From Modestobacter sp. VKM Ac-2984 (GTDB lineage: Bacteria > Actinomycetota > Actinomycetes > Mycobacteriales > Geodermatophilaceae), in NCBI RefSeq assembly GCF_026967985.1, contig NZ_JAPVBJ010000003.1:309101-373100 (forward strand): a DNA stretch of 64,000 nucleotides, in the 5' to 3' direction. The position numbers and the translations under genes were made by a program. The notes under the pieces were generated by a model, which did not search any database, had not been told where the DNA came from, and worked only from the letters and a program-made list of their open reading frames with translations. Shown piece by piece: positions 1 to 64,000 of this stretch (position 1 is its first letter; each line of letters opens with the position of its first letter).

Positions 1-13
1 GTCGGGATCGACG

Positions 14-1321
14 GTGACCGCGGCGCCGGCTGTGCGGGAGTCCGTCGGCGGCGTCCCGGGGCTCCCGCACGCGTGCGACCCGGTCCCGGCGGGCGACGTC
101 TCCGGGACGCCGTCGAGCATCGCGGAGTCGCTGCGGTCGACGCCCCGACTGGTCGGCATCGACGCTGCCCGTGGCCTCGCCCTGATCGGGATGATCGCGG
201 TGCACCAGTTCGCAGCGACCGATGCGGACGGGACGGCGTCCCTGGCCTGGACCCTGGCGGCAGGCAAGTCGGCGGCGCTGTTCGCCCTGCTGGCCGGGGT
301 CGGCATCGCCTTCACCAGCGGTGGCCGCCGGCGACGGCCGACCGGACGGACGTGGACGGCCCAGGCGGCGTCGCTGCTGGTGCGCGCCCTGATCATCGGC
401 GCGGTGGGGCTGGCCCTCGGCCACCTGGTCCCGACGGACTCGGCCGGGGTGATCCTCCCGTACTACGCCGTCCTGTTCGTGCTGGCCGTCCCGCTGCTGT
501 CCCTGTCCAGCCGTGCCCTGGTGGTGCTGGCGACGGTGATCGTGCTCGCCGTGCCCGTCCTCAGCCATCTGCTCCGAGCCGGCACCGCACCGGTGGTCGT
601 CCCCAACATGACCGTCACCGACCTGGTCGACCACCCACTGCAGGTGCTGATCGAGCTCACTGTCACCGGTCAGTACCCGGCGCTGGCGTGGCTGGCCTAC
701 CTGTGCGTCGGGCTCGCCGTCGGTCGCGTTGCGCTCTCCAGCCGGGCAGTCGTGGGGGCGGTGATCCTGGCCGGTGGCGCACTGGTCGCCGCCGCGATGG
801 CCGTGTCCTGGCTGCTGCTCGACGTGTTCGGCGGTCGCGCGCGGCTCGATCAGGTGGCCCTGCAGTCGATGACGCCGCAGGAGTACGCCGACGTCACGAC
901 GTCCGGGTGGAACGGGACGACGCCGACGGACACCGGCTGGTGGCTGGCCACGATGGCGCCGCACTCCGGCACGTCGCTGGACCTCACGTACACGATCGGC
1001 GTCGCGCTGGTGGTGCTCGGGGCGTGCATCCTGCTCGGGCGCATGACGACCACGCTGCTGCGGCCGCTGGCCGCAGCGGGGAGCATGACGCTGACCCTCT
1101 ACTGCATGCACCTGGTGATGCTCAGCGCGCCCGCCGTCCCCGGTGGGCCGACCGGCTTCCTGGTGCAGCTCGCGGTCGTGGTGGGGTTCGCCCTCCTCTG
1201 GAGCCGCGCCCACGTCCGAGGCCCGTTCGAGGAGATCGTCGCCGAGGCCGCCGGCGCCGTCCGCAGGAAGGTCCTGGACGCGCCGGCGGCGAGACACCGT
1301 GGCGCCCACCGCAAGGGCTGA
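14..1321 (+). CDS. Membrane acyltransferase, DUF418/HGSNAT-like
   Basis: This is a polytopic membrane protein of about 435 residues with roughly ten hydrophobic segments. The motif RLVGIDAARGLALIGMIAVH near residues 45-65 is the typical first helix of the heparan-alpha-glucosaminide N-acetyltransferase catalytic/DUF1624-DUF418 superfamily. The segment SMTLTLYCMHLVML near residue 360 is the typical late helix. The family is thought to acylate cell-surface or exported substrates at the cytoplasmic membrane; the substrate here is unknown. The GTG at 14 is only a first in-frame candidate: the frame is open to the left edge, so the N-terminus may lie outside the window. It stands alone and is convergent with the next genes. 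Confidence 0.72.
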   Translation: MTAAPAVRESVGGVPGLPHACDPVPAGDVSGTPSSIAESLRSTPRLVGIDAARGLALIGMIAVHQFAATDADGTASLAWTLAAGKSAALFALLAGVGIAFTSGGRRRRPTGRTWTAQAASLLVRALIIGAVGLALGHLVPTDSAGVILPYYAVLFVLAVPLLSLSSRALVVLATVIVLAVPVLSHLLRAGTAPVVVPNMTVTDLVDHPLQVLIELTVTGQYPALAWLAYLCVGLAVGRVALSSRAVVGAVILAGGALVAAAMAVSWLLLDVFGGRARLDQVALQSMTPQEYADVTTSGWNGTTPTDTGWWLATMAPHSGTSLDLTYTIGVALVVLGACILLGRMTTTLLRPLAAAGSMTLTLYCMHLVMLSAPAVPGGPTGFLVQLAVVVGFALLWSRAHVRGPFEEIVAEAAGAVRRKVLDAPAARHRGAHRKG

Positions 1322-1362
1322 GCCCGGGGTGACGGGTCTCGTGTCACGGACCTCCCGGTGCC

Positions 1363-1536
1363 TCAGGCGCTCTCGTCCGCCTCGGCGGACACGACGGCGT
1401 CCTCTCGACTGCGGAACGGCCCTGCGGTGCGGCCGTCCGCGCGGCGGGTCCACCGGTAGCCGTCCGGGGTCTGCTCGATGAGGTAGCCGTCCGGGTCGGC
1501 GGGGCCGTGGCCCGGGCGCTCGTACGGGTCGGTCAT
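1363..1536 (-). CDS. Small hypothetical protein (57 aa)
   Basis: This short acidic protein contains the pattern DGYLIEQTPDGYRWTRRADG followed by AGPFRSREDAV, which looks like a compact beta-strand fold. Its ATG (1534-1536) overlaps the stop of the upstream phosphodiesterase gene by four bases (ATGA), so the two genes are translationally coupled and probably form one operon. I do not recognise a family. The in-frame overlap and conserved-looking sequence argue that it is real rather than a shadow of another frame. Confidence 0.6.
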   Translation of the reverse strand: MTDPYERPGHGPADPDGYLIEQTPDGYRWTRRADGRTAGPFRSREDAVVSAEADESA

Positions 1537-2813
1537 GACAACACCACGTCCCGGAAACGGACCCCGGCGAATGCGCTGCCGAGGTGGACGACGGGCACGG
1601 GTCGGCAGGTGGCGTCCGCCACCGTCAGCGTCTGGCCGGCGGTGTCCGTGCGGGTGAAGGTCAGTTCCGAAGCGGTGACGGTGATCCGCAGCTGGACGTA
1701 CGTGCCCGGCAGCGGCGCCGTTCCCCCCGTCGAGGACGCCAGCGTGGTGGCGACGCCGTCGACCACCCGCTGGACGTCCAGGCTGCCGTCTCCCCGCACG
1801 GTGAAGAGGTAGCCGTTGACGCCGGGCGATGACCGGGACGACGGTCGATACGGGTGGTCGTCGGTGCTCAGGAGCACGGACCCACCGCTCCTGCGGCACG
1901 TCCCGTCCACCCGCACGTCGAGGTGCAGCGTGAACACCGCCGGGTCCAGCGGTGCGAGGAAGCCCATGAGCGTGGAGTGGACGGTGTCGGAGACGTCGAG
2001 GCCCCACGACGAGTCGTCCGGGTGGAAGCGGCCGCGGCTGGTGTCCGGGAGCATCCCGGGCAGCCAGGTCTGCCGGGCGAACAGGTCCGAGGCGCGGCGG
2101 CCCGCGTCCCCGGCGATGTAGCGGGGGTCGTCGGAGAAGATCGCGTCCACGCCGGCGGCGATGACGTCGTCCCGCTGGTGTCGGCGGTTCACCGTGTAGC
2201 AGGCCACCTTGACCCCTGCCGCATGCGCCGCCGTGCAGATCGCCGAGGTCAGGCGGCCCGCCGGCGGGCCGATCCAGCCGATGCCCTCGGCGGCGGCCCG
2301 GGCGACGTCGGTGCTGCCCAGCCAGATGACGCCCCACCCTCGGGAGCGGGCCAGCCGGCAGTCGGTGAGGGCGAAGGACTGGAGCAGCACGGACGCCGGG
2401 CTGATCCCGTGCCGCTCGAGCGCGTCGATCATGGGCCCCATCGCGTCGCCGCTCTTGGCCTCGGCGCAGAGGAGGACGCGATTGCCGAACTCGGTGAGCA
2501 CGTCCTCGAACAGCGGGGGGCGCAACCCGTCGGGCCAGCCTCCGCCGAGGATGACCGAGGCGTCGATCTCGAGCTGCTCCCAGGTCACCGACGTGTGGTC
2601 GGCGACGTTCCCGCTGGAGGTGGTCATGCGGTCCACGGTGCCGTCGTGCATGACGCCGAGACCGCCGTCGGCGAGCGTCACCACGTCCTGCTCGAGGACC
2701 TCCAGCCCCTGGTCCACAGCGAACCGGTAGCCCTCCATCGTGTGCTCGGGCACCTGCAGGGACCCGCCGCGGTGGGCGATGACGAACGGCCGGCTCAGGT
2801 CGGCGAAGTCCAC
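1533..2813 (-). CDS. Glycerophosphodiester phosphodiesterase with C-terminal beta-rich domain
   Basis: The N-terminal ~250 residues form a GDPD TIM barrel. Visible are the catalytic start FVIAHRGGSLQVPEHTMEGY (HRG, E), the metal-binding EQDVVTLADGGLGVMHDGTV (E-x-D and H-D) and LLCAEAKSG. Such enzymes hydrolyse glycerophosphodiesters to glycerol-3-phosphate and an alcohol. The last ~150 residues (from about DPAVFTLHLDVRVDG to VRFRDVVLS) look like a concanavalin/LamG-type beta sandwich, which most bacterial GDPDs lack. The GTG at 2813 was chosen because AAGG lies seven bases upstream and the conserved region begins nine residues later; the longer reading frame runs antisense into the acyl-CoA dehydrogenase gene. 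No signal peptide is seen from this start. Confidence 0.85.
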   Translation of the reverse strand: MDFADLSRPFVIAHRGGSLQVPEHTMEGYRFAVDQGLEVLEQDVVTLADGGLGVMHDGTVDRMTTSSGNVADHTSVTWEQLEIDASVILGGGWPDGLRPPLFEDVLTEFGNRVLLCAEAKSGDAMGPMIDALERHGISPASVLLQSFALTDCRLARSRGWGVIWLGSTDVARAAAEGIGWIGPPAGRLTSAICTAAHAAGVKVACYTVNRRHQRDDVIAAGVDAIFSDDPRYIAGDAGRRASDLFARQTWLPGMLPDTSRGRFHPDDSSWGLDVSDTVHSTLMGFLAPLDPAVFTLHLDVRVDGTCRRSGGSVLLSTDDHPYRPSSRSSPGVNGYLFTVRGDGSLDVQRVVDGVATTLASSTGGTAPLPGTYVQLRITVTASELTFTRTDTAGQTLTVADATCRPVPVVHLGSAFAGVRFRDVVLS

Positions 2814-2937
2814 GCGCGACCTTAAGCCCGCCGCTCGGGCCCGCGCGCCGGCGGGCACGACCACCGCCGCCCTGCTGCTCTCACCGACGGCGCCGAGAAC
2901 CGTTGTCCAACGAGGGGCGCAGGGGTGATGCTGGTGC

Positions 2938-4872
2938 ATGGCGTCGCAACCGTCGTACGAGCGGTCGAAGCAGGTCGCCGAGTCCAGTCGCGAGACCGAG
3001 TGGACCCAGCCGTCGTTCGGCAAGCAGCTGTTCCTCGGCGACTTCCGGCTCGACCTCGTCCACCCGCAGCCGGAGCTCGACGTGGCCGCGGTGGAGAAGG
3101 GCGAGGCGTTCCTCGAGCGCCTCCGCACGTTCCTCACCGAGCACGTCGACCGGCAGCGGATCGAGCGCGAGGCGAAGATCCCCGACGACGTCCTGCGGGG
3201 CCTCGGGGAGCTGGGCGCGCTCGGCATGAAGATCCCCGAGGAGTACGGGGGCCTGGGGCTGAGCCAGGTCTACTACAACCGGGCGCTGGCCATGGCCGGC
3301 ACGTGGCACTCGTCGATCTCGACGCTGCTCTCCGCGCACCAGTCGATCGGCCTGCCCGAGCCGCTGCGGCTGTTCGGCTCCGAGGAGCAGAAGCGCCACT
3401 GGTTGCCCAAGCTGGCCAGGGACCACATCTCGGCGTTCCTGCTCACCGAGCCGGACGTCGGCTCGGACCCGGCGCGGATGAGCACGACCGCGATCCCGAC
3501 CGACGACGGCACCGGCTACCGGATCAACGGCACGAAGCTGTGGGCGACCAACGGCGTCATCGCCGACGTGGTCGTGGTCATGGCCGTCGTCCCGGGGTCG
3601 GACGGCCATCGGGGCGGCATCACCGCGTTCCTCTGCCCGTGCGACCGCGCGGGCATCACGGTCGAGCACCGCAACGAGTTCATGGGCCTCAGGGGCATCG
3701 AGAACTCGGTGACCCGCTTCGACGACGTCTTCGTCCCCACCGACGACGTCATCGGCGGCGAGGGCAAGGGCCTGCGGATCGCGCTCACCACGCTCAACAC
3801 CGGCCGCCTGTCGCTGCCGGCGTTCTGTTCCTCGGCGGTCACGTACTCGCTGAAGATCGCCCGCGAGTGGTCGGCCGAACGGAGGCAGTGGGGGCGGCCG
3901 ATCGGTGAGCACGACCCGGTCGCGCAGAAGCTCGCCTGGCTGGCGGGGACGGCGTTCGGCCTCGAGGCGGTGCTCGACGTGTCCAGTCGCCTGGCCGACG
4001 ACAAGCGCAACGACATCCGCATCGAGGCCGCCCTGGCCAAGCTCTACTCCTCCGAGCTCGGCTGGACCGCCGTCGACGAGATGGTCCAGATCCGCGGCGG
4101 TCGCGCCTACGAGACCGCCGAGTCGCTCGCTCGGCGCGGCGAGAAGCCGGTGCCGGCCGAGCAGCTGCTGCGGGACATGCGGATCAACCGGATCTTCGAG
4201 GGGTCCACGGAGATCATGCACCTGCTGATCGCCCGCGAGGCCGTGGACGAGCACCTGAGGGTCGCGGGGGACCTGGTGCTCGGGGACGCCCGCCCAGTCG
4301 ACAAGGCCAAGGCCGCCGCGAAGGCGGGGACCTTCTACGCCCGGTGGCTCCCCACGCTGGCCACCGGCGCCGGGCAGCGCCCCGGCTCCTACGCCGAGTT
4401 CGGGGAGCTGGCCAGGCACCTGCGCTACGTCGAACGCCACTCCCGCAAGCTCGCCCGCTCGACCTTCTACGCGATGGGCCGACACCAGGCCCGCCTCGAG
4501 CAGAAGGGCCACCTGCTCGGCCGGATCGTCGACATCGGCGCCGAGCTGTACGCGATCTCGTGCGCCTGCGTGTACGCGGACACGATCGGGAGCGAGCAGC
4601 CCGCCCGCGGCAAGGAGGCCGCCGAACTGGCCGACCTGTTCTGCCGTCAGGCCCGTCGTCGCGCCGATCGGCTGTTCGCGGAACTGTGGGACAACGACGA
4701 CCGAGACCAGTACCGGGCCGCCCAGCAGGTGCTCTCCGGCCGCTACGCGTGGTTCGAGGAGGACGTGCTCGACCCGGCCGGTGACGGCCCGATGATGCCG
4801 ACGCACGAACCACCGGCAGCCGAGCAGTTCGACGAGCCTGCGCCCACGGCGCCGGCCGCGCCCGCCTCGTAG
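2938..4872 (+). CDS. Acyl-CoA dehydrogenase, long form
   Basis: This 644-residue protein is a flavoprotein oxidising acyl-CoA thioesters to trans-2-enoyl-CoA in beta-oxidation-type catabolism. Evidence includes the FAD/substrate segment FLLTEPDVGSDPARM, the middle-domain text GLRGIENSVTRFDDVFVP, the helix KLAWLAGTAFGLEAVLDVSS, and RIFEGSTEIMHLLIAREAV near residue 420, which carries the position of the catalytic Glu. The ~200-residue C-terminal extension after the ACAD core resembles the VLCAD/long FadE architecture. The last ~25 residues are Pro/Ala-rich and probably disordered. It is divergent from the GDPD gene with a 124-base shared upstream region and has no obvious operon partner. Confidence 0.92.
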   Translation: MASQPSYERSKQVAESSRETEWTQPSFGKQLFLGDFRLDLVHPQPELDVAAVEKGEAFLERLRTFLTEHVDRQRIEREAKIPDDVLRGLGELGALGMKIPEEYGGLGLSQVYYNRALAMAGTWHSSISTLLSAHQSIGLPEPLRLFGSEEQKRHWLPKLARDHISAFLLTEPDVGSDPARMSTTAIPTDDGTGYRINGTKLWATNGVIADVVVVMAVVPGSDGHRGGITAFLCPCDRAGITVEHRNEFMGLRGIENSVTRFDDVFVPTDDVIGGEGKGLRIALTTLNTGRLSLPAFCSSAVTYSLKIAREWSAERRQWGRPIGEHDPVAQKLAWLAGTAFGLEAVLDVSSRLADDKRNDIRIEAALAKLYSSELGWTAVDEMVQIRGGRAYETAESLARRGEKPVPAEQLLRDMRINRIFEGSTEIMHLLIAREAVDEHLRVAGDLVLGDARPVDKAKAAAKAGTFYARWLPTLATGAGQRPGSYAEFGELARHLRYVERHSRKLARSTFYAMGRHQARLEQKGHLLGRIVDIGAELYAISCACVYADTIGSEQPARGKEAAELADLFCRQARRRADRLFAELWDNDDRDQYRAAQQVLSGRYAWFEEDVLDPAGDGPMMPTHEPPAAEQFDEPAPTAPAAPAS

Positions 4873-4920
4873 CGAGCTGCGGGAGCGGAGACCGATGAGC
4901 TGGGCGGGCCCGCACCGTCT

Positions 4921-5300
4921 GGACTCTCGTCACGCAGCGCACGAGGGGAGGGTCCCGGTGTCGCGGCGCGCGCCATCGCTGACCGGCTCACCACCGGCCA
5001 CGTCCTCGCGATCGACAGATCCGCCATGGCGATCAGGCAGCTGGAGGCCCGCTGGGCCGAGCACATCACCTCCGGTCGGCTGAGCGCACGCCACGTCGCG
5101 ATCAAGACTTCACCTCGGACGACGGCGGAGAGCCGTTCGACCTCGTCGTCGCCTTCCGGGTCGGTGCGCTCGACGGCCGTCACCCCCGAGCCGGAGAAGC
5201 GGCCCTGGCACGCATCGCAGCGGCGACCCGTCCGCACGCCCGGCTCTTCATCGACAGAGGGGACCCCCTCCGCGAAGTCGCCGTCCACAGGTCTGCCTGA
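4921..5300 (+). pseudogene. Decayed SAM-dependent methyltransferase
   Basis: Read from 4921 the frame gives GEGPGVAARAIADRL, then GHVLAIDRSAMAIRQLEARW: a SAM-binding motif I and the acidic loop after strand 2. Near 5104 the frame shifts by one base. The other frame continues directly with DFTSDDGGEPFDLVVAFRVG, then GALDGRHPRAGEAALARI and HARLFIDRGDPLRE, ending at TGA 5298-5300, which are the remaining strands of the same Rossmann methyltransferase. The N-terminus lacks a clear start, so the gene is both truncated and frameshifted. It fills the otherwise empty gap after the acyl-CoA dehydrogenase. About 160 bases between its stop and the MerR gene show nothing recognisable. Confidence 0.7.
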
Positions 5301-5462
5301 CCGAGAGCAGGGGTCGCAGCGCTGTCCCGCCGATTCTTCGACGAGCGTCCGCGCGTACCAGGTGTCTCCCGGTCCAGCTGCGCCCCGATCGCCCTGCTGC
5401 CGGCTGGGCGTGGAACAGCACGAGACGGCCTGTCGAGCGTCGTCGTGCGTCGCAGGACCTGG

Positions 5463-6359
5463 TCAGTCGTCAGGCTGGGCGTCGAAGACGGTGGTCGGTC
5501 GCGCAGCCGGTGTGCTGAGTGAGGAACCGGCGACGACCTGACGTGCCGACTTCCCGATCATGGTCAGTCCTCCGCGAGCGCAGTGGTGCGCGAAGGCGAG
5601 CAGCTGCTGGTGGTCGTGAGCGGCCTCCTGGACCAGGGTGCGCTCGCCGAGGCCGTCGCCTGGGAAGGTGATCTCCAGCCGACGGGGGAGGGTGCCGGTG
5701 ACGACGGCGACCTCGACCCCGGTGTGCTGCCGGACGTGCGCGGCGATGTGCCGCCGTCCGGCAGCCGACAGGTCGGTGGAGCAGGGGCGGGCGATCACCA
5801 TGGCTGCCTGCTGGGCAGCTGCCGGGCCGGTCGTCTCGGGGACAGCGGTCCACCGGTGCGTCGCCGGGTCCATCCCGAGGCCGGTCAGGGCTTCCTCGAA
5901 CGCGGCGTCGACCGCGGGCAGGACGAGGGCTTGTGCACCGAACACCTCGATGCGCTCCTGGGCCTCGCCAGGGACCGGGAACCCGTACGAGACACCTGCC
6001 CAGGGCAGGGGTCCGGCCGGGGTGCTGCGCACAGCCAGGCCAGTGGGATCGGAGCGGCTGATCTCCTCGGCGACGTCGAGGAAGAAGTCCTCCATCGCCC
6101 GGCGCGAGGCCAGTTCCTGCCGTCGCTCGGCGAAGGGGTAGTCGGCCCATCGCGTCAGTTCGGTCACCGGCACGCCCGCGCGGCGGAGGAGGTCCACCGT
6201 GATGCCCTGGCGCAACTGCGCGGGGGAGTAGCTGCGGTAGTTGGTGTGCGGGTCGACGGCGTCGGGGGAGAGGACCCCTCGCTCCCCGTACAGCCGGAGC
6301 GCCTTGGCCGACAAGCCGGTCAGCGCGGTGAACTCACCGGCGCTCAGATGGGTGTGCAC
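5463..6359 (-). CDS. MerR-family transcriptional regulator
   Basis: Residues 1-75 form a MerR winged helix: HLSAGEFTALTGLSAKALRLY, then the wing NYRSYSPAQLRQGITVDLLR. The ~220-residue C-terminal part is an effector-binding region that I cannot assign; it has no Cys cluster typical of metal sensors, so a small-molecule sensor is more likely. GTG 6359 was chosen because AAGGAG precedes it by four bases and the conserved helix begins at residue 5. The gene is divergent from the tyrosinase, and a symmetric element lies between the two starts, consistent with autoregulation and possibly control of tyrosinase. Confidence 0.85.
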   Translation of the reverse strand: MHTHLSAGEFTALTGLSAKALRLYGERGVLSPDAVDPHTNYRSYSPAQLRQGITVDLLRRAGVPVTELTRWADYPFAERRQELASRRAMEDFFLDVAEEISRSDPTGLAVRSTPAGPLPWAGVSYGFPVPGEAQERIEVFGAQALVLPAVDAAFEEALTGLGMDPATHRWTAVPETTGPAAAQQAAMVIARPCSTDLSAAGRRHIAAHVRQHTGVEVAVVTGTLPRRLEITFPGDGLGERTLVQEAAHDHQQLLAFAHHCARGGLTMIGKSARQVVAGSSLSTPAARPTTVFDAQPDD

Positions 6360-6395
6360 GGTTCTCCTTGCCTGGGTCGGGGCTGTCCTCGGCAC

Positions 6396-6426
6396 AGCGT
6401 GGGCCCGGCCCCTGGGGCCAGGTCAA
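6396..6426 (-). promoter_or_regulatory. MerR-type promoter/operator candidate
   Basis: On the minus strand TTGACC (6421-6426) is followed after 19 bases by CACGCT. The 19-base spacer contains the perfect 13-base palindrome GGCCCCAGGGGCC (6407-6419). An over-long spacer with dyad symmetry between the hexamers is the hallmark of MerR-regulated promoters. It lies just upstream of the merR start, so it probably serves that gene; the -10 is weak. Confidence 0.45.
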
Positions 6427-6521
6427 CGACTGTGCCGTGGGGACCCGACGTGTGATGGACACCCCGGTCGCCAGCCGCGAGGATGACCACAGGGCGGGAG
6501 CGATGCGGCGGAGGGGTGCCC

Positions 6522-7322
6522 GTGGGGCTGCGGAAGAACGCGGAGAACCTGACGCCGTCCGAGCTGGTCGACCTGCGCGAGGCGTTCGAGGCGCTCTACC
6601 GGATCGACGACGACCGCGGCTACGGCTTCCTCGCCGGGATCCACGGCCTGCCGCTCCCGGTCTACTGCCAACACGGGACCGCGCTCTTCCTGCCGTGGCA
6701 CCGGGCGTACCTGTACCACGTCGAACGGGCGCTCACCGCCGCCCTGCGCCGAGCGCGTGGGGACGAGACGGTCGAGGTGGCTCTCCCGTGGTGGGACTGG
6801 TCGTCGGCGGCCTCGCACGACCGGGGCCTGCCCGCCGCGTTCCAGCCCACCACGGACGGCTCGACGAACCCGCTGAGCGCCGGCCCGGTCGTGCTCGGCC
6901 CCGAGGATCTGCAACTGGTGCGGGAGAACCTCCCCGGCGCCATCAGCGAGGGCCCTGACCCCATCACGTTGCGCGACCCGGAGGAGCCCGACGAGCTGCC
7001 GCGGGACGCGACCGTGCAGCGCGCACTGCGCGCCACGACCTTCACCGACTTCAGCCGGGTCCTGGAGAGCATCCACAACGGCGTCCACGGCTGGGTCGGG
7101 GGAGCCATGTCCGCAGCGCCGACCGCGGCCTTCGACCCGGTCTTCTGGGCGCACCACGCGATGATCGACCGGCTGTGGTACCTCTGGCAGCTCTCCCCGC
7201 GCAACGGCGATCCACCGGCCAGGCTGCTCGACCGCGCGCTGCCGCCGTTCCCCACGACCGTGCGCGAGACCCTGGACATCTCCACCCTGGGTTACGAGTA
7301 CGCCGCCCAGGTCATCGGCTGA
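6522..7322 (+). CDS. Tyrosinase-family dicopper oxidase
   Basis: This is a type-3 copper monooxygenase oxidising phenols or catechols. The CuA site is visible as the His of YCQHGTALFLPWHRAYLYHV, with the second conserved motif LPWHRAYL. The CuB site is HNGVHGWVGG followed by FDPVFWAHHAMIDRLWYLW. At 266 residues it matches short bacterial tyrosinases, and no signal peptide is seen, so export may depend on the partner protein. GTG 6522 was preferred because GGAGGGG lies five bases upstream; an ATG at 6483 in frame would add 13 residues but has no spaced ribosome site. It is followed after ten bases by a coupled small gene. Confidence 0.88.
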   Translation: MGLRKNAENLTPSELVDLREAFEALYRIDDDRGYGFLAGIHGLPLPVYCQHGTALFLPWHRAYLYHVERALTAALRRARGDETVEVALPWWDWSSAASHDRGLPAAFQPTTDGSTNPLSAGPVVLGPEDLQLVRENLPGAISEGPDPITLRDPEEPDELPRDATVQRALRATTFTDFSRVLESIHNGVHGWVGGAMSAAPTAAFDPVFWAHHAMIDRLWYLWQLSPRNGDPPARLLDRALPPFPTTVRETLDISTLGYEYAAQVIG

Positions 7323-7332
7323 GGAGGCTGCG

Positions 7333-7854
7333 ATGGCGACGCTCGAGCAGGCACGCGCCGGACGAGACGACCAGACCCGCGTCGTCGACCTCGTCTTCCC
7401 CGGGGACGTCTCCCCGGCGCCGTTCAGTCGCGCCGACCTCGTCGTCACCGGCGTCGACCACTCGAGCACGTCCTACGAGGTCCGGGTCTTCCTCAACGCC
7501 CCCGACGCCACCGCGACGACACCGCGCACGGCCGAGCAGCGCTACGCCGGCCGCTACACCGTCTTCGGCCACGGCGGGTGCTACGGCGGCGACGGGCACT
7601 GCGACGCTCCGGCCCCCGGCGAGGACCTCCGCCTCGCGCCCCCGCTGACGTCCTTCGACACCTACGTCACCATCACCGGTGCGTTGCAGCGCCTCCTCGC
7701 CGCCGGCGACGCGTTGCAGACCGTCACCCTGGTGCCGGTGTCGCTGACTCCGCGCCGCGCCGACCGCGGCCCTGCCCCGGAGCTCCTGCGCTTCGACGAC
7801 GTGACCCTGCAGACCTACCTCACGGCGACCGACGCCGACCAGATCCCCACCTGA
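7333..7854 (+). CDS. Tyrosinase partner protein (beta-rich, caddie/KFDV-like)
   Basis: This is a 173-residue protein with alternating beta strands: VRVFLNAPDATATTP, RYAGRYTVFGHGGCYGGDGH, FDTYVTITGALQRLL and TVTLVPVSL. Its ribosome-binding site GAGGAGG overlaps the tyrosinase stop, so the two are translated together. Fold pattern and position suggest the detached C-terminal sandwich (KFDV-like) found fused to plant and fungal polyphenol oxidases, or a caddie analogous to MelC1 that delivers copper. The Cys and His residues in the GGCYGGDGHCD stretch could bind copper; that is inference. No signal peptide is visible. Confidence 0.6.
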   Translation: MATLEQARAGRDDQTRVVDLVFPGDVSPAPFSRADLVVTGVDHSSTSYEVRVFLNAPDATATTPRTAEQRYAGRYTVFGHGGCYGGDGHCDAPAPGEDLRLAPPLTSFDTYVTITGALQRLLAAGDALQTVTLVPVSLTPRRADRGPAPELLRFDDVTLQTYLTATDADQIPT

Positions 7855-8210
7855 TCACCACGCGGCTCCCGTCCCGAGGCCGCCACGCATCCCCGTCGCG
7901 CCGCCGTCGTGCTGCACGCGTGGGCACGTCCCCGGACGTCAGACGGTCGTCCGCCGGCTACCTGGGCAAGCCCAACGAGGTCCGAGCGAGCCAGTTCTGG
8001 CTCAGAGTCCCCCCATCGCCGCTTGCGGCCGATGCGCACGCGTCGTGTCGGAGAGCGCTGCTGACGGCTGTTGACCGATCCGGAGATCGAGCAGCGAGAG
8101 CACCGAAGACCGTCGACCGCAGGGTCGTCGGTTCGACGCCGCACCTTGCGCGCCGATAGGTGACTCGGGCGGCTCGCCCGCACAACTGGGAATCGATGGG
8201 GAGATGTCTG
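7855..8210 (+). other. Intergenic region with no gene recognised
   Basis: This 356-base stretch after the tyrosinase pair has no convincing reading frame on either strand. A tRNA-T-loop-like GGTTCGACG occurs near 8130, but its flanks do not pair as a T-arm. The distal part presumably carries the promoter of the next gene; no clear -35/-10 pair is seen. Confidence 0.4.
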
Positions 8211-8993
8211 GTGCGTCGCGAGGTCCGAGATCTCGGTAGGTACGTGAAGCCCGGCGCCGCCGCAGCCTGCGTCGTCCTCATGGCCGGCATCGCAGGGTGG
8301 GGCGGATCGACGATCGCACTCAACGGCGCCAGCGCGTCGTCCGCTGCGGCGTCGGCGACTGCCGCGCAGGTTCGCCCGACCGCCGGCCTGGCGACGTCCG
8401 AGGAGACGACGCGGCCGACGGCGTCACTCCTGCCCACCCCCTCCAGGACCACGAGCTCCGCCCCGGCTCCTGCCCGGCGAACGGATGCGGTCGCGCGGGC
8501 CTCGATTGCGCCGCCCCCTGGCCCGCCCCCGTTGAGCACGCTGCCCCGAGGCGCTGCTCAAGCGTCCGCGCCTCAACTGCCCTCTGAGCACGAGCCCGAC
8601 ATCCTCTTCGTGGCGCCGTCGTCCGGCTCGATCGGCGGTCAGTGGTACTACCAGGTCGGGCTGCTCGGCTTCCCGCCAGACACCGTGGTCGAAATCAGTG
8701 GTCATGACACCTACGGCAACCTGCGCGTGGCTCCGCTGGCGATGACGACGGCAGGAGGTTCGTGGGATCCGTTCACCGCCGGCTTCGGGATGTCCTTCCC
8801 GTACGGCGGCACGTGCAGCGCCCCGGAAGCGAAGACGGTCACGGCACGCGGCCACGGCTTCTCGGTCACCGAGACGGTCCCGCGCCCTGTGGAGTGCGAT
8901 GGAGGCACCACCGCGGACGGTCCATGGACCCGGCCGGTCCAGCCGACGCCGACGCCGACGCCGGTGCCGGCACCGGAACTGCCTTCCCCGTGA
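8211..8993 (+). CDS. Exported Pro/Ser/Thr-rich protein of unknown function
   Basis: The N-terminus has basic residues followed by the hydrophobic stretch AAAACVVLMAGIAGW, a signal peptide or anchor. About 90 low-complexity Ala/Ser/Thr/Pro residues follow. A compact domain comes next, beginning near DILFVAPSSGSIGGQWYYQV, with two Cys (GGTCSAPE and VECDGG) that could form a disulphide, and a short Pro-Thr repeat tail. The domain pattern (ISGHDTYGNLRV) suggests an Ig-like or secreted adhesion module, but I cannot name a family. GTG 8211 has GGGGAG seven bases upstream; an ATG at 8196 in frame is the alternative. Confidence 0.55.
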   Translation: MRREVRDLGRYVKPGAAAACVVLMAGIAGWGGSTIALNGASASSAAASATAAQVRPTAGLATSEETTRPTASLLPTPSRTTSSAPAPARRTDAVARASIAPPPGPPPLSTLPRGAAQASAPQLPSEHEPDILFVAPSSGSIGGQWYYQVGLLGFPPDTVVEISGHDTYGNLRVAPLAMTTAGGSWDPFTAGFGMSFPYGGTCSAPEAKTVTARGHGFSVTETVPRPVECDGGTTADGPWTRPVQPTPTPTPVPAPELPSP

Positions 8994-9102
8994 ACATCGT
9001 CGTCCGCGCGCTGCCCGAGTGCTGCTCCGGGGGCTGAGGATCGCTCACGCGTTGGGAGGGCGGTGCCTCGCGGACATCTGACCCACCGCGGCGGCGGGAG
9101 CA

Positions 9103-10338
9103 TCAGCAGGTCGGCTCCTGGAGCTCACCGGCCGGGCTGAGCCGGACACCACACTCGCCGAAGTCGGTGCGGGAGAGACTGCGGACCAGGTCCAGCGCCT
9201 GCTGGGTGGGATCCACCTCCGGCACCCCCGGGTCGACCATCACGGTGCCGAGCAGGTTCCCGGCGTCCCAGGTCCCGTCCGGGGCCAGGCGCAGCCTGAG
9301 CACTCCGCCGATGCCCGCCGGGCCGTCGTTGGAGAGGGTCTCGTAGCCGGCGAAGTTGCCCATGCTGTAGGCGATCAGCCGACCGCGGTACCACTCCATC
9401 CCCCGCAGCACGTGGGGGCCGGCACCCAGCACCGCGTCCGCCCCGGCGTCGATGACCGCGTGGGAGAAGGCGATGGGGTCTCCGCGGTCCTCGCCGAGGA
9501 AGATCTCCCTGCCGGGGCGGACGTGGCTCTGGTCCTTGCCTTCCGCGCCGGCGTGGATGGTGACCAGGACGAGGTCGGCCTCCTCGGCGGCCTGGCCGAC
9601 GAGCTGCTGGGCGGCGGGGATGTCGAGCAGGCTCTGCGTCCAGCCGTAGGGGGAGAAGCCGACGATGGCCACCCGCAGTGCGCCCACCTGCTGCATCGTG
9701 ATCTGCCCGGGCATGCCCGTGTGCTCCAGGCCCGCATCGGTCAGCGCCGCTCGGGTGTCCCGCAGACCCGCCTCGCCGAAGTCCCGCGAGTGGTTGTTGG
9801 CCAGGTTGATGACGGTGAACCCGGCGGCGCCCAACGTCTCCGCGTACGACGGCGGCGTCCGGAAGGCGTAGCAGCGCGCGCTGTCGGCACCGCACTTGGT
9901 CGACGTCGTCCGGTCGGTGAGCGCCTGGTCCAGGTTCGCCAGCACGACGTCCCCGGTGAGCCGGTCGGCGACCGCGTCGAACAGGTGGCGACCGTCGTCG
10001 GGCGGCAGCGACTCGGGCGCCGAGCCCATGACGACGTCCCCCACGGCGGTGATCTCCACGCTCCTCCCGCCCTTCGCGGGAGTGGCCGCGGGCTCGTCTC
10101 CGTCAGCCGCTGTGCTGGCTCCGGGCGCCGGATCGGTGGTGGTGGACGCTGCCGAGGAGCTGGCTGCGGGTGCCTGCCCGGTGCCTGGGTCCGCGGCGGC
10201 GCCGGCCGAACAGGCGGTGGCCGCGCAGGTGGCCAGAGCCATCAGCAGGTACGTCGCCGGTCGAGCCCGGGCTGGCAGTCGGCGCAGCCGTGTCCTCACC
10301 GGATCATCGTTTCCCGGCCTCGATGTCCGATGACGCAT
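9103..10338 (-). CDS. CapA-family lipoprotein (PGA capsule-type metallophosphatase fold)
   Basis: After a signal-like segment (YLLMALATCAATACSAG, with Cys at a lipobox-like position) and an Ala/Thr-rich linker comes a CapA domain. Its motifs are EITAVGDVVMG, VLANLDQALT, INLANNHSRDFGEAGL, VTIHAGAEGKD and the C-terminal GPHVLRGMEWYRGRLIAYSMGNF. CapA proteins in Bacillus take part in poly-gamma-glutamate capsule tethering, but most actinobacterial members stand alone, as here, with no capBC nearby, so the true role is unknown. The start is uncertain: ATG 10338 is used, while GTG 10299 would place the signal peptide nearer the N-terminus. Confidence 0.78.
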   Translation of the reverse strand: MRHRTSRPGNDDPVRTRLRRLPARARPATYLLMALATCAATACSAGAAADPGTGQAPAASSSAASTTTDPAPGASTAADGDEPAATPAKGGRSVEITAVGDVVMGSAPESLPPDDGRHLFDAVADRLTGDVVLANLDQALTDRTTSTKCGADSARCYAFRTPPSYAETLGAAGFTVINLANNHSRDFGEAGLRDTRAALTDAGLEHTGMPGQITMQQVGALRVAIVGFSPYGWTQSLLDIPAAQQLVGQAAEEADLVLVTIHAGAEGKDQSHVRPGREIFLGEDRGDPIAFSHAVIDAGADAVLGAGPHVLRGMEWYRGRLIAYSMGNFAGYETLSNDGPAGIGGVLRLRLAPDGTWDAGNLLGTVMVDPGVPEVDPTQQALDLVRSLSRTDFGECGVRLSPAGELQEPTC

Positions 10339-10494
10339 GGCGGCGACAGTGGCCGAACACGGGCGCGGTGCCGGACAGGACGCCGTCATGGCGCACGGCC
10401 GAGAGGCCCTGCCCGGCGTGGCCAGCACGGTCCGCTACTGGTCGGCACACGAGGCGGCGCGGTGGACCGGGTGTCGCCCCGGTCCCGAAGGCCC

Positions 10495-11823
10495 TCAGGC
10501 CTGTCGGCCGAGGATCGCCGGCAGGGACTCGTAGCCACGCAGGACGACGGTGCCGCGGCGGTGGCCGGAGCCCGCGGGCCGCAGGTCGGGGAAGCGCTCG
10601 AACAGCGCGCGCAGCGCGATCTCGCCCTCCATCCGGGCGAGCGCGGCGCCGAGGCAGAAGTGGATGCCGCTGGCGAAGGCGAGGTGCTCGCGGGCGTTGG
10701 GGCGCGCGACGTCGAAGACGTGCGGATCGGGGAACACCCGGGGGTCCCGGTTGGCTGCGGCGAGCAGCAGGACCAGCCACTCGCCCTCGGCGACGGGGAC
10801 CCCGTGGACGGTGGTGTGCTTCCTGGCCCGGCGGCCGGTCCGCTGCACGGGGGGATCGAAGCGGAGCACCTCGTCGACCGCGGTCGGCCACCGCGACGGG
10901 TCCTCGGCGAGCCGCCGGCGCTGGTCGGGATGGGCGAACAGGAGGGCGGCCCCGTTGCCGATGAGGTTGACGGTGGTCTCGAAGCCGGCGCCGACGACCA
11001 ACGCGGCGGTGGCCCGCAGCTCCGTCTCGGTGAGGCCGGCACCGTCGTCGTCGACCATGGTGACCAGGCTGGAGAGCATGTCCGTGCCCGGGTTCCGGCG
11101 CAGCGACTGCAGGTGCCCCCGCCACCACGCGTCGAGCTCGACGATGCTGCGCTCGACGTCGCGGTGGGTCGACCAGTCCACGCCCATGTCCAGGACCGGG
11201 GCGGCGCGGTCGCCCCAGGCGAGGAACTGCTCCCGCATCGCCACCGGGACGCCGAGCATCTCGGAGATGACGGTGACCGGGAGGAGGCTGGCGTAGCGGG
11301 CGACGAGGTCCACCTGCCCGCCGTGCCGCGCGGCCTCGTCCTCGAGCCCGTCGAGGAGCTCGTCGGCGATCTCCCGGGTGCGTTCGCGCAACCCCGCGAC
11401 GGCCCGGGCGCTGAACGCCCGGCTGACCAGCCGCCGGTAGCGGGTGTGCTCGGGCGGGTCGACGGCGACCATCGACGGCGGGTCGATGGGGCTCACCCCC
11501 GGTCGGTCGCCGGCCAGCCGGAGCGCCAGCCGCAACACCGACGGCAGCCCCTGGGTCCGGAACCCGCCGATCTGCCCGAAGTCCTCGCTGCGCAGCACGT
11601 CGGTGCACACGTCGTGGTGGACGCTGATGCGGGCCAGGGCCCCGTCGGCGAAGGGGTCCGCCGTCCGCAGCCGTTCGTAGTGCGGGTACGGGTCCGCGCG
11701 GAGGGCCGGGGCGACCATCACCTGGGCGTCCGCGTTGCCCCCGCGGGCCCGTGCCCGGAGGGCCATCCGCATCGCTCCGTGGGTGGCGGTCCAGCGGACC
11801 CCGCTGCGCACCAGTTCGTCCAT
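10495..11823 (-). CDS. Cytochrome P450
   Basis: This 442-residue protein is a soluble class I P450 monooxygenase. Diagnostic motifs are the I-helix ALVVGAGFETTVNLIGNG (A-G-x-E-T), the K-helix ExxR in DEVLRFDPPVQRTGRRAR, and the heme-binding loop FASGIHFCLGAALARMEGE with the Cys ligand. No ferredoxin or reductase gene is adjacent, so electron partners must be encoded elsewhere. The substrate cannot be read from the sequence. ATG 11823 is preceded by GAGGGA; the longer frame to 11904 lacks family similarity. Confidence 0.92.
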   Translation of the reverse strand: MDELVRSGVRWTATHGAMRMALRARARGGNADAQVMVAPALRADPYPHYERLRTADPFADGALARISVHHDVCTDVLRSEDFGQIGGFRTQGLPSVLRLALRLAGDRPGVSPIDPPSMVAVDPPEHTRYRRLVSRAFSARAVAGLRERTREIADELLDGLEDEAARHGGQVDLVARYASLLPVTVISEMLGVPVAMREQFLAWGDRAAPVLDMGVDWSTHRDVERSIVELDAWWRGHLQSLRRNPGTDMLSSLVTMVDDDGAGLTETELRATAALVVGAGFETTVNLIGNGAALLFAHPDQRRRLAEDPSRWPTAVDEVLRFDPPVQRTGRRARKHTTVHGVPVAEGEWLVLLLAAANRDPRVFPDPHVFDVARPNAREHLAFASGIHFCLGAALARMEGEIALRALFERFPDLRPAGSGHRRGTVVLRGYESLPAILGRQA

Positions 11824-12012
11824 GGTCCCTCGCCCGTCCCCTCCGCACCCGTGTCCCGTCCGCGGCCGGCGTGCCCTCATCCTCGCGGACACGGCCCACC
11901 CCATCCAGGGTCGACGGCGCGGTGACCGCAGCGTCGTTCCCGCCGCGCGCGGCGCTGATCGAGTGGGCGACGCGGATGGCGGTGGAGGCCCAGCAGGACC
12001 CGCGCCCGGCGT

Positions 12013-12675
12013 TCAGGCGCCCGGCTCGACGAGCCCCGCCTCGTAGGCGAACACCACCACCTGGGCGCGGTCGCGCAGGCCGAGCTTTGTGAGGACGCTC
12101 GACACGTGCGACTTCACCGTCGCCGCACCGATGTACAGCTCGCGCGCGATCTCGGCGTTGCTCCGCCCCCTCGCGATGGCGGTGACGACGTCGCGCTCGC
12201 GGGCGGTCAGGCTCTCCAGCCGTCCGGCGAGGGCGGTGTCGGGCGCGCGCTGCGCCGCGAACCGCTCGATCAGCCGCCGGGTGATCGACGGCGCCAGCAG
12301 CGCACCGCCGTCGGCGACCGTGCGGACGGCGACGACGAGCTGCTCGGGCGGCAGGTCCTTGAGGACGAAGCCGCTCGCTCCCGCGCGCAGCGCCCGGTAG
12401 ACGTACTCGTCCGGCTCGAACGTCGTGAGGATGAGCACCCGCACCGCGTCGCCCAGCTCGGCGACGATGCGCGCCGTGGCCTCCAGGCCGTCCATCTCCG
12501 GCATGCGGATGTCCATCAGCACGACGTCGGGCCGGTGCCGGCGGGCGACGTCGATCGCCTCGATGCCGGTGCCGGCCCCCGCGACGACCTCGATGTCCGG
12601 CTGGTGGTCCAGCACCATCGCGAACGCGCCACGCACGAGCGCCTGGTCGTCGACGACGGCCACCCGGATCGTCAT
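12013..12675 (-). CDS. Response regulator, NarL/LuxR type
   Basis: This is the cytoplasmic output half of a two-component system. The receiver domain begins VAVVDDQALVRGAF and has the phospho-acceptor Asp in PDVVLMDIRMPEMDGLEA, plus the conserved Thr and Lys in ILTTFEPDEYV and GFVLKDLPPE. A LuxR helix-turn-helix follows: LTARERDVVTAIARGRSNAE, then IGAATVKSHVSSVLTKLGLR. The start overlaps the stop of the kinase gene by four bases (ATGA), and both are divergent from the MMPL exporter, the likely target. Confidence 0.93.
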   Translation of the reverse strand: MTIRVAVVDDQALVRGAFAMVLDHQPDIEVVAGAGTGIEAIDVARRHRPDVVLMDIRMPEMDGLEATARIVAELGDAVRVLILTTFEPDEYVYRALRAGASGFVLKDLPPEQLVVAVRTVADGGALLAPSITRRLIERFAAQRAPDTALAGRLESLTARERDVVTAIARGRSNAEIARELYIGAATVKSHVSSVLTKLGLRDRAQVVVFAYEAGLVEPGA

Positions 12676-13811
12676 GCCGCCCCGCCGTCGAGCGGCAGGC
12701 GGGCCCGCGCGGCGAACCCGCCGTCCGGACGCGGGCCGACGTCGAGGGAGCCGCCGAGCAGCTGCGCGCGCTCGCGCATGCCGACGATGCCGTGCCCGGC
12801 GCCGGGCAGGGACGTCGCCCCGCTGCCGTCGTCGCGCACCTCGACGACGAGGTCCCGTCCCTCGGTCGTGAGCCGGACGCCGGTGCGCGCGCCGGGACCC
12901 GCGTGCTTCACCACGTTCGTCAGGGACTCCTGCACGATGCGGTACGCCGACAGCTCCACCCGCGCGGGCAGCACGGGGGTCACGCCGTCGATGTCCAGAT
13001 CGACGTCCAGACCCGCTTCGCGCATCCGCGCCACCAGCGCGGGGAGGTCGGCCAGACCCGGTTGCGGCTCGGTGTCCCCTGATCCGGCCGAGGGACGCAG
13101 CACGCCGAGCAGGTGACGCAGCTCGTCCAGCGCCTGCCGGCCGGCCTCCTCGACGGCGCCCATGGCGCGCGCCGCCGCCTCCGGGTCGGCTGACGCGACG
13201 GTCTTCGCCGCGCCGGCCTGGACCGTCATCAGGCTCACCCGGTGCGCGACGACGTCGTGCAGCTCGCGTGCGATGCGGGACCGCTCCTCGGTCACGATGC
13301 GACGCTCCCGCTCCCGCAGCTCGCGCTCCTCCAGCACGGCGCGCTCGGCGCGCAGCCGCAGCCGACGTCCGACGTACCAGACAGCGAAGAAGATGACGAC
13401 GCCGAACGCGACCCCGCTCCACGGGACGTCGCCGGTGACCCCGTCGAGCACGAGCACGACGAGCGCGACGTCGACCCCGACGTGTCCCCACCGCTCGACC
13501 GACCCGTAGCGCCCGAGGGCGTAGAGCGCGAAGAGCGCATGGCCGCCGAGGTCGGCGTGGCCGCTGCCGAGCGTCAGCGCCCACGCGGCGAGGACGACGG
13601 CGAGGACGACGACAGGTGCGTGGCGGCGCCAGTACAGCGCGCCGCTGCCGACGGCGAACAGCAGCACGACCCAGAGCGGGACGTCGCCGAGGTCGCGTAG
13701 CACCCACGAGTCGTCCGGCCCGGTCGTGAAGAGCAGCGTGAGCACGAACAGCACCGCGGCGAGGACGGCGTCGGCCGCCCGCGGCCAGCGCGTGAACGGG
13801 CCGGGTCGCAT
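12672..13811 (-). CDS. Sensor histidine kinase, NarL-partner (HisKA_3) type
   Basis: This is a 379-residue membrane kinase. Four to five hydrophobic segments occupy the first ~150 residues. The HisKA_3 dimerisation helix follows, with its phospho-acceptor in RSRIARELHDVVAHRVSLMT. The HATPase domain comes next, with ELSAYRIVQESLTNVVKHAG (N box) and VRDDGSG / GHGIVGMRERAQLLGG (G boxes). There is no extracytoplasmic sensor loop of note, so it may sense membrane state as LiaS/VraS-like kinases do; that is inference. ATG 13811 begins the first conserved residues (MRPGPFTRW), and it is co-transcribed with the response regulator. Confidence 0.92.
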   Translation of the reverse strand: MRPGPFTRWPRAADAVLAAVLFVLTLLFTTGPDDSWVLRDLGDVPLWVVLLFAVGSGALYWRRHAPVVVLAVVLAAWALTLGSGHADLGGHALFALYALGRYGSVERWGHVGVDVALVVLVLDGVTGDVPWSGVAFGVVIFFAVWYVGRRLRLRAERAVLEERELRERERRIVTEERSRIARELHDVVAHRVSLMTVQAGAAKTVASADPEAAARAMGAVEEAGRQALDELRHLLGVLRPSAGSGDTEPQPGLADLPALVARMREAGLDVDLDIDGVTPVLPARVELSAYRIVQESLTNVVKHAGPGARTGVRLTTEGRDLVVEVRDDGSGATSLPGAGHGIVGMRERAQLLGGSLDVGPRPDGGFAARARLPLDGGAA

Positions 13812-13984
13812 GCGCTGAACGTAGGCGCGCCCGGCGCTGCTGTCGCCGGTCCGGAGACGGGCACCGGTCTCCTCCTCCAGGGGGAGACGGCGCCGCCCCG
13901 GGCCCGTCCCGCGCCGGGCGACGGCAGCGCGGCTCGCGCGGACAGTCCGTGGTGACCGCCTCCTCCCGACTCCCTGGAGCGACC

Positions 13985-16135
13985 ATGAACGGCTGGATCC
14001 GACGGATCGGCACCGCGAGCGCCCGCCGCCCGAAGCGGACGATCGGCGTCTGGGCACTGGTCGCCGCGCTCGTCGTCGCGCTTTCGAGCACGCTCGGCGG
14101 CGCCTACCTCGATGACTTGACGGTGCGTGGCAGCGACAGCGCCGCCGCCACCGAGCTGCTCGAGCAGGGCTTCCCCGAGGCGGCCGTCGGCTCCGCCGTC
14201 GCGGTGTTCGCGGCGCCCGAGGGCGAGCTCCTCACCGGCTACCGGGCCGACGTGGAGGCGACGCTCGTCCAGCTGCGCGCGGTGGAGCGCGTCACCACGG
14301 TGACCGAGCCCTTCGCGGGCGGCGCCGTCTCGCCCGACGGGCGGATCGGCTTCGCCGACATCGTCCTGGACGCGCCGTCCGGAGAGCTCGGGCCGGAGCC
14401 GGCCGAGGCGCTCGCCGCGGCCCTCGCCCCGGCGCGCGACGCCGGGCTCACCGCTGAGGTCGGCGGTGCGGCGGTGTTCCTCACCACCGAGCCCGAGCCG
14501 TCGGGCGCCGAGGCGGTCGGCGTCCTCGTCGCGCTGGTCGTCCTCGTCGTCGCGTTCGGCACGGTGGTGGCCGCGCTCGTGCCGATCGCGCTGGCGCTGG
14601 TCGCGGTGGCCGCCGGGCTCAGCGGCATCACCGTGCTCGCCGGAGCGATGGACGTCTCCAGCTCGGGGCCCGTGATCGCCGCGATGGTCGGGCTCGGCGT
14701 CGGCATCGACTACGCGCTGTTCCTGGTGTCCCGCTACCGCGAGAACCGGATCGCCGGCCAGGACAACGCGACGGCCCTGTCGGCCGCGATGGGCACCTCG
14801 GGTACCGCGGTGTTCTTCGCCGGCGTCACCGTGGTGCTCGCCATGGCCGCCCTCGTGTTGACCGGCATGGGCGTGCTCGCGTCGATCGGCCTCGCGACGT
14901 CGCTCGTCGTGCTGGTCGCCGTGGCGACGGCGCTCACCCTGCTCCCCGCGCTGCTGTCGCTGCTCGGCGACCGCATCGACGCCGGACGCGTCGTCGGCCG
15001 GCGCCGTCCCGCGCGTCCCGTCGAGGCGACCACCTGGTGGCGGCTGTCCCACCGCATCTCCGCGCGGCCCTGGCCGTACCTCGTCGTGGCGTCGCTGCTG
15101 CTCCTAACGCTGGCCGCGCCCGCGCTGTCGATGAGGACCGGCTTCCCCGACGCCGGCGACGCGCCGGTGGGCACCACACACCGGCAGGCGCACGACCTGC
15201 TCGCCGAGGGATTCGGGCCCGGCATGAACGCGCCGCTGCTCGTCGTCGCCGACCTCTCCGGCTCCGGCCTGGGCGTGGACGACGTCCCGCTGCTCGCCGA
15301 GCGCATCGCGGCCGACCCCGGCATCGGCTCGGTCGCCGAACCGAGGCTCTCCACGGACGGCGACACCGCCGTGCTGACGGCGCTGCCGACCACCGCGCCG
15401 GCCGACCCGGCCACGGCGCAGACGTTGGAGCGGATCCGGTCCGGCGCGCCCGACGGCGTGCACGTGACGGGCCAGGCCGCCCTCGCGATCGACCTGGACA
15501 CCTCGCTCGGCTCGACCCTGCCGCTGCTCCTGGGGTCGGTCCTGGCCGCGTCGTTCCTGCTGCTGGTCGTGGTGTTCCGGTCCGTCACGGTCGCCCTCAA
15601 GGCCGTGGTCATGAACCTGCTGTCGATCGGCGCGGCCTACGGCGTCGTGGTCGCGGTCTTCCAGTGGGGTTGGCTCGGCGGCCTGATCGGGCTCGAGGGC
15701 ACCCACCTCATCGCCTCGCCGCTGCCGGCCATCTTCTTCGCCGTGCTGTTCGGCCTGTCGATGGACTACGAGGTCTTCCTCGTCTCGCGCATCCGCGAGG
15801 CCTACGACGCCACCGGGGACACCGTCGAGGCGGTCGCGCGCGGGTTGGCGTCCAGCGCCCGCGTCATCACCTGCGGAGCGCTGATCATGACGGCGGTGTT
15901 CCTGTCGTTCGTCGCGACCCCGGACCCGTTCGTCAAGATGATCGGCCTGGGGCTCGCCGTCGCCATCGCGCTCGATGCGACGCTGGTGCGCATGGTGCTC
16001 GTGCCGGCGACGATGGCGCTGCTCGGCAAGGCCAACTGGTGGCTGCCGGGGTGGCTCGACCGGCTGCTCCCCGTGGTGCGGGTGGCGGGCGAGGTCGAGG
16101 CGACTCCCGCGCGGGTGCCGGTGCCGGTCGGCTGA
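13985..16135 (+). CDS. MMPL-family RND transporter
   Basis: This 716-residue protein has two halves, each with one N-terminal helix, an extracytoplasmic domain and a bundle of five further helices. Family motifs include VGLGVGIDYALFLVSRYREN in the first half and VLFGLSMDYEVFLVSRIREA in the second, both carrying the Asp-Tyr pair of helices 4 and 10 used for proton coupling. MMPL proteins export lipids, siderophores or drugs. ATG 13985 follows CTGGAGC. It is divergent from the two-component pair with a 173-base shared region, a common arrangement in which the regulator induces the exporter under envelope or drug stress. Confidence 0.93.
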   Translation: MNGWIRRIGTASARRPKRTIGVWALVAALVVALSSTLGGAYLDDLTVRGSDSAAATELLEQGFPEAAVGSAVAVFAAPEGELLTGYRADVEATLVQLRAVERVTTVTEPFAGGAVSPDGRIGFADIVLDAPSGELGPEPAEALAAALAPARDAGLTAEVGGAAVFLTTEPEPSGAEAVGVLVALVVLVVAFGTVVAALVPIALALVAVAAGLSGITVLAGAMDVSSSGPVIAAMVGLGVGIDYALFLVSRYRENRIAGQDNATALSAAMGTSGTAVFFAGVTVVLAMAALVLTGMGVLASIGLATSLVVLVAVATALTLLPALLSLLGDRIDAGRVVGRRRPARPVEATTWWRLSHRISARPWPYLVVASLLLLTLAAPALSMRTGFPDAGDAPVGTTHRQAHDLLAEGFGPGMNAPLLVVADLSGSGLGVDDVPLLAERIAADPGIGSVAEPRLSTDGDTAVLTALPTTAPADPATAQTLERIRSGAPDGVHVTGQAALAIDLDTSLGSTLPLLLGSVLAASFLLLVVVFRSVTVALKAVVMNLLSIGAAYGVVVAVFQWGWLGGLIGLEGTHLIASPLPAIFFAVLFGLSMDYEVFLVSRIREAYDATGDTVEAVARGLASSARVITCGALIMTAVFLSFVATPDPFVKMIGLGLAVAIALDATLVRMVLVPATMALLGKANWWLPGWLDRLLPVVRVAGEVEATPARVPVPVG

Positions 16136-16461
16136 GCCGGCTCGCCATCGCGTGGAGCCGCGTCCGGCGGGGGCGCCCGCCGCGACGTGGTCCAGCGCGA
16201 CGTCAAGACCATGTCCTCCTGGCCGCCGGCCAGCCCCCGCCGGCCAGCCCCCACCGGCCGAACCGACGGCGGCCGGCGCTGCGCGGACGTCCGTCGGGAT
16301 GCCCCGGGCGCAGGGATGTCGGCGGCTGCGACCTGCTGCCGATGCGTCACCGGCTGTGCGAATGGGACAGCTCCCACTCCGTGGTGTCCGAGGGGCGACA
16401 CGCCACATCCGCACACGGCTCGCGGTGTCGGCGCCAGGAGCTGACCGGCAGTGCAGCCAGG
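16136..16461 (+). other. Convergent intergenic region with a short tandem repeat
   Basis: This lies between the convergent MMPL and NADP-oxidoreductase genes. It contains two perfect tandem copies of a 14-base unit GCCGGCCAGCCCCC (16225-16238 and 16239-16252) and copy 1 of the tRNA-like repeat family at 16382. No coding frame is convincing. Confidence 0.5.
16382..16417 (+). repeat. tRNA-Leu-3'-like dispersed repeat, copy 1
   Basis: Begins GGTGTCCGAGGGGCGACAC and ends ATCCGCACACG. It shares the 5' block GGTGTCCGAGG and the 3' block CGCACACG with four other copies at 21022, 22397, 28823 and 29599, all in the same orientation. This is the only copy left of the recombinase remnant. The 5' block is identical to the complement of the tRNA-Leu(GAG) 3' end. 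Confidence 0.7.
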
Positions 16462-17133
16462 TCACCGGCGAGCGGCGATGACCTCCCGGCCGCGGTCGGA
16501 GGCGGGGAACCGATCGATCATCGCGCGCAGCTGCTCGGCGTCGACGTCGGCGCCGAAGGGCTCCGTTCGCGGTTCGAGGCGCACGCCGTGCGCCAGAGGG
16601 CCGGCGACGACCGCGTCGAAACCCAGGTCGGAGACGATCCGGGCAACGGTGTCGAGGTCGGCGATCTCGTCCCCGGCGATCGCGATCGCTTTCCGGCCGG
16701 GATCGCCGACGGGGCGGGTCTCGCCTTCCAGGTCGTGGTAACCCATGTGGTTGAACGCCTTCACCACCCGGGACTCCGGCAGGAAGACCTGCACGACCTC
16801 GCTGGTGGAGGTGCGCGGATCGGTGAGGTCGTCGCGGACGCCATCGACCTCCCACCAGTAGTTCATCGCGTCGATGACCAGTTTCCCGGCCAGTGCCTCG
16901 ACCGGCAGGGTGCGGTACTTGCCCAGCGGCAGGGCCAGGACGACGACATCCGCCTTGAGTGCGGCATCAGCCGCGGTCGTCGGGGTCGCCCCCGGGACGA
17001 GCACCTCGACGGTCAACGCGATCTTCGCTGGGTCGCCCGAGCCGGCGACCAGCACGTCGTACCCGTTCGCGAGCGCGAGTCGGGCCAGCACGGTGCCCAC
17101 CTTGCCGGCGCCGAGGATGCCCAGCGTGGTCAT
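16462..17133 (-). CDS. NADPH-dependent F420 reductase-like oxidoreductase (NpdG/CofG-type Rossmann protein)
   Basis: This 223-residue Rossmann protein begins [20 protein letters not shown], an NADP(H)-binding fold with the G-x-G-x-x-G pattern. It continues with [16 protein letters not shown] and [15 protein letters not shown], typical of the NADP-oxidoreductase coenzyme-F420-dependent family. Many members reduce F420 with NADPH, while others act on unknown substrates. The start ATG 17133 overlaps the stop of a 33-residue ORF upstream (ATGA), whose sequence resembles the C-terminus of an LLM/F420 flavin enzyme, so the context fits F420 redox chemistry. GGAGG precedes the start by seven bases. 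Confidence 0.82.
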
Positions 17134-17231
17134 GCCTGCACCTCCGGCTCGGCGGCCGGCACGTCGTCGCCGGCGGCGAGGAGCTCGCGCACCCGGGGGA
17201 GGAGATGGGTGCCGTAGAGCTGCGTGGTCAT
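17130..17231 (-). CDS. 33-residue ORF, possible LLM flavin-oxidoreductase C-terminal remnant
   Basis: The ORF starts at ATG 17231 behind a very strong AGGAGGG spaced seven bases and stops inside the start of the next gene (ATGA overlap). The peptide [20 protein letters not shown] resembles the last ~20 residues of luciferase-like (LLM/F420-dependent) oxidoreductases, which often end with LYGTxVLPRVRE. It may be all that remains after deletion of such a gene. It may also now work as a coupling leader for the F420-type reductase. Both readings are inference from a short match. Confidence 0.4.
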
Positions 17232-17752
17232 GGATGAGCCCTCCTGTCGCCATGAAGTTGAGCGTTCATCTGCTTGCAACGGCCAGACGCTCTCGGTGTT
17301 CCAGCCGGCCAGGTCCGGGTGATCGCCCCGGGCCATCAGGAGTCCGCGAACCGCCGTGCAGGCCCGACATCGGCTCGTCGAGCAGGTAGCTCGTCGAGCA
17401 GATGGAGGGCATGGCTGCGGCGCGCTGCCGCTCGGTGGCGAGCCCGATGCACTGCGCTGACCCGCGACCGGATCGGCTGATGATGCGGGTGGTCGATGCC
17501 GCGAGGGACGCGGACCTCGACGTCGTCCTGGTCCGTCGGAGGTCATCGGTGACCTGGCGGCTCTGGTGCGGTGATGGCGCATGGGTCCACCGGGCGGCAT
17601 GTGCAGGGACCGTGCGGCACCGTGTCGACCGGTGCAGCTGATCGGCGGCAGGGCGGTTGCTGCTGCGCCGGACCCCGCCGTGGGTGCACGATGCCGCCGG
17701 GACACGTTGCGCGGCGGCGCGCGGCGGCCCCGGTCGGCGATGGGGGGGCGGG
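17232..17752 (+). other. 521-base region without a recognised gene
   Basis: No frame here shows convincing coding pattern. Two near-identical copies of GCTCGTCGAGCAG lie about 16 bases apart around 17368-17400. The minus strand contains LLDEPMSGL, resembling an ABC-ATPase Walker B, but only for nine residues. A GTTG...CAAC symmetric stretch near 17258-17281 sits upstream of the 33-residue ORF and could be its promoter/operator. Confidence 0.4.
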
Positions 17753-18139
17753 GTGAACCTCGAGAAGGTCGTGTTCGGGTTCTTCGTCGTGCTCGCCGCC
17801 ACCCTGAACTTCGGGTTCTTCCTCGGCGACATCGACGACCCGACGTTGCACAACCGGTACGAGCTGTTCGCCGCGGTCGTCGTCAACCTCATCGCGACCG
17901 TGCTCAAGTTCGGCGACCGCACGCAGCTCGGCGCGGTGCACCTGGCCACGAGTCTCGTCGCCGACCTCCAGCTCATCGCCGCCGCCCTCGTGCTCGGCTA
18001 CGCGGCCTACGTCTCCACCGCCGGCCTCACCGCCGCCACGACGGCGAGCATCGTGTCGCTGTCCGGTGGCGCGTTGTTGGCGAACCTGGTCTCGGTCGTG
18101 CTGCTGGTCGTGGAGACGGCGTCGTTCCACCGCGGGTGA
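17753..18139 (+). CDS. Small membrane protein, DUF6394-like, K+-channel partner
   Basis: This 128-residue protein has four hydrophobic segments: EKVVFGFFVVLAATLNFGFF, ELFAAVVVNLIATVLK, LIAAALVLGYAAYV and ANLVSVVLLVVETASF. I place it in the DUF6394 group on the basis of the GFFLGDIDDPTLHNRYELF pattern and position. Start GTG 17753 begins the conserved part. It is followed after 12 bases by the TrkA-N K+ channel gene, so the two very likely form an operon, and the small protein may be an accessory subunit of the channel. That role is inference. Confidence 0.6.
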   Translation: MNLEKVVFGFFVVLAATLNFGFFLGDIDDPTLHNRYELFAAVVVNLIATVLKFGDRTQLGAVHLATSLVADLQLIAAALVLGYAAYVSTAGLTAATTASIVSLSGGALLANLVSVVLLVVETASFHRG

Positions 18140-18151
18140 TCGGAGGGCGTC

Positions 18152-19993
18152 ATGGGCAACCCCCTGCTGCTGATGTGGTGGCGCCTGCTCGCGTGGGACG
18201 ACGACGGCCGGCGGGCCGGCGGACCCCCGCCGCCCGAGGTCGCCGTACCGCACGCCGAGGCGTCGGCCCCGGTGTTCCTCGTGCTGCGGCGGATGCGCGC
18301 CCCCCTGATCGTGCTCATCGTCGTGTTCGCGGTGAGCGTGCTGGGGCTGACGCTGGTCCCCGGCGAGGACGCGGCCGGCCGACCGTGGCGGATGGGCTTC
18401 TTCGACGCCTTCTACTTCATGAGTTACACCGCGACGACCATCGGCTTCGGCGAGATCCCGTACCCGTTCACCCCCGCCCAGCGGATGTGGGCGATGGTGT
18501 CGATCTACCTGAGCGTGATCGGCTGGGCGTACGCCATCGGGTCGCTGCTGGCCCTGCTGCAGGACCGGGCCTTCCGCGCCGCCCTGGCCCTCCAGCACGT
18601 CACCCGCAAGGTCGGCCGGTTGGGGGAACCGTTCCTGCTGCTGGCGGGCTACGGGCGCGCCGGGGAGCTGCTCGGGCACGCGCTCGACGGGCTCGGCCGC
18701 CGCTTCGTGGTGCTCGACCGGGCCGACGAGCGGATCGACGACCTGGAACTGGACTCCTTCCACGCCGACATCCCCGCCCTGGCCGGTGATGCCCGGGACC
18801 CCGGCCACCTCGCGGTCATGGGTCTGGGCTCCCCGTCGTGCGAGGCGGTCGTGGCCCTCACCGACGATGACGAGGCCAACCTCGCCGTGGTCATGGCCGC
18901 GGCCCTGCTCCGTCCGGAGCTGCCGGTCATCGCCCGGGCCACGACCGTGGCGATGGCCGAGCGGATGCAGGCCTTCGGCTCGCCCTCCGTGGTCAACCCC
19001 TTCGACCGCTACGGCGACCACCTGTGCCTGGCCGCGCGCGCACCGGCCACCTATCGACTGCTGACCTGGCTCGAGCGCGGGCCGGGCGCGGAGCTGCCCG
19101 CCCTCAGCCACCCACCACGGGAGGGCCGTTGGGTGGTCTGCGGGTACGGCCGGCTCGGCCGGTCGCTGGCCGCCGACCTGCGCGCGGAGGGCCTCGCGGT
19201 GACCGTCGTCGACCCGGGATCGGGCGGGGCCGATGAGGACGCCGGTGACGACCTCGTGGTGGGGGACGGCGTCGACCCGGACGTGCTGGCCCGTGCGGGA
19301 GTGGCGACCGCGGTGGGCTTCGTCGCGGGCACGGACAACGACATCACCAACCTCTCCCTCGTGGCCGCCGCCCGCCGGGCCAACCCCGGCCTGTTCGTCG
19401 GCGCCCGGCAGAACCGGCCGGCCAGCGCCCCGCTGTTCGCGGCGATGGGGATCGACACCTTGCTCGTCCCCGCCGAGGTGGTCGCCCGGGACGTGTACGC
19501 CCAGCTGGCCACGCCCCTGCTGTGGCGTTTCATCCAGGAGATGCCCCGGCAGGACGACGCCTGGGCGGCGGAGCTGGTGGAGCGCCTCACCGCGTTGTGC
19601 GGCCGACACCTGGAGGGGCTGTGGACGCTCCCACTGACCCCTCGGGCGGCACCGGCGCTCGGGAGCTGGCTCGCCGGCGGTGACGCGCGCCTGGGTGACC
19701 TGCTGCGCAACCCCGACGACCGCGACCGGCAGCTGCACGCACTGGTGCTGTTGGTCGTGCGCGAGGGGCAGGCGACGCCGACCCCCGGTGCGGACTTCCT
19801 GCTGGCCCCGGGGGACGAGCTGCTGCTGACCGGGTGGGCTGCTGCCCGCCGCGCGCTCGCGACCACGCTGACGGTGGACTCCGTCCGGGAGTACGTGGTC
19901 TCCGGGAACCGGGTGCCGGCTGGCTGGGTGTGGCGCCGGCTGAGCCGGGACACCCACGCGCAGGAACCGGCCGCCGGGCGCCGGGCGGGCTGA
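18152..19993 (+). CDS. Potassium channel with two RCK/TrkA-N domains
   Basis: This is a 613-residue protein. Residues 45-140 form a two-helix pore with selectivity loop SYTATTIGFGEIPYPF (TTIGFG in place of TVGYG). Two tandem NAD-binding RCK domains follow: FLLLAGYGRAGELLGHALDG near 155, and RWVVCGYGRLGRSLAADLRA near 330. A C-terminal TrkA_C-like part contains DFLLAPGDELLLTGWAAAR. Such channels release or take up K+ under control of a bound nucleotide or cation. GGAGGG precedes ATG 18152. It is the second gene of a pair with the small membrane protein. Confidence 0.9.
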   Translation: MGNPLLLMWWRLLAWDDDGRRAGGPPPPEVAVPHAEASAPVFLVLRRMRAPLIVLIVVFAVSVLGLTLVPGEDAAGRPWRMGFFDAFYFMSYTATTIGFGEIPYPFTPAQRMWAMVSIYLSVIGWAYAIGSLLALLQDRAFRAALALQHVTRKVGRLGEPFLLLAGYGRAGELLGHALDGLGRRFVVLDRADERIDDLELDSFHADIPALAGDARDPGHLAVMGLGSPSCEAVVALTDDDEANLAVVMAAALLRPELPVIARATTVAMAERMQAFGSPSVVNPFDRYGDHLCLAARAPATYRLLTWLERGPGAELPALSHPPREGRWVVCGYGRLGRSLAADLRAEGLAVTVVDPGSGGADEDAGDDLVVGDGVDPDVLARAGVATAVGFVAGTDNDITNLSLVAAARRANPGLFVGARQNRPASAPLFAAMGIDTLLVPAEVVARDVYAQLATPLLWRFIQEMPRQDDAWAAELVERLTALCGRHLEGLWTLPLTPRAAPALGSWLAGGDARLGDLLRNPDDRDRQLHALVLLVVREGQATPTPGADFLLAPGDELLLTGWAAARRALATTLTVDSVREYVVSGNRVPAGWVWRRLSRDTHAQEPAAGRRAG

Positions 19994-19999
19994 GCTCGC

Positions 20000-20094
20000 C
20001 TGGTGGAGGTGGTCTCGGAGCGCTTGGGCCACGCCAGTGCCACCAGCACGCTCGGCGTCCACCAGCACGTGGCCCCGGGCATGGGCCGCTCCCG
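20000..20094 (+). pseudogene. Tyrosine recombinase (phage integrase) C-terminal remnant
   Basis: Directly after the channel gene the plus strand reads LVEVVSERLGHASATSTLGV, then HQHVAPGMGR. This matches the end of phage-type integrases: V-x-x-RLGHAS (box II His), then T-x-x-x-Y-x-HV-x-PGM. The nucleophile position (Y in Y-x-HV) is His here, and everything upstream, including the first catalytic Arg, is missing. It is therefore an inactive ~30-residue relic of an integrated element. Nothing else is recognisable between it and the VOC gene. Confidence 0.65.
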
Positions 20095-20268
20095 GTCACG
20101 TTTCACGTCCGTACGTGTTCAGGGCTGTGCGCACCCGTGACCGGTAGGTGTTCACCTCGCCCGACCCCGGCGTGGTGCGGTCCCGCCGCGTCCGGGGCGG
20201 CGTGGCGGCACCTCGACTGTCCCGCCGGTGGCGGCCCGGCATGCCGGTTGGCGTGCCCCGATGATGGT

Positions 20269-20652
20269 TCAGCGCTGGTCGGAGCGCAGCGGGTGGTCGT
20301 CGGGGACCTCGACCACGGCGATCCGGACGCCGTCGGGATCCTCGATCCACATCTCGACCAGTCCCCAGGGCTCTGCTCGTGGCGGTCGCGTGATCGTGAC
20401 ACCGGCGTCCGCCAGCCGCTCGTGTTCCCGGGCGACGTCCCGTACCTGCAGCCAGAGGCCGAGCCCCACGGGTGGCTGCTCGGCATGACCGGAGACCTCC
20501 AGCAGGCCGTTGCCCAGGAAGTAGACGACGCCGCGATGCTCCGGTGGGCCGAACTCCCGGTAGACGGCCAGGCCGAGGACGTCGCCGTAGAACGCGTGTG
20601 ACCGCGCCGGCTCGGTCGGTCGCAGCAGGATGCGGCTGCTCAACACCTCCAT
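20269..20652 (-). CDS. VOC-family (glyoxalase/bleomycin-resistance fold) protein
   Basis: This 127-residue protein has two beta-alpha-beta-beta-beta repeats. Visible are LRPTEPARSHAFYGDVLGLA, GNGLLEVSGHAEQ and VEMWIEDPDGVRIAVVEVPD, with metal-ligand-type His/Glu positions. Members bind a divalent metal and act as glyoxalases, dioxygenases or drug-binding proteins; the substrate is unknown. ATG 20652 was chosen for GGAAG eight bases upstream and the typical family start. It stands alone between the integrase relic and repeat copy 2. Confidence 0.82.
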   Translation of the reverse strand: MEVLSSRILLRPTEPARSHAFYGDVLGLAVYREFGPPEHRGVVYFLGNGLLEVSGHAEQPPVGLGLWLQVRDVAREHERLADAGVTITRPPRAEPWGLVEMWIEDPDGVRIAVVEVPDDHPLRSDQR

Positions 20653-21080
20653 CGCAGCATCTTCCATCAGGCGTGCGGGTTGCTCCGCGGAAAGGTGCGC
20701 CGCCAGTGACTTCACGCATCGGACGAGCGGTCTCGCGGGGTGACGTCACCGCACACGCAGGCGCGCCGGCTGCGGTGGCGGGACGTCGACCCAGACATCG
20801 GAACGCATCGCCGTCCGCCGCAGTGGGAGGGTGTCGAGGACAGGGGGAAGCGACCACCGAGCGGTCAGCGGGTCGGTGGCGCTGGACCTGCTCCGAGGCA
20901 CCACCCTGGTGCTCGGCGCATTCGACAGCACGCATGGTCACCACGGCGGTGTCAGGAGATCCTCGAGAACCTGGGAATCGGAGCACCCAGGGCCCTCGCC
21001 TGTAGGAACACCGGGACGCGACGGTGTCCGAGGGGGACACGGCACTTCCGCACACGCCTGCCCCCGAGTGAACGGATCCG
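20653..21080 (+). other. Non-coding accessory region
   Basis: This holds repeat copy 2 at 21022 and otherwise no gene that I can support. Several overlapping frames exist only because of the high GC content. It may contain eroded remains of inserted DNA. Confidence 0.4.
21022..21056 (+). repeat. tRNA-Leu-3'-like dispersed repeat, copy 2
   Basis: Begins CGGTGTCCGAGGGGGACAC and ends CTTCCGCACACG. Within it GTGTCC and GGACAC form a perfect six-base inverted repeat around GAGGG. It is one base shorter than the other copies and lies 24 bases beyond the 3' end of the DUF4383 gene. Confidence 0.7.
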
Positions 21081-21884
21081 TCAGCCGGGGCCCGGACCTC
21101 TTCGACGCCAGGGCATGCGCCAGCCCGGTCGCGGGTGGGGGAGCGCCGTCCCAGGACCCGGTGACGTCCCGTCCCGGCGATCCCTGTCCTGACCCGCCGA
21201 GTCGAGCTCCATCCAGACCCGGCGTCGATCCTGGCGGTTGTGCATCCGGGCCATCGCTTCGACGCGGCGGTGCTGCTCCGGAGTGGCGGCGTGCTGGACG
21301 ACGGCGATCTCGGCCTCGCGCATCGCCTCTTCGGCGGCGACCTCCTCCAGGGTCCTGGGGCGTTCGTCGACGACGTCCGCATTGTCGGTCGAGGGGTGGG
21401 CGTACGGGCTGTCGGACGGGAGGTTGCCACTGATCCGGCCGTAGGCCCCGAAGAGCAGCATGGGCAGTCCGACGACGACGGAGAAGACGACGTTGCTCAT
21501 CTCGAAGGCCAGCCAGTTGAAGCGGGTCCCGATGACGATCGCGTTCACCAATGCCGACAGCAGGAACAGCGGGCCGAGGATGAGCATCACCGTCGATGCG
21601 GTGCGTGCACTGCGGACGGCGGCGGCGAGGAGTACGACGGCGACGACCACCGAGAGGGTGGACAGCAGGCCGTTGGAGGACATCCCCAGGACCGATTGAC
21701 CACGCGTCGAGAAGAACGCTTGGTCGCTGGCGAAGCCCAACAAACCGAAGAGCAGGAGGAACAGGGCCACGAGAACGGCGCCGGCGCGCTGCACGGCGTA
21801 CACACGGGCGCCGAGATGCGGCGGGTCCTCGGACTGTGCGGAGGTGGTGTTCTGGCGGTGGGGGAGGTGCAGTCGCTGTGCCAT
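21081..21884 (-). CDS. DUF4383-type membrane protein with charged C-terminal tail
   Basis: This 267-residue protein has four transmembrane segments: RAGAVLVALFLLLFGLLGF, GLLSTLSVVVAVVLLAAAV, VMLILGPLFLLSALVNAIVI and VVFSVVVGLPMLLFGAYGRI. The first-loop pattern LLGFASDQAFFSTRG is typical of DUF4383. After the last helix come ~110 charged residues with Glu/Ala-rich (LEEVAAEEAMREAEIAVVQ) and Arg-rich stretches, which is longer than usual for the family. Start ATG 21884 has GGAG six bases upstream. A tandem 23-base repeat lies in the presumed promoter region. The function of DUF4383 is unknown. Confidence 0.75.
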   Translation of the reverse strand: MAQRLHLPHRQNTTSAQSEDPPHLGARVYAVQRAGAVLVALFLLLFGLLGFASDQAFFSTRGQSVLGMSSNGLLSTLSVVVAVVLLAAAVRSARTASTVMLILGPLFLLSALVNAIVIGTRFNWLAFEMSNVVFSVVVGLPMLLFGAYGRISGNLPSDSPYAHPSTDNADVVDERPRTLEEVAAEEAMREAEIAVVQHAATPEQHRRVEAMARMHNRQDRRRVWMELDSAGQDRDRRDGTSPGPGTALPHPRPGWRMPWRRRGPGPG

Positions 21885-21952
21885 GGGGAGCTCCGGTGGG
21901 AGGGGACGGCCTCGGTGTGGATGGACGCTCCGGGGTGCTCGGACCCCTCCCA

Positions 21953-21998
21953 TTCTCCCCCTGAGGCTCCGAGAGTTCTCCCCCTGAGGCTCCGAGAG
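21953..21998 (-). repeat. Perfect 23-base tandem duplication upstream of the DUF4383 gene
   Basis: Two identical 23-base units sit head to tail at 21953-21975 and 21976-21998. Read on the minus strand each is CTCTCGGAGCCT followed by CAGGGGGAGAA. They lie about 70-115 bases upstream of the DUF4383 start, a suitable place for a duplicated operator or part of the leader. Confidence 0.65.
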
Positions 21999-22026
21999 CC
22001 ACGTCATCTCGAGGTCCCGGTCCGCG

Positions 22027-22307
22027 TCAGCTCCCCGCGTGCCCGTCGGCGACGATGCGGGACCACTCGGCCCGGACCGGGCTCGTCCTCGAGCCTTTCG
22101 AGCGTTCCCCGCTGGTCCAGGAAGGCGGGGTCGGAATGCCACCTTTCCCGGTCCTGCTCGATGAGCTGACCGCACTGCTGCAGGAAGACCTGCAGGAGCT
22201 GAACGTCGCTGGCGTGGAGCGGGTCGCCGCGGAAGCTCCGGATGGTACGAAGGGCGCGGCCGCCGACATCGTCGGGTGGCTGACGGTCGACTTGGGCCCG
22301 GGCGGTT
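22027..22307 (-). pseudogene. Frameshifted fragment of an unknown protein
   Basis: On the minus strand one frame reads GGRALRTIRSFRGDPLHASD, then VQLLQVFLQQCGQLIEQDRE and RWHSDPAFLDQRGTLERLED. Near 22085 a neighbouring frame takes over with PVRAEWSRIVADGHAGS and a stop at 22027. The combined text looks like a real helical protein C-terminus, but no start codon exists upstream: the frame opens after a TGA at 22308-22310. I do not recognise the family. Confidence 0.35.
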
Positions 22308-22396
22308 CAGAGGCCGAAGCCGGGGCGGTTCAGTCCGCACACGTGCCGACACGTACAACCAGCGGCCCCACGGGCGAGGGGCCGTGGGGGTGAACT

Positions 22397-22432
22397 CGGT
22401 GTCCGAGCGGCGAAACGGTACTTCCGCACACG
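22397..22432 (+). repeat. tRNA-Leu-3'-like dispersed repeat, copy 3 (with terminator-like flank)
   Basis: Begins CGGTGTCCGAGCGGCGAAAC and ends CTTCCGCACACG. Here the similarity to the tRNA-Leu locus extends to the left: CCGTGGGGGT, a short gap, then AACTCGGTGTCCGAG is found both at 22382-22407 and at 31841-31866. In the latter it is the tRNA terminator plus the tRNA 3' end. The copy lies about 50 bases beyond the truncated RelE-like fragment. Confidence 0.72.
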
Positions 22433-22483
22433 CCTTGAAGACGTCGGCTGGCATCCGGTCCTCACCAGGCGGGACCCTCAGTC

Positions 22484-22590
22484 GTAGGCGTCAGCCGGTG
22501 CGAGATGCGCAAGACACGTACGGGCACTTCATCGTCGTGGACGGAGTAGACGACGCGGTACTGACCTCTGCGGGCGGACCAGCAGTCGGC
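22484..22590 (-). pseudogene. RelE/YoeB-type toxin C-terminal fragment
   Basis: The minus strand encodes CWSARRGQYRVVYSVHDDEV, then PVRVLRISHRLTP. This is nearly identical in protein and closely similar in DNA to the C-terminal 35 residues of the intact toxin at 28889-29164 (WSARRGQYRVVYSIHDDQV). The N-terminal two thirds of the toxin and the antitoxin gene are missing. It is the relic of a second copy of the module, and the 3' side again carries a tRNA-like repeat. Confidence 0.7.
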
Positions 22591-22813
22591 CATGCGCCCA
22601 CGTCTCACGGTCCTGGTGGGTCACGTTTCTGCACACGCTTCGCCCGCCGCTGCCGAGGGGCGGGCAGCGAGTGCCTACTGTGACTCGCGTAACCGGCCGA
22701 CCGCCTCGGTCGGCCCACGACGTCCGGGTGGCACGGGCACGCCCGCCCGCCCCGGGGACGCGCGGTCGCCTTGCCGGGGCCGACGTGGTCGTCGTGCTCG
22801 ACAAGGGAGAGAC

Positions 22814-23989
22814 ATGCGCACCAAGCTCCACACCGTTGCCGCGGCCGGCGCCGCGGTCGTCGTCCTCGCCTCCTGCTCCTCCGGCGACGGCGGTGGGGAC
22901 TCCACCGCCTCCGGGGGGCTGACCGGCGAGGGCAGCGGCGAATCGTGCACCATCGAGGGCGAGGTGCCCATCGGCGCGGTGCTCAGCCTCACCGGCGCAG
23001 CGGCCAGCTACGGCGAGTCCCAGCAGCGCGGCCTGGAGCTGGCCGCCGCGGAGCTCGCCGAGCAGGACGGCGTCACCTACGACCTCACGATCGAGGACGA
23101 CCAGACCGACCCCCGGCAGGCCATCACCCTGTTCGACCAGTTCGTCTCCGACGACGCGAGTCTCATCATCGGGCCGACGCTGTCCAACGCCGCCGTCCAG
23201 GCCGACCCGATCGCCCAGGATGCCGGCGTCCCGGTGTTGGGCATCTCCAACACCGCCGCGGGCGTCACCGAGATCGGTGACTACATCTTCCGCGACTCCC
23301 TCACCGAGCAGGCGGTGATCCCGCAGACGATCGCCCTGGCGACCGAGCAGTTCGGGCTGGAGGACGTCGTCGTCATGTACAGCAACGACGACGCGTTCAC
23401 CGAGTCCGGGTACGAGGCGTTCACCGCCGCCCTCGAGGAGGAGGGCGTGAACGTCAGCGAGACGATCACCTTCTCCAAGTCCGACACCGACTTCCGCGCC
23501 CTGCTGACCCAGGCCCAGGAGAGCGATCCGGATGCGCTGGTCGTCTCGGGGCTGATCGAGGCCGCGGTGCCGCTGGTGACCCAGGCCCGTGAGCTCGGGA
23601 TCGATGTGCCGATCATCGGTGGCAACGGGTTCAACAACCCGCAGCTGATGGCCGACGCCGGCGAGGCGGCCGAGGGCGTCGTCGTCGGCGCCGCCTGGAA
23701 CTCCTCGTCCGACAGCCCCGAGAACCAGGCGTTCCTCGAGGCCTACGAGGCCGAGTACGGCGCGCAGCCCGACCAGTTCGCCGCCCAGGCCTACACCGGG
23801 CTCAAGCTGGTCGACCAGGCCGTGCGCGCCAACTGCTCCGCGGAGCGGGACGACATCCAGGAGGCGCTGGGGCAGATCGAGGACCTGCCCACCGTCCTCG
23901 GTGAGTTCTCCATCGACGAGAACCGGGACGCCGACCACCCGGCTGTCGTGCAGGTGGTCCAGGACGGCGAGTTCGCCGTTCTCGAATGA
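22814..23989 (+). CDS. ABC transporter substrate-binding lipoprotein, LivK/Peripla_BP_6 type
   Basis: The 391-residue protein begins with a lipoprotein signal ending in the lipobox VVVLASCSS. After a Gly/Ser linker comes a periplasmic-binding-fold type I domain: IGAVLSLTGAAASYGESQQR, LIIGPTLSNAAVQADPIAQD and LGISNTAAGVTEIGDYIFRD. It is the extracytoplasmic receptor for branched-chain amino acids, amides or similar solutes. AGGGAGA precedes ATG 22814. It is the first gene of a complete uptake operon, and a hairpin follows it, fitting the usual excess of binding protein over permease. Confidence 0.9.
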   Translation: MRTKLHTVAAAGAAVVVLASCSSGDGGGDSTASGGLTGEGSGESCTIEGEVPIGAVLSLTGAAASYGESQQRGLELAAAELAEQDGVTYDLTIEDDQTDPRQAITLFDQFVSDDASLIIGPTLSNAAVQADPIAQDAGVPVLGISNTAAGVTEIGDYIFRDSLTEQAVIPQTIALATEQFGLEDVVVMYSNDDAFTESGYEAFTAALEEEGVNVSETITFSKSDTDFRALLTQAQESDPDALVVSGLIEAAVPLVTQARELGIDVPIIGGNGFNNPQLMADAGEAAEGVVVGAAWNSSSDSPENQAFLEAYEAEYGAQPDQFAAQAYTGLKLVDQAVRANCSAERDDIQEALGQIEDLPTVLGEFSIDENRDADHPAVVQVVQDGEFAVLE

Positions 23990-24000
23990 CCCGGCACACG

Positions 24001-24026
24001 GCGCCGGCCGGCTGACCGGCCGGCGC
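24001..24026 (+). terminator. Intra-operon GC hairpin after the binding-protein gene
   Basis: Eleven perfect base pairs (GCGCCGGCCGG with CCGGCCGGCGC) close a four-base CTGA loop, 12 bases after the stop codon. There is no T tract. It probably attenuates transcription or protects the 3' end so that the binding protein is made in excess over the permeases. Confidence 0.6.
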
Positions 24027-24126
24027 CGCTCGGCAACCCCGCCGGGGCCCCGGTCCTTGGACCGAGGCCCCGGTCGCACGTGTCGACTACCGTGCCCGGG
24101 CACCCACGACGAGAACAGGCAACGCT

Positions 24127-25002
24127 GTGCAGCAGCTCCTCAACGGCATCTTCATCGGCTCGATCTACGCGTTGTTCGCCATCGGCTTCACGCTGGTCTT
24201 CGGCATCCTCGACCGGCTGAACCTGGCGCACCCCGCGGTCTTCGCCGCTTCCGCCTTCGTCGGCATCGAGCTGGTCGAGCGGGGTGGGCTGTCCCTCTGG
24301 GCCGCCCTGCCGATCGTGTTCGTCTTCGGCGCCGTCTTGGGCCTGGTCATCGAGCGTGTGGCGTTCCGGCCGCTCAAGGGCCGGGCCGACGCCCACTTCG
24401 CCGGGCTGATCTCCTCCATCGCGCTCGCCGGCATGCTGGTCGCGCTGCTGCAGTGGCGCTACGGTCCGGACACCCGCCGCTTCCCGCCGGGCTCGTTCCC
24501 GGACACCCGGTTCGAGTTCGCCGGCGCCCAGGTGACCCTCGTGCAGGTGGTGATCCTCGTGATCTCCCTCGCCCTCATGGTGGGCCTCACGTACATGGTC
24601 ACCCGGACGCGGCTGGGCCGCGGGATGCGCGCGGTGGCGGAGAACCCGACGGCGGCGCGGGTGCTCGGCGTGGACGTCGACCGGGTCACCGCGGTCACCT
24701 TCGCGATCTCCTCGGCGCTCGGCGCGGTCGCCGGCGTGCTGTTCGCCATCAACGTGAACACCGCCCAGCTGGGCATGGGTTCGGCGATCGAGCTCAAGGG
24801 CCTGGCCGTCATCATCGTCGGCGGCATGGGCTCGCTGCCCGGCGCGCTCATCGGCGGGCTGCTGCTGGGCCTGGCCGAGGTGTTCGCCGTCCAGTACATC
24901 GGCTCGTCCTGGAGGGACGTCATCGCCTTCGGCCTGCTGTTCGTGATCCTGCTGCTGCGCCCGCAGGGGCTGCTCGGCGCGCGGAAGGTCCGGGAGGTCT
25001 GA
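24127..25002 (+). CDS. Branched-chain amino-acid ABC permease LivH-type
   Basis: This 291-residue integral membrane protein has eight predicted helices. It begins QQLLNGIFIGSIYALFAIGF and contains MRAVAENPTAARVLGVDVDR, the EAA-like loop that contacts the ATPase, and IVGGMGSLPGALIGGLLLG near the end. It forms the translocation pore together with the LivM domain of the next gene. GTG 24127 is the only start that matches the family N-terminus. Its stop overlaps the next start by one base (TGATG). Confidence 0.93.
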   Translation: MQQLLNGIFIGSIYALFAIGFTLVFGILDRLNLAHPAVFAASAFVGIELVERGGLSLWAALPIVFVFGAVLGLVIERVAFRPLKGRADAHFAGLISSIALAGMLVALLQWRYGPDTRRFPPGSFPDTRFEFAGAQVTLVQVVILVISLALMVGLTYMVTRTRLGRGMRAVAENPTAARVLGVDVDRVTAVTFAISSALGAVAGVLFAINVNTAQLGMGSAIELKGLAVIIVGGMGSLPGALIGGLLLGLAEVFAVQYIGSSWRDVIAFGLLFVILLLRPQGLLGARKVREV

Positions 25003-26813
25003 TGCTGGACCAGTACGCCACCACCCTGACCTTCATCGCGCTGGGCGCGATCTTCGCCTACTCCTTCTACGCCGTCCTGATCGCCGGGCAGCTCAGCCTC
25101 GGCCAGGCCGGCTTCGCCTCTCTGGCGGCGTTCTCCGGGGCCTCCCTGGCACCCAGCGGGGCCGACGTCGGCGAGGTCCCTGCGCTGCTGATCGCCGTGG
25201 TGATCGGCATGTCGGTCGGCGCGCTCGCCGCCGTCGTCCTCGGCCTGCCGACCATGCACCTGCGCGGGGTCTTCCTGGCCATCGCAACCCTCGGGTTCGC
25301 CGAGGCGGTGCGGGTGGTGCTGCTCAACCAGGAGTGGACCGGTGGCGCCCAGGGCCTCGGGGTACCCCGGGTCCTCACCGTCGGCATGGCGTGGATGGCG
25401 CTCGCACTGGTGGCCTACTGGTTCTGGCGGATGGGCCGTTCCCGGTACGGCCGCGCCCTGGAGGCCATCCGCGAGGACGAGCTGGCCGCCCGCTCCATGG
25501 GCATCGACGTGGGCCGCCACCGGCTCGCCGCCTTCGTCACGGCAGGGGCGGTCGCCGGGCTGTACGGCGTCCTCTACGCCTACTACGTCCGACTCATCGC
25601 CCCCGGCGACTTCGACTTCACGGCGGCCGTCGAAGGTCTGGTCACCGCGGTGGTCGGTGGTTCGACGATGTTCCTGGGGCCGCTGCTGGGCAGCGGGTTC
25701 CAGACGATCGTCCCGGAGGTCCAGCGGGCGGTCGGGGTGGAGGCCGGCTGGATCCGGCCGTTCCTCGCCGGCCTGCTGCTGCTGGTCGTCATCCTGTTCC
25801 TGCCCGGTGGTCTGGCGAGCCTCATCCCGCGCCGGACGCGCATGCCCTCCGGGGCCGACGACGACACCGCCGGCCTGGCCGGTCGTCGTCACCCGGCGGC
25901 CGGCGAACCGGTGGTCACCCTCGCCGGGCTGGGCAAGGAGTACGGCGGGGTGCACGCCGTCCGTGGCGTGGACCTGGAGATCCGGGCCGGTGAGGTGGTC
26001 GGCTTGATCGGCCCCAACGGGGCCGGCAAGACGACCCTGGTCAACATGATCAGCGGCCTGGTCCCACCCAGCACGGGCAGCGCGACGGTGCTCGGGACGG
26101 CGATCGGCAGCACGCCGGTGCACCGCATCGCGGCGGCGGGGGTGAGCCGCACGTTCCAGCACTCGAAGCTGTTCAACCGGCTGTCGGCGCTGGAGAACGT
26201 CCTGGTCGGCGCCCACCTCGTCAGCCGGCCGACCTTCCTGCGGCGGCTGCTCTGGCTGCCGTCGGCACGCCGGGACGAGCGGGCGGCGCTGCGGCAGGCG
26301 GCCCGCTGCCTGGAGCGGGTCGGGCTGACCTCGCTCGCCGCCACCCGCGCCGAGGCCCTGTCCTACGGCGACCAGCGCAGGCTCGAGATCGCCCGCGCGC
26401 TGGCGTCCGACCCGTCCCTGCTGATCCTGGACGAGCCGGCCGCCGGGATGAACCACGTCGAGGCGGCGCAGCTGTCGCAGCTGATCAGGTCTCTGGCGCA
26501 GGACGGGCTGACCATCCTGTTCATCGAGCACAACGTCGGCATGGTTCTGCAGACCTGCAGCCGGGTCGTCGTCCTCAACTTCGGCGAGGTCATCGCCAGC
26601 GGTGCGCCGGAGGCGATCGCTGCCGACCCCGCGGTCATCGAGGCCTATCTGGGCTCGGCGGACGACGACGTGGACGGCGGCCTGCTCGCCGAGGGGACCC
26701 GCGCGGACGCGACTCCTGCCGAGGATGCGCCACCGGATGCGGTCCTGAACCTGCGGCCCGGTGACGCCGGCAGCCTGGACACACCGGACACCAGCCCGAG
26801 GGAGGCGACATGA
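25002..26813 (+). CDS. Fused LivM permease - LivG ATPase
   Basis: One 603-residue chain carries both parts. Residues 1-285 are a LivM permease (AGQLSLGQAGFASLAAFSGA, the coupling loop AIREDELAARSMGIDVGRHR and VTAVVGGSTMFLGPLLGSG). After a short linker (near SGADDDTAGLAGRRH) residues 305-560 are a LivG ATPase: Walker A LIGPNGAGKTTLVN, the LivG-specific RTFQHSKLFNRLSALENVLV, signature ALSYGDQRRLEIARAL, and Walker B LLILDEPAAGMN. The C-terminal ~45 residues are acidic and disordered. In E. coli these are separate proteins; the fusion fixes 1:1 stoichiometry. The stop overlaps the livF start (ATGA). Confidence 0.93.
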   Translation: MLDQYATTLTFIALGAIFAYSFYAVLIAGQLSLGQAGFASLAAFSGASLAPSGADVGEVPALLIAVVIGMSVGALAAVVLGLPTMHLRGVFLAIATLGFAEAVRVVLLNQEWTGGAQGLGVPRVLTVGMAWMALALVAYWFWRMGRSRYGRALEAIREDELAARSMGIDVGRHRLAAFVTAGAVAGLYGVLYAYYVRLIAPGDFDFTAAVEGLVTAVVGGSTMFLGPLLGSGFQTIVPEVQRAVGVEAGWIRPFLAGLLLLVVILFLPGGLASLIPRRTRMPSGADDDTAGLAGRRHPAAGEPVVTLAGLGKEYGGVHAVRGVDLEIRAGEVVGLIGPNGAGKTTLVNMISGLVPPSTGSATVLGTAIGSTPVHRIAAAGVSRTFQHSKLFNRLSALENVLVGAHLVSRPTFLRRLLWLPSARRDERAALRQAARCLERVGLTSLAATRAEALSYGDQRRLEIARALASDPSLLILDEPAAGMNHVEAAQLSQLIRSLAQDGLTILFIEHNVGMVLQTCSRVVVLNFGEVIASGAPEAIAADPAVIEAYLGSADDDVDGGLLAEGTRADATPAEDAPPDAVLNLRPGDAGSLDTPDTSPREAT

Positions 26814-27532
26814 GCGACCCCATCCTCACCGTGGAGGACCTGCGGGTGACCTACGGACGGGTGGAGGCGGTCCGGGGCGTCTCGTTCCGGGCGCAGCAGG
26901 GCTCGCTGGTGACGCTGGTCGGGGCGAACGGGGCGGGCAAGTCCTCGGTCATCAACGCCGTTTCCGGCATGCTGCGGGCGGCCGGCGGGCGGATCACCTT
27001 CGAGGGCCAGGACATCACCCGGACGCCGGCGCACAAACTGGTGGGCCGCGGGTTGGTGCAGGTGCCGGAGGGGCGTCAGATCCTCGCCACGCTCACCGTC
27101 GAGGAGAACCTCCAGATGGGCGGCTGGCACTCGGGGACCGTCGGCGCGCGCTCCGTCGACGCCATGTACGACCGGTTCCCGGTGCTGGCCGACCGGCGGG
27201 CGCTGCCGGCCGGTGCCCTGTCCGGCGGCGAACAGCAGATGCTGGCCATCGCCCGCGCTCTGATCGCCGGGCCGAAGGTGATGCTCATGGACGAGCCGTC
27301 GATGGGGCTGGCGCCCAAGATCGTCGCCGAGGTGTTCCGGGTCATCGAGGAGATCCGTGCCTCGGGGACCACGGTCGTGCTCGTGGAACAGAACGCCCGC
27401 CGGGCGCTGCGCGCCGCCGACCACGGTTACGTGCTGCAGAGCGGGGAGGTCGTGCACTCCGGCCCGGCCGGTGAGCTGCTCGCCGACGAGCGCGTCGTGC
27501 AGGCGTACCTGGGGGTCGAGAGCGGCAGCTGA
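26810..27532 (+). CDS. Branched-chain amino-acid ABC ATPase LivF-type
   Basis: This 240-residue nucleotide-binding subunit has Walker A LVGANGAGKSSVINAVSG, the LivF-type segment GLVQVPEGRQILATLTVEEN, signature LSGGEQQMLAIARAL, Walker B VMLMDEPSMGLAP and switch His equivalent VLVEQNARRAL. It pairs with the LivG half of the fused upstream protein to energise uptake. Translation is coupled by the four-base overlap. It is the last gene of the operon; the ~100 bases that follow show no strong hairpin. Confidence 0.94.
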   Translation: MSDPILTVEDLRVTYGRVEAVRGVSFRAQQGSLVTLVGANGAGKSSVINAVSGMLRAAGGRITFEGQDITRTPAHKLVGRGLVQVPEGRQILATLTVEENLQMGGWHSGTVGARSVDAMYDRFPVLADRRALPAGALSGGEQQMLAIARALIAGPKVMLMDEPSMGLAPKIVAEVFRVIEEIRASGTTVVLVEQNARRALRAADHGYVLQSGEVVHSGPAGELLADERVVQAYLGVESGS

Positions 27533-27633
27533 CCTGCCGCCGGGATCGGCCGAGAACGTCCGATGATCCGAGGAATGCAGGCTGCCCCCGCTCGACGGCC
27601 GTCCCCACCCCGCCCGGACCACGAGGACCTCTC

Positions 27634-28530
27634 ATGACCAGCACGGCCCGCCCGCGCCGTCGCCCCCGGTGGCGCGAGCTGCGCCCGATGCTCCCGCCCG
27701 TCCCCACCCTGCCGACGACCACCACGAGGCTCGCGCAGGCCGCAGACATCGGCGATCTCCGGCTGCTCGCCCGCCGGCGCGCGCCCCGGATGGTCTTCGA
27801 CTACGTCGATGGCGCTGCTGAGAGCGAGCGCTCGCTCCGGGCGTCCGTCGAGGCGTTCGACCGGGTCACCTTCCGACCGCGTGTCCTCCGCGACGTCGGC
27901 ACCGTGTCCACCAGCACGGACGTGCTCGGGCGCAGCATCGCTCTCCCGCTCGTGCTGGGCCCGACGGGCTTCACCCGGATGATGCACCGCGAGGGCGAGT
28001 CGGCCGTCGCCCGCGCCGCTGCAGCGGCCGGGGTCCCCTACACGCTGTCGACGATGGGGACCACGTCCGCCACCGACGTCGCCGCAGCCGCCCCGGAGGG
28101 GTGGAACTGGTTCCAGCTCTACGTCGTCCGGGACCGCGGCCGCAGCCGGGACAGTCTCCAGCTGGCCCGGGATGCCGGCATGGACGTGCTCGTGCTGACC
28201 GTGGACGTGCCGGTCGCGGGCGCCCGGCTGCGCGACGTCCGGCACGGCATGACCATCCCCCCGTCGCTGCGGTGGCGCAGTGCCCTGCAGGCCGTGCGCC
28301 ATCCCGCGTGGTGGGCGGACTTCCTCACCAGCGAGCCCCTCGCCTTCGCCACCGTCGGCGGCGCTCCGGGCGATCTGGCCGGGATCATCAACACGATGTT
28401 CGACCCGGGCGTCACGCTCGCCGACATCGAGTGGATCCGGAGTGCCTGCACCGACCGGCCGCCGTACCCGGCCCCGAGGGCGACACGACCTCGACGAAGT
28501 CGCCGCCCGCCGCGAGGACGACGTTGGTGA
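27634..28530 (+). pseudogene. Truncated FMN-dependent alpha-hydroxy-acid (L-lactate) dehydrogenase
   Basis: The first ~270 residues are a clear LldD/glycolate-oxidase barrel: ARRRAPRMVFDYVDGAAESE, LPLVLGPTGFTRMMHREGES, YTLSTMGTTSATDVA and FQLYVVRDRGRS. Similarity stops abruptly at DIEWIRSA (about 28455), and the frame runs on for 25 unrelated Arg/Pro-rich residues. The lost third contains the FMN-binding and catalytic segments (normally KGV, SNHGGRQLD with the catalytic His, and GGIRRG), so no activity is possible. The break joins directly to the truncated VOC gene on the other strand. Confidence 0.8.
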
Positions 28531-28651
28531 GGCCGAACCGCCCGACGCCGGGGTCGTGGTGCGCCACGGAGGCGGCGAGGAGCGCCCTCAGCGCCTCCTC
28601 GACCGATGCGCGCTCGTGTGCAGCGAGCACGAGCTGGCGCAGGCGGGTCAC
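28412..28651 (-). pseudogene. VOC/glyoxalase-like protein, N-terminal fragment
   Basis: From GTG 28651 the minus strand reads VTRLRQLVLAAHERASVEEA, LRALLAASVAHHDPGVGRFG, LTNVVLAAGGDFVEVVSP and GPGTAAGR. This is the first ~65 residues of a glyoxalase-like VOC protein that in relatives continues with a GGDGGYM-type segment. The similarity ends near 28458, exactly where the facing lldD gene loses its own. The remaining 15 codons to the stop at 28412 are read from lldD antisense. One deletion therefore fused two convergent genes. Confidence 0.6.
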
Positions 28652-28822
28652 GCGCCCCAGTCCAGCACGCAAGGGTCCGAGCGACAACGCCTGACGCCGG
28701 AGCTCCCTGGGAGACCGGGACACCGGAGCCCTCCAGCGCCCTCGCCATTGCCCAGGACGCACCTCCGCGGCGCGGGACCGTTGTCGGCTTCGCCGCACCG
28801 GTCGACGTCAGTGCCGTGTCTT

Positions 28823-28858
28823 CGGTGTCCGAGAGGCGCCACGCTACGTACGCACACG
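28823..28858 (+). repeat. tRNA-Leu-3'-like dispersed repeat, copy 4
   Basis: Begins CGGTGTCCGAGAGGCGCCAC and ends CGTACGCACACG. It is the most diverged copy in the middle block but keeps both conserved ends. It lies 30 bases beyond the stop of the intact RelE-type toxin gene, the same relative position as copy 3 beside the toxin fragment. Confidence 0.7.
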
Positions 28859-28888
28859 GCCATCGACCCTCGCCGCTGATGGCGGTTG

Positions 28889-29164
28889 TCAGCCGTAGGC
28901 GTCGGCGCGGTGCGAGATGCGGACGACCCGTACCAGGACTTGGTCATCGTGGATCGAGTAGACCACCCGGTACTGGCCCCTGCGGGCGGACCAGTAGCCC
29001 TCCAGATCGAACCGCAAGGGCCTGCCGACTCGATGAGGATCGGCGGCGAGCGGCCCGAACAAGAAGTCGACGACAGCGACGGCGACCGCTTCAGGGAGGT
29101 CCCGTTCGATGGCGCGCTTGGCCGCCGCAGACAGGACGACGGTGAAGGTCTGCTGGTGGCTCAC
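28889..29164 (-). CDS. RelE/YoeB-family toxin of a type II toxin-antitoxin module
   Basis: This 91-residue protein shows the RelE-fold pattern: FTVVLSAAAKRAIERDLPEA (helices 1-2), DPHRVGRPLRFDLEGYWSAR, RRGQYRVVYSIHDDQVLVRV and ISHRADAY at the C-terminus, with the R-x-Y-R and H-R residues used in mRNA cleavage. Family members cut mRNA on the ribosome. The start overlaps the antitoxin stop by four bases (ATGA), so it is made only when the antitoxin is translated. A truncated paralogue lies at 22484. Confidence 0.9.
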   Translation of the reverse strand: MSHQQTFTVVLSAAAKRAIERDLPEAVAVAVVDFLFGPLAADPHRVGRPLRFDLEGYWSARRGQYRVVYSIHDDQVLVRVVRISHRADAYG

Positions 29165-29436
29165 CGCCGGCGTGCCGCCAGTGCGGCACGTACGTCGGCT
29201 TCGTCGTATACCTCGCCGTCGTCCATCTGGGACTCGGCCTTCCGGATCTCGACCGTGGCCTTGGGGTCGGAGAGGATCTCGAGGGTCTCGACCAGCGATT
29301 CGTAGTCCTCGACGGCGAGGATCACGGCGACCGGGCTGCCGTTCTTGGTTACGGTCACGCGTTCATGCGTCCCGGCGACCTCGTCGATGATGTGGCTGAA
29401 GTGTGCCTTCACGGAAGCCAGCGACTGGGTCGACAT
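29161..29436 (-). CDS. Phd/YefM-family antitoxin
   Basis: This 91-residue protein begins MSTQSLASVKAHFSHIIDEV and continues ERVTVTKNGSPVAVILAVED, the DNA-binding N-terminal domain of Phd/YefM antitoxins. The C-terminal EIRKAESQMDDGEVYDEADV segment binds and neutralises the toxin. ATG 29436 is preferred although an upstream ATG at 29454 exists: the promoter's -10 would overlap the latter, and transcription is predicted to begin only a few bases before 29436, giving a near-leaderless mRNA. It is probably autorepressed through the dyad that overlaps the start. Confidence 0.9.
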   Translation of the reverse strand: MSTQSLASVKAHFSHIIDEVAGTHERVTVTKNGSPVAVILAVEDYESLVETLEILSDPKATVEIRKAESQMDDGEVYDEADVRAALAARRR

Positions 29437-29472
29437 GACCAGGATTATGGTCATGTAGCTACGTAGGGTCAA
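29434..29472 (-). promoter_or_regulatory. Toxin-antitoxin promoter with overlapping operator dyad
   Basis: On the minus strand TTGACC (29467-29472) and CATAAT (29444-29449) are separated by exactly 17 bases, a strong sigma70-type promoter unusual in this GC-rich DNA. The inverted repeat CATGACC / GGTCATG (29449-29455 and 29434-29440, eight-base centre) straddles the -10 and includes the antitoxin start codon. This is the layout expected for autorepression by a YefM-type antitoxin. Confidence 0.65.
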
Positions 29473-29527
29473 GGAGGGCCGCGCGGAAGGCGCTCGGACG
29501 TCGTAGCTCGGACGTCGTAGGCATGCA

Positions 29528-29578
29528 TTGAACGGCAGGGGCCCGGAACCTGAGTGGTTCCGGGCCCCTGCCGTTCAA
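29528..29578. terminator. Perfect 23-bp inverted repeat, probable bidirectional terminator
   Basis: The arms at 29528-29550 and 29556-29578 are perfectly complementary over 23 bases (TTGAACGGCAGGGGCCCGGA... on the left) around a five-base TGAGT loop. It lies upstream of the antitoxin promoter and downstream of the hydrolase gene. It would end transcription arriving from the left-pointing hydrolase neighbourhood only if that were read through. Its precision suggests recent origin or strong selection. Confidence 0.6.
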
Positions 29579-29598
29579 CGGACTCGGTGTGCATTGAG

Positions 29599-29634
29599 CG
29601 GTGTCCGAGGGGGGACATGCCACATACGCACACG
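29599..29634 (+). repeat. tRNA-Leu-3'-like dispersed repeat, copy 5
   Basis: Begins CGGTGTCCGAGGGGGGACAT and ends ATACGCACACG. Its first 18 bases are identical to 31858-31875, the complement of the tRNA-Leu 3' end plus the three bases beyond it. It is the copy closest to the tRNA gene (2.2 kb away). The ~200 bases between it and the hydrolase gene contain no recognisable gene. Confidence 0.75.
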
Positions 29635-29842
29635 CGTGTCCCTGAGGAAATGACCCGTATGGCCGGGCCGCGGTACGTCGAGCCGAGCGACGCCCGCACA
29701 CCCGGCATGTTCGCGGGCGGGGCATGTGTGACACGCCTGCCCGTGCGCCGTCCTGACCCTGAGACCGCTCGACGAGGCTGACCCCGTTGCGCTGGCCGGA
29801 CCGGTGCTGGCATCTGCAGGTCATGCGGTGGTCCGGAGGTGG

Positions 29843-30862
29843 TCATGCGGCCTCGTAGGCACGCGCAAGAGTGCGGAACGCGGCCTTCGGCTCCCAGTCG
29901 AGCGGGCCTCCAGGGGAGCCGGGCAACACCTTGACGATTCCGTAACCGGACATGTCGAGGTCCGCGCGGGGATCGGCGGAGTGTGGCTTGTACGGCTCAG
30001 CGAACTCGAAGACGAATGTGCCGGCGACGCCTGCAGCGCGGTAGACGTCGAGCAGTGAGTGCAGGTAGTCGGCCTGCTCCTGTTCATCGCGGACGTACCC
30101 GGGTGCCAGGGACGGTCCCTCCGGCCCGTACCGCACGATGGTGTGACCGGCGGGGCCCAGTGCCGCCGCGCCGCGGAAGGTGGCGCAACCGAACTCGGTG
30201 ATCACCACTGGTCTGCCGTGCTGCACGTGCTTGCGAAGTCGCCCCGCATAGCCGAGCCGGTTCCATCGGAGGCGGTAGTAGTTCAAGCCGACCAGATCGA
30301 AAGGTCGCCAGTCCACCTGCTCCCAGAGGCCGGCAGCGTAGGTCACAGGTCCGTGGAACTCCGCACGTGCGACCTCGACGGCTTGTGCAAGCAGTCGGTT
30401 CAACCGCCGGCTGTACAGGGGGAGCGCCGGCCAGGACCACGGGCGCCCGAGATGGGCGGCTCGTTCGGCGTAGCTCCTGCCGGGGATGACGCCATCGGAG
30501 AAGACGCTCCACTCGCAACCGACGTTCAGCACGACTGCGCCGTGTTCCAGTCGCAACTGCTCCACCGCGCGGGCGGCGTCGAGCAGGTGGGCGAGGACTT
30601 CGTGCTGCGGCCTGTCGATCAGCCGCGGCTGGACCCACACATCGAGCCCGACGCGACGCGCGATGCCCGCTGCTTCGGCGAGCCGGCCCGTGTCGGTGCC
30701 GAAGAGGTTGACCGTCGTGCAGTGCAGCTCGTCGCGGATGGCGAGCAGGTCTCGGGTCACGTCGTCCCGATGCCAGGAGATCCGGGAGGGCACGGAGGCG
30801 TAGTCCGTTCCGACGTCGTAGTTGATCCCGCGCAGGGCAGGCGCGGGCGGCAGGGACGTCAC
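29843..30862 (-). CDS. TIM-barrel glycoside-hydrolase-like protein
   Basis: This 339-residue protein begins LRGINYDVGTDYASVPSRIS. It carries clan-A hydrolase features: LHCTTVNLFGTDTGRLAEAA, the acid/base-type Glu in VVLNVGCEWSVFSDG, DLVGLNYYRLRWNRLGYAG and the nucleophile-type Glu in GRPVVITEFGCATFRG. No signal peptide is present, so it acts in the cytoplasm. From memory, similar proteins are sometimes labelled abortive infection protein, which nothing here supports. It is coupled to the upstream TetR gene by a four-base overlap, so the regulator probably controls it. Confidence 0.7.
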   Translation of the reverse strand: MTSLPPAPALRGINYDVGTDYASVPSRISWHRDDVTRDLLAIRDELHCTTVNLFGTDTGRLAEAAGIARRVGLDVWVQPRLIDRPQHEVLAHLLDAARAVEQLRLEHGAVVLNVGCEWSVFSDGVIPGRSYAERAAHLGRPWSWPALPLYSRRLNRLLAQAVEVARAEFHGPVTYAAGLWEQVDWRPFDLVGLNYYRLRWNRLGYAGRLRKHVQHGRPVVITEFGCATFRGAAALGPAGHTIVRYGPEGPSLAPGYVRDEQEQADYLHSLLDVYRAAGVAGTFVFEFAEPYKPHSADPRADLDMSGYGIVKVLPGSPGGPLDWEPKAAFRTLARAYEAA

Positions 30863-31488
30863 GGCATCTCCGTCATGAGCGGTCGGACGGCCGCCTCGAA
30901 GATGCGGGCCAGCTCGTCGGCGTAGGCCTGCAGGTCGATCTCAGGATCCGTCGCCCACTGCTCGAGCGCGCCGGTGATCGCTCTGTCCACGGTGACGGCC
31001 AGGGGGAGCGGGTCGAAAGACGTCAGCTCCCCGCGCTCCTGACCCGCACGAAGGAGGTCGACCAGCACGCGCACGACGGACGCCTCGGCACCAGGTGGGT
31101 AGTGCAGGGACCCGTCGGCGCAACGGTGGTTGACGACGATGCTGCCGATCGCCAGGAGTTGCTGCCGGTGCGAGCCGTAGTACTGGATCTCAGCGTGCAC
31201 GAAGGTCGCGAGCTTCTCCGTCATCGTCCCGGCTCCTGCCAGGCGAGGCTGCACCGCGGCCCAGCTCGAGGCGTACACGTGGTCGACGACGAGCTCGATG
31301 AGCCGGTCCTTACTGGTGAAGTGGTAGGCGATGACCCCCTTACTGACCCCGGCGCGCTGCGCGATTCGGGCCAGTGACGCCTGGCCGTAACCGAGCTCGG
31401 CGATCGTCTCGATGGTGGCCTGGAGCAGTTGCCGTCGCCGGGCCTCTTCGATGAAGGTCTGTTCCACGCCCGACCGGTCTGACCGCAT
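30859..31488 (-). CDS. TetR-family transcriptional regulator
   Basis: This 209-residue repressor has the N-terminal helix-turn-helix IETIAELGYGQASLARIAQR followed by AGVSKGVIAYHFTSKDRLIE. The ligand-binding C-terminal helical domain (VHAEIQYYGSHRQQLLAIGS) suggests a hydrophobic small molecule. Its stop overlaps the hydrolase start, forming a two-gene operon. Directly repeated TGGTCA hexamers lie over and upstream of its start codon and may be the operator. Confidence 0.9.
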   Translation of the reverse strand: MRSDRSGVEQTFIEEARRRQLLQATIETIAELGYGQASLARIAQRAGVSKGVIAYHFTSKDRLIELVVDHVYASSWAAVQPRLAGAGTMTEKLATFVHAEIQYYGSHRQQLLAIGSIVVNHRCADGSLHYPPGAEASVVRVLVDLLRAGQERGELTSFDPLPLAVTVDRAITGALEQWATDPEIDLQAYADELARIFEAAVRPLMTEMP

Positions 31489-31513
31489 GGTCAGAAATTA
31501 GCACGAGTGGTCA
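31488..31513 (-). promoter_or_regulatory. Candidate TetR operator: TGGTCA repeated 20 bases apart
   Basis: TGGTCA occurs at 31488-31493 and 31508-31513, exactly two helical turns apart, just before and overlapping the regulator start codon. On the coding strand the distal copy reads TTGACC and could also be a -35 element. The regular spacing is suggestive but only two copies are present. Confidence 0.35.
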
Positions 31514-31820
31514 ATCCTGCTCCGGCGGCGATGAATCGTGCGGTTCTTCACCGGCAAGCAGGTGTGCACCTACCTGTACCTGTGGACGCCGAATCTGACC
31601 GGTGCAAGGCCATGGGTGATGCGACGCGACGATCGTGCGCGAGCTGATCGAGCTGATCGAGCTGATCGAGCGGGACGGTCGGACACCCTTCGAGATCTGC
31701 GGCCGATCGACCAGGGAGCACGGCCTGGCCTCGTGGCGCCAGGTCAGCTCCCAGTGCCTTGCGGTACCCGGACGACGTCCTACAGGCATGGAGCCGACGT
31801 GCCTACGTCAGAAACAAGGG
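31514..31820 (+). other. Intergenic region with a 9-base triple tandem repeat
   Basis: Between the TetR gene and the tRNA terminator no gene is supported. GAGCTGATC is repeated three times in tandem from 31641. In one frame it encodes RELIELIELIERDGRTPFEI, which looks coding-like for about 35 residues but has no recognisable start, family or end. It may be the remnant of a degraded gene. Confidence 0.4.
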
Positions 31821-31851
31821 AACCCCCACCGGCCTGAAGACCGTGGGGGTT
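31821..31851 (-). terminator. tRNA-Leu terminator hairpin
   Basis: AACCCCCAC pairs with GTGGGGGTT, with two further pairs after a bulge, around a loop of about eight bases. It starts nine bases after the tRNA 3' end on the minus strand. Part of this hairpin is also found beside repeat copy 3. Confidence 0.65.
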
Positions 31852-31859
31852 CAACTCGG

Positions 31860-31944
31860 TGTCCGAGGGGGGACTTGAACCCCCACGCCCGATAAAGGGC
31901 ACTAGCACCTCAAGCTAGCGCGTCTGCCATTCCGCCACCCGGAC
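31860..31944 (-). tRNA. tRNA-Leu (anticodon GAG)
   Basis: The 85-base gene folds as a class II tRNA. The acceptor stem GTCCGGG (31944 downward) pairs with CCTCGGAC at the 3' end (one G-T pair) with discriminator A. The anticodon stem CTAGC/GCTAG encloses loop TTGAGGT, giving anticodon GAG. A variable arm TGCCCTTTATCGGGCG and T-arm GGGGG-TTCAAGT-CCCCC follow. CCA is not encoded. Its 3' end faces the accessory region on the left and matches the 5' block of the dispersed repeat. Confidence 0.95.
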
Positions 31945-32030
31945 AAGGTGGGCACTCCGCGGAGCGCCTCGATGAGCATAACCGAGGCCACCGCCGGTCC
32001 GGGACAGGGGCCGGTGGCACCATCGACCGC

Positions 32031-33353
32031 ATGTCGCAGCCCACGCCCCTGGCCGGTGCCCAGTCCGAGGTCGCGGACCTGCTCTCCGACCTGATCCGGA
32101 TCGACACCACCAACACCGGTGACTCCGCCACGAGCGCGGGGGAGCGGAAGGCCGCCGAGTGGGTCGCCGCCAAGCTGGACGAGGTGGGGATCAGCAGCGT
32201 CATCCACGAGTCCGAGCCCGGCCGGGCCAACCTGGTCGCCCGGATCGAGGGCACGAACCGCGACCGCCCGGCGCTGCTGGTGCACGGCCACCTGGACGTC
32301 GTCCCGGCCGACCCGGCCGAGTGGAGCGTCCACCCGTTCAGCGGCGAGCAGCGCGACGGCTACGTGTGGGGCCGCGGCGCGGTCGACATGAAGGACATGG
32401 ACGCGATGACCCTGGCGCTGGTGCGTGACTGGGCCCGCACCGGCGTCAAGCCCGACCGCGACATCGTGCTGGCCTTCGTCGCCGACGAGGAGGCCGGCGG
32501 CCGCAAGGGCGCCCACTACATGGTCGACCACCACGCCGACCTCTTCGAGGGCTGCACCGAGGCGATCAGCGAGGTCGGCGGGTTCAGCATCACCGTCCGC
32601 GACGACCTGCGCCTCTACCTCGTGCAGACCGCGGAGAAGGGCCTGGCGTGGATGAAGCTGACCGCCCAGGGCCGCCCCGGGCACGGCTCCTTCGTGCACG
32701 ACGACAACGCCGTCACCCGGCTGGCCGCAGCGGTCGCCCGGATCGGCACCACCCGGCTGCCCACCGTGCTCACCCCGCCGATGCGCGAGTTCCTCGACGC
32801 GGTCAGCGACGCCTACGGCGTGGAGATCGACCCGGACCAGCCCGACGAGGCGCTGGCCCGGCTGGGCAGCATCAGTCGAATGATCGGCGCGGCGCTGCGC
32901 AACACGGTCAACCCCACGATGCTCGACGCCGGCTACAAGACCAACGTCATCCCCGGCGCCGCCAGCGCCACCATCGACGGCCGCTTCCTGTACGGGCAGG
33001 AGGCGGAGTTCGAGAAGCAGCTGGACGAGCTGATCGGGGAGGGCGTCGCCCGGGAGTGGATCACCTACGACCAGGCCGTGGAGACGACGTTCGACGGCCC
33101 CTCGGTCGACCTGATGGTCCAGGCGCTGCAGGCCGAGGACCCGGGCGCCCGCGCCGTCCCGTTCACCATGAGCGGCGGCACCGACGCCAAGAGCTTCGAG
33201 ACCCTCGGCATGCGCTGCTTCGGTTTCTCCCCGCTCAAGCTCCCCGCCGAGCTGGACTTCGCCTCACTGTTCCACGGCATCGACGAGCGGATCTCCATCG
33301 ACTCGATGCAGTTCGGCATCCGGGTGCTCGACCGGTTCCTGCGCCAGGCGTGA
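32031..33353 (+). CDS. M20-family metallopeptidase/deacylase
   Basis: This 440-residue dinuclear-zinc hydrolase shows ALLVHGHLDVVPADPAEWSV (first metal His and Asp), DGYVWGRGAVDMKDMDAMTL (bridging Asp), FVADEEAGGRKGAHYMVDHH (catalytic Glu-Glu) and GGTDAKSFETLGMRCFGFSP (distal ligand region), with a central dimerisation lid. Such enzymes remove N-acyl groups or cleave dipeptides in the cytoplasm; the exact substrate cannot be told. It begins 86 bases from the divergently oriented tRNA-Leu gene and is followed four bases later by the SDR gene. Confidence 0.9.
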   Translation: MSQPTPLAGAQSEVADLLSDLIRIDTTNTGDSATSAGERKAAEWVAAKLDEVGISSVIHESEPGRANLVARIEGTNRDRPALLVHGHLDVVPADPAEWSVHPFSGEQRDGYVWGRGAVDMKDMDAMTLALVRDWARTGVKPDRDIVLAFVADEEAGGRKGAHYMVDHHADLFEGCTEAISEVGGFSITVRDDLRLYLVQTAEKGLAWMKLTAQGRPGHGSFVHDDNAVTRLAAAVARIGTTRLPTVLTPPMREFLDAVSDAYGVEIDPDQPDEALARLGSISRMIGAALRNTVNPTMLDAGYKTNVIPGAASATIDGRFLYGQEAEFEKQLDELIGEGVAREWITYDQAVETTFDGPSVDLMVQALQAEDPGARAVPFTMSGGTDAKSFETLGMRCFGFSPLKLPAELDFASLFHGIDERISIDSMQFGIRVLDRFLRQA

Positions 33354-33357
33354 TGTG

Positions 33358-34182
33358 ATGCCGGGCGTGACCGACACCACTCCCACGCCCGGTTCCCCCG
33401 CCCCCGGCGACGTCGCCCTCGTCACCGGAGGGACCGGCGGCTTCGGCCGCGCCCTCGCCGCCCAGCTCCGCGAGCGCGGGGTCACCGTCGTCCTCGCCGA
33501 CCTCGACAGCGCGGCCAACCGCGGGGTCGCCGAGGGCCTGGGGGCGCACTTCGTGGCCCTCGACGTCACCGACCGGGCGGCCAACGCCGCCGTCGTCGCC
33601 GCTGTGGAGGCCGAGCACGGCCGGCTGGACGCCGTCTTCCTCAACGCCGGCATCGCCGGGCAGTCCCGGCACGCCCTGGACGTCGACGAGTTCCTCAAGG
33701 TGGTCGACGTCGACCTGTTCGGCGTCGTCTACGGCACCGAAGCGGCGCTGCCGGCCCTGCGGCGCGCCGGAGGCGGGTCGATCGTGGTGACCGCCTCCCT
33801 GGCCGGGCTGTCGCCGATGGCCACCGACCCCGGCTACAGCGTCGCCAAGGGCGGGGCGGTGGCCTTCGTCCGGTCGATGGCCTCCCGGCTCGTCGACGAC
33901 GGCATCACCATCTCCGCGATCTGCCCCGGGTTCGCCGACACCGCGATCATCGACCCGCTGCGCGAGGAGTTCGCCGCCGCCGACTTCCCGGTGCTGTCGG
34001 CCGGCGAGGTCGCCGAGGCGATGGTCGCCGCCTGGGCCGGTGCCGAGCCGGGTGCGGCCTACGTCGTCCAGCCGGGAGTGGGAGCCGTCCCGTACAAGTT
34101 CAAGGGAGTGCCGGCCGCCCGGACGACGAGCGGCGAGACCGCCGTCGTCCCGACCGCGCTGCGGCCGCCCTCGATGCGCTGA
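33358..34182 (+). CDS. Short-chain dehydrogenase/reductase
   Basis: This 274-residue protein of the classical SDR family has the NAD(P) motif ALVTGGTGGFGRALAAQLRE (TGxxxGxG), VFLNAGIAGQSRHALDVDEF (NAG), the catalytic Ser in GSIVVTASLAGLSP and the YSVAK (Y-x-x-x-K) in DPGYSVAKGGAVAFVRSM. Substrate is unknown. ATG 33358 was chosen; GTG at 33355 is an alternative that adds one residue. It follows the M20 peptidase by four bases, so the two are probably co-transcribed. Confidence 0.9.
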   Translation: MPGVTDTTPTPGSPAPGDVALVTGGTGGFGRALAAQLRERGVTVVLADLDSAANRGVAEGLGAHFVALDVTDRAANAAVVAAVEAEHGRLDAVFLNAGIAGQSRHALDVDEFLKVVDVDLFGVVYGTEAALPALRRAGGGSIVVTASLAGLSPMATDPGYSVAKGGAVAFVRSMASRLVDDGITISAICPGFADTAIIDPLREEFAAADFPVLSAGEVAEAMVAAWAGAEPGAAYVVQPGVGAVPYKFKGVPAARTTSGETAVVPTALRPPSMR

Positions 34183-34188
34183 ACCGGC

Positions 34189-34929
34189 TCAGATCTCGAG
34201 GGAACCGGTGTGCACGATCTGCTCGGCGACCACCCGGAGCTTCCGGTTGGTGCGCTGACTGACCTCGATCAGCCACCGGTGGGCCTGCTGCTCGGTGATG
34301 CACCGGCGCGTCATCACCACGCCGATGGCGGTGGCGATGGTGCGGTTGGTGACCAGGGCCGTCTCCAGGTGGGCGACGCGCTCCTCGGCCTGCGCCTGCG
34401 CGGCGCGAGCCGACTCGACCACCGCGCGGTCGCGCTCGCGCGCCGCGGCCACGGTCACCAGGTCGGCGGCCGCCCCCAGGACCGCCAGCTCCGCAGCACC
34501 GAACTCCGGGCGGGTCCGGGAGCCGACCGACAGGGTGCCGAGCACGGCCGGTCCCGCGGTCAGCGGGAAGCTGGCGTAGGCGGTGGCGTCCAGTTCCCGG
34601 GCCAGGGCCAGCCGCTCGTCGGGGTCGGCGTCCACCCGGGCGTGCGCCTCCGGGCGGCGCCGTTCGGCGACCATCCCGCAGACGGCGACGCCGAGCGGGA
34701 CCACCGCGAGGTCCGTCCGGTGCTGCGCAGCGACGCCGATGGTGGTGTGCAGGCGCAGTTCGTCGGCCGCCGGGGGCAGCTCGTACCGGATGGAGAAGTC
34801 CAGCCCGAACGGCCGGTTCAGGTCGTCGACGAGGCGTTCGACGAGGTCCTGCGAGGGGCTGCCGGCGGCCAGGTCGGCGCCCAGCCGGCCCAGGGTGTGC
34901 ACGGCGACGGGGTCGATGGTGGAGCTCAC
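34189..34929 (-). CDS. GAF-ANTAR RNA-binding regulator
   Basis: A GAF-like sensor domain (about residues 10-165, including RLHTTIGVAAQHRTDLAVVP and LDATAYASFPLTAGPAVLGT) is joined by a coiled coil (ARAAQAQAEERVAHLETALV). The ANTAR domain follows: TIATAIGVVMTRRCITEQQA, then HRWLIEVSQRTNRKLRVVAE. ANTAR proteins bind paired hairpins in nascent RNA and prevent termination. GTG 34929 follows GGAGGA and begins the conserved segment. It is convergent with the SDR gene and divergent from the quinone reductase. Confidence 0.9.
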   Translation of the reverse strand: MSSTIDPVAVHTLGRLGADLAAGSPSQDLVERLVDDLNRPFGLDFSIRYELPPAADELRLHTTIGVAAQHRTDLAVVPLGVAVCGMVAERRRPEAHARVDADPDERLALARELDATAYASFPLTAGPAVLGTLSVGSRTRPEFGAAELAVLGAAADLVTVAAARERDRAVVESARAAQAQAEERVAHLETALVTNRTIATAIGVVMTRRCITEQQAHRWLIEVSQRTNRKLRVVAEQIVHTGSLEI

Positions 34930-35066
34930 GGGGGTTCGTCCTCCGGTGGTCGACGACGCCGTCCTCTCGACGCAACCGCTCCAGCGTACGAGGTGCCTGA
35001 TTGCGCGCAATGAGTTCTCGGCCCCCGGGTGACCGGCGTCACCGCCGCTCTGGCAAGGTGCCGGGC

Positions 35067-36023
35067 ATGCGTGCATGGCGAGTCCACTCTCTCGGCGACC
35101 CGGCCGAGGTCATGTCCCTCGACGAGGTCGAGCAGCCGACGCCGGCCGACGGCCAGGTGCTGGTCAAGGTGCGGGCGGCCGGGCTGAACTTCCCCGACGT
35201 GCTGATGGCGATGGGGCAGTACCAGGAGCGGCCGCCGCTGCCGTTCACCCCCGGCGTGGAGCTGTGCGGCGAGATCGTCGAGACCGGCCAGCGGGTGCTC
35301 GGCTCGCCTTCCGGCGGGCCCGGCGCCTTCGCCGAGTACGCCCTGATGGACGCCGCCGCAGCCTGGCCGGTGCCCGACGCGATGTCCGATGAGCAGGCCG
35401 CCTCGCTGTACCTGACCTACCAGACCGGCTACGTCGGCCTGCACCGTCGCGCGGCGCTGCAGGCGGGGGAGTGGCTGCTGGTGCACGCCGGGGCCGGTGG
35501 CGTCGGGACGGCGGCGATCCAGCTCGGCAAGGCCGCCGGCGCGAAGGTGATCGCCACCGCCGGTGGGGAGCGCAAGACCGAGGTCTGCCGCTCACTCGGC
35601 GCCGACCACGTCATCGACTACACGGCCGAGGACTTCGTCCCGCTGGTCAAGGAGATCACCGGCGGGCACGGGGCCGACGTCGTCTACGACCCGGTGGGTG
35701 GCGAGGTGTTCGACAAGTCGCGCAAGTGCATCGCCTTCGAGGGGCGGCTGGTCGTCGTCGGCTTCACCAGCGGCACGATCCCGCAAGCCCCGGTCAACCA
35801 CGCGCTGGTCAAGAACTACAGCATCGTCGGGCTGCACTGGGGCCTGTACCGCAAGCACGACCCGGCCCGGATCGGGACGGTGCACCAGGCGCTGTGCGAC
35901 CTGTTCGACGACGGTGCGATCGCCCCGCTGGTCGGCCAGTCGCTGCCGCTCACCCAGCTGCCGCAGGCGATGGCCGCCATCGCCGACCGCAGCACCGTCG
36001 GCAAGGTCGTCCTCACCCCCTGA
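35067..36023 (+). CDS. Zinc-free NADPH:quinone oxidoreductase (QOR/MDR family)
   Basis: This 318-residue protein has the GroES-like N-terminal domain (VLVKVRAAGLNFPDVLMAMG) and a Rossmann domain with LLVHAGAGGVGTAAIQLGKA (A-x-x-G-x-x-G). The signature YDPVGGEVFDKSRKCIAFEG follows, and zinc-binding Cys/His ligands are absent. Members reduce quinones or enoyl substrates with NADPH. ATG 35067 follows AAGGTG with a seven-base gap and matches the family start; the open frame to 35001 is not conserved. Confidence 0.9.
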   Translation: MRAWRVHSLGDPAEVMSLDEVEQPTPADGQVLVKVRAAGLNFPDVLMAMGQYQERPPLPFTPGVELCGEIVETGQRVLGSPSGGPGAFAEYALMDAAAAWPVPDAMSDEQAASLYLTYQTGYVGLHRRAALQAGEWLLVHAGAGGVGTAAIQLGKAAGAKVIATAGGERKTEVCRSLGADHVIDYTAEDFVPLVKEITGGHGADVVYDPVGGEVFDKSRKCIAFEGRLVVVGFTSGTIPQAPVNHALVKNYSIVGLHWGLYRKHDPARIGTVHQALCDLFDDGAIAPLVGQSLPLTQLPQAMAAIADRSTVGKVVLTP

Positions 36024-36030
36024 CGTGGCC

Positions 36031-36270
36031 TCAGACCATGGGGCGGGGGAGGTAGGACAGCCGCGCCCGACGTCGCATGATCACCTTTCGGGTGCCGTCG
36101 GCGTGCAGCTGGAGCCGGGCGAGCTCCCAGCCGCCCGTGTCGGACTGCATGCTCATCAGCTGCGCGGCCGCGGAGCGGGAGATGCCCGCCGGGATGCGCA
36201 GCGGGGCGTACTCGTACTCGCCGGGTGCTGACACCTCGTCGATTGTGCCTGCCGGACGTCGGTGGGTCAT
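36031..36270 (-). CDS. DUF5703-family small protein
   Basis: This 79-residue protein carries EYEYAPLRIPAGISRSAAAQ, then GWELARLQLHADGTRKVIMR, the pattern I associate with the actinobacterial DUF5703 family. Nothing is known of its role. ATG 36270 gives the usual length. It is convergent with the quinone reductase, with only seven bases between the stops. Confidence 0.7.
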   Translation of the reverse strand: MTHRRPAGTIDEVSAPGEYEYAPLRIPAGISRSAAAQLMSMQSDTGGWELARLQLHADGTRKVIMRRRARLSYLPRPMV

Positions 36271-36382
36271 GTGGTGGTCACCACGACGCCACCTGGTCCG
36301 GGTGTCGCACCGGCGGAGTACGGGCAGGGGAGGACGGCGCGGCCCGGCACCCGGCCGGGCCCCCGACCGGCGAGGAGCCCCC

Positions 36383-36637
36383 ATGACCGACCCCGAAGCC
36401 AACGACGCCGACCGCCTGGAGCAGCAGCGGACCGTCGCCCCGGCCGGCCCGGAGCTCGCCGACGAGGTGAGCCCGCTGGGCGCCGACGTCCCGGAGGCCG
36501 ACGCCGTCGAGCAGCAGCTCACCGCCGCCCCGGGCGCCTCGACCGGACTGCGGGACGCCGATCCCGAGGCCGACGAGTACGACGTCCTGGAGCAGCAGGC
36601 CGCCGTCCCCGACGACGAGGACGACCAGCGGGGCTGA
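36383..36637 (+). CDS. Acidic, probably disordered small protein
   Basis: This 84-residue protein is about one third Asp/Glu, with no hydrophobic core. It has three copies of a motif of the form (A/Y)D-x-(L/V)EQQ: DRLEQQRTVAPAGPE, DAVEQQLTAAPGAS and DVLEQQAAVPDDE. GAGGAG precedes ATG 36383. I do not recognise a named family. The repeated EQQ motif could be a short linear binding element. Confidence 0.6.
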   Translation: MTDPEANDADRLEQQRTVAPAGPELADEVSPLGADVPEADAVEQQLTAAPGASTGLRDADPEADEYDVLEQQAAVPDDEDDQRG

Positions 36638-36702
36638 TCTCGAACGCGCTCGGTGGGCACCGACCGATGGCCGGGGCCGGAACGGCCCCGGCCCGGACCG
36701 GC

Positions 36703-37308
36703 TCAGCGGGAGTAGTACTCCACGACCAGCTGCTCCTCGCAGACCACCGGGACCTCGGCGCGCTGCGGCCGGCGGAGGACCACGCAGCGGAGCTCGGCGA
36801 GCTGGACCTCCAGGTAGGCCGGGGCAGCGGCGTGGGCACCGGAGGCGGCGACCTGGAAGGGCAGCTTGGCCTTGCTGCGCTCGGCGATCTCGACGACGTC
36901 GTAGGGCTGCACCTGGTAGCTGGGCCGGTCGACCCGCTTGCCGTTCACCGTGACGTGCTGGTGGCTGACCGTCTGCCGGGCCTGGTAGATCGTCCGCGCG
37001 AAGCCGGCGCGCAGCACGGTTGCGTCCAGCCGCGCCTCGAGCTGGTGGGTGATCAGCTCCTCGCCGGTCTTCCCGCCGCTGCGCCGGGCCCGGTCGAACG
37101 CCGAGCGGAGCTGGGTCTCGCTGATGTCGTACTGAGCGCGCAGCCGCTGCTTCTCCATCAGCCGGGTCTTGTAGTCGCTGGTGTTCTTGCGCTTGCGGCC
37201 GTGCTCACCGGGCGGGTACGGGCGCCGCTCGAAGTAGCGGACGTCCTTGGGGGTGAGCGGGATGCCCAGCGCACGGGAGCGCCGGACCTTGGGGCGAGAG
37301 CTGTTCAC
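36703..37308 (-). CDS. rpsD: 30S ribosomal protein S4
   Basis: This 201-residue protein begins MNSSRPKVRRSRALGIPLTP and contains FERRPYPPGEHGRKRKNTSD, the S4 domain (LEARLDATVLRAGFARTIYQ, HVTVNGKRVDRPSYQVQPYD) and the C-terminal EVPVVCEEQLVVEYYSR. The N-terminus lacks the Cys zinc cluster, so it is a C-minus form. It stands alone rather than in the rpsM-rpsK-rpoA operon, as in Streptomyces. S4 nucleates 30S assembly and may be the only copy, which cannot be judged here. An iron-box-like dyad lies 14 bases upstream. Confidence 0.95.
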   Translation of the reverse strand: MNSSRPKVRRSRALGIPLTPKDVRYFERRPYPPGEHGRKRKNTSDYKTRLMEKQRLRAQYDISETQLRSAFDRARRSGGKTGEELITHQLEARLDATVLRAGFARTIYQARQTVSHQHVTVNGKRVDRPSYQVQPYDVVEIAERSKAKLPFQVAASGAHAAAPAYLEVQLAELRCVVLRRPQRAEVPVVCEEQLVVEYYSR

Positions 37309-37321
37309 ACGGTCCTCCGGG

Positions 37322-37340
37322 TTCGGTTAGGCTCACCTTA
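37322..37340. promoter_or_regulatory. IdeR/DtxR-type iron box between rpsD and DUF2470 gene
   Basis: TTCGGTTAGGCTCACCTTA matches the 19-base iron-box consensus TWAGGTWAGSCTWACCTWA at 17 positions (mismatches at 3 and 13). It sits 14 bases before the rpsD start and 36 bases before the divergent DUF2470 gene. DtxR-family repressors with Fe2+ bind such dyads. The heme-related divergent gene is the natural target. Confidence 0.6.
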
Positions 37341-37376
37341 CCGCGATGTCGAGTCGTCCTGAACCCGGAGTGCCGC

Positions 37377-38171
37377 ATGACACGATCGACCCGCCCCGCC
37401 ACCCCGGGGCCCTCGTCCGATGCAGTCCGGCCCACCGGAGCCGAACGAGCGCGCACGGTGGCCGCCCGACCGTCCGCCGCGGTCTGCGCCGCCGGCATCG
37501 ACGGGAGCCGCGTGCTCGGGCACGCCATCACCGCCGCGGGCCAGGTGCTCGTCGTGGTGCCTACCGCCGGCGAGGTGTGCAGCGCGGTGCAGTCGTCCCC
37601 CGACGGGGACCTCGCGGCGTTGCTGATGGTCACCGACCACGCGCCGGTGCCGCTGCGGGAACCGGTGCGCGCCCAGGTCTGGCTGTCGGGGTGGCTCACG
37701 CCGTTGCTCGAGGCCGATCAGCGGGACGCCACACTGGCCTTCGCCGACGTCGCCCCGGTGGGGGCGCTGCTGGACGTCGGGCGCAGCGCGACCCTGCTGC
37801 GCCTGGACCTGGCCGAGGTCGTGCTGGGGGAGTGCGGCACGGTCACCGAGATCGACCCCGACGCCTTCCTCGCCGCCGTGCCCGACCCACTGGCCGCGGT
37901 GGAGGCGCAGGCGCTGCAGCACCTGGACGTCGCGCACCCCGAGGAGCTGGACCTGCTCTGCTCCCGGGTGCCGGCCGCCTGGTTGGGGCAGGGCGACGTC
38001 GTCCGCCCGCTCGGCCTGGACCGGTACGGGTTCCGCTTGCGGATCGAACAGCGGTCGGGCCACCGGGACGTCCGCGTCCCGTTCGCCGACCCGGTCACCG
38101 GCGCCGACGACCTCGGCCCGGCCGTGCACCGGCTGATCTGCGCCGTGAGACGCGCCTGCCCCGGGCGCTGA
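37377..38171 (+). CDS. DUF2470-domain protein, heme-utilisation (HugZ/split-barrel) type
   Basis: This is a 264-residue protein. The N-terminal part (SRVLGHAITAAGQVLVVVPT, DLAALLMVTDHAPVPLREPV) fits the FMN-binding split barrel of HugZ-like proteins. The C-terminal ~80 residues form the DUF2470 domain, from VEAQALQHLDVAHPEELDLL to FADPVTGADDLGPAVHRLIC. Relatives bind or degrade heme to release iron, or take part in tetrapyrrole metabolism. An iron box 36 bases upstream predicts repression by iron, which supports an iron-acquisition role. It is divergent from rpsD. Confidence 0.75.
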   Translation: MTRSTRPATPGPSSDAVRPTGAERARTVAARPSAAVCAAGIDGSRVLGHAITAAGQVLVVVPTAGEVCSAVQSSPDGDLAALLMVTDHAPVPLREPVRAQVWLSGWLTPLLEADQRDATLAFADVAPVGALLDVGRSATLLRLDLAEVVLGECGTVTEIDPDAFLAAVPDPLAAVEAQALQHLDVAHPEELDLLCSRVPAAWLGQGDVVRPLGLDRYGFRLRIEQRSGHRDVRVPFADPVTGADDLGPAVHRLICAVRRACPGR

Positions 38172-38219
38172 CCGCGGAGGTCTGCGCCCGGGGCAGGGGA
38201 GTGGTGCCGTGGAGCGAGG

Positions 38220-38486
38220 TCAGTGGACCTTGCGCCGCCCGCCGCTCATGCCCTCGGCCGCACCGACCAGCAGCACGGCAGCGACGATCGCGACGATCGC
38301 GCCGATGATGTTGAGCTCGCCGAAGTCACCGGTGCCCAGGAGGGTGGCGACGACGCCACCGATCAGGGAACCGACGACACCGAGGGCCAGGGTGGCCAGG
38401 ATGCTGAGGTTCTGCTTGCCCGGCTTGATCAGCCGCGCCAGTGCACCGACGATCAGACCGAAGACGAGGAAACCGATGATGCCCAT
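38220..38486 (-). CDS. GlsB/YeaQ/YmgE-family stress-response membrane protein
   Basis: This 88-residue protein has three hydrophobic segments and the family start MGIIGFLVFGLIVGALARLI, followed by KPGKQNLSILATLALGVVGS and FGELNIIGAIVAIVAAVLLV. Transglycosylase-associated proteins of this family are general-stress membrane proteins of unknown mechanism. ATG 38486 is the family start; GTG 38504 would add six residues. It lies between the DUF2470 gene and the helicase gene as its own unit. Confidence 0.88.
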   Translation of the reverse strand: MGIIGFLVFGLIVGALARLIKPGKQNLSILATLALGVVGSLIGGVVATLLGTGDFGELNIIGAIVAIVAAVLLVGAAEGMSGGRRKVH

Positions 38487-38543
38487 GGGCTGGTGGTTTC
38501 CCACAAGATCAACGCGGCAAACGCCCGCCGCCTGACGGGTGGC

Positions 38544-40484
38544 TCACTCCGCCAGCTCGGCGAGCAGGGCCGCCAGCCGGGTCCGGCGCGGCCGGACGTC
38601 GACCTCCCGCACCGCGCGGGCCAGGGCGGCGCCGCTGGCGTGCACGATCGACAGGTGCCGCTGGGCCCGGGTGAGCGCGGTGTAGACCAGCGGCCGGGAC
38701 AGCATCCCGCCGGCCTCCGGCGGCAGCACCACGACGACGCCGGGCCACTCCGAGCCCTGGGCCCGGTGCACGGTGATCGCCCAGCCGTGCCGGAGGTCTC
38801 CGAGCGCCTTGCCGATCACGGTGACCGGTCCGGAGCTGAAGTCGACGGTGAGCGAGCCCTCGCCGGTGCCGGTGACCACACCGACCTCGCCGTTGGCGAA
38901 CCCGATCGGCTCCAGCTCCAGGTGGTTGGCGGTGGCCACCACCCGGTCACCGACGTCGAACCCGAACACCGTGCCCTCGCCCGGGTTGAGCTGTGCCTTC
39001 AGTGCCTTGTTCAGCTCGATCGTGCCGGCCGGCCCGCGGTGCACCGGGGTGACGACCTGCACCGTCGACGGGTCGATCCCCAGCGCGCGCGGGATCGAGT
39101 CGGTGACCAGCTGCACCACCCGCTTCGCGGCCTCGGCGCTGCCGGTGGCCGGCACGATCACCACCTCACGGTCCGGGGACTCCACCTGCACCAGCTCGCC
39201 GCCCCGGACGCCGGTGGCCAGCCGGGCGATCGCCCCACCGGCGGCCTGGCGGTGCAGCGTGGTCAGCTCGGTCACCGGCACCACGCCGGAGTCGATCAGG
39301 TCACCGAGGACGTGGCCCGGGCCGATCGAGGGCAGCTGGGCCGGGTCGCCCACCAGCAGCAGGTGGGTCCCGTCGGGGCAGGCCTCCAGCAGCGCCGCGG
39401 CCAGCTCGACGTCCAGCATCGAGGCCTCGTCGACCACGACGACGTCGGCGTCCAGCGGCCACTCCTCGTTGCGGGCGAACCCACCCGTCATGCCCTGGGC
39501 GCCCAGCAGCCGGTGCACGGTCACCGCCGGGTGGTCGGTCAGCTCCTCCAGCCGCTTCGCCGCCCGGCCGGTCGGCGCCGCCAGGGCGACCTCGGTGCCC
39601 TTGGCCTGCAGCAGCTTCACCAGCGAGGCCACGGTCCGGCTCTTCCCGGTGCCCGGCCCGCCGGTCAGCAGCGAGACGCCGGCGCCGAGCACCTGGGCCA
39701 CCGCCGCCTGCTGTGCCGGGTCCAGGCCCTTGGCCACCGACCGCACCGACGCCGGGTCTGCGATCCGCCCGCTCGTGGCGGCCAGCCGGTGCACGTTCTC
39801 CGCCACCGCCTCCTCCGCCATCCCGTACCGGGCCAGCGACAGGGTGCGCAGCGCCGGGTCGGGCTCGGGCAGCTCGTCGGCGTCGTCGGCCGGCTCGACC
39901 ATCGGTGGTTCGTGCTCAAGCACCTCGCCGGACTCCACCGCGGCCACCACGGCGGCGGCCGGGTCGGCGATCCCCTCGGCCCGCAGCGCCGCCACCACCA
40001 GGTCGGCGGGGAGCACGGTGTGCCCGTCCCGGGTGGCGGTCCGCAGCGTCAGCGCCACGATGGCCCGGCCGCGGCGGGTGTCCTGCCGGTCGGCGCCGGA
40101 GAGGACGGCGATCGCCAGCCGGTCGGCGTCGGCCAGCGTCACCCCGGTCAGGCCGAGCAGTGCCCAGGGGTCGTCCCGGAGCCGGCGGGCGGCGTCCGGG
40201 CCGAGCGCGTCGGCGGAGTTCACGGCCAGCCGGGCGTTCAGGCCGGCGCCGACGAGCAGCTCGACCACCTCGTAGGTCGACCGCGCGGCGAGGAAGGAGC
40301 TGAACAGCCGCTCGGCGCGCTGCCGGCCCACCCGGGGCAGCTTGAGCAGTCGGTCGGCGGTGACGTCGTCCGGGCCGGTGATGCCGGCGGTCGGCAGGTC
40401 GGCCGCCGTCCGCTTGCCCAGGCCCGGCCACAGGCCCGCGGTGCAGAAGGCGGCGAAGACGGGGTCGCCAGCGGGTGTGCTCAT
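38544..40484 (-). CDS. recD2: RecD2-type ATP-dependent DNA helicase
   Basis: This 646-residue superfamily 1B helicase has an N-terminal helix-hairpin-helix region (LLKLPRVGRQRAERLFSSFL). Walker A is SLLTGGPGTGKSRTVASLVK near residue 275, motif II VVVVDEASMLD, motif III LLLVGDPAQLPSIGPGHVL, and motif VI near the end is VYTALTRAQRHLSIVHASG. RecD2 proteins unwind 5'-tailed duplexes during repair without RecBC. It is slightly shorter than D. radiodurans RecD2 (~715 residues). The upstream neighbour on the same strand (aldo-keto reductase) belongs to a separate reading block further right. Confidence 0.9.
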   Translation of the reverse strand: MSTPAGDPVFAAFCTAGLWPGLGKRTAADLPTAGITGPDDVTADRLLKLPRVGRQRAERLFSSFLAARSTYEVVELLVGAGLNARLAVNSADALGPDAARRLRDDPWALLGLTGVTLADADRLAIAVLSGADRQDTRRGRAIVALTLRTATRDGHTVLPADLVVAALRAEGIADPAAAVVAAVESGEVLEHEPPMVEPADDADELPEPDPALRTLSLARYGMAEEAVAENVHRLAATSGRIADPASVRSVAKGLDPAQQAAVAQVLGAGVSLLTGGPGTGKSRTVASLVKLLQAKGTEVALAAPTGRAAKRLEELTDHPAVTVHRLLGAQGMTGGFARNEEWPLDADVVVVDEASMLDVELAAALLEACPDGTHLLLVGDPAQLPSIGPGHVLGDLIDSGVVPVTELTTLHRQAAGGAIARLATGVRGGELVQVESPDREVVIVPATGSAEAAKRVVQLVTDSIPRALGIDPSTVQVVTPVHRGPAGTIELNKALKAQLNPGEGTVFGFDVGDRVVATANHLELEPIGFANGEVGVVTGTGEGSLTVDFSSGPVTVIGKALGDLRHGWAITVHRAQGSEWPGVVVVLPPEAGGMLSRPLVYTALTRAQRHLSIVHASGAALARAVREVDVRPRRTRLAALLAELAE

Positions 40485-40488
40485 GACC

Positions 40489-41469
40489 TCAGTGCTCCCG
40501 ACGCTGCTCGGGATAGGAGAAGTGCGGTGCGGACACGTCGTCCAGGGCGGTGGTGATCGCCGGCGGCAGCCGGACGCCCTCGGCGTCGAGGGCGGCCTGC
40601 AGCTGCTGGGCGGTCCGGGCGCCCACGATCGGGGCCACCACGCACGGCCGGTCGCGCAGCCAGGCCAGCGCCACCCCCAGCGGCGTGGTGCCCAGCCCCT
40701 CGGCCGCGGTGATCACCGCCTCCACCACCCGGTCCGCGGTCGCCGAGCGCAGCCCGTCGATGAACCCCTGCCACTGCGCCGACGCGCCGCGGGAGTCGGC
40801 GGGCGTGCTGTGCCGGTACTTGCCGGTGAGCAGCCCCCGGCCCAGCGGCGACCACGGCAGGATGCCCAGCCCCAGCGCCTCCGCGGCCGGCTGCACCTCG
40901 CGCTCGACGCCGCGCTGCAGCAACGAGTACTCGACCTGGGTGCTCACGATCGGGGTGCGCCCGGGCCAGGCACGCTGCCAGGTGGCCGCCTGGGCGGTCT
41001 GCCAGCCGGAGAAGTTGCTCACCCCGACGTAGCGGGCCCGGCCGGAGGAGACGGCCAGGTCGCAGGCGGCCAGCGTCTCCTCCAGGGGCGTGGCGTCGTC
41101 CCAGGCGTGCAGCTGCCACAGGTCGACGTGGTCGATCCCCAGCCGCTCCAGGGACGCGTCCAGCGCCGAGAGCAGGTGCCCGCGGGAGGCGCCGCGGCCC
41201 ATCGGCCCGGGGCCGGTGCGGCCCGCCGCCTTGGTGGCGACCAGCACGTCGTCCCGCGGGACGACGTCGGCCAGCAGCCGCCCGAGGGTCCGCTCGCTCT
41301 CCCCGTCGGCGTACACGTCGGCGGTGTCGACCAGCGTGCCGCCGGCGTCGACGAACGCCGTCAGCTGCATCGCGGCCTCGTCCTCGTCGGTGTCACGGCC
41401 CCACGTGAGGGTGCCCAGCCCCAGCCGGGAGACGACGAGCCCACTGCGCCCGAGCGCCCGCTGTTCCAC
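40489..41469 (-). CDS. Aldo/keto reductase
   Basis: This 326-residue (alpha/beta)8 NADPH-dependent reductase has the catalytic tetrad visible as Asp-Tyr in TLVDTADVYADGESERTLGR, Lys in VLVATKAAGRTG and His in DHVDLWQLHAWDDATPLEET. The family segments RYVGVSNFSGWQTAQAATWQ and VVAPIVGARTAQQLQAALD are also present. The substrate is unknown. It ends four bases before the RecD2 start on the same strand, so the two are likely co-transcribed. Confidence 0.92.
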   Translation of the reverse strand: MEQRALGRSGLVVSRLGLGTLTWGRDTDEDEAAMQLTAFVDAGGTLVDTADVYADGESERTLGRLLADVVPRDDVLVATKAAGRTGPGPMGRGASRGHLLSALDASLERLGIDHVDLWQLHAWDDATPLEETLAACDLAVSSGRARYVGVSNFSGWQTAQAATWQRAWPGRTPIVSTQVEYSLLQRGVEREVQPAAEALGLGILPWSPLGRGLLTGKYRHSTPADSRGASAQWQGFIDGLRSATADRVVEAVITAAEGLGTTPLGVALAWLRDRPCVVAPIVGARTAQQLQAALDAEGVRLPPAITTALDDVSAPHFSYPEQRREH

Positions 41470-41630
41470 GACGGGTCAACCTACCGTTGCCCACCGACGT
41501 CCCCCGGCAGCGACGAACGTCTCGTGCCGGGCTGCCGGGCCCCGGGGTCCCGGCCACCTAGGGTGCCTGTCGTGCGCGAGCCCTCGACCTGCCCTGACCA
41601 CCGCCCGGCCGAGCAGCGGGGGCGCTGACC

Positions 41631-42464
41631 GTGGGCTGGTGGGAAGCCGTCGTCCTCGGCCTCGTCCAGGGGCTCACCGAGTTCCTGCCGATCTCCTCCA
41701 GCGCCCACCTGCGGGTGGTCGGCGAGGCGTTCGGCTGGGGTGACCCCGGCGCGGCGTTCACCGCGATCACCCAGATCGGCACGGAGCTCGCCGTGCTCAT
41801 CTACTTCCGGCACGACATCTGGCGGATCATCACCGCCTGGGTCCGGGGGCTGTCCGACCGCTCGGCCCGCAGTGACCCCGACGCCCGGATGGGCTGGCTG
41901 ATCATCATCGGCAGTCTGCCGATCGTCGTCCTCGGGCTGCTGTTCCAGGACTCGATCGAGACGACCTTCCGCGACCTGCGGATCATCGCCGTCGCCCTGA
42001 TCGTCTTCTCGCTGGTCCTGTACTGGGCCGACCGGGTGGGCAGCACCGAGCGGGACCTGCCCGACCTGACCGTCAAGCACGGCCTGACCTTCGGGTTCGC
42101 CCAGGCGATGGCGCTCATCCCCGGGGTCTCCCGCTCCGGCGGCACCATCACCGCCGGCCGGTTCCTCGGCTACAACCGGGCCGCAGCCGCGCGGTACTCG
42201 TTCCTGCTCGCCGTCCCCGCCGTGCTCGGCGCCGGGTTCTTCCAGGCCTACGAGTCCCTGACCGGCGAGACCGAGGGCGAGGCGCTCTCCTGGGGTCCGA
42301 CGGTCCTGTCCACGGTCATCGCCTTCGGGATGGGGTACGCGGTCATCGCCTGGCTGCTGCGCTACCTGGAGCGCGGCAGCTTCGCCCCGTTCGTGGTCTA
42401 CCGGATCGCACTCGGCGTGCTGGTGCTGGCGCTGGTCGGCACCGGCGTCCTCGAGCCGACCTGA
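41631..42464 (+). CDS. uppP: Undecaprenyl-diphosphatase
   Basis: This 277-residue integral membrane protein (BacA/UppP) dephosphorylates undecaprenyl diphosphate to recycle the lipid carrier of peptidoglycan synthesis. It also contributes to bacitracin resistance. The two family motifs are [20 protein letters not shown] at residues 10-29 (E-x-x-x-E region and the SSSAH box) and [20 protein letters not shown] near residue 160 (PGxSRSG). GTG 41631 begins the conserved sequence. It starts a run of plus-strand genes through 47577. Confidence 0.95.
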
Positions 42465-42492
42465 CGGAGAGCCGCTCACTAGAGTCGGTGGA

Positions 42493-43194
42493 GTGACCAC
42501 CGTCGTGCTGCTCCGACACGGCCGGACGACGGCCAACACCGCAGGCGTGCTCGCCGGCTGGACCCCCGGGGTCCAGCTGGACGACGCCGGTCAGGCGCAG
42601 GTCCAGGCGGTCGCGCAGCGGCTGTCCGCCGTCCCGCTGGCCGCAGTGGTGAGCAGCCCACTGGAGCGCTGCCAGCAGACCGCCGGCGCGGTCGCCGAGG
42701 GCCGGGCCCTGGACGTGCAGACCGACGACCGGTTCGGCGAGGCCCGGTACGGCGACTGGACCGGGCGCCCGATCAAGGAACTGGTCAAGGAGCCGCTCTG
42801 GAAGGTCGTGCAGCAGCACCCCTCCGCCGCGGTCTTCCCCGGCCCCGAGGGCGAGGGGCTCGCCCAGACCCAGGCGCGGGCGGTGGCCGCCGTCCGGGAG
42901 TGGAACGCGAAGCTCGGCCCGGACGCCGTCTGGCTGGTCTGCAGCCACGGCGACGTGATCAAGTCGATCCTGGCCGACGCCCTGGGGCTGCACCTGGACT
43001 CCTTCCAGCGGATCGTCGTCGACCCGGCGTCCCTGTCGGTCGTCACCTACACCGACACCCGGCCCTTCCTGGTCCGGGTCAACGACACCGGCGGCGACGT
43101 GTCCGCCCTGATCCCGCCGAAGAAGAAGCGCGGCCGGCGCACACCCTCCTCCGATGCGGTCGTCGGCGGCGGCGCGGGCTCCGGCGCCGCGTAA
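42493..43194 (+). CDS. Histidine phosphatase (phosphoglycerate-mutase-like)
   Basis: This 233-residue protein has the phospho-acceptor motif VVLLRHGRTTANTAGVLAGW (RHG), the second Arg/Glu elements VVSSPLERCQQTAGAVAEGR and DDRFGEARYGDWTGRPIKEL, and the second catalytic His in VWLVCSHGDVIKSILADALG. The C-terminus is basic (PPKKKRGRRTP) and Gly/Ala-rich. It belongs to the conserved actinobacterial block histidine phosphatase - DUF3090 - SCO1664 - MshC; its substrate is unknown. Confidence 0.88.
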   Translation: MTTVVLLRHGRTTANTAGVLAGWTPGVQLDDAGQAQVQAVAQRLSAVPLAAVVSSPLERCQQTAGAVAEGRALDVQTDDRFGEARYGDWTGRPIKELVKEPLWKVVQQHPSAAVFPGPEGEGLAQTQARAVAAVREWNAKLGPDAVWLVCSHGDVIKSILADALGLHLDSFQRIVVDPASLSVVTYTDTRPFLVRVNDTGGDVSALIPPKKKRGRRTPSSDAVVGGGAGSGAA

Positions 43195-43204
43195 CCTGAT
43201 CGCC

Positions 43205-43756
43205 GTGCCTCGTCAGGTCTTCCTCTTCGACCGTCCCTCCCGGTTCGTCGCCGGCACGGTGGGCCAGCCCGGCGACCGCACCTTCTACCTGCAGGCCTCC
43301 GACGAGGCCGGCCGCACGATCAGCGTGGCGCTGGAGAAGACGCAGGTCCAGGTGCTGGCCGACCGCATGAGCGAGCTGCTCGACGAGGTGGCCAACCGCG
43401 CCGCCGTCGTCGTCCCGCCCGACGCCGACGTCGACGACCTCGAACCGCTCACCGCCCCCGTCGACGAGGAGTTCCGCGTCGCCGCGATGGGCCTGGCCTG
43501 GGACGGTGAGGAGGACGCCGTCGTCGTCGAGGCCGTCGCCGCCGGCGAGGAGCCGATCGAGGAGGACGCGATCCTCTCCGACAGCGACGAGGGCCCCGAC
43601 GCCCTGCGCGTCACGATCACCCCGGTCGCGGCCCGCGCGTTCGTCGCCCGCGCCCGCCGGGTGATCGCCGCCGGCCGGCCCTCCTGCCCGCTGTGCTCGC
43701 TGCCGCTGGACCCGGCCGGTCACGTCTGCCCCCGGCAGAACGGCTACCGCCGCTGA
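43205..43756 (+). CDS. DUF3090-family protein with Cys-rich C-terminus
   Basis: This 183-residue protein begins VPRQVFLFDRPSRFVAGTVG and has the family text TFYLQASDEAGRTISVALEK. It ends with SCPLCSLPLDPAGHVCPRQN, a C-x-x-C...C motif that likely binds zinc. DUF3090 is confined to actinobacteria and has no known function. It lies ten bases after the phosphatase gene and twelve before the SCO1664-type gene, which argues for an operon with mshC. Confidence 0.88.
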   Translation: MPRQVFLFDRPSRFVAGTVGQPGDRTFYLQASDEAGRTISVALEKTQVQVLADRMSELLDEVANRAAVVVPPDADVDDLEPLTAPVDEEFRVAAMGLAWDGEEDAVVVEAVAAGEEPIEEDAILSDSDEGPDALRVTITPVAARAFVARARRVIAAGRPSCPLCSLPLDPAGHVCPRQNGYRR

Positions 43757-43768
43757 GCCGGCGGAGCG

Positions 43769-44632
43769 ATGACGGCGCCTGATCCCCGCGACGACCGGCT
43801 GGAGCACCCGCTGACCGACGAGCCCCTCGAGCTGGACGACGAGCTCGACGACGACGAGCTGGACGGCGACGTCGTCGAGCTGGACCTCGCCGGCTTCGAC
43901 CACGGCGACCGTCGGCCGCCCAGCGGCGCCGACGAGGTCGCCACCCTGCTCCGCGAGGGTGCGCTGGACATGGAGGGCCGGCTGCTGGACGCCAGCAACG
44001 TCACCCTCGTCGGGGCGATCCGGACCGACCAGCTGGCCGCCACCTGCGTGTACAAGCCGGTGGCGGGGGAGCGGCCGCTGTGGGACTTCCCCGACGGCAC
44101 GCTCGCCGGCCGGGAGATCAGCGCGCACCTGGTGTCGGAGGCCACCGGCTGGTCGATCGTGCCGCCCACCGTGCTGCGCGAGGGCCCGTTCGGCCCCGGC
44201 ATGGTGCAGCTCTGGATGGACGCCGACCCCACCGTCGAGCTCACCGAGTTCGTCCGGCTCGACGTCCCCGAGCTCCGCCGGATGGCCGTCTTCGACGCCG
44301 TGGTGAACAACGCCGACCGCAAGGGCGGCCACATCATCCCGATGCGCGGCGGGCACGTGTACGGCGTCGACCACGGCATCTGCTTCTCCGCTGAGCCCAA
44401 GCTGCGCACCCTGCTGTGGCGCTGGGCCGGCAAGCCGCTCACCGCCGAGGCGGTCACCGTCCTGCGCGAGCTGGACGACCAGCTGCGCGGCGAGCTGGGC
44501 GAGCAGCTGCACGAGCACCTCACCCGGCGCGAGGTGCGGCGCACCCAGCAACGGGTGGCCGAGATGCTGCGCACCGGCGTGCACCCCCAGCCGAGCGGGG
44601 AGTGGCCCGCGCTGCCCTGGCCGCCGTTCTGA
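43769..44632 (+). CDS. SCO1664-family protein (PI3/4-kinase-like fold)
   Basis: This 287-residue protein has an acidic N-terminal ~50 residues (LDDELDDDELDGDVVELDLA) and then a domain with TCVYKPVAGERPLWDFPDGT (nucleotide-type Lys), EISAHLVSEATGWSIVPPTV, FDAVVNNADRKGGHIIPMRG and VYGVDHGICFSAEPKLRTLL. The N-x-D-R and D-H-G motifs resemble PI3/4-kinase and HipA-like catalytic loops. The family is conserved next to DUF3090 and mshC in actinobacteria; the reaction is unknown. Confidence 0.85.
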   Translation: MTAPDPRDDRLEHPLTDEPLELDDELDDDELDGDVVELDLAGFDHGDRRPPSGADEVATLLREGALDMEGRLLDASNVTLVGAIRTDQLAATCVYKPVAGERPLWDFPDGTLAGREISAHLVSEATGWSIVPPTVLREGPFGPGMVQLWMDADPTVELTEFVRLDVPELRRMAVFDAVVNNADRKGGHIIPMRGGHVYGVDHGICFSAEPKLRTLLWRWAGKPLTAEAVTVLRELDDQLRGELGEQLHEHLTRREVRRTQQRVAEMLRTGVHPQPSGEWPALPWPPF

Positions 44633-44690
44633 GCTGAGCGCCGTCGGCCCGGCGTTGCTCTCCCGCCGCCGTCCCTGCCAGGGTGGGGGA

Positions 44691-45077
44691 GTGCCTCACC
44701 GGAGCCGACTCGCGGTCCTGCTGATCGACCTGCCGCCGCAGCTGCACGACCGGGGGCAGGCGTTCTGGTCCGCCGCGACGGGCCATCCCGTGGAACCCGA
44801 CACCATCGACGACGCGTGGTCCTCGCTCGGTTCCTTCGCCGACGGGTTCCACCTGGAGGTCCAGCGCACCGGGGTGGGCACCCCGCCGCGCTGGCACGTG
44901 GACATCGAGACCGACGACGTGCACGCCGAGGTGGCCCGGCTGGAGGCCCTCGGGGCGGTCCGGATGGTCGACATGGGCGGGTTCTGGCAGATGAAGGACC
45001 CGGCCGGGCTGCTGTTCTGCGTGGTCGGCGTCCAGACCGGGGAGGAGTTCGAGCGGCACGCCACCACCTGGCCGTGA
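44691..45077 (+). CDS. VOC-family protein
   Basis: This 128-residue protein has the glyoxalase fold: GQAFWSAATGHPVEPDTIDD, then GFHLEVQRTGVGTPPRWHVD, IETDDVHAEVARLEALGAVR and QMKDPAGLLFCVVGVQTGEE. Metal-ligand-type His residues are in FHLEVQ and WHVDIE. GTG 44691 follows GGGGGA. The substrate is unknown. Confidence 0.82.
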   Translation: MPHRSRLAVLLIDLPPQLHDRGQAFWSAATGHPVEPDTIDDAWSSLGSFADGFHLEVQRTGVGTPPRWHVDIETDDVHAEVARLEALGAVRMVDMGGFWQMKDPAGLLFCVVGVQTGEEFERHATTWP

Positions 45078-45187
45078 CGGCGTCACCTCTCCGGGCCTGA
45101 CGGGCTGCCGGTCCGGCCGGCGGGGGAACGGCGGGTGTCGACCGGGTGGCGTGCCGACCTGTCACCGGCCGGATCTAGGCTCCTGCC

Positions 45188-46471
45188 GTGCTCTCCTGGC
45201 CTGCCCCGCTGCTCCCCACCCTGCCCGGGTCCGGCCCCGCCCTGCGGCTGTACGACACCGCCCGCGGCGAGGTGGTCGAGACCTCACCGGGCCGCACGGC
45301 CCGCATGTACGTCTGCGGCATCACGCCCTACGACGCCACGCACCTCGGCCACGCCGCCACCTACCTGGCCTTCGACCTGGTCAACCGGGTCTGGCGCGAT
45401 GCCCGGCACGCCGTGCACTACGTGCAGAACGTCACCGACGTCGACGACCCGCTGTTCGAGCGGGCCGACCGCGACGGCGAGGACTGGATCGTCCTGGGCA
45501 TGCGCGAGACGGCGCTCTTCCGCGAGGACATGACCGCGCTGCGGGTGCTGCCGCCGGAGGACTTCGTCGGCGCCGTCGAGTCGATCCCGCGGATCGCCGC
45601 CCACGTGGAGACCCTGTGGGACGCCGGACTGGCCTACCAGCTGGACGACGGCACCGGGGACGTCTACCACGACGTCGCCCAGGCGCCCGGGTTCGGCTCC
45701 GAGTCCGGCTACGACGAGGCCACCATGCTCCGGCTGTCCGCCGAGCGGGGCGGCGACCCCGACCGGGCGGGCAAGCGGCACGCGCTCGACCCGCTGCTGT
45801 GGCGGGGGGCCCGCGAGGGCGAGCCGTCCTGGCCCGGTCCGCGGGGCGTCGCGGGCCGCCCGGGCTGGCACGTCGAGTGCGCCACGATCGCTCTCGACAA
45901 GATCGGCATGGGCTTCGACGTCCAGGGCGGCGGCAGTGACCTGGTCTTCCCGCACCACGAGTACTCCGCCGTCCACGCCGAGGCGCTCACCGGCACCAAG
46001 CCCTTCGCCCGGGCCTACGTGCACGCCGCGATGATCGGGCTGGACGGGGAGAAGATGAGCAAGAGCCGGGGCAACCTGGTCTTCGTCTCCCGGCTCCGCG
46101 GCGACCGCACCGACCCGATGGCGATCCGGCTGGCCCTGCTGTCCGGGCACTACCGCACCGACCGGGCCTGGACCCCCGACCTGCTGGCCCAGGCGCAGCG
46201 GCGGCTGGACACCTGGCGGCGCGCCGTCGAGCTGCCGCTGGGTGCGCCGGCCGGCCCGGTGCTGGCCGCCGTCCGGGAGCGGCTGGCCGACGACCTCGAC
46301 ACCCCCGGCGCGATCGCCGCCGTCGACCGCTGGGCTGCCGCGAGCCTCGCCGAGGCCGCCTCCGGCCCGGGCCTGCCCGCCGCGCAGTCCAGCGACGACT
46401 GGGACGAGGAGTCCCCGGCCGTCGTCCGCGACCTCGTCGACGCACTGCTCGGCGTGGCACTCACGCCGTGA
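45188..46471 (+). CDS. mshC: L-cysteine:1D-myo-inosityl 2-amino-2-deoxy-alpha-D-glucopyranoside ligase
   Basis: MshC joins cysteine to GlcN-inositol with ATP in mycothiol synthesis. The 427-residue protein is built like cysteinyl-tRNA synthetase: [20 protein letters not shown] (zinc Cys and HIGH-type HLGH), [20 protein letters not shown] (second zinc Cys), [18 protein letters not shown] and the KMSKS signature in [15 protein letters not shown]. Its moderate length, the WHVEC motif and the context with DUF3090/SCO1664 distinguish it from CysS. The stop overlaps the dgt-type gene start (GTGA), so the two are coupled. Confidence 0.95.
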
Positions 46472-47577
46472 GCGAGGGCGGGACGGGGTTCGAGTGGCTG
46501 GCGTACCCGCCTGCCTTCACCCGGATCGACCGACAGGCGCGGGAGGACGCGGAGACGGCTCTCGCCCCGGCGGCCGCCCGGTCCGCCCGGAGCCGGGGAC
46601 GGGCGCGCCCTGAGCCCGACGACGGACTCCGCACCTGCTGGGAGCTCGACCGCGACCGGGTGCTGCACGCCAAGGCCTTCCGCCGGCTCAAGCACAAGAC
46701 CCAGGTCTTCCTGCACCCCGACGGCGACCACTTCGTCACCCGGCTCACCCACACCCTCCAGGTCACCCAGGTCGCCCGGTCACTGGCCCGGGCGCTGGGC
46801 CTGCACGAGACCCTGGCCGAGGCGATCGCACTGGCCCACGACGTCGGCCACTCGCCGTTCGGGCACATCGGCGAGGAGGCCCTGGAGCCCTACGTCGCTG
46901 GTGGCTGGCACCACGCCGCCCAGGGGGTGCGGATCGTCGAGGTGCTCGAGGACCTCAACCTCACCTGGGAGGTGCGCGACGGCGTCCGGGCACACAGCTG
47001 GAAGATCACCCCGCCGCCGGCCACCCGGGAGGCGGAGTGCGTGAAGTTCGCCGACCGGATCGGCTACCTCTCCCACGACGCGCTGGACGCCGTCCGGGCC
47101 GGGGTGCTGCGCGCCGGTGACCTGCCGGCCCGCACGCTGGCCACCTTCGGCCCGCCCGGCGGGGCGATGGTCGGGGCGATGATCGAGGCGGTCGTCGACG
47201 GGACGTACGCCTCGGCGCGCGAGGAGGCCCGGCACGCCGTCCCCGGCGGCCCGCCGACCCCGGCCGTGCGGATGGCGCCGGACGCCCTCGAGGCGATGAA
47301 CGAGCTGCGGGCCTTCATGTTCGAGCGGGTCTACGGGTCCGAGATCGCCGCCGGGCAGAAGCACGTGGCGATCGAGGTGATCCGCCGGCTGGTCGACCAC
47401 CACCTGGACCATCCCGAGCTCATGCCGGCCAGCTACCGGGACACCGAGGCCGACCTGGTCACCCAGGTCGTCGACTACGTGACCGGGATGACCGACCGGT
47501 TCGCCCTCGCCACCTACGACCGCCTCTTCGACGACACCGCCACCATCCGGATGCGCCCGCTGCTCGTCACACCCTGA
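46468..47577 (+). CDS. dgt: dGTP triphosphohydrolase-like HD-domain protein
   Basis: This 369-residue HD hydrolase of the deoxyguanosinetriphosphate triphosphohydrolase-like group has the HD metal ligands in [20 protein letters not shown] and [20 protein letters not shown] (H...HD...D). The segments [20 protein letters not shown] and [20 protein letters not shown] are also typical. Such proteins hydrolyse dNTPs to nucleosides and triphosphate. The GTG start overlaps the mshC stop. A strong bidirectional hairpin follows. Confidence 0.9.
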
Positions 47578-47594
47578 GGGGGTCGGCGACGAGA

Positions 47595-47641
47595 ACGGGC
47601 TGAGGGTCGTCATCACGCGGAGATGACGACCCTCAGCCCGT
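47595..47641. terminator. Bidirectional terminator, 20-bp perfect stem
   Basis: ACGGGCTGAGGGTCGTCATC (47595-47614) pairs perfectly with 47622-47641 around a seven-base loop. It lies midway between the convergent dgt-type and PAC2 genes and can serve both. Confidence 0.85.
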
Positions 47642-47663
47642 GCTGATCATGAAGCGGCCGAGC

Positions 47664-48524
47664 TCAGCTCGTGCCGCCGCGGCGGCGCAGATATCGCTCG
47701 AACTCGCGGGCGATCTGGTCGCCGTTGGCCTGGGACAGGTCGGTCGCGGTCTGCCGCTCCTCCAGCGAGCGCACGTACTCCACGACCTCCTCGTCCTCCT
47801 GGGCCATCTCGTCGACGGTCTTCACCCACTCGTCGGCCTGCTCGGGCAGGGTGCCGAGCGGGACGGTGACCTCGAGGACCTCCTCGACCCGGGTCAGCAG
47901 CGCCATCGTCGCCCGGGGGGCGGGGGGCTGGGAGACGTAGTGCGGCACGGCCGCCCAGAAGCTCACCGCCGGCAGGCCGGCCTGCACGCAGGCATCGGCG
48001 AAGACGCCCAGGATGCCGGTCGGGCCCTGGTAGGTGGACGTCTCCACCCCCCACTGCCGCGCCGACTCCGCGTCGTAGGCCGATCCGGTCACCGGGGTGG
48101 GGCGGGTGTGCGGCGTGTCGGCCAGCAGGGCCCCGAGCGCGACCACCGTCTGCGCGCCGAGCTCCTGGCACAGCTCGATCAGCTCATCGCAGAAGCTGCG
48201 CCACCGCATGTTCGGCTCGATGCCACGGATGAGGACGACGTGCCGGGCACTGCCCGGCGGCTTGGCCACCGAGAGGCGGGTGGTGGGCCATTCGATCCGG
48301 CGGCTGACGCCGTCGATCAGGTTGACGGTCGGCCGGTTGACCTGGAAGTCGTAGTAGTCCTCGGGGTCCAGCGCGGCGAGCGGGGTGGCATCCCAGATCA
48401 GCTCCAGGTGCTCCACGGCGCCGGTGGCGGCGTCCCCGGCGTCGTTCCATCCCTCGAACGCGACCACGACCACGGGGTCGTCCAGCTCGGGCAGGTCGTC
48501 AGCGTCGGACTTGGGATCGATCAC
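47664..48524 (-). CDS. PAC2-family protein (proteasome-assembly-chaperone fold)
   Basis: This 286-residue protein begins DDPVVVVAFEGWNDAGDAAT and contains DYYDFQVNRPTVNLIDGVSR, VVLIRGIEPNMRWRSFCDEL and LGALLADTPHTRPTPVTGSA, the PAC2 pattern. The C-terminal ~60 residues are helical and acidic. In actinobacteria PAC2 proteins are conserved, and by homology to eukaryotic PAC2 a link to the proteasome (about 11 kb away here) has been suggested, without proof. It is divergent from metH. Confidence 0.87.
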   Translation of the reverse strand: MIDPKSDADDLPELDDPVVVVAFEGWNDAGDAATGAVEHLELIWDATPLAALDPEDYYDFQVNRPTVNLIDGVSRRIEWPTTRLSVAKPPGSARHVVLIRGIEPNMRWRSFCDELIELCQELGAQTVVALGALLADTPHTRPTPVTGSAYDAESARQWGVETSTYQGPTGILGVFADACVQAGLPAVSFWAAVPHYVSQPPAPRATMALLTRVEEVLEVTVPLGTLPEQADEWVKTVDEMAQEDEEVVEYVRSLEERQTATDLSQANGDQIAREFERYLRRRGGTS

Positions 48525-48628
48525 CCTTCGAGCCTACGTCGATCCCGGCCGCCGGCCCGGCCGCGCGGGGGTGTGTGCGGCGGCCCGGGCCCCCGAGGTG
48601 CATCCGGGCGGAGGAGGGAAGTGAGACG

Positions 48629-48706
48629 ATGGGGGCGCTGTTCGAGGACGACGAGGTCGCTTGCCCGTCGGAGTTGCCAGGGCCCTGGCGCCGGACGCCT
48701 CCGTGA
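48629..48706 (+). CDS. Putative 25-residue leader peptide upstream of metH
   Basis: An ATG at 48629, with GGGAAG seven bases upstream and a purine-rich GGAGGAGGG before it, opens a frame of 25 codons. It encodes MGALFEDDEVACPSELPGPW and RRTPP, ending with TGA 48704-48706. It stops 30 bases before the metH GTG. It may be a regulatory leader ORF; no cobalamin or SAM riboswitch pattern is recognisable in the same region. Support is limited to the ribosome site and position. Confidence 0.3.
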   Translation: MGALFEDDEVACPSELPGPWRRTPP

Positions 48707-48736
48707 CCGTGCCCGATCGACGACCGAGGACTGCCT

Positions 48737-51700
48737 GTGCCTGTCTCCCCGCACGTCCGCCCCGACGCCTCGTCTGCGCTGACCACCCTGCTCGAGCAGC
48801 GGATCCTGGTGCTCGACGGGGCGATGGGCACGGCCATCCAGCGGGACCGGCCGGACGAGGCCGGGTACCGGGGCGAGCGGTTCGCCGACTGGCCCACCGA
48901 CGTCCAGGGCAACAACGACCTGCTCAGCATCACCGCCCCGGAGCTCATCAGCGGCATCCACCGGGAGTACCTCGAGGCCGGCGCCGACCTGATAGAGACC
49001 AACACCTTCAACGCGACCCGGATCTCGCTGCTCGACTACGGGATGTCCGACCTCGCCTACGAGCTGAACGTCGCCTCCGCCCGGCTCGCCCGCGCCGCCT
49101 GCGACGCGGTCAGCACACCGGAGAAGCCGCGCTACGTCGTCGGTGCGCTCGGCCCCACCAGCCGGACGGCGTCCATCTCACCCGACGTCAACGACCCCGG
49201 CGCCCGCAACGTCAGCTACGACGAGCTGGTCGAGGCCTACCTGGAGCAGGCCAACGGGCTGGTCGACGGCGGGTCGGACGTGCTGCTGATCGAGACGATC
49301 TTCGACACGCTGAACGCCAAGGCGGCGGTCTTCGCGCTGGAGACGCTGTTCGAGGAGCGCGGCCGCCGCTGGCCGGTGATGATCTCCGGCACGATCACCG
49401 ACGCCTCCGGGCGGACCCTCTCCGGGCAGGTCACCGAGGCCTTCTGGCACTCCGTCCGGCACGTCAAGCCGCTGCTGGTGGGGCTGAACTGCGCGCTGGG
49501 CGCGGCGGAGATGCGGCCCTACATCGCCGAGATCTCCCGGATCGCGGACACCTTCGTCTCCTGCTATCCCAACGCCGGGCTGCCCAACGCCTTCGGGGAG
49601 TACGACGAGTCGCCGGAGGAGACCGCGGCGGTCGTCGGGGAGTTCGCCGAGAGCGGCTTCGTCAACGTGGTCGGCGGCTGCTGCGGCACCACGCCCGCGC
49701 ACATCGCCACCATCGCCGGTGCGGTCGCCGGCCGGGCGCCGCGGACGCCGGTCGAGGTCGCCCCGGCGCTGCGGCTGTCCGGACTGGAGCCGCTGACCGT
49801 CACCGAGGACAGCCTGTTCGTCAACGTCGGCGAGCGGACCAACATCACCGGCTCGGCCCGCTTCCGCAACCTCATCAAGGCCGGCGACTACCCGGCCGCG
49901 CTCGCCGTCGCCCGCCAGCAGGTCGAGGCCGGTGCGCAGGTCATCGACGTCAACATGGACGAGGGGATGATCGACGGGGTCGCGGCGATGGACCGCTTCC
50001 TGAAGCTGGTCGCCACCGAGCCGGACATCTGCCGGGTGCCGACGATGATCGACTCCTCGAAGTGGGAGGTCATCGAGGCCGGGCTCAAGTGCGTCCAGGG
50101 CAAGGCGATCGTCAACTCCATCTCGCTGAAGAACGGCGAGGAGGAGTTCGTCACCCAGGCCCGGCTGTGCCGCAAGTACGGCGCCGCAGTCGTGGTGATG
50201 GCCTTCGACGAGGACGGCCAGGCCGACAGCCTGCAGCGCCGCAAGGAGATCTGCCGGCGGGCCTACGACGTCCTGACGAACGAGGTCGGGTTCCCGGCCG
50301 AGGACATCATCTTCGACCCGAACGTCTTCGCCGTGGCCACCGGCATCGAGGAGCACGCCACCTACGGGCAGGACTTCATCGAGGCCACCCGGTGGATCAA
50401 GCAGGACCTGCCCGGCGCGCTGGTCTCCGGTGGCGTCTCGAACGTCTCCTTCTCCTTCCGCGGCAACAACCCCGTCCGCGAGGCGATCCACGCGGTCTTC
50501 CTGTTCCACGCCATCGCCGCCGGCATGGACATGGGGATCGTCAACGCCGGCGCCCTGGAGGTCTACGACGAGGTGCCGGAGCTGCTGCGCGAGCGGATCG
50601 AGGACGTCGTCCTCAACCGCCGCCCGGACAGCACCGAGCGGTTGCTGGAGATCGCGGCCGACTTCGCCGGCGACGGGGCGGCCAAGGAGGTCGCCACCGA
50701 GGAGTGGCGGTCCCTGCCAGTGGGGGAGCGGATCACCCACGCCCTGGTGAAGGGGATGGACGAGTTCGTCGAGGGCGACACCGAGGAGCTGCGCGCTGAG
50801 ATCAGCGCCCGCGGTGGCCGGCCCATCGAGGTGATCGAGGGGCCGCTGATGGCCGGCATGAACGTCGTCGGCGACCTGTTCGGGCAGGGGAAGATGTTCC
50901 TGCCCCAGGTCGTGAAGTCCGCGCGGGTGATGAAGAAGGCCGTGGCCTACCTGATCCCGTTCATCGAGGCGGAGAAGCAGCCCGGCGACGTCGAGCGCAG
51001 CAACGGCAAGGTCGTGATGGCCACCGTGAAGGGCGACGTCCACGACATCGGGAAGAACATCGTCGGCGTCGTCCTGCAGTGCAACAACTACGACGTCGTC
51101 GACCTGGGCGTCATGGTGCCGGGCCAGCGGATCCTGGACGCCGCCAAGGCCGAGGGCGCCGACGTCATCGGGCTCTCCGGGCTGATCACCCCGTCGCTGG
51201 ACGAGATGGTGAACCTGGCCACCGAGATGGAGCGGCAGGGCTTCACCATCCCGCTGCTGATCGGCGGGGCCACCACCTCCCGCGCGCACACCGCGGTGAA
51301 GGTCGCGCAGAAGTACTCCGGCCCGGTGATCTGGGTGAAGGACGCCTCCCGGTCGGTGCCGGTGGTCGCCGCGCTGCTGTCGCACGAGCAGCGCCCGGCG
51401 CTGCTCGCCCAGACCGACGCCGACTACGCCGCGCTGCGGGAACGGCACGCGGCCCGGCAGGACACCCGGAAGCTGCTCCCGCTGGCCACCGCCCGCGCGG
51501 CGGCGACCCCGATCGACTGGAGCGCCCACCACCCGCCGCGGCCCCGGATGCTGCTGCAGCAGACCAAGGACGTCTGCGCCGGGCCGAGCTGCGACCACCG
51601 GCACGGGGTGGCCACCCAGTTCGTGCGGAGCTTCGCCGACTACCCGCTCGCCGAGCTGCGCGAGTACATCGACTGGCAGCCGTTCTTCAACGCCTGGGAG

Positions 51701-52531
51701 ATGCGCGGCCGGTTCCCCGACATCCTGCACAACCCGACCACCGGTGAGGCGGCGCGCCGGCTGTACGAGGACGCCCAGGCGATGCTCGACCAGGTCGTCG
51801 CCGAGCGCTGGCTGCGCGCCAGCGGTGTGTTCGGGCTGTTCCCGGCCAGCCAGGTGGACGGCGACTCCATCGAGATCTACACCGACGAGTCGCGCACCGC
51901 CGTCCGGGCGACCCTGCACCAGCTGCGGCAGCAGACCGAGGGCCGGGACGGGTCGCCGCGCAAGTCGCTGGCCGACTTCGTCGCGCCCCGGGCGACCGGG
52001 CTGCGCGACCACGTGGGCGCCTTCGCCGTCACCGCCGGCCTGGGGTCGGCCGAGAAGGTGGCCGAGTTCAAGAAGGCCAACGACGACTACAACGCGATCT
52101 TGCTGGAGTCGCTGGCCGACCGGCTGGCCGAGGCGTTCGCCGAGCGGCTGCACGAGCGGGTGCGCACCGAGTTCTGGGCCTACGCCCCCGACGAGCACCT
52201 GGACGCCGACGGGCTGATCGCGGAGAAGTACGCCGGCATCCGCCCCGCGCCGGGCTACCCGGCCTGCCCCGAGCACACCGAGAAGCAGACGATCTGGGAG
52301 CTGCTCGACGTCGAGGCCGCCACCGGCATCCAGCTCACCGAGAGCATGGCGATGTGGCCGGGGGCGGCGGTCAGCGGCCTGTACTTCGCCCACCCGGAGT
52401 CCCGGTACTTCGTGCTCGGTCGGATCGGCCGCGACCAGGTCGAGGACTACGCCCGGCGCAAGGGCTGGACCGTGGCCGAGGCGGAGCGGTGGCTCTCGCC
52501 CAACCTCGGCTACCGCACCGAGGACGAGTGA
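48737..52531 (+). CDS. metH: Cobalamin-dependent methionine synthase
   Basis: This 1264-residue enzyme transfers the methyl group of 5-methyl-THF via cobalamin to homocysteine. Domains in order are homocysteine-binding ([20 protein letters not shown]; zinc ligands in NCALGAAE and [11 protein letters not shown]), pterin-binding ([20 protein letters not shown]), cobalamin cap, B12-binding with [20 protein letters not shown] (D-x-H-x-x-G), and C-terminal SAM-dependent reactivation ([20 protein letters not shown]). Length matches E. coli MetH. GTG 48737 begins the family N-terminus. It is divergent from PAC2 and ends in a strong hairpin. Confidence 0.97.
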
Positions 52532-52533
52532 AG

Positions 52534-52569
52534 GACCCCGGCCCCGGTGCTGGCGCCGGGGCCGGGGTC
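52534..52569. terminator. metH/copD bidirectional terminator hairpin
   Basis: GACCCCGGCCCCGG (52534-52547) pairs perfectly with 52556-52569 around an eight-base loop. It starts two bases after the metH stop and ends in the stop region of the convergent CopD gene. Confidence 0.8.
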
Positions 52570-53923
52570 ACTCGACGACGAGGACGTCGGTGTACGTCAT
52601 TGCGTGGGCACTGGTGAACCGGTACTCGCCCGGCTGGTCGGGTGCGGGGAAGGTGAGCAGCGTGCCGGCGGGGACGGCGACGTCGAACGAGCCGTCGTCC
52701 GCGGTGATCGTCACCGGCTGACCGCTGGCGTTGTGCACGGTCACCCGCGACCCGGCGGCGACCGGGCCGGCCACGTGGAAGCGGTCCTCGTCGACCAGGA
52801 CGCCGACGGAGAGCTCGCCGTGGTCGTGCCCGGCCATCGGGTCCGCGGCCGCCGGTGCCGCAGTGGCTGACGGCACCGCAGCGGCGACCGGGGGAGGGGA
52901 CGCCGCGAGCGCGACCGCCAGCGCGACGGTCGCCAGCAGCACGGCCGTCTCCACGACGGCCAGCCGCCGGAAGGCGCCCGGCCGCCCCGCCCGCAGCTGC
53001 GGCAGGGTGCGCCGCCGGTGCTGCCAGCCCAGCAGGCCCACGACGGTCAGCCCCAGCGTCTTGCCGAGCAACAGCACGCCGTAACCGGTGCCCAGGGCGG
53101 CGACCACGGCCCCGGCTCCGCCCAGGACGACGCCGGCCGCCAGCACCCCGGAGACCGCGGTGGCCCCGAAGCACCCCAGCGCGACCGCGCTGTACCGCCC
53201 GGCGGCCGCCGGCGCGCCCCGGCCGTACCGCAGCAGGGCGCCCAGCCCGCCGACCCACAGGCTCGCCGCGACCACGTGCACGGCCAGCGTGGTCACCGCG
53301 ACCAGGTGGTCCTCGGCGGCGGAGGAGTGCCCGCTGAGCACCACCGGGACGACCAGCGCGGCCAGCGCACCGGCCAGCAGCAGCCGCGCACCCCCGCGGC
53401 CGGTGCCGGTCCGGGCCGCCACCGCGAGCACTCCGGTGATCCCGGTGACCAGCAGCACGGCACGGCCGGCGCCGGTGTCGAGGAGGAACACCCGGACCGA
53501 GGAACCGTCCAGCGCGGTCGGGGCCACGCCCACCAGCCGGCTGACGGTGAGCAGGCCGCCGAGCAGGGTCGCCACCGCCCAGGCCAGTGCCCACGCCGAT
53601 GCCGACGCCACGGCGCGCCCCGCCTGTGGGGTCGGGTGACCGGCCCCCGCGGGCAGCAGGACGGCGGCGAACAGCAGGGTGCCCACCGTGCCGACCGCGG
53701 CGATCCGGCCGGCCAGCGTGACCACCGGCCCACCCCACTCCACCAGCAGCCCTGCCTCGCGCAGCCCGGAGGCAGCCGGAGCCGCCGGGCCGCTGCCCAC
53801 GACGATCGCCCAGCCCAGGACCGCGACCAGGCCGACCACCGCAGCCGTGGCCGCCGGCACCCGCGACCGAGGCCGCTCCGGCGCGCTCAGTTCCTGGTCC
53901 GGGCGGACCACGGTGCTGGTCAC
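52568..53923 (-). CDS. CopD-type membrane protein with C-terminal cupredoxin-like domain
   Basis: This 451-residue protein has eight to nine hydrophobic segments, including TTLAVHVVAASLWVGGLGAL (the CopD His-W-x-G motif) and GYGVLLLGKTLGLTVVGLLG. After a Pro/Ala linker with AGHDHGELSVG a ~100-residue beta domain follows (VTVHNASGQPVTITADDGSF, YRFTSAHAMTYTDVLVVE), whose late His and Met resemble copper ligands. It probably transports or senses copper together with CopC. The GTG start overlaps the CopC stop (GTGA), so the two form an operon. Confidence 0.82.
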   Translation of the reverse strand: MTSTVVRPDQELSAPERPRSRVPAATAAVVGLVAVLGWAIVVGSGPAAPAASGLREAGLLVEWGGPVVTLAGRIAAVGTVGTLLFAAVLLPAGAGHPTPQAGRAVASASAWALAWAVATLLGGLLTVSRLVGVAPTALDGSSVRVFLLDTGAGRAVLLVTGITGVLAVAARTGTGRGGARLLLAGALAALVVPVVLSGHSSAAEDHLVAVTTLAVHVVAASLWVGGLGALLRYGRGAPAAAGRYSAVALGCFGATAVSGVLAAGVVLGGAGAVVAALGTGYGVLLLGKTLGLTVVGLLGWQHRRRTLPQLRAGRPGAFRRLAVVETAVLLATVALAVALAASPPPVAAAVPSATAAPAAADPMAGHDHGELSVGVLVDEDRFHVAGPVAAGSRVTVHNASGQPVTITADDGSFDVAVPAGTLLTFPAPDQPGEYRFTSAHAMTYTDVLVVE

Positions 53924-54468
53924 CGCCGGCTGCGCAGCCGACCGAGGACCAGCGCAGCCGCCGCCCCGAGGGCCAGCACGCCACCGACCAGCCAGCCGAC
54001 CGGGAGCGCGGGGTCGGCCGGCGCGGCTGCCACCGCTGCGGGTACGGGTCCCGGCGCGGGCGTGCTCCCCGCGGCGACGGTGAAGTCCCAGGTGCCGGTG
54101 AGCGGGTGCCCGTCGGAGGAGGTGCTGCGCCACTGCACGGTGTAGCCCCCCGCGGGAAGCTCGGCGGTCAGCGACTGAGTGACGGTCGTGTCCTGGATCC
54201 CGGCGGCGCCGGTGGACACCACGGCGCGGTCCGGGCCGAGCACCAGCACCTCGGTGCCCAGCGGCAGCGGCGTCCCGCTGAACTCCAGCTCCACCGAGGA
54301 CGGGGCCGTGGGCACGGCGGCGCCGGCCGACGGGCTGCTGCGCACGAGCGCGTCGTGTGCCCGGGCGGGAGGCGCCCCGACGCCCAGGAGCAGCACGGTC
54401 AGCACCCCCACCAGCAGCACCGGCCCGGGACGCGGACCGGCGATCGGGAGGGCGCGCAGAACAGTCAT
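53920..54468 (-). CDS. CopC-domain exported copper-binding protein
   Basis: This 182-residue protein has a signal peptide (GPVLLVGVLTVLLLGVGAPP) ending in ARA-HDALVRSSPSAGAAV. Cleavage would leave His as residue 1, the Cu(II) ligand of CopC. Further family features are SSVELEFSGTPLPLGTEVLV and STSSDGHPLTGTWDFTV (second His site). A C-terminal transmembrane helix (VGWLVGGVLALGAAAALVLG) anchors it. It binds copper outside the membrane and hands it to CopD. ATG 54468 begins the signal peptide. Confidence 0.88.
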   Translation of the reverse strand: MTVLRALPIAGPRPGPVLLVGVLTVLLLGVGAPPARAHDALVRSSPSAGAAVPTAPSSVELEFSGTPLPLGTEVLVLGPDRAVVSTGAAGIQDTTVTQSLTAELPAGGYTVQWRSTSSDGHPLTGTWDFTVAAGSTPAPGPVPAAVAAAPADPALPVGWLVGGVLALGAAAALVLGRLRSRR

Positions 54469-54798
54469 GCCCGTACTTCGTCCGCGACCGCTCTTCCGGT
54501 TGGTCCGGCCCTGTCCCCGCGCGGACGAGGCCCGGACTCCCACCCGCTGCAGAGCCCGGCCTCAGGAAGTTTCTCGGGGCGCAGTGAACCGATCCGGCAC
54601 CACCCTCCGAATGCAGGGTGGTCAGCGCGACAGCGGGGTGATCCCCGCTGGGGGATCCGCCGGCTGTCCGGGGTCGACAGACCTGTTCCGCGGCGGGGGC
54701 GACGATGCGCCCGCCGACAGACCGGACGAGCGGTGTCAGCCGCCGTCCGCTGCTCCACCTCACGGTGGGTGCGGCACTCCGATCACGAGGAGCACACC
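54469..54798. other. Divergent regulatory region between copC and the CHRD gene
   Basis: This 330-base region has no gene. It contains two short dyads: ACCACCCT / AGGGTGGT (54599-54606 and 54615-54622) and GATCCCC / GGGGATC (54640-54646 and 54651-54657). Either could be an operator for the copper genes or the surface-protein operon. No CsoR-type box is obvious. Confidence 0.4.
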
Positions 54799-55575
54799 TT
54801 GCGCAAGGCACACGCATTCCCGGCCATCGCCATCGCCGCCGCAGCGTTCCCGCTGCTCACCATGAGCACCGCCTTCGCCCACGAGGGGGCCACCAGCTAC
54901 CAGGCCGACCTCGGCGCGGTGAACCAGTCCGGCGTCAGCGGCACCGGCATGGTCACGCTGGACGGCAACACGGCCACGGTGATGGTCGAGGCATCCGGGC
55001 TGCTCGCCGGTTCGCCGCACGCCCAGCACTTCCACATCGGCGCCCTGGGCGAGTGCCCGACCAACGACCTGGCGGACGACGCGGACGGCGACGGCTTCGT
55101 GAGCGTCACCGAGGCCGCCAAGTACTACGGCGCCATCGGCACCTCGCTGACCACCACCGGCGACACCAGCCCGGACAGCGGCCTGGCCATCGACCGCTTC
55201 CCGACCGCGGACGACGGCACGATCAGCTACGAGCGGACCTTCGAGGTCACCGACGACGTCCACGCGGCGTTCGAGGCGGGCACGGCCGTCCTGGTCGTGC
55301 ACGGCATCGACAAGGACGGCTCGGGTGCCTACGACGGTGACGTCATGAGCGACCTCGACCCGTCGCTGCCGATGGAGGCCACCGCCCCCGCCGCCTGTGG
55401 CGCGCTCGAGGTGGCGCAGATGGGTGCCACGCCGGCCGGTGGCGCCGAGACCGGTGCCGGCAGCACCTCCGGTACCGAGAACACCGCCGTGATCGGCGTC
55501 GGCGTCCTGGCCGCCGCCGGTGCCGCGGGTGCCGGTGCGATCGCCTACCGCCGTCGTCAGGCCGAGCAGGCCTGA
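54799..55575 (+). CDS. CHRD-domain surface protein with C-terminal anchor
   Basis: Translation most likely starts at TTG 54799 behind GAGGAG. The 258-residue product has a signal peptide (AFPAIAIAAAAFPLLTMSTA-FAHEG) and a CHRD domain with GTGMVTLDGNTATVMVEASG and HAQHFHIGALGECPTNDLAD. It also has two Ca-loop-like acidic segments (DADGDGFVSVTEA, DKDGSGAYDGDV), then a Gly/Thr linker and a terminal helix AVIGVGVLAAAGAAGAGAIA followed by YRRRQAEQA. The tail is that of a sorted surface protein, although no canonical LPXTG is visible. The next gene is a class F sortase. Confidence 0.8.
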   Translation: MRKAHAFPAIAIAAAAFPLLTMSTAFAHEGATSYQADLGAVNQSGVSGTGMVTLDGNTATVMVEASGLLAGSPHAQHFHIGALGECPTNDLADDADGDGFVSVTEAAKYYGAIGTSLTTTGDTSPDSGLAIDRFPTADDGTISYERTFEVTDDVHAAFEAGTAVLVVHGIDKDGSGAYDGDVMSDLDPSLPMEATAPAACGALEVAQMGATPAGGAETGAGSTSGTENTAVIGVGVLAAAGAAGAGAIAYRRRQAEQA

Positions 55576-55582
55576 TCCGGCT

Positions 55583-55623
55583 CCGGGTCGCGCGGGGAGG
55601 GCTGACCTCCCCGCGCGACCCGG
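55583..55623 (+). terminator. 18-bp perfect hairpin between CHRD and sortase genes
   Basis: CCGGGTCGCGCGGGGAGG (55583-55600) pairs perfectly with 55606-55623 around GCTGA, seven bases after the CHRD stop. No T tract follows. It may terminate most transcripts so that surface protein is made in excess over sortase. Confidence 0.75.
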
Positions 55624-55653
55624 CCCCCACCCACCCACTCGGAAGGACCCCCG

Positions 55654-56358
55654 GTGAGCGAGCAGAGCAGCCGTCGGCCCGGCCCACGGACGTGGACGGC
55701 GCTGGCCGTCGCGCTCGTCGTGGTCGCCGTCGTCGCCGTCGTGGTGGCGGTGAGCGGACAGCAGCAGGCCCCGCAGCCGGCTGCCGCTCCCAGCCAGGGG
55801 GAGAGCTCGACGGCCACGGGGACCCCCGCCCCGTCGACGTCCGATTCGGTGGCTGCACCTGCTGAGCCCGCGGTCCCGGCCTCCGACGAGCAGGTGGCCC
55901 AGCCGGTGTCGGTCAGCATCCCGAGCATCGAGGTGAGCAGCGACCTGCTGCGCCTGGGCCTCAACGACGACGGCACCGTCGAGGTGCCGCCGCTGGGCCC
56001 GGACGACCAGGCCGGCTGGTACGAGCGTGGCCCGGCTCCCGGCGCCACCGGCCCGGCGGTCCTCCTCGGGCACGTCGACTCGGCCGAACACGGGCCCGGG
56101 GTCTTCTTCGACCTCGGTGCGCTGCAGCCCGGCGACGAGGTGGAGGTGGCCCGCGCCGACGGCACGGTCGCCGTGTTCGCCGTCGACCGGGTGGAGCGCC
56201 ACCCCAAGGACGACTTCCCGACCATCGCCGCCTACGGGAACACCCCCGACGCGCAGCTGCGGCTGATCACCTGCGGTGGCGACTTCGACTCCTCGGCCCG
56301 CAGCTACGAGGACAACGTCATCGCCTTCGCGACCCTGGTCCGCACCGAGCCGGCCTGA
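55654..56358 (+). CDS. Class F sortase
   Basis: This 234-residue membrane-anchored transpeptidase has one N-terminal helix (ALAVALVVVAVVAVVVAVSG), an Ala/Pro/Thr linker and a sortase barrel. The catalytic residues are His in AVLLGHVDSAEHGPGVFFDL, Cys in LRLITCGGDFD and Arg in DSSARSYEDNVIAFA. GTG 55654 follows GGAAGGA. Class F sortases are typical of actinobacteria, and here the likely substrate is the adjacent CHRD protein. Confidence 0.92.
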   Translation: MSEQSSRRPGPRTWTALAVALVVVAVVAVVVAVSGQQQAPQPAAAPSQGESSTATGTPAPSTSDSVAAPAEPAVPASDEQVAQPVSVSIPSIEVSSDLLRLGLNDDGTVEVPPLGPDDQAGWYERGPAPGATGPAVLLGHVDSAEHGPGVFFDLGALQPGDEVEVARADGTVAVFAVDRVERHPKDDFPTIAAYGNTPDAQLRLITCGGDFDSSARSYEDNVIAFATLVRTEPA

Positions 56359-56394
56359 TCGGTCCCGACACCCCCTCCTCCCTAGACTCGAGGG

Positions 56395-57132
56395 GTGTCG
56401 GTGACCTCGGAGCACGACCCGTCCGGATCGATGCAGTCACTGCAGGCGGTGCTGTTCGACATGGACGGCACGCTGGTGGAGACCGAGGAGCTGTGGGGCG
56501 AGGCGATGGCCGCCCTCGCCGTCCAGCTGGGCGGCGTGTTCTCCGCCGCCGCGCGGGAGCAGACCGTCGGCACGTCGATGCGGGTGGCCATGGGCGTGCT
56601 CTACGCCGACCTGGGCATCGAGCGCAGCGAGGAGCAGCGCCGCACCGACGCCGGCTGGGTCGAGGAGCAGACCGCCGTGCTGATGACCAGCCGCGGGATG
56701 CCGTGGCGCCCCGGCGCCCGGGACCTGCTCGTCGCGGTGCGGGACGCCGGCCTGGCCACCGCACTGGTCACGACGACGCCGCGCCGGATCGCCACCCTGG
56801 TGATCGACCAGATCGCCGGGGACCTGGGGAGCTCGCCGTTCGACCTGACCGTCTGCGGGGACGAGGCGCCCGCCCGCAAGCCCGACCCCGCGCCCTACCT
56901 GCAGGCGATGCGGTCACTGGGCGTGGACCCGGCTGGTTCGGTCGTCATCGAGGACTCCCAGGTCGGGGTCACCGCCGGGCTGGCCTCGGGTGCCACGGTG
57001 CTCGGCGTGCCCTCGTTGCAGTCACTGGAACCACTGCCGGGACTGACCCTGCGGTCGTCTCTCGTCGACCTGACCGTCGCCGAGCTGCGTCGACTGGTCG
57101 AGCTGCGGGACCTGGCGCCCACGACGGCCTGA
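56395..57132 (+). CDS. HAD-superfamily hydrolase (phosphatase/phosphoglucomutase-like)
   Basis: This 245-residue protein has HAD motif I AVLFDMDGTLVETEELWGEA, motif II in TALVTTTPRR, motif III Lys in EAPARKPDPAPYLQAMRSLG and motif IV VVIEDSQVGVTAG. An alpha-helical cap is inserted after motif I. It dephosphorylates an unknown sugar phosphate or nucleotide in the cytoplasm. The GTG at 56395 is used; conserved residues begin about 14 codons later. Confidence 0.9.
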   Translation: MSVTSEHDPSGSMQSLQAVLFDMDGTLVETEELWGEAMAALAVQLGGVFSAAAREQTVGTSMRVAMGVLYADLGIERSEEQRRTDAGWVEEQTAVLMTSRGMPWRPGARDLLVAVRDAGLATALVTTTPRRIATLVIDQIAGDLGSSPFDLTVCGDEAPARKPDPAPYLQAMRSLGVDPAGSVVIEDSQVGVTAGLASGATVLGVPSLQSLEPLPGLTLRSSLVDLTVAELRRLVELRDLAPTTA

Positions 57133-57188
57133 CTGGCTCGATGCCGGTCATTACAGCGACCGCATCGAACCAGGCCCGGGACGCTCGG

Positions 57189-59178
<1,990 letters not shown>

Positions 59179-59345
59179 CGCCCCACCTGACACCCCACCT
59201 GACACCTCGGCCGACGCGGCCGGTACGTGTCGGGGGGATGACGTCCGGGCCCACGCCGCGCACCCGTTCCGAGCGTGCGGCGCCGTCACCTCCCGCGTGT
59301 ATAGATTGGCGTCCTGGCTCCCCCCGATGTGTGTGGAGGTGCGCG

Positions 59346-61136
59346 ATGGGCCCCGGTACTGGCACTGGCCCCGACGAGTTCCGAGCGCGGCGTGAGCGTG
59401 ACGTCGCCTCCCTGGTCAGTCAGATCTCCTACCTCGAGGAGGAGATCAGCCTCCTTCGACGCAAGGTCACCGACAGCCCGCGCCAGGTGCGCGCGCTGGA
59501 GGAACGGCTCGCCGAGGCGGAGGGCCGTGCGGCCTTCCTCTCCGAGCGCAACGACAAGCTGGCCGGCACGCTGCGCGACGCGCGCGAGCAGCTGGTCACG
59601 CTCAAGGAGGAGGTCGAGCGGCTGGGGCAGCCCCCGTCCGGCTACGGCGTCTTCCTGGAGCGGTTCGAGGACGGCACCGTCGACGTGTTCACCAGCGGCC
59701 GCAAGCTGCGGGTGTCGGTGTCGCCGGCCGTCGAGGTCACCGAGTTGATGCACGGCCAGGAGGTCATGCTCAACGAGGCGATGAACGTCGTCGCCGCCCG
59801 CGGGTTCGAGCGGGCCGGTGACGTGGTGATGCTCAAGGAGCTGCTGGAGCCGCTGCCCGGCATGCCGCGCCGTGCCCTGGTCATCGGGCACACCGACGAG
59901 GAGCGGGTCGTCCACCTCGCCGACTCCCTGGAGGGGCAGCCGCTGCGCAGCGGTGACTCCCTGCTGCTGGAGTCCCGCTCGGGCTACGTCTACGAGCGCA
60001 TCCCGAAGAGCGAGGTCGAGGAGCTCATCCTCGAAGAGGTCCCCGACATCGACTACTCCGACATCGGTGGGCTCTCCCGGCAGATCGAGCAGATCCGGGA
60101 CGCCGTCGAGCTGCCCTTCCTGCACGCCGACCTGTTCCGGGAGTACGAGCTGCGCCCGCCGAAGGGCATCCTGCTCTACGGCCCGCCCGGCTGCGGGAAG
60201 ACGCTCATCGCCAAGGCGGTGGCCAACTCGCTGGCCAAGAAGGTCGCCGAGCTCAACGGCGACTCCGACCGGAGCCAGGGGAAGTCCTTCTTCCTCAACA
60301 TCAAGGGCCCCGAGCTGCTGAACAAGTACGTGGGGGAGACCGAGCGGCACATCCGCCTGGTGTTCCAGCGGGCCCGGGAGAAGGCCAGCGAGGGCACGCC
60401 GGTCATCGTCTTCTTCGACGAGATGGACTCGATCTTCCGCACCCGCGGGTCGGGGGTCTCCTCCGACGTGGAGAGCACGATCGTGCCCCAGCTGCTCAGC
60501 GAGATCGACGGCGTCGAGGGCCTGGAGAACGTCATCGTCATCGGCGCCTCCAACCGCGAGGACATGATCGACCCGGCGATCCTCCGCCCGGGCCGTCTGG
60601 ACGTGAAGATCAAGATCGAGCGGCCGGACGCCGAGGCCGCGCGGGACATCTTCACCAAGTACCTGACGACGACGCTGCCCATCCACGCCGACGACCTGGC
60701 CGAGCACGGCGGCAGCCGCGAGGCGACCATCGCCGGGATGATCCAGAGCACCGTCGAGCGGATGTACACCGAGACGGAGGAGAACCGCTTCCTGGAGGTC
60801 ACCTACGCCAACGGTGACAAGGAGGTCCTGTACTTCAAGGACTTCAACTCCGGGGCGATGCTGCAGAACATCGTCGACCGGGCGAAGAAGATGGCGATCA
60901 AGGACCGCCTGGAGACCGGCGTCGGCGGCCTGCGGGTCGGGCACCTGATGAACGCCTGCGTCGACGAGTTCAAGGAGAACGAGGACCTGCCCAACACGAC
61001 CAACCCCGACGACTGGGCGCGGATCTCGGGCAAGAAGGGCGAGCGGATCGTCTACATCCGCACGCTCATCAGCGGCAAGGGCGCCGACAGCGGCCGCGCG
61101 ATCGACACGGCGACCAACACCGGCCAGTACCTGTAA
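59346..61136 (+). CDS. arc: Proteasome-activating AAA+ ATPase (ARC/Mpa)
   Basis: This hexameric ATPase recognises pupylated proteins and unfolds them into the 20S proteasome. The 596-residue chain has an N-terminal coiled coil that binds Pup ([20 protein letters not shown] and [20 protein letters not shown]), tandem OB folds (residues ~80-215), an AAA module with Walker [21 protein letters not shown], Walker [13 protein letters not shown] and arginine-finger region, and the C-terminal GQYL whose penultimate Tyr docks into the proteasome. ATG 59346 follows GGAGGTG. A -10-like TATAGA lies near 59299. Confidence 0.97.
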
Positions 61137-61146
61137 CGACGCTGCA

Positions 61147-61184
61147 CCGGCGGACCGGACCCGGAGACGGGCCCGGTCCGCCGG
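61147..61184. terminator. Hairpin between arc and the convergent HAD gene
   Basis: CCGGCGGACCGG (61147-61158) pairs perfectly with 61173-61184; a CCC/GGG extension lies inside the loop. It starts ten bases after the arc stop and can terminate both convergent genes. Confidence 0.7.
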
Positions 61185-61186
61185 CG

Positions 61187-62035
61187 TCAGGTCAGGCGCG
61201 CGACGAGTCCGCGCAGGTGCGCGCCGCCCGCGGCCGCGTAGCTGGCCCCGGGGACGGTGCGCACCGGGTAGGGGCGGTCGAGTGGCGCCCGTGGGCCGAC
61301 GTCGACGTGCGTGACGTCGGCGCCGAGCCCGTGAAGGTGGTCGGCCATCGCGTAGTCGGAGCGGGAGTCCCCGACGGTGTGCCAGCCGGCGGGCAGCGGG
61401 CCGTCCTCCCGGAGCAGGTCCAGGGCGCGGCTGGCGCCGAGCGCCTTGCCCGCCCGGACCGACTCCACGTCGGTGGCGATCACCGAGGGGTCGATCCGCC
61501 ACGGCGTCCGGCCGTCCGCGTCGGGTCGGAGCTGGTCGCCCAGCCGGATGCCCAACCCGGCCGCCGACAGCCGTGCGGCGAGTTCGGCGTCGAAGCGCTG
61601 CTGCCACTCGGCGAAGCAGGCGGCGGAGACGTCTGTCCGGGCCTCGACGGTTGCCATCGTCCGCTTGCTCGTGTCGACGAACATCGCCTCGCCGTACTCG
61701 CCGCCGACCAGCTCGGCCAGGACGGCGTGGCAGACCTCGGGGACGGCGAGCCCCGGGTCGACGTGGACCTCCCCGACGCCGGCCGTGGTCCACAGGCCGC
61801 CCTTCTCGCAGACGGCGTGCAGGCGGGCGTCGTCCGGCAGCCCTGCGGCGACGAGCGGGTCCAGCAGCCGCTCGCCGACGAAGTCCACCGACCGGCCGGT
61901 GTTCAGCACGACGGGGACGCCGGCGGCCAGCAGCCGCCGCAGGTCCGCCAGCAGGAACGGGTCGACGGCGCGCGTCTCCGGACTGGCGAGGGGGCCGTCG
62001 ACGTCCAGCAGGAGTCCCAGCGGTGGCGTGCTCAC
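61187..62035 (-). CDS. HAD-superfamily phosphatase
   Basis: This 282-residue protein has motif I LGLLLDVDGPLASPETRAVD, motif II VPVVLNTGRSVDFV, a central cap (FAEWQQRFDAELAARLSAAG), the Lys region VESVRAGKALGASRALDLLR and motif IV WHTVGDSRSDYAMADHLHGL. The D-x-D-G-P start with a C2 cap resembles sugar-phosphate or trehalose-phosphate-type phosphatases. It is encoded antisense inside the arc-dop-pup cluster, 43 bases divergent from dop. A function in pupylation is not implied by the sequence. Confidence 0.82.
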   Translation of the reverse strand: MSTPPLGLLLDVDGPLASPETRAVDPFLLADLRRLLAAGVPVVLNTGRSVDFVGERLLDPLVAAGLPDDARLHAVCEKGGLWTTAGVGEVHVDPGLAVPEVCHAVLAELVGGEYGEAMFVDTSKRTMATVEARTDVSAACFAEWQQRFDAELAARLSAAGLGIRLGDQLRPDADGRTPWRIDPSVIATDVESVRAGKALGASRALDLLREDGPLPAGWHTVGDSRSDYAMADHLHGLGADVTHVDVGPRAPLDRPYPVRTVPGASYAAAGGAHLRGLVARLT

Positions 62036-62078
62036 CGGCCCATCCTGCCGACGAGCGGCCGCGGCCTAGGGTTGGGGC

Positions 62079-63584
62079 ATGAGCGTGCGTCGGGTCATGG
62101 GCACGGAGCTCGAGTACGGCATCTCGGTGCCGGGGCAGCCAGGGGCGAACCCGACGACGCTGTCGAGCCAGGTGGTGAACGCCTGGGCGGTGGCCGAGGC
62201 GCCGACGCCGCGCCGGCCGCGCTGGGACTTCGAGGAGGAGTCGCCACTGCGGGACGCCCGCGGCTTCGACCTGTCCCCGGCGCAGGCGCTGGACCACAAC
62301 GACCTGGACGACGACTCGGGGATGGCGAACGTCATCCTCACCAACGGGGCCCGGCTCTACGTCGACCACGCCCACCCGGAGTACTCCACGCCGGAGGTCA
62401 CCAGCCCGCGCGACATCGTGCTGTGGGACAAGGCGGGGGAGCAGGTGATGGCCGAGGCGGCCCGCCGCGCCGCCCGCGTGCCCGGCACCCAGCCAATCCA
62501 GCTCTACAAGAACAACACCGACGGCAAGGGTGCCTCCTACGGGGCGCACGAGAACTACCTGATGAGCCGGTCGACGCCGTTCATCGACATCATCCGCGGC
62601 TTGATCCCGTTCTTCGTGACCCGCCAGGTGTTCGCCGGCGCCGGCCGGGTCGGGATCGGCCCCGAGGGCCGCACCGACGGCTTCCAGCTGTCCCAGCGCG
62701 CCGACTTCTTCGAGGTCGAGGTGGGCCTGGAGACGACGCTCAAGCGGCCGATCATCAACACCCGGGACGAGCCGCACGCCAACCCCGACGACTACCGCCG
62801 GCTGCACGTGATCATCGGCGACGCGAACCTCGCCGAGCTGTCGACCTACCTCAAGGTCGGGACGACCTCGCTGGTCCTCGCCATGATCGAGGCGAAGGCG
62901 CTCAGCCAGGACCTCACCATCGAGGAGCCGGTCGAGGCGTTGCAGGCGATCAGCCACGACCCCTCGCTGACCCACCGGGTGCGGCTGCGCGACGGCCGCC
63001 GGCTGACCGCGATCGAGGTGCAGCGGGAGTACCTGGCCCAGGCGCAGAAGTTCGTGGCCGACAACGGGGACGACGACGAGCAGACCGCCGACGTGCTGGC
63101 CCGGTGGGCCGAGGTGCTCGACGAGCTGGCCGTCGACCCGATGCGGCTGGCCGACCGGCTGGACTGGCCGGCCAAGCTCCGGCTGCTGGAGGGGTACCGG
63201 CAGCGCGACGGCCTCAGCTGGGGCGACGCCCGGCTCAAGTTGGTCGACCTGCAGTACTCCGACGTCCGCCCGGACAAGGGGCTCTACCACCGGCTGGTGG
63301 CCCGCGGCTCGATGCAGCGGCTGCTCACCGACGCCGAGGTGACCGAGGCGATGACCCACCCCCCGTCGGACACCCGGGCCTACTTCCGCGGCGAGTGCCT
63401 GCGCCGCTACCCGGGTCAGGTCGCTGCGGCGTCGTGGGACTCGGTGGTCTTCGACGTCGGCCGGGAGAACCTGGTGCGCATCCCGACCATGGAGCCGCTG
63501 CGGGGCACCCGGGAGCACGTCGGCGCGCTGTTCGACGCCACCTCCACCGCCGCCGAGCTGGTCGACCGGCTCACCGCCCGCTGA
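62079..63584 (+). CDS. dop: Deamidase/depupylase of Pup
   Basis: Dop converts the C-terminal Gln of Pup to Glu and also removes Pup from tagged proteins. The 501-residue protein has the glutamine-synthetase-like fold of the PafA/Dop family: [20 protein letters not shown] (ATP/metal Glu), [14 protein letters not shown] (Asp and Glu at the active site), [20 protein letters not shown] and [20 protein letters not shown]. The insert [20 protein letters not shown] includes the Dop loop region. The Gln-ending Pup directly downstream shows that deamidation is needed here. Confidence 0.95.
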
Positions 63585-63689
63585 CCCGCGGCCGCCCTGC
63601 GACGGCGCGGCCGCGCGAGCGGCGGACTGTCACACGGCGCGGGTAGCTTCTGCCTCAGCACGACCCAGCAGCGAGCTCTGGAGGGCGAG

Positions 63690-63899
63690 ATGGCCACGAG
63701 GGACACCGGCGGGCAGCAGAAGGCCACGCGCACGCGGGAGGAGACCGAGGAGGTCGAGGCGTCGGTCGACACCGAGGCCGCCGAGCGGCGCCAGGAGATG
63801 ACCGACGACGTCGACTCGATTCTCGACGAAATCGACGGCGTCCTCGAGGAGAATGCTGAGGAATTTGTTAGGAGCTATGTACAAAAAGGAGGCCAATAG
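63690..63899 (+). CDS. pup: Prokaryotic ubiquitin-like protein Pup
   Basis: This 69-residue, acidic, mostly disordered tag has ARC-binding helix SILDEIDGVLEENAEEFVRS and C-terminus YVQKGGQ, the Gln form that Dop must deamidate before ligation. GGAGGG precedes ATG 63690. Up to codon 54 the codons are the usual GC-ending ones. The last 15 sense codons use only four G/C third bases and include TTT, GTT, AGG, TAT, GTA, CAA and AAA, then TAG. The amino acids remain perfectly conserved. Confidence 0.97.
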   Translation: MATRDTGGQQKATRTREETEEVEASVDTEAAERRQEMTDDVDSILDEIDGVLEENAEEFVRSYVQKGGQ

Positions 63900-63925
63900 C
63901 CATTCTATTGGCCATTAAAGAATGG
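63891..63925 (+). promoter_or_regulatory. Two mutually exclusive hairpins across the pup stop and next start
   Basis: Hairpin A: GGCCAATAG (63891-63899, including the pup stop) pairs perfectly with CTATTGGCC (63905-63913). Hairpin B: CCATTCT (63900-63906) pairs with AGAATGG (63919-63925), which contains the start codon of the next ORF. They share bases 63905-63906 and B's left arm forms A's loop, so a ribosome or pairing state could switch between them. No T-run is present, so an attenuator of translation seems more likely than a terminator. Confidence 0.55.
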
Positions 63926-64000
63926 TTGACTCGAAATACTGTAAGGACTGTGGTGAGGTCCGACCAGCAGGAGAGTTCACGTCCGACCGCCGGAGGGCTG
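63922..64000 (+). CDS. Start of an endonuclease VII/HNH-like protein (partial)
   Basis: The frame starts at ATG 63922 and runs off the window: MVDSKYCKDCGEVRPAGEFT then SDRRRA. C-x-x-C-G-E-x-(K/R)-P-x-x-E-F is the typical N-terminal zinc ribbon of recombination endonuclease VII-type HNH proteins. From general knowledge such a gene is often found between pup and prcB in actinobacteria. No good ribosome site precedes it because the upstream bases are AT-rich and lie in a hairpin. The catalytic part is outside the window. Confidence 0.6.
   Translation, partial: MVDSKYCKDCGEVRPAGEFTSDRRRA

Follow-up and report, generated by a model that had tools for sequence, protein, structure and literature searches.

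A putative homing endonuclease cassette with a co-inherited, synonymously recoded pup end at the pup-prcB junction of Geodermatophilaceae

Why does pup end in AT-rich codons that leave its protein nearly conserved, and why does the same composition run on into an endonuclease gene? These questions are raised by the 3' end of the window, that is, the whole stretch of 64,000 nucleotides from Modestobacter sp. VKM Ac-2984 that was analysed here, where dop and pup are followed by an endonuclease gene (Table 1), and where prcB comes next, beyond the window in the same genome. Endo VII genes beside pup have been noted in genome surveys. The Pup of the window shares 99% identity with the Pup of Modestobacter sp. 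VKM Ac-2982.

A sequence-only reading of this DNA had described an abrupt AT-rich switch from position 63852, within the 3' end of pup and on into the next ORF. The switch is real, as GC content is 0.40 in the last 15 codons of pup versus 0.68 in the preceding 39, and again 0.40 over the 60 nt from the pup stop codon onward. It is less abrupt than described, since the rare codons ATT and GAA already appear at about 63822-63836, slightly ahead of 63852, and the change in composition is thus a ramp and not a knife edge. The pup ORF is uninterrupted in the ORF list of the window and no Rfam family reached the gathering threshold in the 10 kb around the locus, which speaks against a group I intron or an intein. 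No cassette-bounding repeat of at least 12 nt, as the terminal inverted repeats or target duplication of a transposon might be, was found in the one locus searched (L001:1560-2500, where L001 is the locus of the window). Inverted repeats are apparently also present at other CCATTC-type spacers (L019, L023, L028), as read by eye.

Table 1. Positions of the genes and sequence elements discussed (window coordinates unless a locus is named).
Feature	Position	Strand	Description and basis
dop	62079..63584	+	conserved, upstream of pup; 501-aa ORF; named from sequence and gene order
pup	63690..63899	+	69 aa, intact host gene, cassette at its 3' end; ORF and Pfam Pup (E = 2e-29)
Recoded AT-rich last 14 pup codons	63855..63896	+	protein nearly conserved; GC profile, codon counts
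Core codons -6 to -3, GTA CAA AAA GGA	63879..63890	+	codon coupling, codon counts
Perfect 9-bp inverted repeat GGCCAATAG-ccatt-CTATTGGCC	63891..63913	+	over the pup stop; read by eye
Spacer, pup stop to endonuclease start	63900..63921	+	22 nt; sequence co-varies with the endonuclease N-terminal half
Endo VII (DHHRN) endonuclease gene, start	63922..64000	+	ATG at 63922, open past the window end
Whole endonuclease gene	L001:1724-2356		210 aa; then prcB at about L001:2469

The ORF downstream of pup had been described as beginning like a zinc-ribbon endonuclease VII/HNH protein. The Endo VII assignment holds (Pfam Endonuclease_7, PF02945, E = 9e-24, residues 117-190 of 210), but the motif is DHHRN and not a classical HNH. 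It lies C-terminally, as in F-CphI-like homing endonucleases, and the N-terminal half of the protein is a zinc ribbon, which is probably its DNA-binding part. Among the intact proteins of the family (Geodermatophilaceae), the catalytic residues are D in 69/69, H in 69/69, H in 68/69, R in 69/69 and N in 67/69, and cysteines C141, C144, C166 and C169 are invariant in 36 aligned proteins, with DHDH between the two zinc-binding CxxC pairs. Purifying selection acts on the intact copies (median dN/dS of 0.19 over 73 finite values from 75 overlapping pairs, several dS values being above 1). Sequence profiles matched Hpy99I (PDB 3fc3, E = 3e-14, residues 65-190) and Endo VII. For the protein of the Modestobacter relative L199, a predicted model (mean pLDDT 90, pTM 0.62) had Hpy99I as its sole Foldseek hits with E <= 0.001 (top E = 1e-5) and T4 Endo VII as the next match (E of about 0.01), with low TM-scores for both. 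Assignment as a Holliday junction resolvase was rejected, as only 54 profile positions (124-177) match PDB Endo VII, in which the matching part is N-terminal (8-71).

Pup was recovered in 104 of 112 family genomes and, in one search alone, in 322 of 393 genomes. A search with the endonuclease in 59 related genomes gave matches in 31, beside pup save for two weak matches elsewhere. We analysed 102 family loci, leaving out duplicates (L062, L063, L067, L069, L073, L198, L002), and assigned states, partly by eye, to 101 of them: 49 carry an intact endonuclease of N-terminal type A, 20 an intact type B and two a type C, 22 are decayed, five are deleted or gene-free and three lie at contig edges, which puts decay or loss at 27/101. 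Four decayed loci have an open frame: in L124, L126 and L128 it is full but the usual start codon was not found, and in L127 the zinc-ribbon cysteines are lost. Seventeen decayed A loci were picked by eye, and the remaining 10 of the 22 decayed and five deleted loci are B-like or unclear, which makes this division a matter of judgement. Codon counts cover 45 A and 19 B loci, with the intact type C loci L143 and L182 and the contig-edge locus L197 entered as decayed and L178 left out, another ORF having been taken there as pup; assigning L008, L014, L030 and L181 to A and L161 to B by hand brings the totals to 49 and 20. Type C itself, with about 295 aa and an MSRRCxDCxR-like start, occupies the same site in Blastococcus (L143, L182, L197) and matches the A/B model weakly; its copy in L197 breaks or runs off near the contig edge.

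In close relatives, the endonuclease at the pup-prcB junction is thus missing, decayed or exchanged for a different version. Homing genes go through a cycle of invasion, decay and loss, and intact, decayed and missing copies side by side are what this cycle predicts. The family loci without the gene may have lost it by deletion and need not be sites that were never invaded; in L122, for instance, the spacer still starts in a type B-like way, which suggests a deletion of the cassette. Length variation was also seen elsewhere in the region. The dop-pup interval is a second variable site, upstream of pup (e.g. L005, L014, L025, L144), with 230-1355 nt from the apparent dop stop to pup in 25 of 64 family loci and 86-120 nt in the other 39, and four Nonomuraea/Microbispora loci (L255, L257, L260, L272) have pup-prcB gaps of about 1.5-2.7 kb in which no endonuclease was detected.

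Among 120 loci of the class, the mean GC of the last 15 pup codons was 0.532 with the endonuclease (56 loci), 0.618 at short gene-free pup-prcB joints (41), 0.636 with remnants (5) and 0.621 in the others (18). Outside the family, where the comparison covers 89 fetched loci, third-position GC (GC3) falls on average by 0.236 in 23 endonuclease loci versus 0.043 in 57 loci without the gene, and the nine remnant loci resemble gene-free ones (last-12 GC3 of 0.833). The association of AT-rich end and endonuclease had been predicted to be strict, and it is strong only: the GC3 fall is at most 0.10 in 5 of the 23 endonuclease loci (L045, L059, L082, L084, L116), L107 shows a fall of 0.28 with no endonuclease detected (among 20 of the 57 gene-free loci listed), and decayed alleles are partly recoded. 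AT-rich ends without the endonuclease, named beforehand as evidence against homing, do therefore exist, in decayed or deleted alleles and in these rare exceptions. Empty alleles had been expected to be GC-coded, which is the case at most gene-free joints (CAG in 30/41, AAG in 35/41, GGC in 29/41) but not at the rest.

In order to compare the cassette with its hosts, we used 65 family loci with an intact endonuclease and enough prcB, with a host distance built from prcB and the pup body (i.e. pup without its end). The endonuclease does not follow host-gene similarity: identity of its N-terminal half correlates with prcB identity at r = -0.03, versus r = 0.35 between prcB and the pup body. Vertical inheritance with no empty sites, the other pattern named as contrary to homing, is not what is seen. 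Among 30 pairs of near-identical hosts (prcB at least 94% and pup body at least 90% identical), which share members and form about seven clusters of related hosts by eye, the N-terminal halves are less than 60% identical in 22/30 and at least 80% identical in 3/30.

Alignment of such pairs indicates that the cassette is locally replaced as an allelic unit, usually together with the pup end. The exchanged stretch usually comprises the last 25-50 nt or so of pup, the spacer and either the whole endonuclease or its N-terminal half. In L018/L031, the pup body has 0/145 mismatches and the last 30 nt have 11/30, every codon from -10 to -2 has a different third base, the endonucleases are 41% identical, and the flanks return to 97-100% identity directly after the endonuclease stop. 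The window locus differs from L013 and L026 in its spacer and N-terminal half, with 5/30 and 9/30 changes at the pup end, and the last 230 nt or so of the endonuclease gene are 83-100% identical. Between Geodermatophilus dictyosporus and G. tzadiensis (L144/L149, the same two genomes and no further case), type A is exchanged for type B: per 60-nt window, identity is 88-100% in the flanks (about 2.7 kb upstream, about 1.5 kb downstream) versus 15-68% across the cassette, and beyond these flanks it is lowered by indels. Not every replacement changes the pup end to this extent. In L009/L013 the N-terminal halves are 48% identical, yet there is only one difference in the final 30 nt of pup (1/30), and in the A-subtype swaps L001/L013 and L001/L026 the core codons are nearly the same. 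Core recoding therefore cannot account for every replacement, and the A-subtype swaps would require a role for the spacer or for other positions.

The N-terminal types differ in the synonymous code of the pup end that accompanies them. Type A loci have CAA at -5 (43/45), AAA at -4 (39/45) and GGG at -3 (35/45), as well as GTA at -6 in 31/45, whereas type B loci have CAG (19/19), AAG (18/19) and GGC (17/19) at -5 to -3, and GGA at -2 in 11/19 versus 2/45 in type A. In the prcB genes of the family, AAA makes up 0.5% of Lys, GTA 1.7% of Val and CAA 9.7% of Gln codons, and the excess of rare codons at type A pup ends is far beyond chance (binomial). With the five hand-assigned loci added, CAA at -5 occurs in 46/49 A, 11/17 decayed A and 0/20 B loci, and CAG at -5 in 20/20 B loci. 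The unrecoded CAGAAGGGC is found in 0/49 intact A loci (0/45 plus the four added by hand), in 16/19 B loci and in three of the 17 decayed or deleted A-like loci (L125, L128, L136). The direction of the A/B code is the same in all six genera that have both types, being weakest in genus g4, with CAGAAA in two of its three A loci. AT-richness, which the sequence-only reading had placed at the centre, is accordingly not the key property: type B, which is hardly AT-rich, mostly keeps CAGAAGGGC and recodes other positions, such as -2 to GGA, and at -3 type A favours GGG, a codon with no higher AT content than GGC. The excess of GGG speaks against a simple preference for AT, even if these hosts generally use it more than any other alternative to GGC (16%). 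Nor is Pup left entirely unchanged, as had been supposed, but nearly so: among family loci its tail varies at -9 (R/K), at -8 and at the last residue (Q/E). The last codon is GAG in 15/19 type B loci and encodes Gln in 29/45 type A loci, so that a swap can turn a Gln end into a Glu end or the reverse.

Mantel tests on the same 65 loci place this coupling between the pup end and the endonuclease N-terminal half (partial r = 0.54 given the host, 0/1000 permutations). The pup body is hardly related to the N-terminal half once prcB is given (r = 0.08, 50/1000), and given the N-terminal half the catalytic half adds nothing for the pup end (-0.01). Codon by codon, coupling is 0.74 at -5, 0.59 at -4, 0.49 at -3, 0.20 at -2, 0.13 at -6 and 0.03 at -7, and from -7 upstream it stays between -0.06 and 0.11. 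Type A also has many rare codons at -15 to -7, which are not coupled to the N-terminal half, so that part of the AT-rich ramp is not accounted for. Two further observations count against a homing cassette, namely that a slight independent correlation of the pup end with the host remains (r = 0.11, 2/1000) and that decayed A loci often retain the recoding. Decayed type A alleles drift back toward the usual code in part: all three core positions are recoded in 8/17 decayed versus 36/49 intact A loci (p = 0.07; p = 0.13 for AAA), where, as for the binomial tests above, relatedness among loci makes the p-values too small.

The coupling could be sought in expression, if the recoded pup end provided the endonuclease with a better ribosome-binding or reinitiation site, or with a less structured leader. 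The endonucleases do have only poor ribosome sites themselves (mean -3.4 kcal/mol in A and -3.8 in B), can start on the pup stop in some lineages (L059, L108, L115, L116, L117), and type A ends pair slightly better with the anti-Shine-Dalgarno sequence (-11.8) than 25 gene-free ends with prcB 40-300 nt off (-11.1). The same pairing energies nevertheless led us to reject Shine-Dalgarno improvement as the cause of the recoding: type A pairs more weakly than type B (-13.0 kcal/mol) and about as strongly as the 16 gene-free ends that have prcB at most 40 nt away (-11.9), and among the 64 synonymous combinations CAAAAAGGGGGC comes 50th. Moreover, the distance of the start codon from the pup stop varies widely, and types A and B have the arrangement in common but not the code. 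An expression signal thus appears unlikely.

A diverse and perhaps useful nuclease locus might instead be shuffled by plain homologous recombination through its conserved flanks, with the pup end hitchhiking and no transfer driven by the nuclease. Both the swaps, which are plain between near-identical hosts, and the purifying selection on the nuclease fit such a scenario, and ordinary recombination through conserved flanks could indeed be what moves the cassette. Hitchhiking, however, predicts a linkage that fades smoothly into pup, whereas the coupling is concentrated at -5, -4 and -3; the recoding uses codons that are rare elsewhere in the hosts; and on the pup side, the exchanged sequence of the clearest swaps extends over no more than tens of nucleotides. 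We therefore regard recombination without nuclease-driven transfer as an improbable explanation of the whole pattern. It is highly improbable that the nuclease serves its host, as an orphan restriction-like (Hpy99I-like) or repair enzyme with pup recoded to avoid self-cutting. Hpy99I is its closest solved structure over residues 65-190, but its immediate neighbours in the genome of the window are pup and prcB, with no methylase, decay and loss are high, and a short restriction site would be expected to be avoided genome-wide and not at one locus.

The reading that we favour, with a probability of about 0.72 and resting on comparative sequence data, is that of a free-standing DHHRN homing endonuclease with a co-inherited, self-protecting synonymous recoding of pup and with competing specificities. 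The nuclease would cut those pup alleles that end in the usual GC-rich code or in the code of another cassette, and the break would be repaired from the incoming cassette, so that the gene and the recoded pup end were copied together. The recoded end would still encode Pup and would no longer be cut. Once the gene decayed, selection on the recoding would relax and the codons would drift back. As each type has another code, one cassette could displace another, and this would account for both the near-full occupancy in the family and the swapping of cassettes. The homing-type element with its own recoded pup end that was proposed from the window alone thus survives, and is strengthened, in its central idea, in that the recoded end is usually inherited with the endonuclease and the host is not followed, with three of its specifics corrected.

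More tentatively, and with somewhat more doubt than trust, we propose that the pup 3' end may be an arena of several homing specificities (A with its spacer subtypes, B and C), each with a differently recoded, self-protecting and gene-rescuing pup end. Each would leave open a sequence that another attacks, leading to a perpetual leapfrogging invasion and to a natural home-and-rescue system in bacterial chromosomes. If the homing reading is right, a selfish element lands at a core gene of the bacterial ubiquitin-like system and spreads by exchanging the end of that gene for a recoded version that still works. Such an element would be a natural counterpart of home-and-rescue drives, and the target of its nuclease could be read from codon choice alone. 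It would also provide a system in cell chromosomes, available in named strains, in which to ask how self-cleavage is avoided by homing elements and what becomes of them once their sites are nearly full. Synonymous anomalies at gene ends are, we suggest, possible footprints of neighbouring selfish genes.

Searches for a vehicle found no phage record carrying both pup and the endonuclease among those searched. Relatives of the endonuclease occur in 1734 phage records, where among the matches listed the best place covering 90% is 37% identical and two records reach 60-80% identity in some place, in 186 stretches of viral contigs, and in 19 plasmid records, all below 60% identity. An unverified 'Bacteriophage sp.' scaffold from human faeces (L389:4001-4084; MT835496.1:43633-43716) codes there for a segment 79% identical to Pup residues 42-69 and may be a bacterial contig. 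Our literature search found no paper joining prcB, pup and 'endonuclease VII' or 'HNH endonuclease'; the word 'endonuclease' is absent from PMC8223512, and the main text of the F-CphI paper (PMC6083498) makes no mention of actinobacteria or the proteasome.

Among known systems, Hpy99I resembles the pup endonuclease over its second zinc ribbon and catalytic part, whereas the pup endonuclease has an additional N-terminal zinc ribbon and no neighbouring methylase. A precedent for a homing endonuclease with the DHHRN (Endo VII) motif is F-CphI of cyanophage S-PM2, as described in PMC6083498. Both have catalytic D, H, H, R and N in a C-terminal motif and are free-standing beside a conserved gene. 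F-CphI is, in that account, a phage gene whose own psbA is shielded by a group I intron; the pup cassette differs in lying on a bacterial chromosome beside an uninterrupted pup, where protection would come from synonymous recoding. Like the seg and mob genes of T4-like phages, as outlined in PMC2988022, the cassette is optional between conserved genes, and its flank would likewise be co-converted. Those free-standing endonucleases cut hundreds or thousands of base pairs from their genes, according to the same review, whereas here the coupled codons are no further than about 20 nt from the pup stop. A parallel in design is the engineered drive HomeR, which, according to PMC7968924, targets the 3' end of a gene, a choice that keeps the necessary recoding small, and supplies a re-coded rescue end; HomeR is engineered, Cas9-based and used in flies, whereas the pup cassette is natural and its drive putative.
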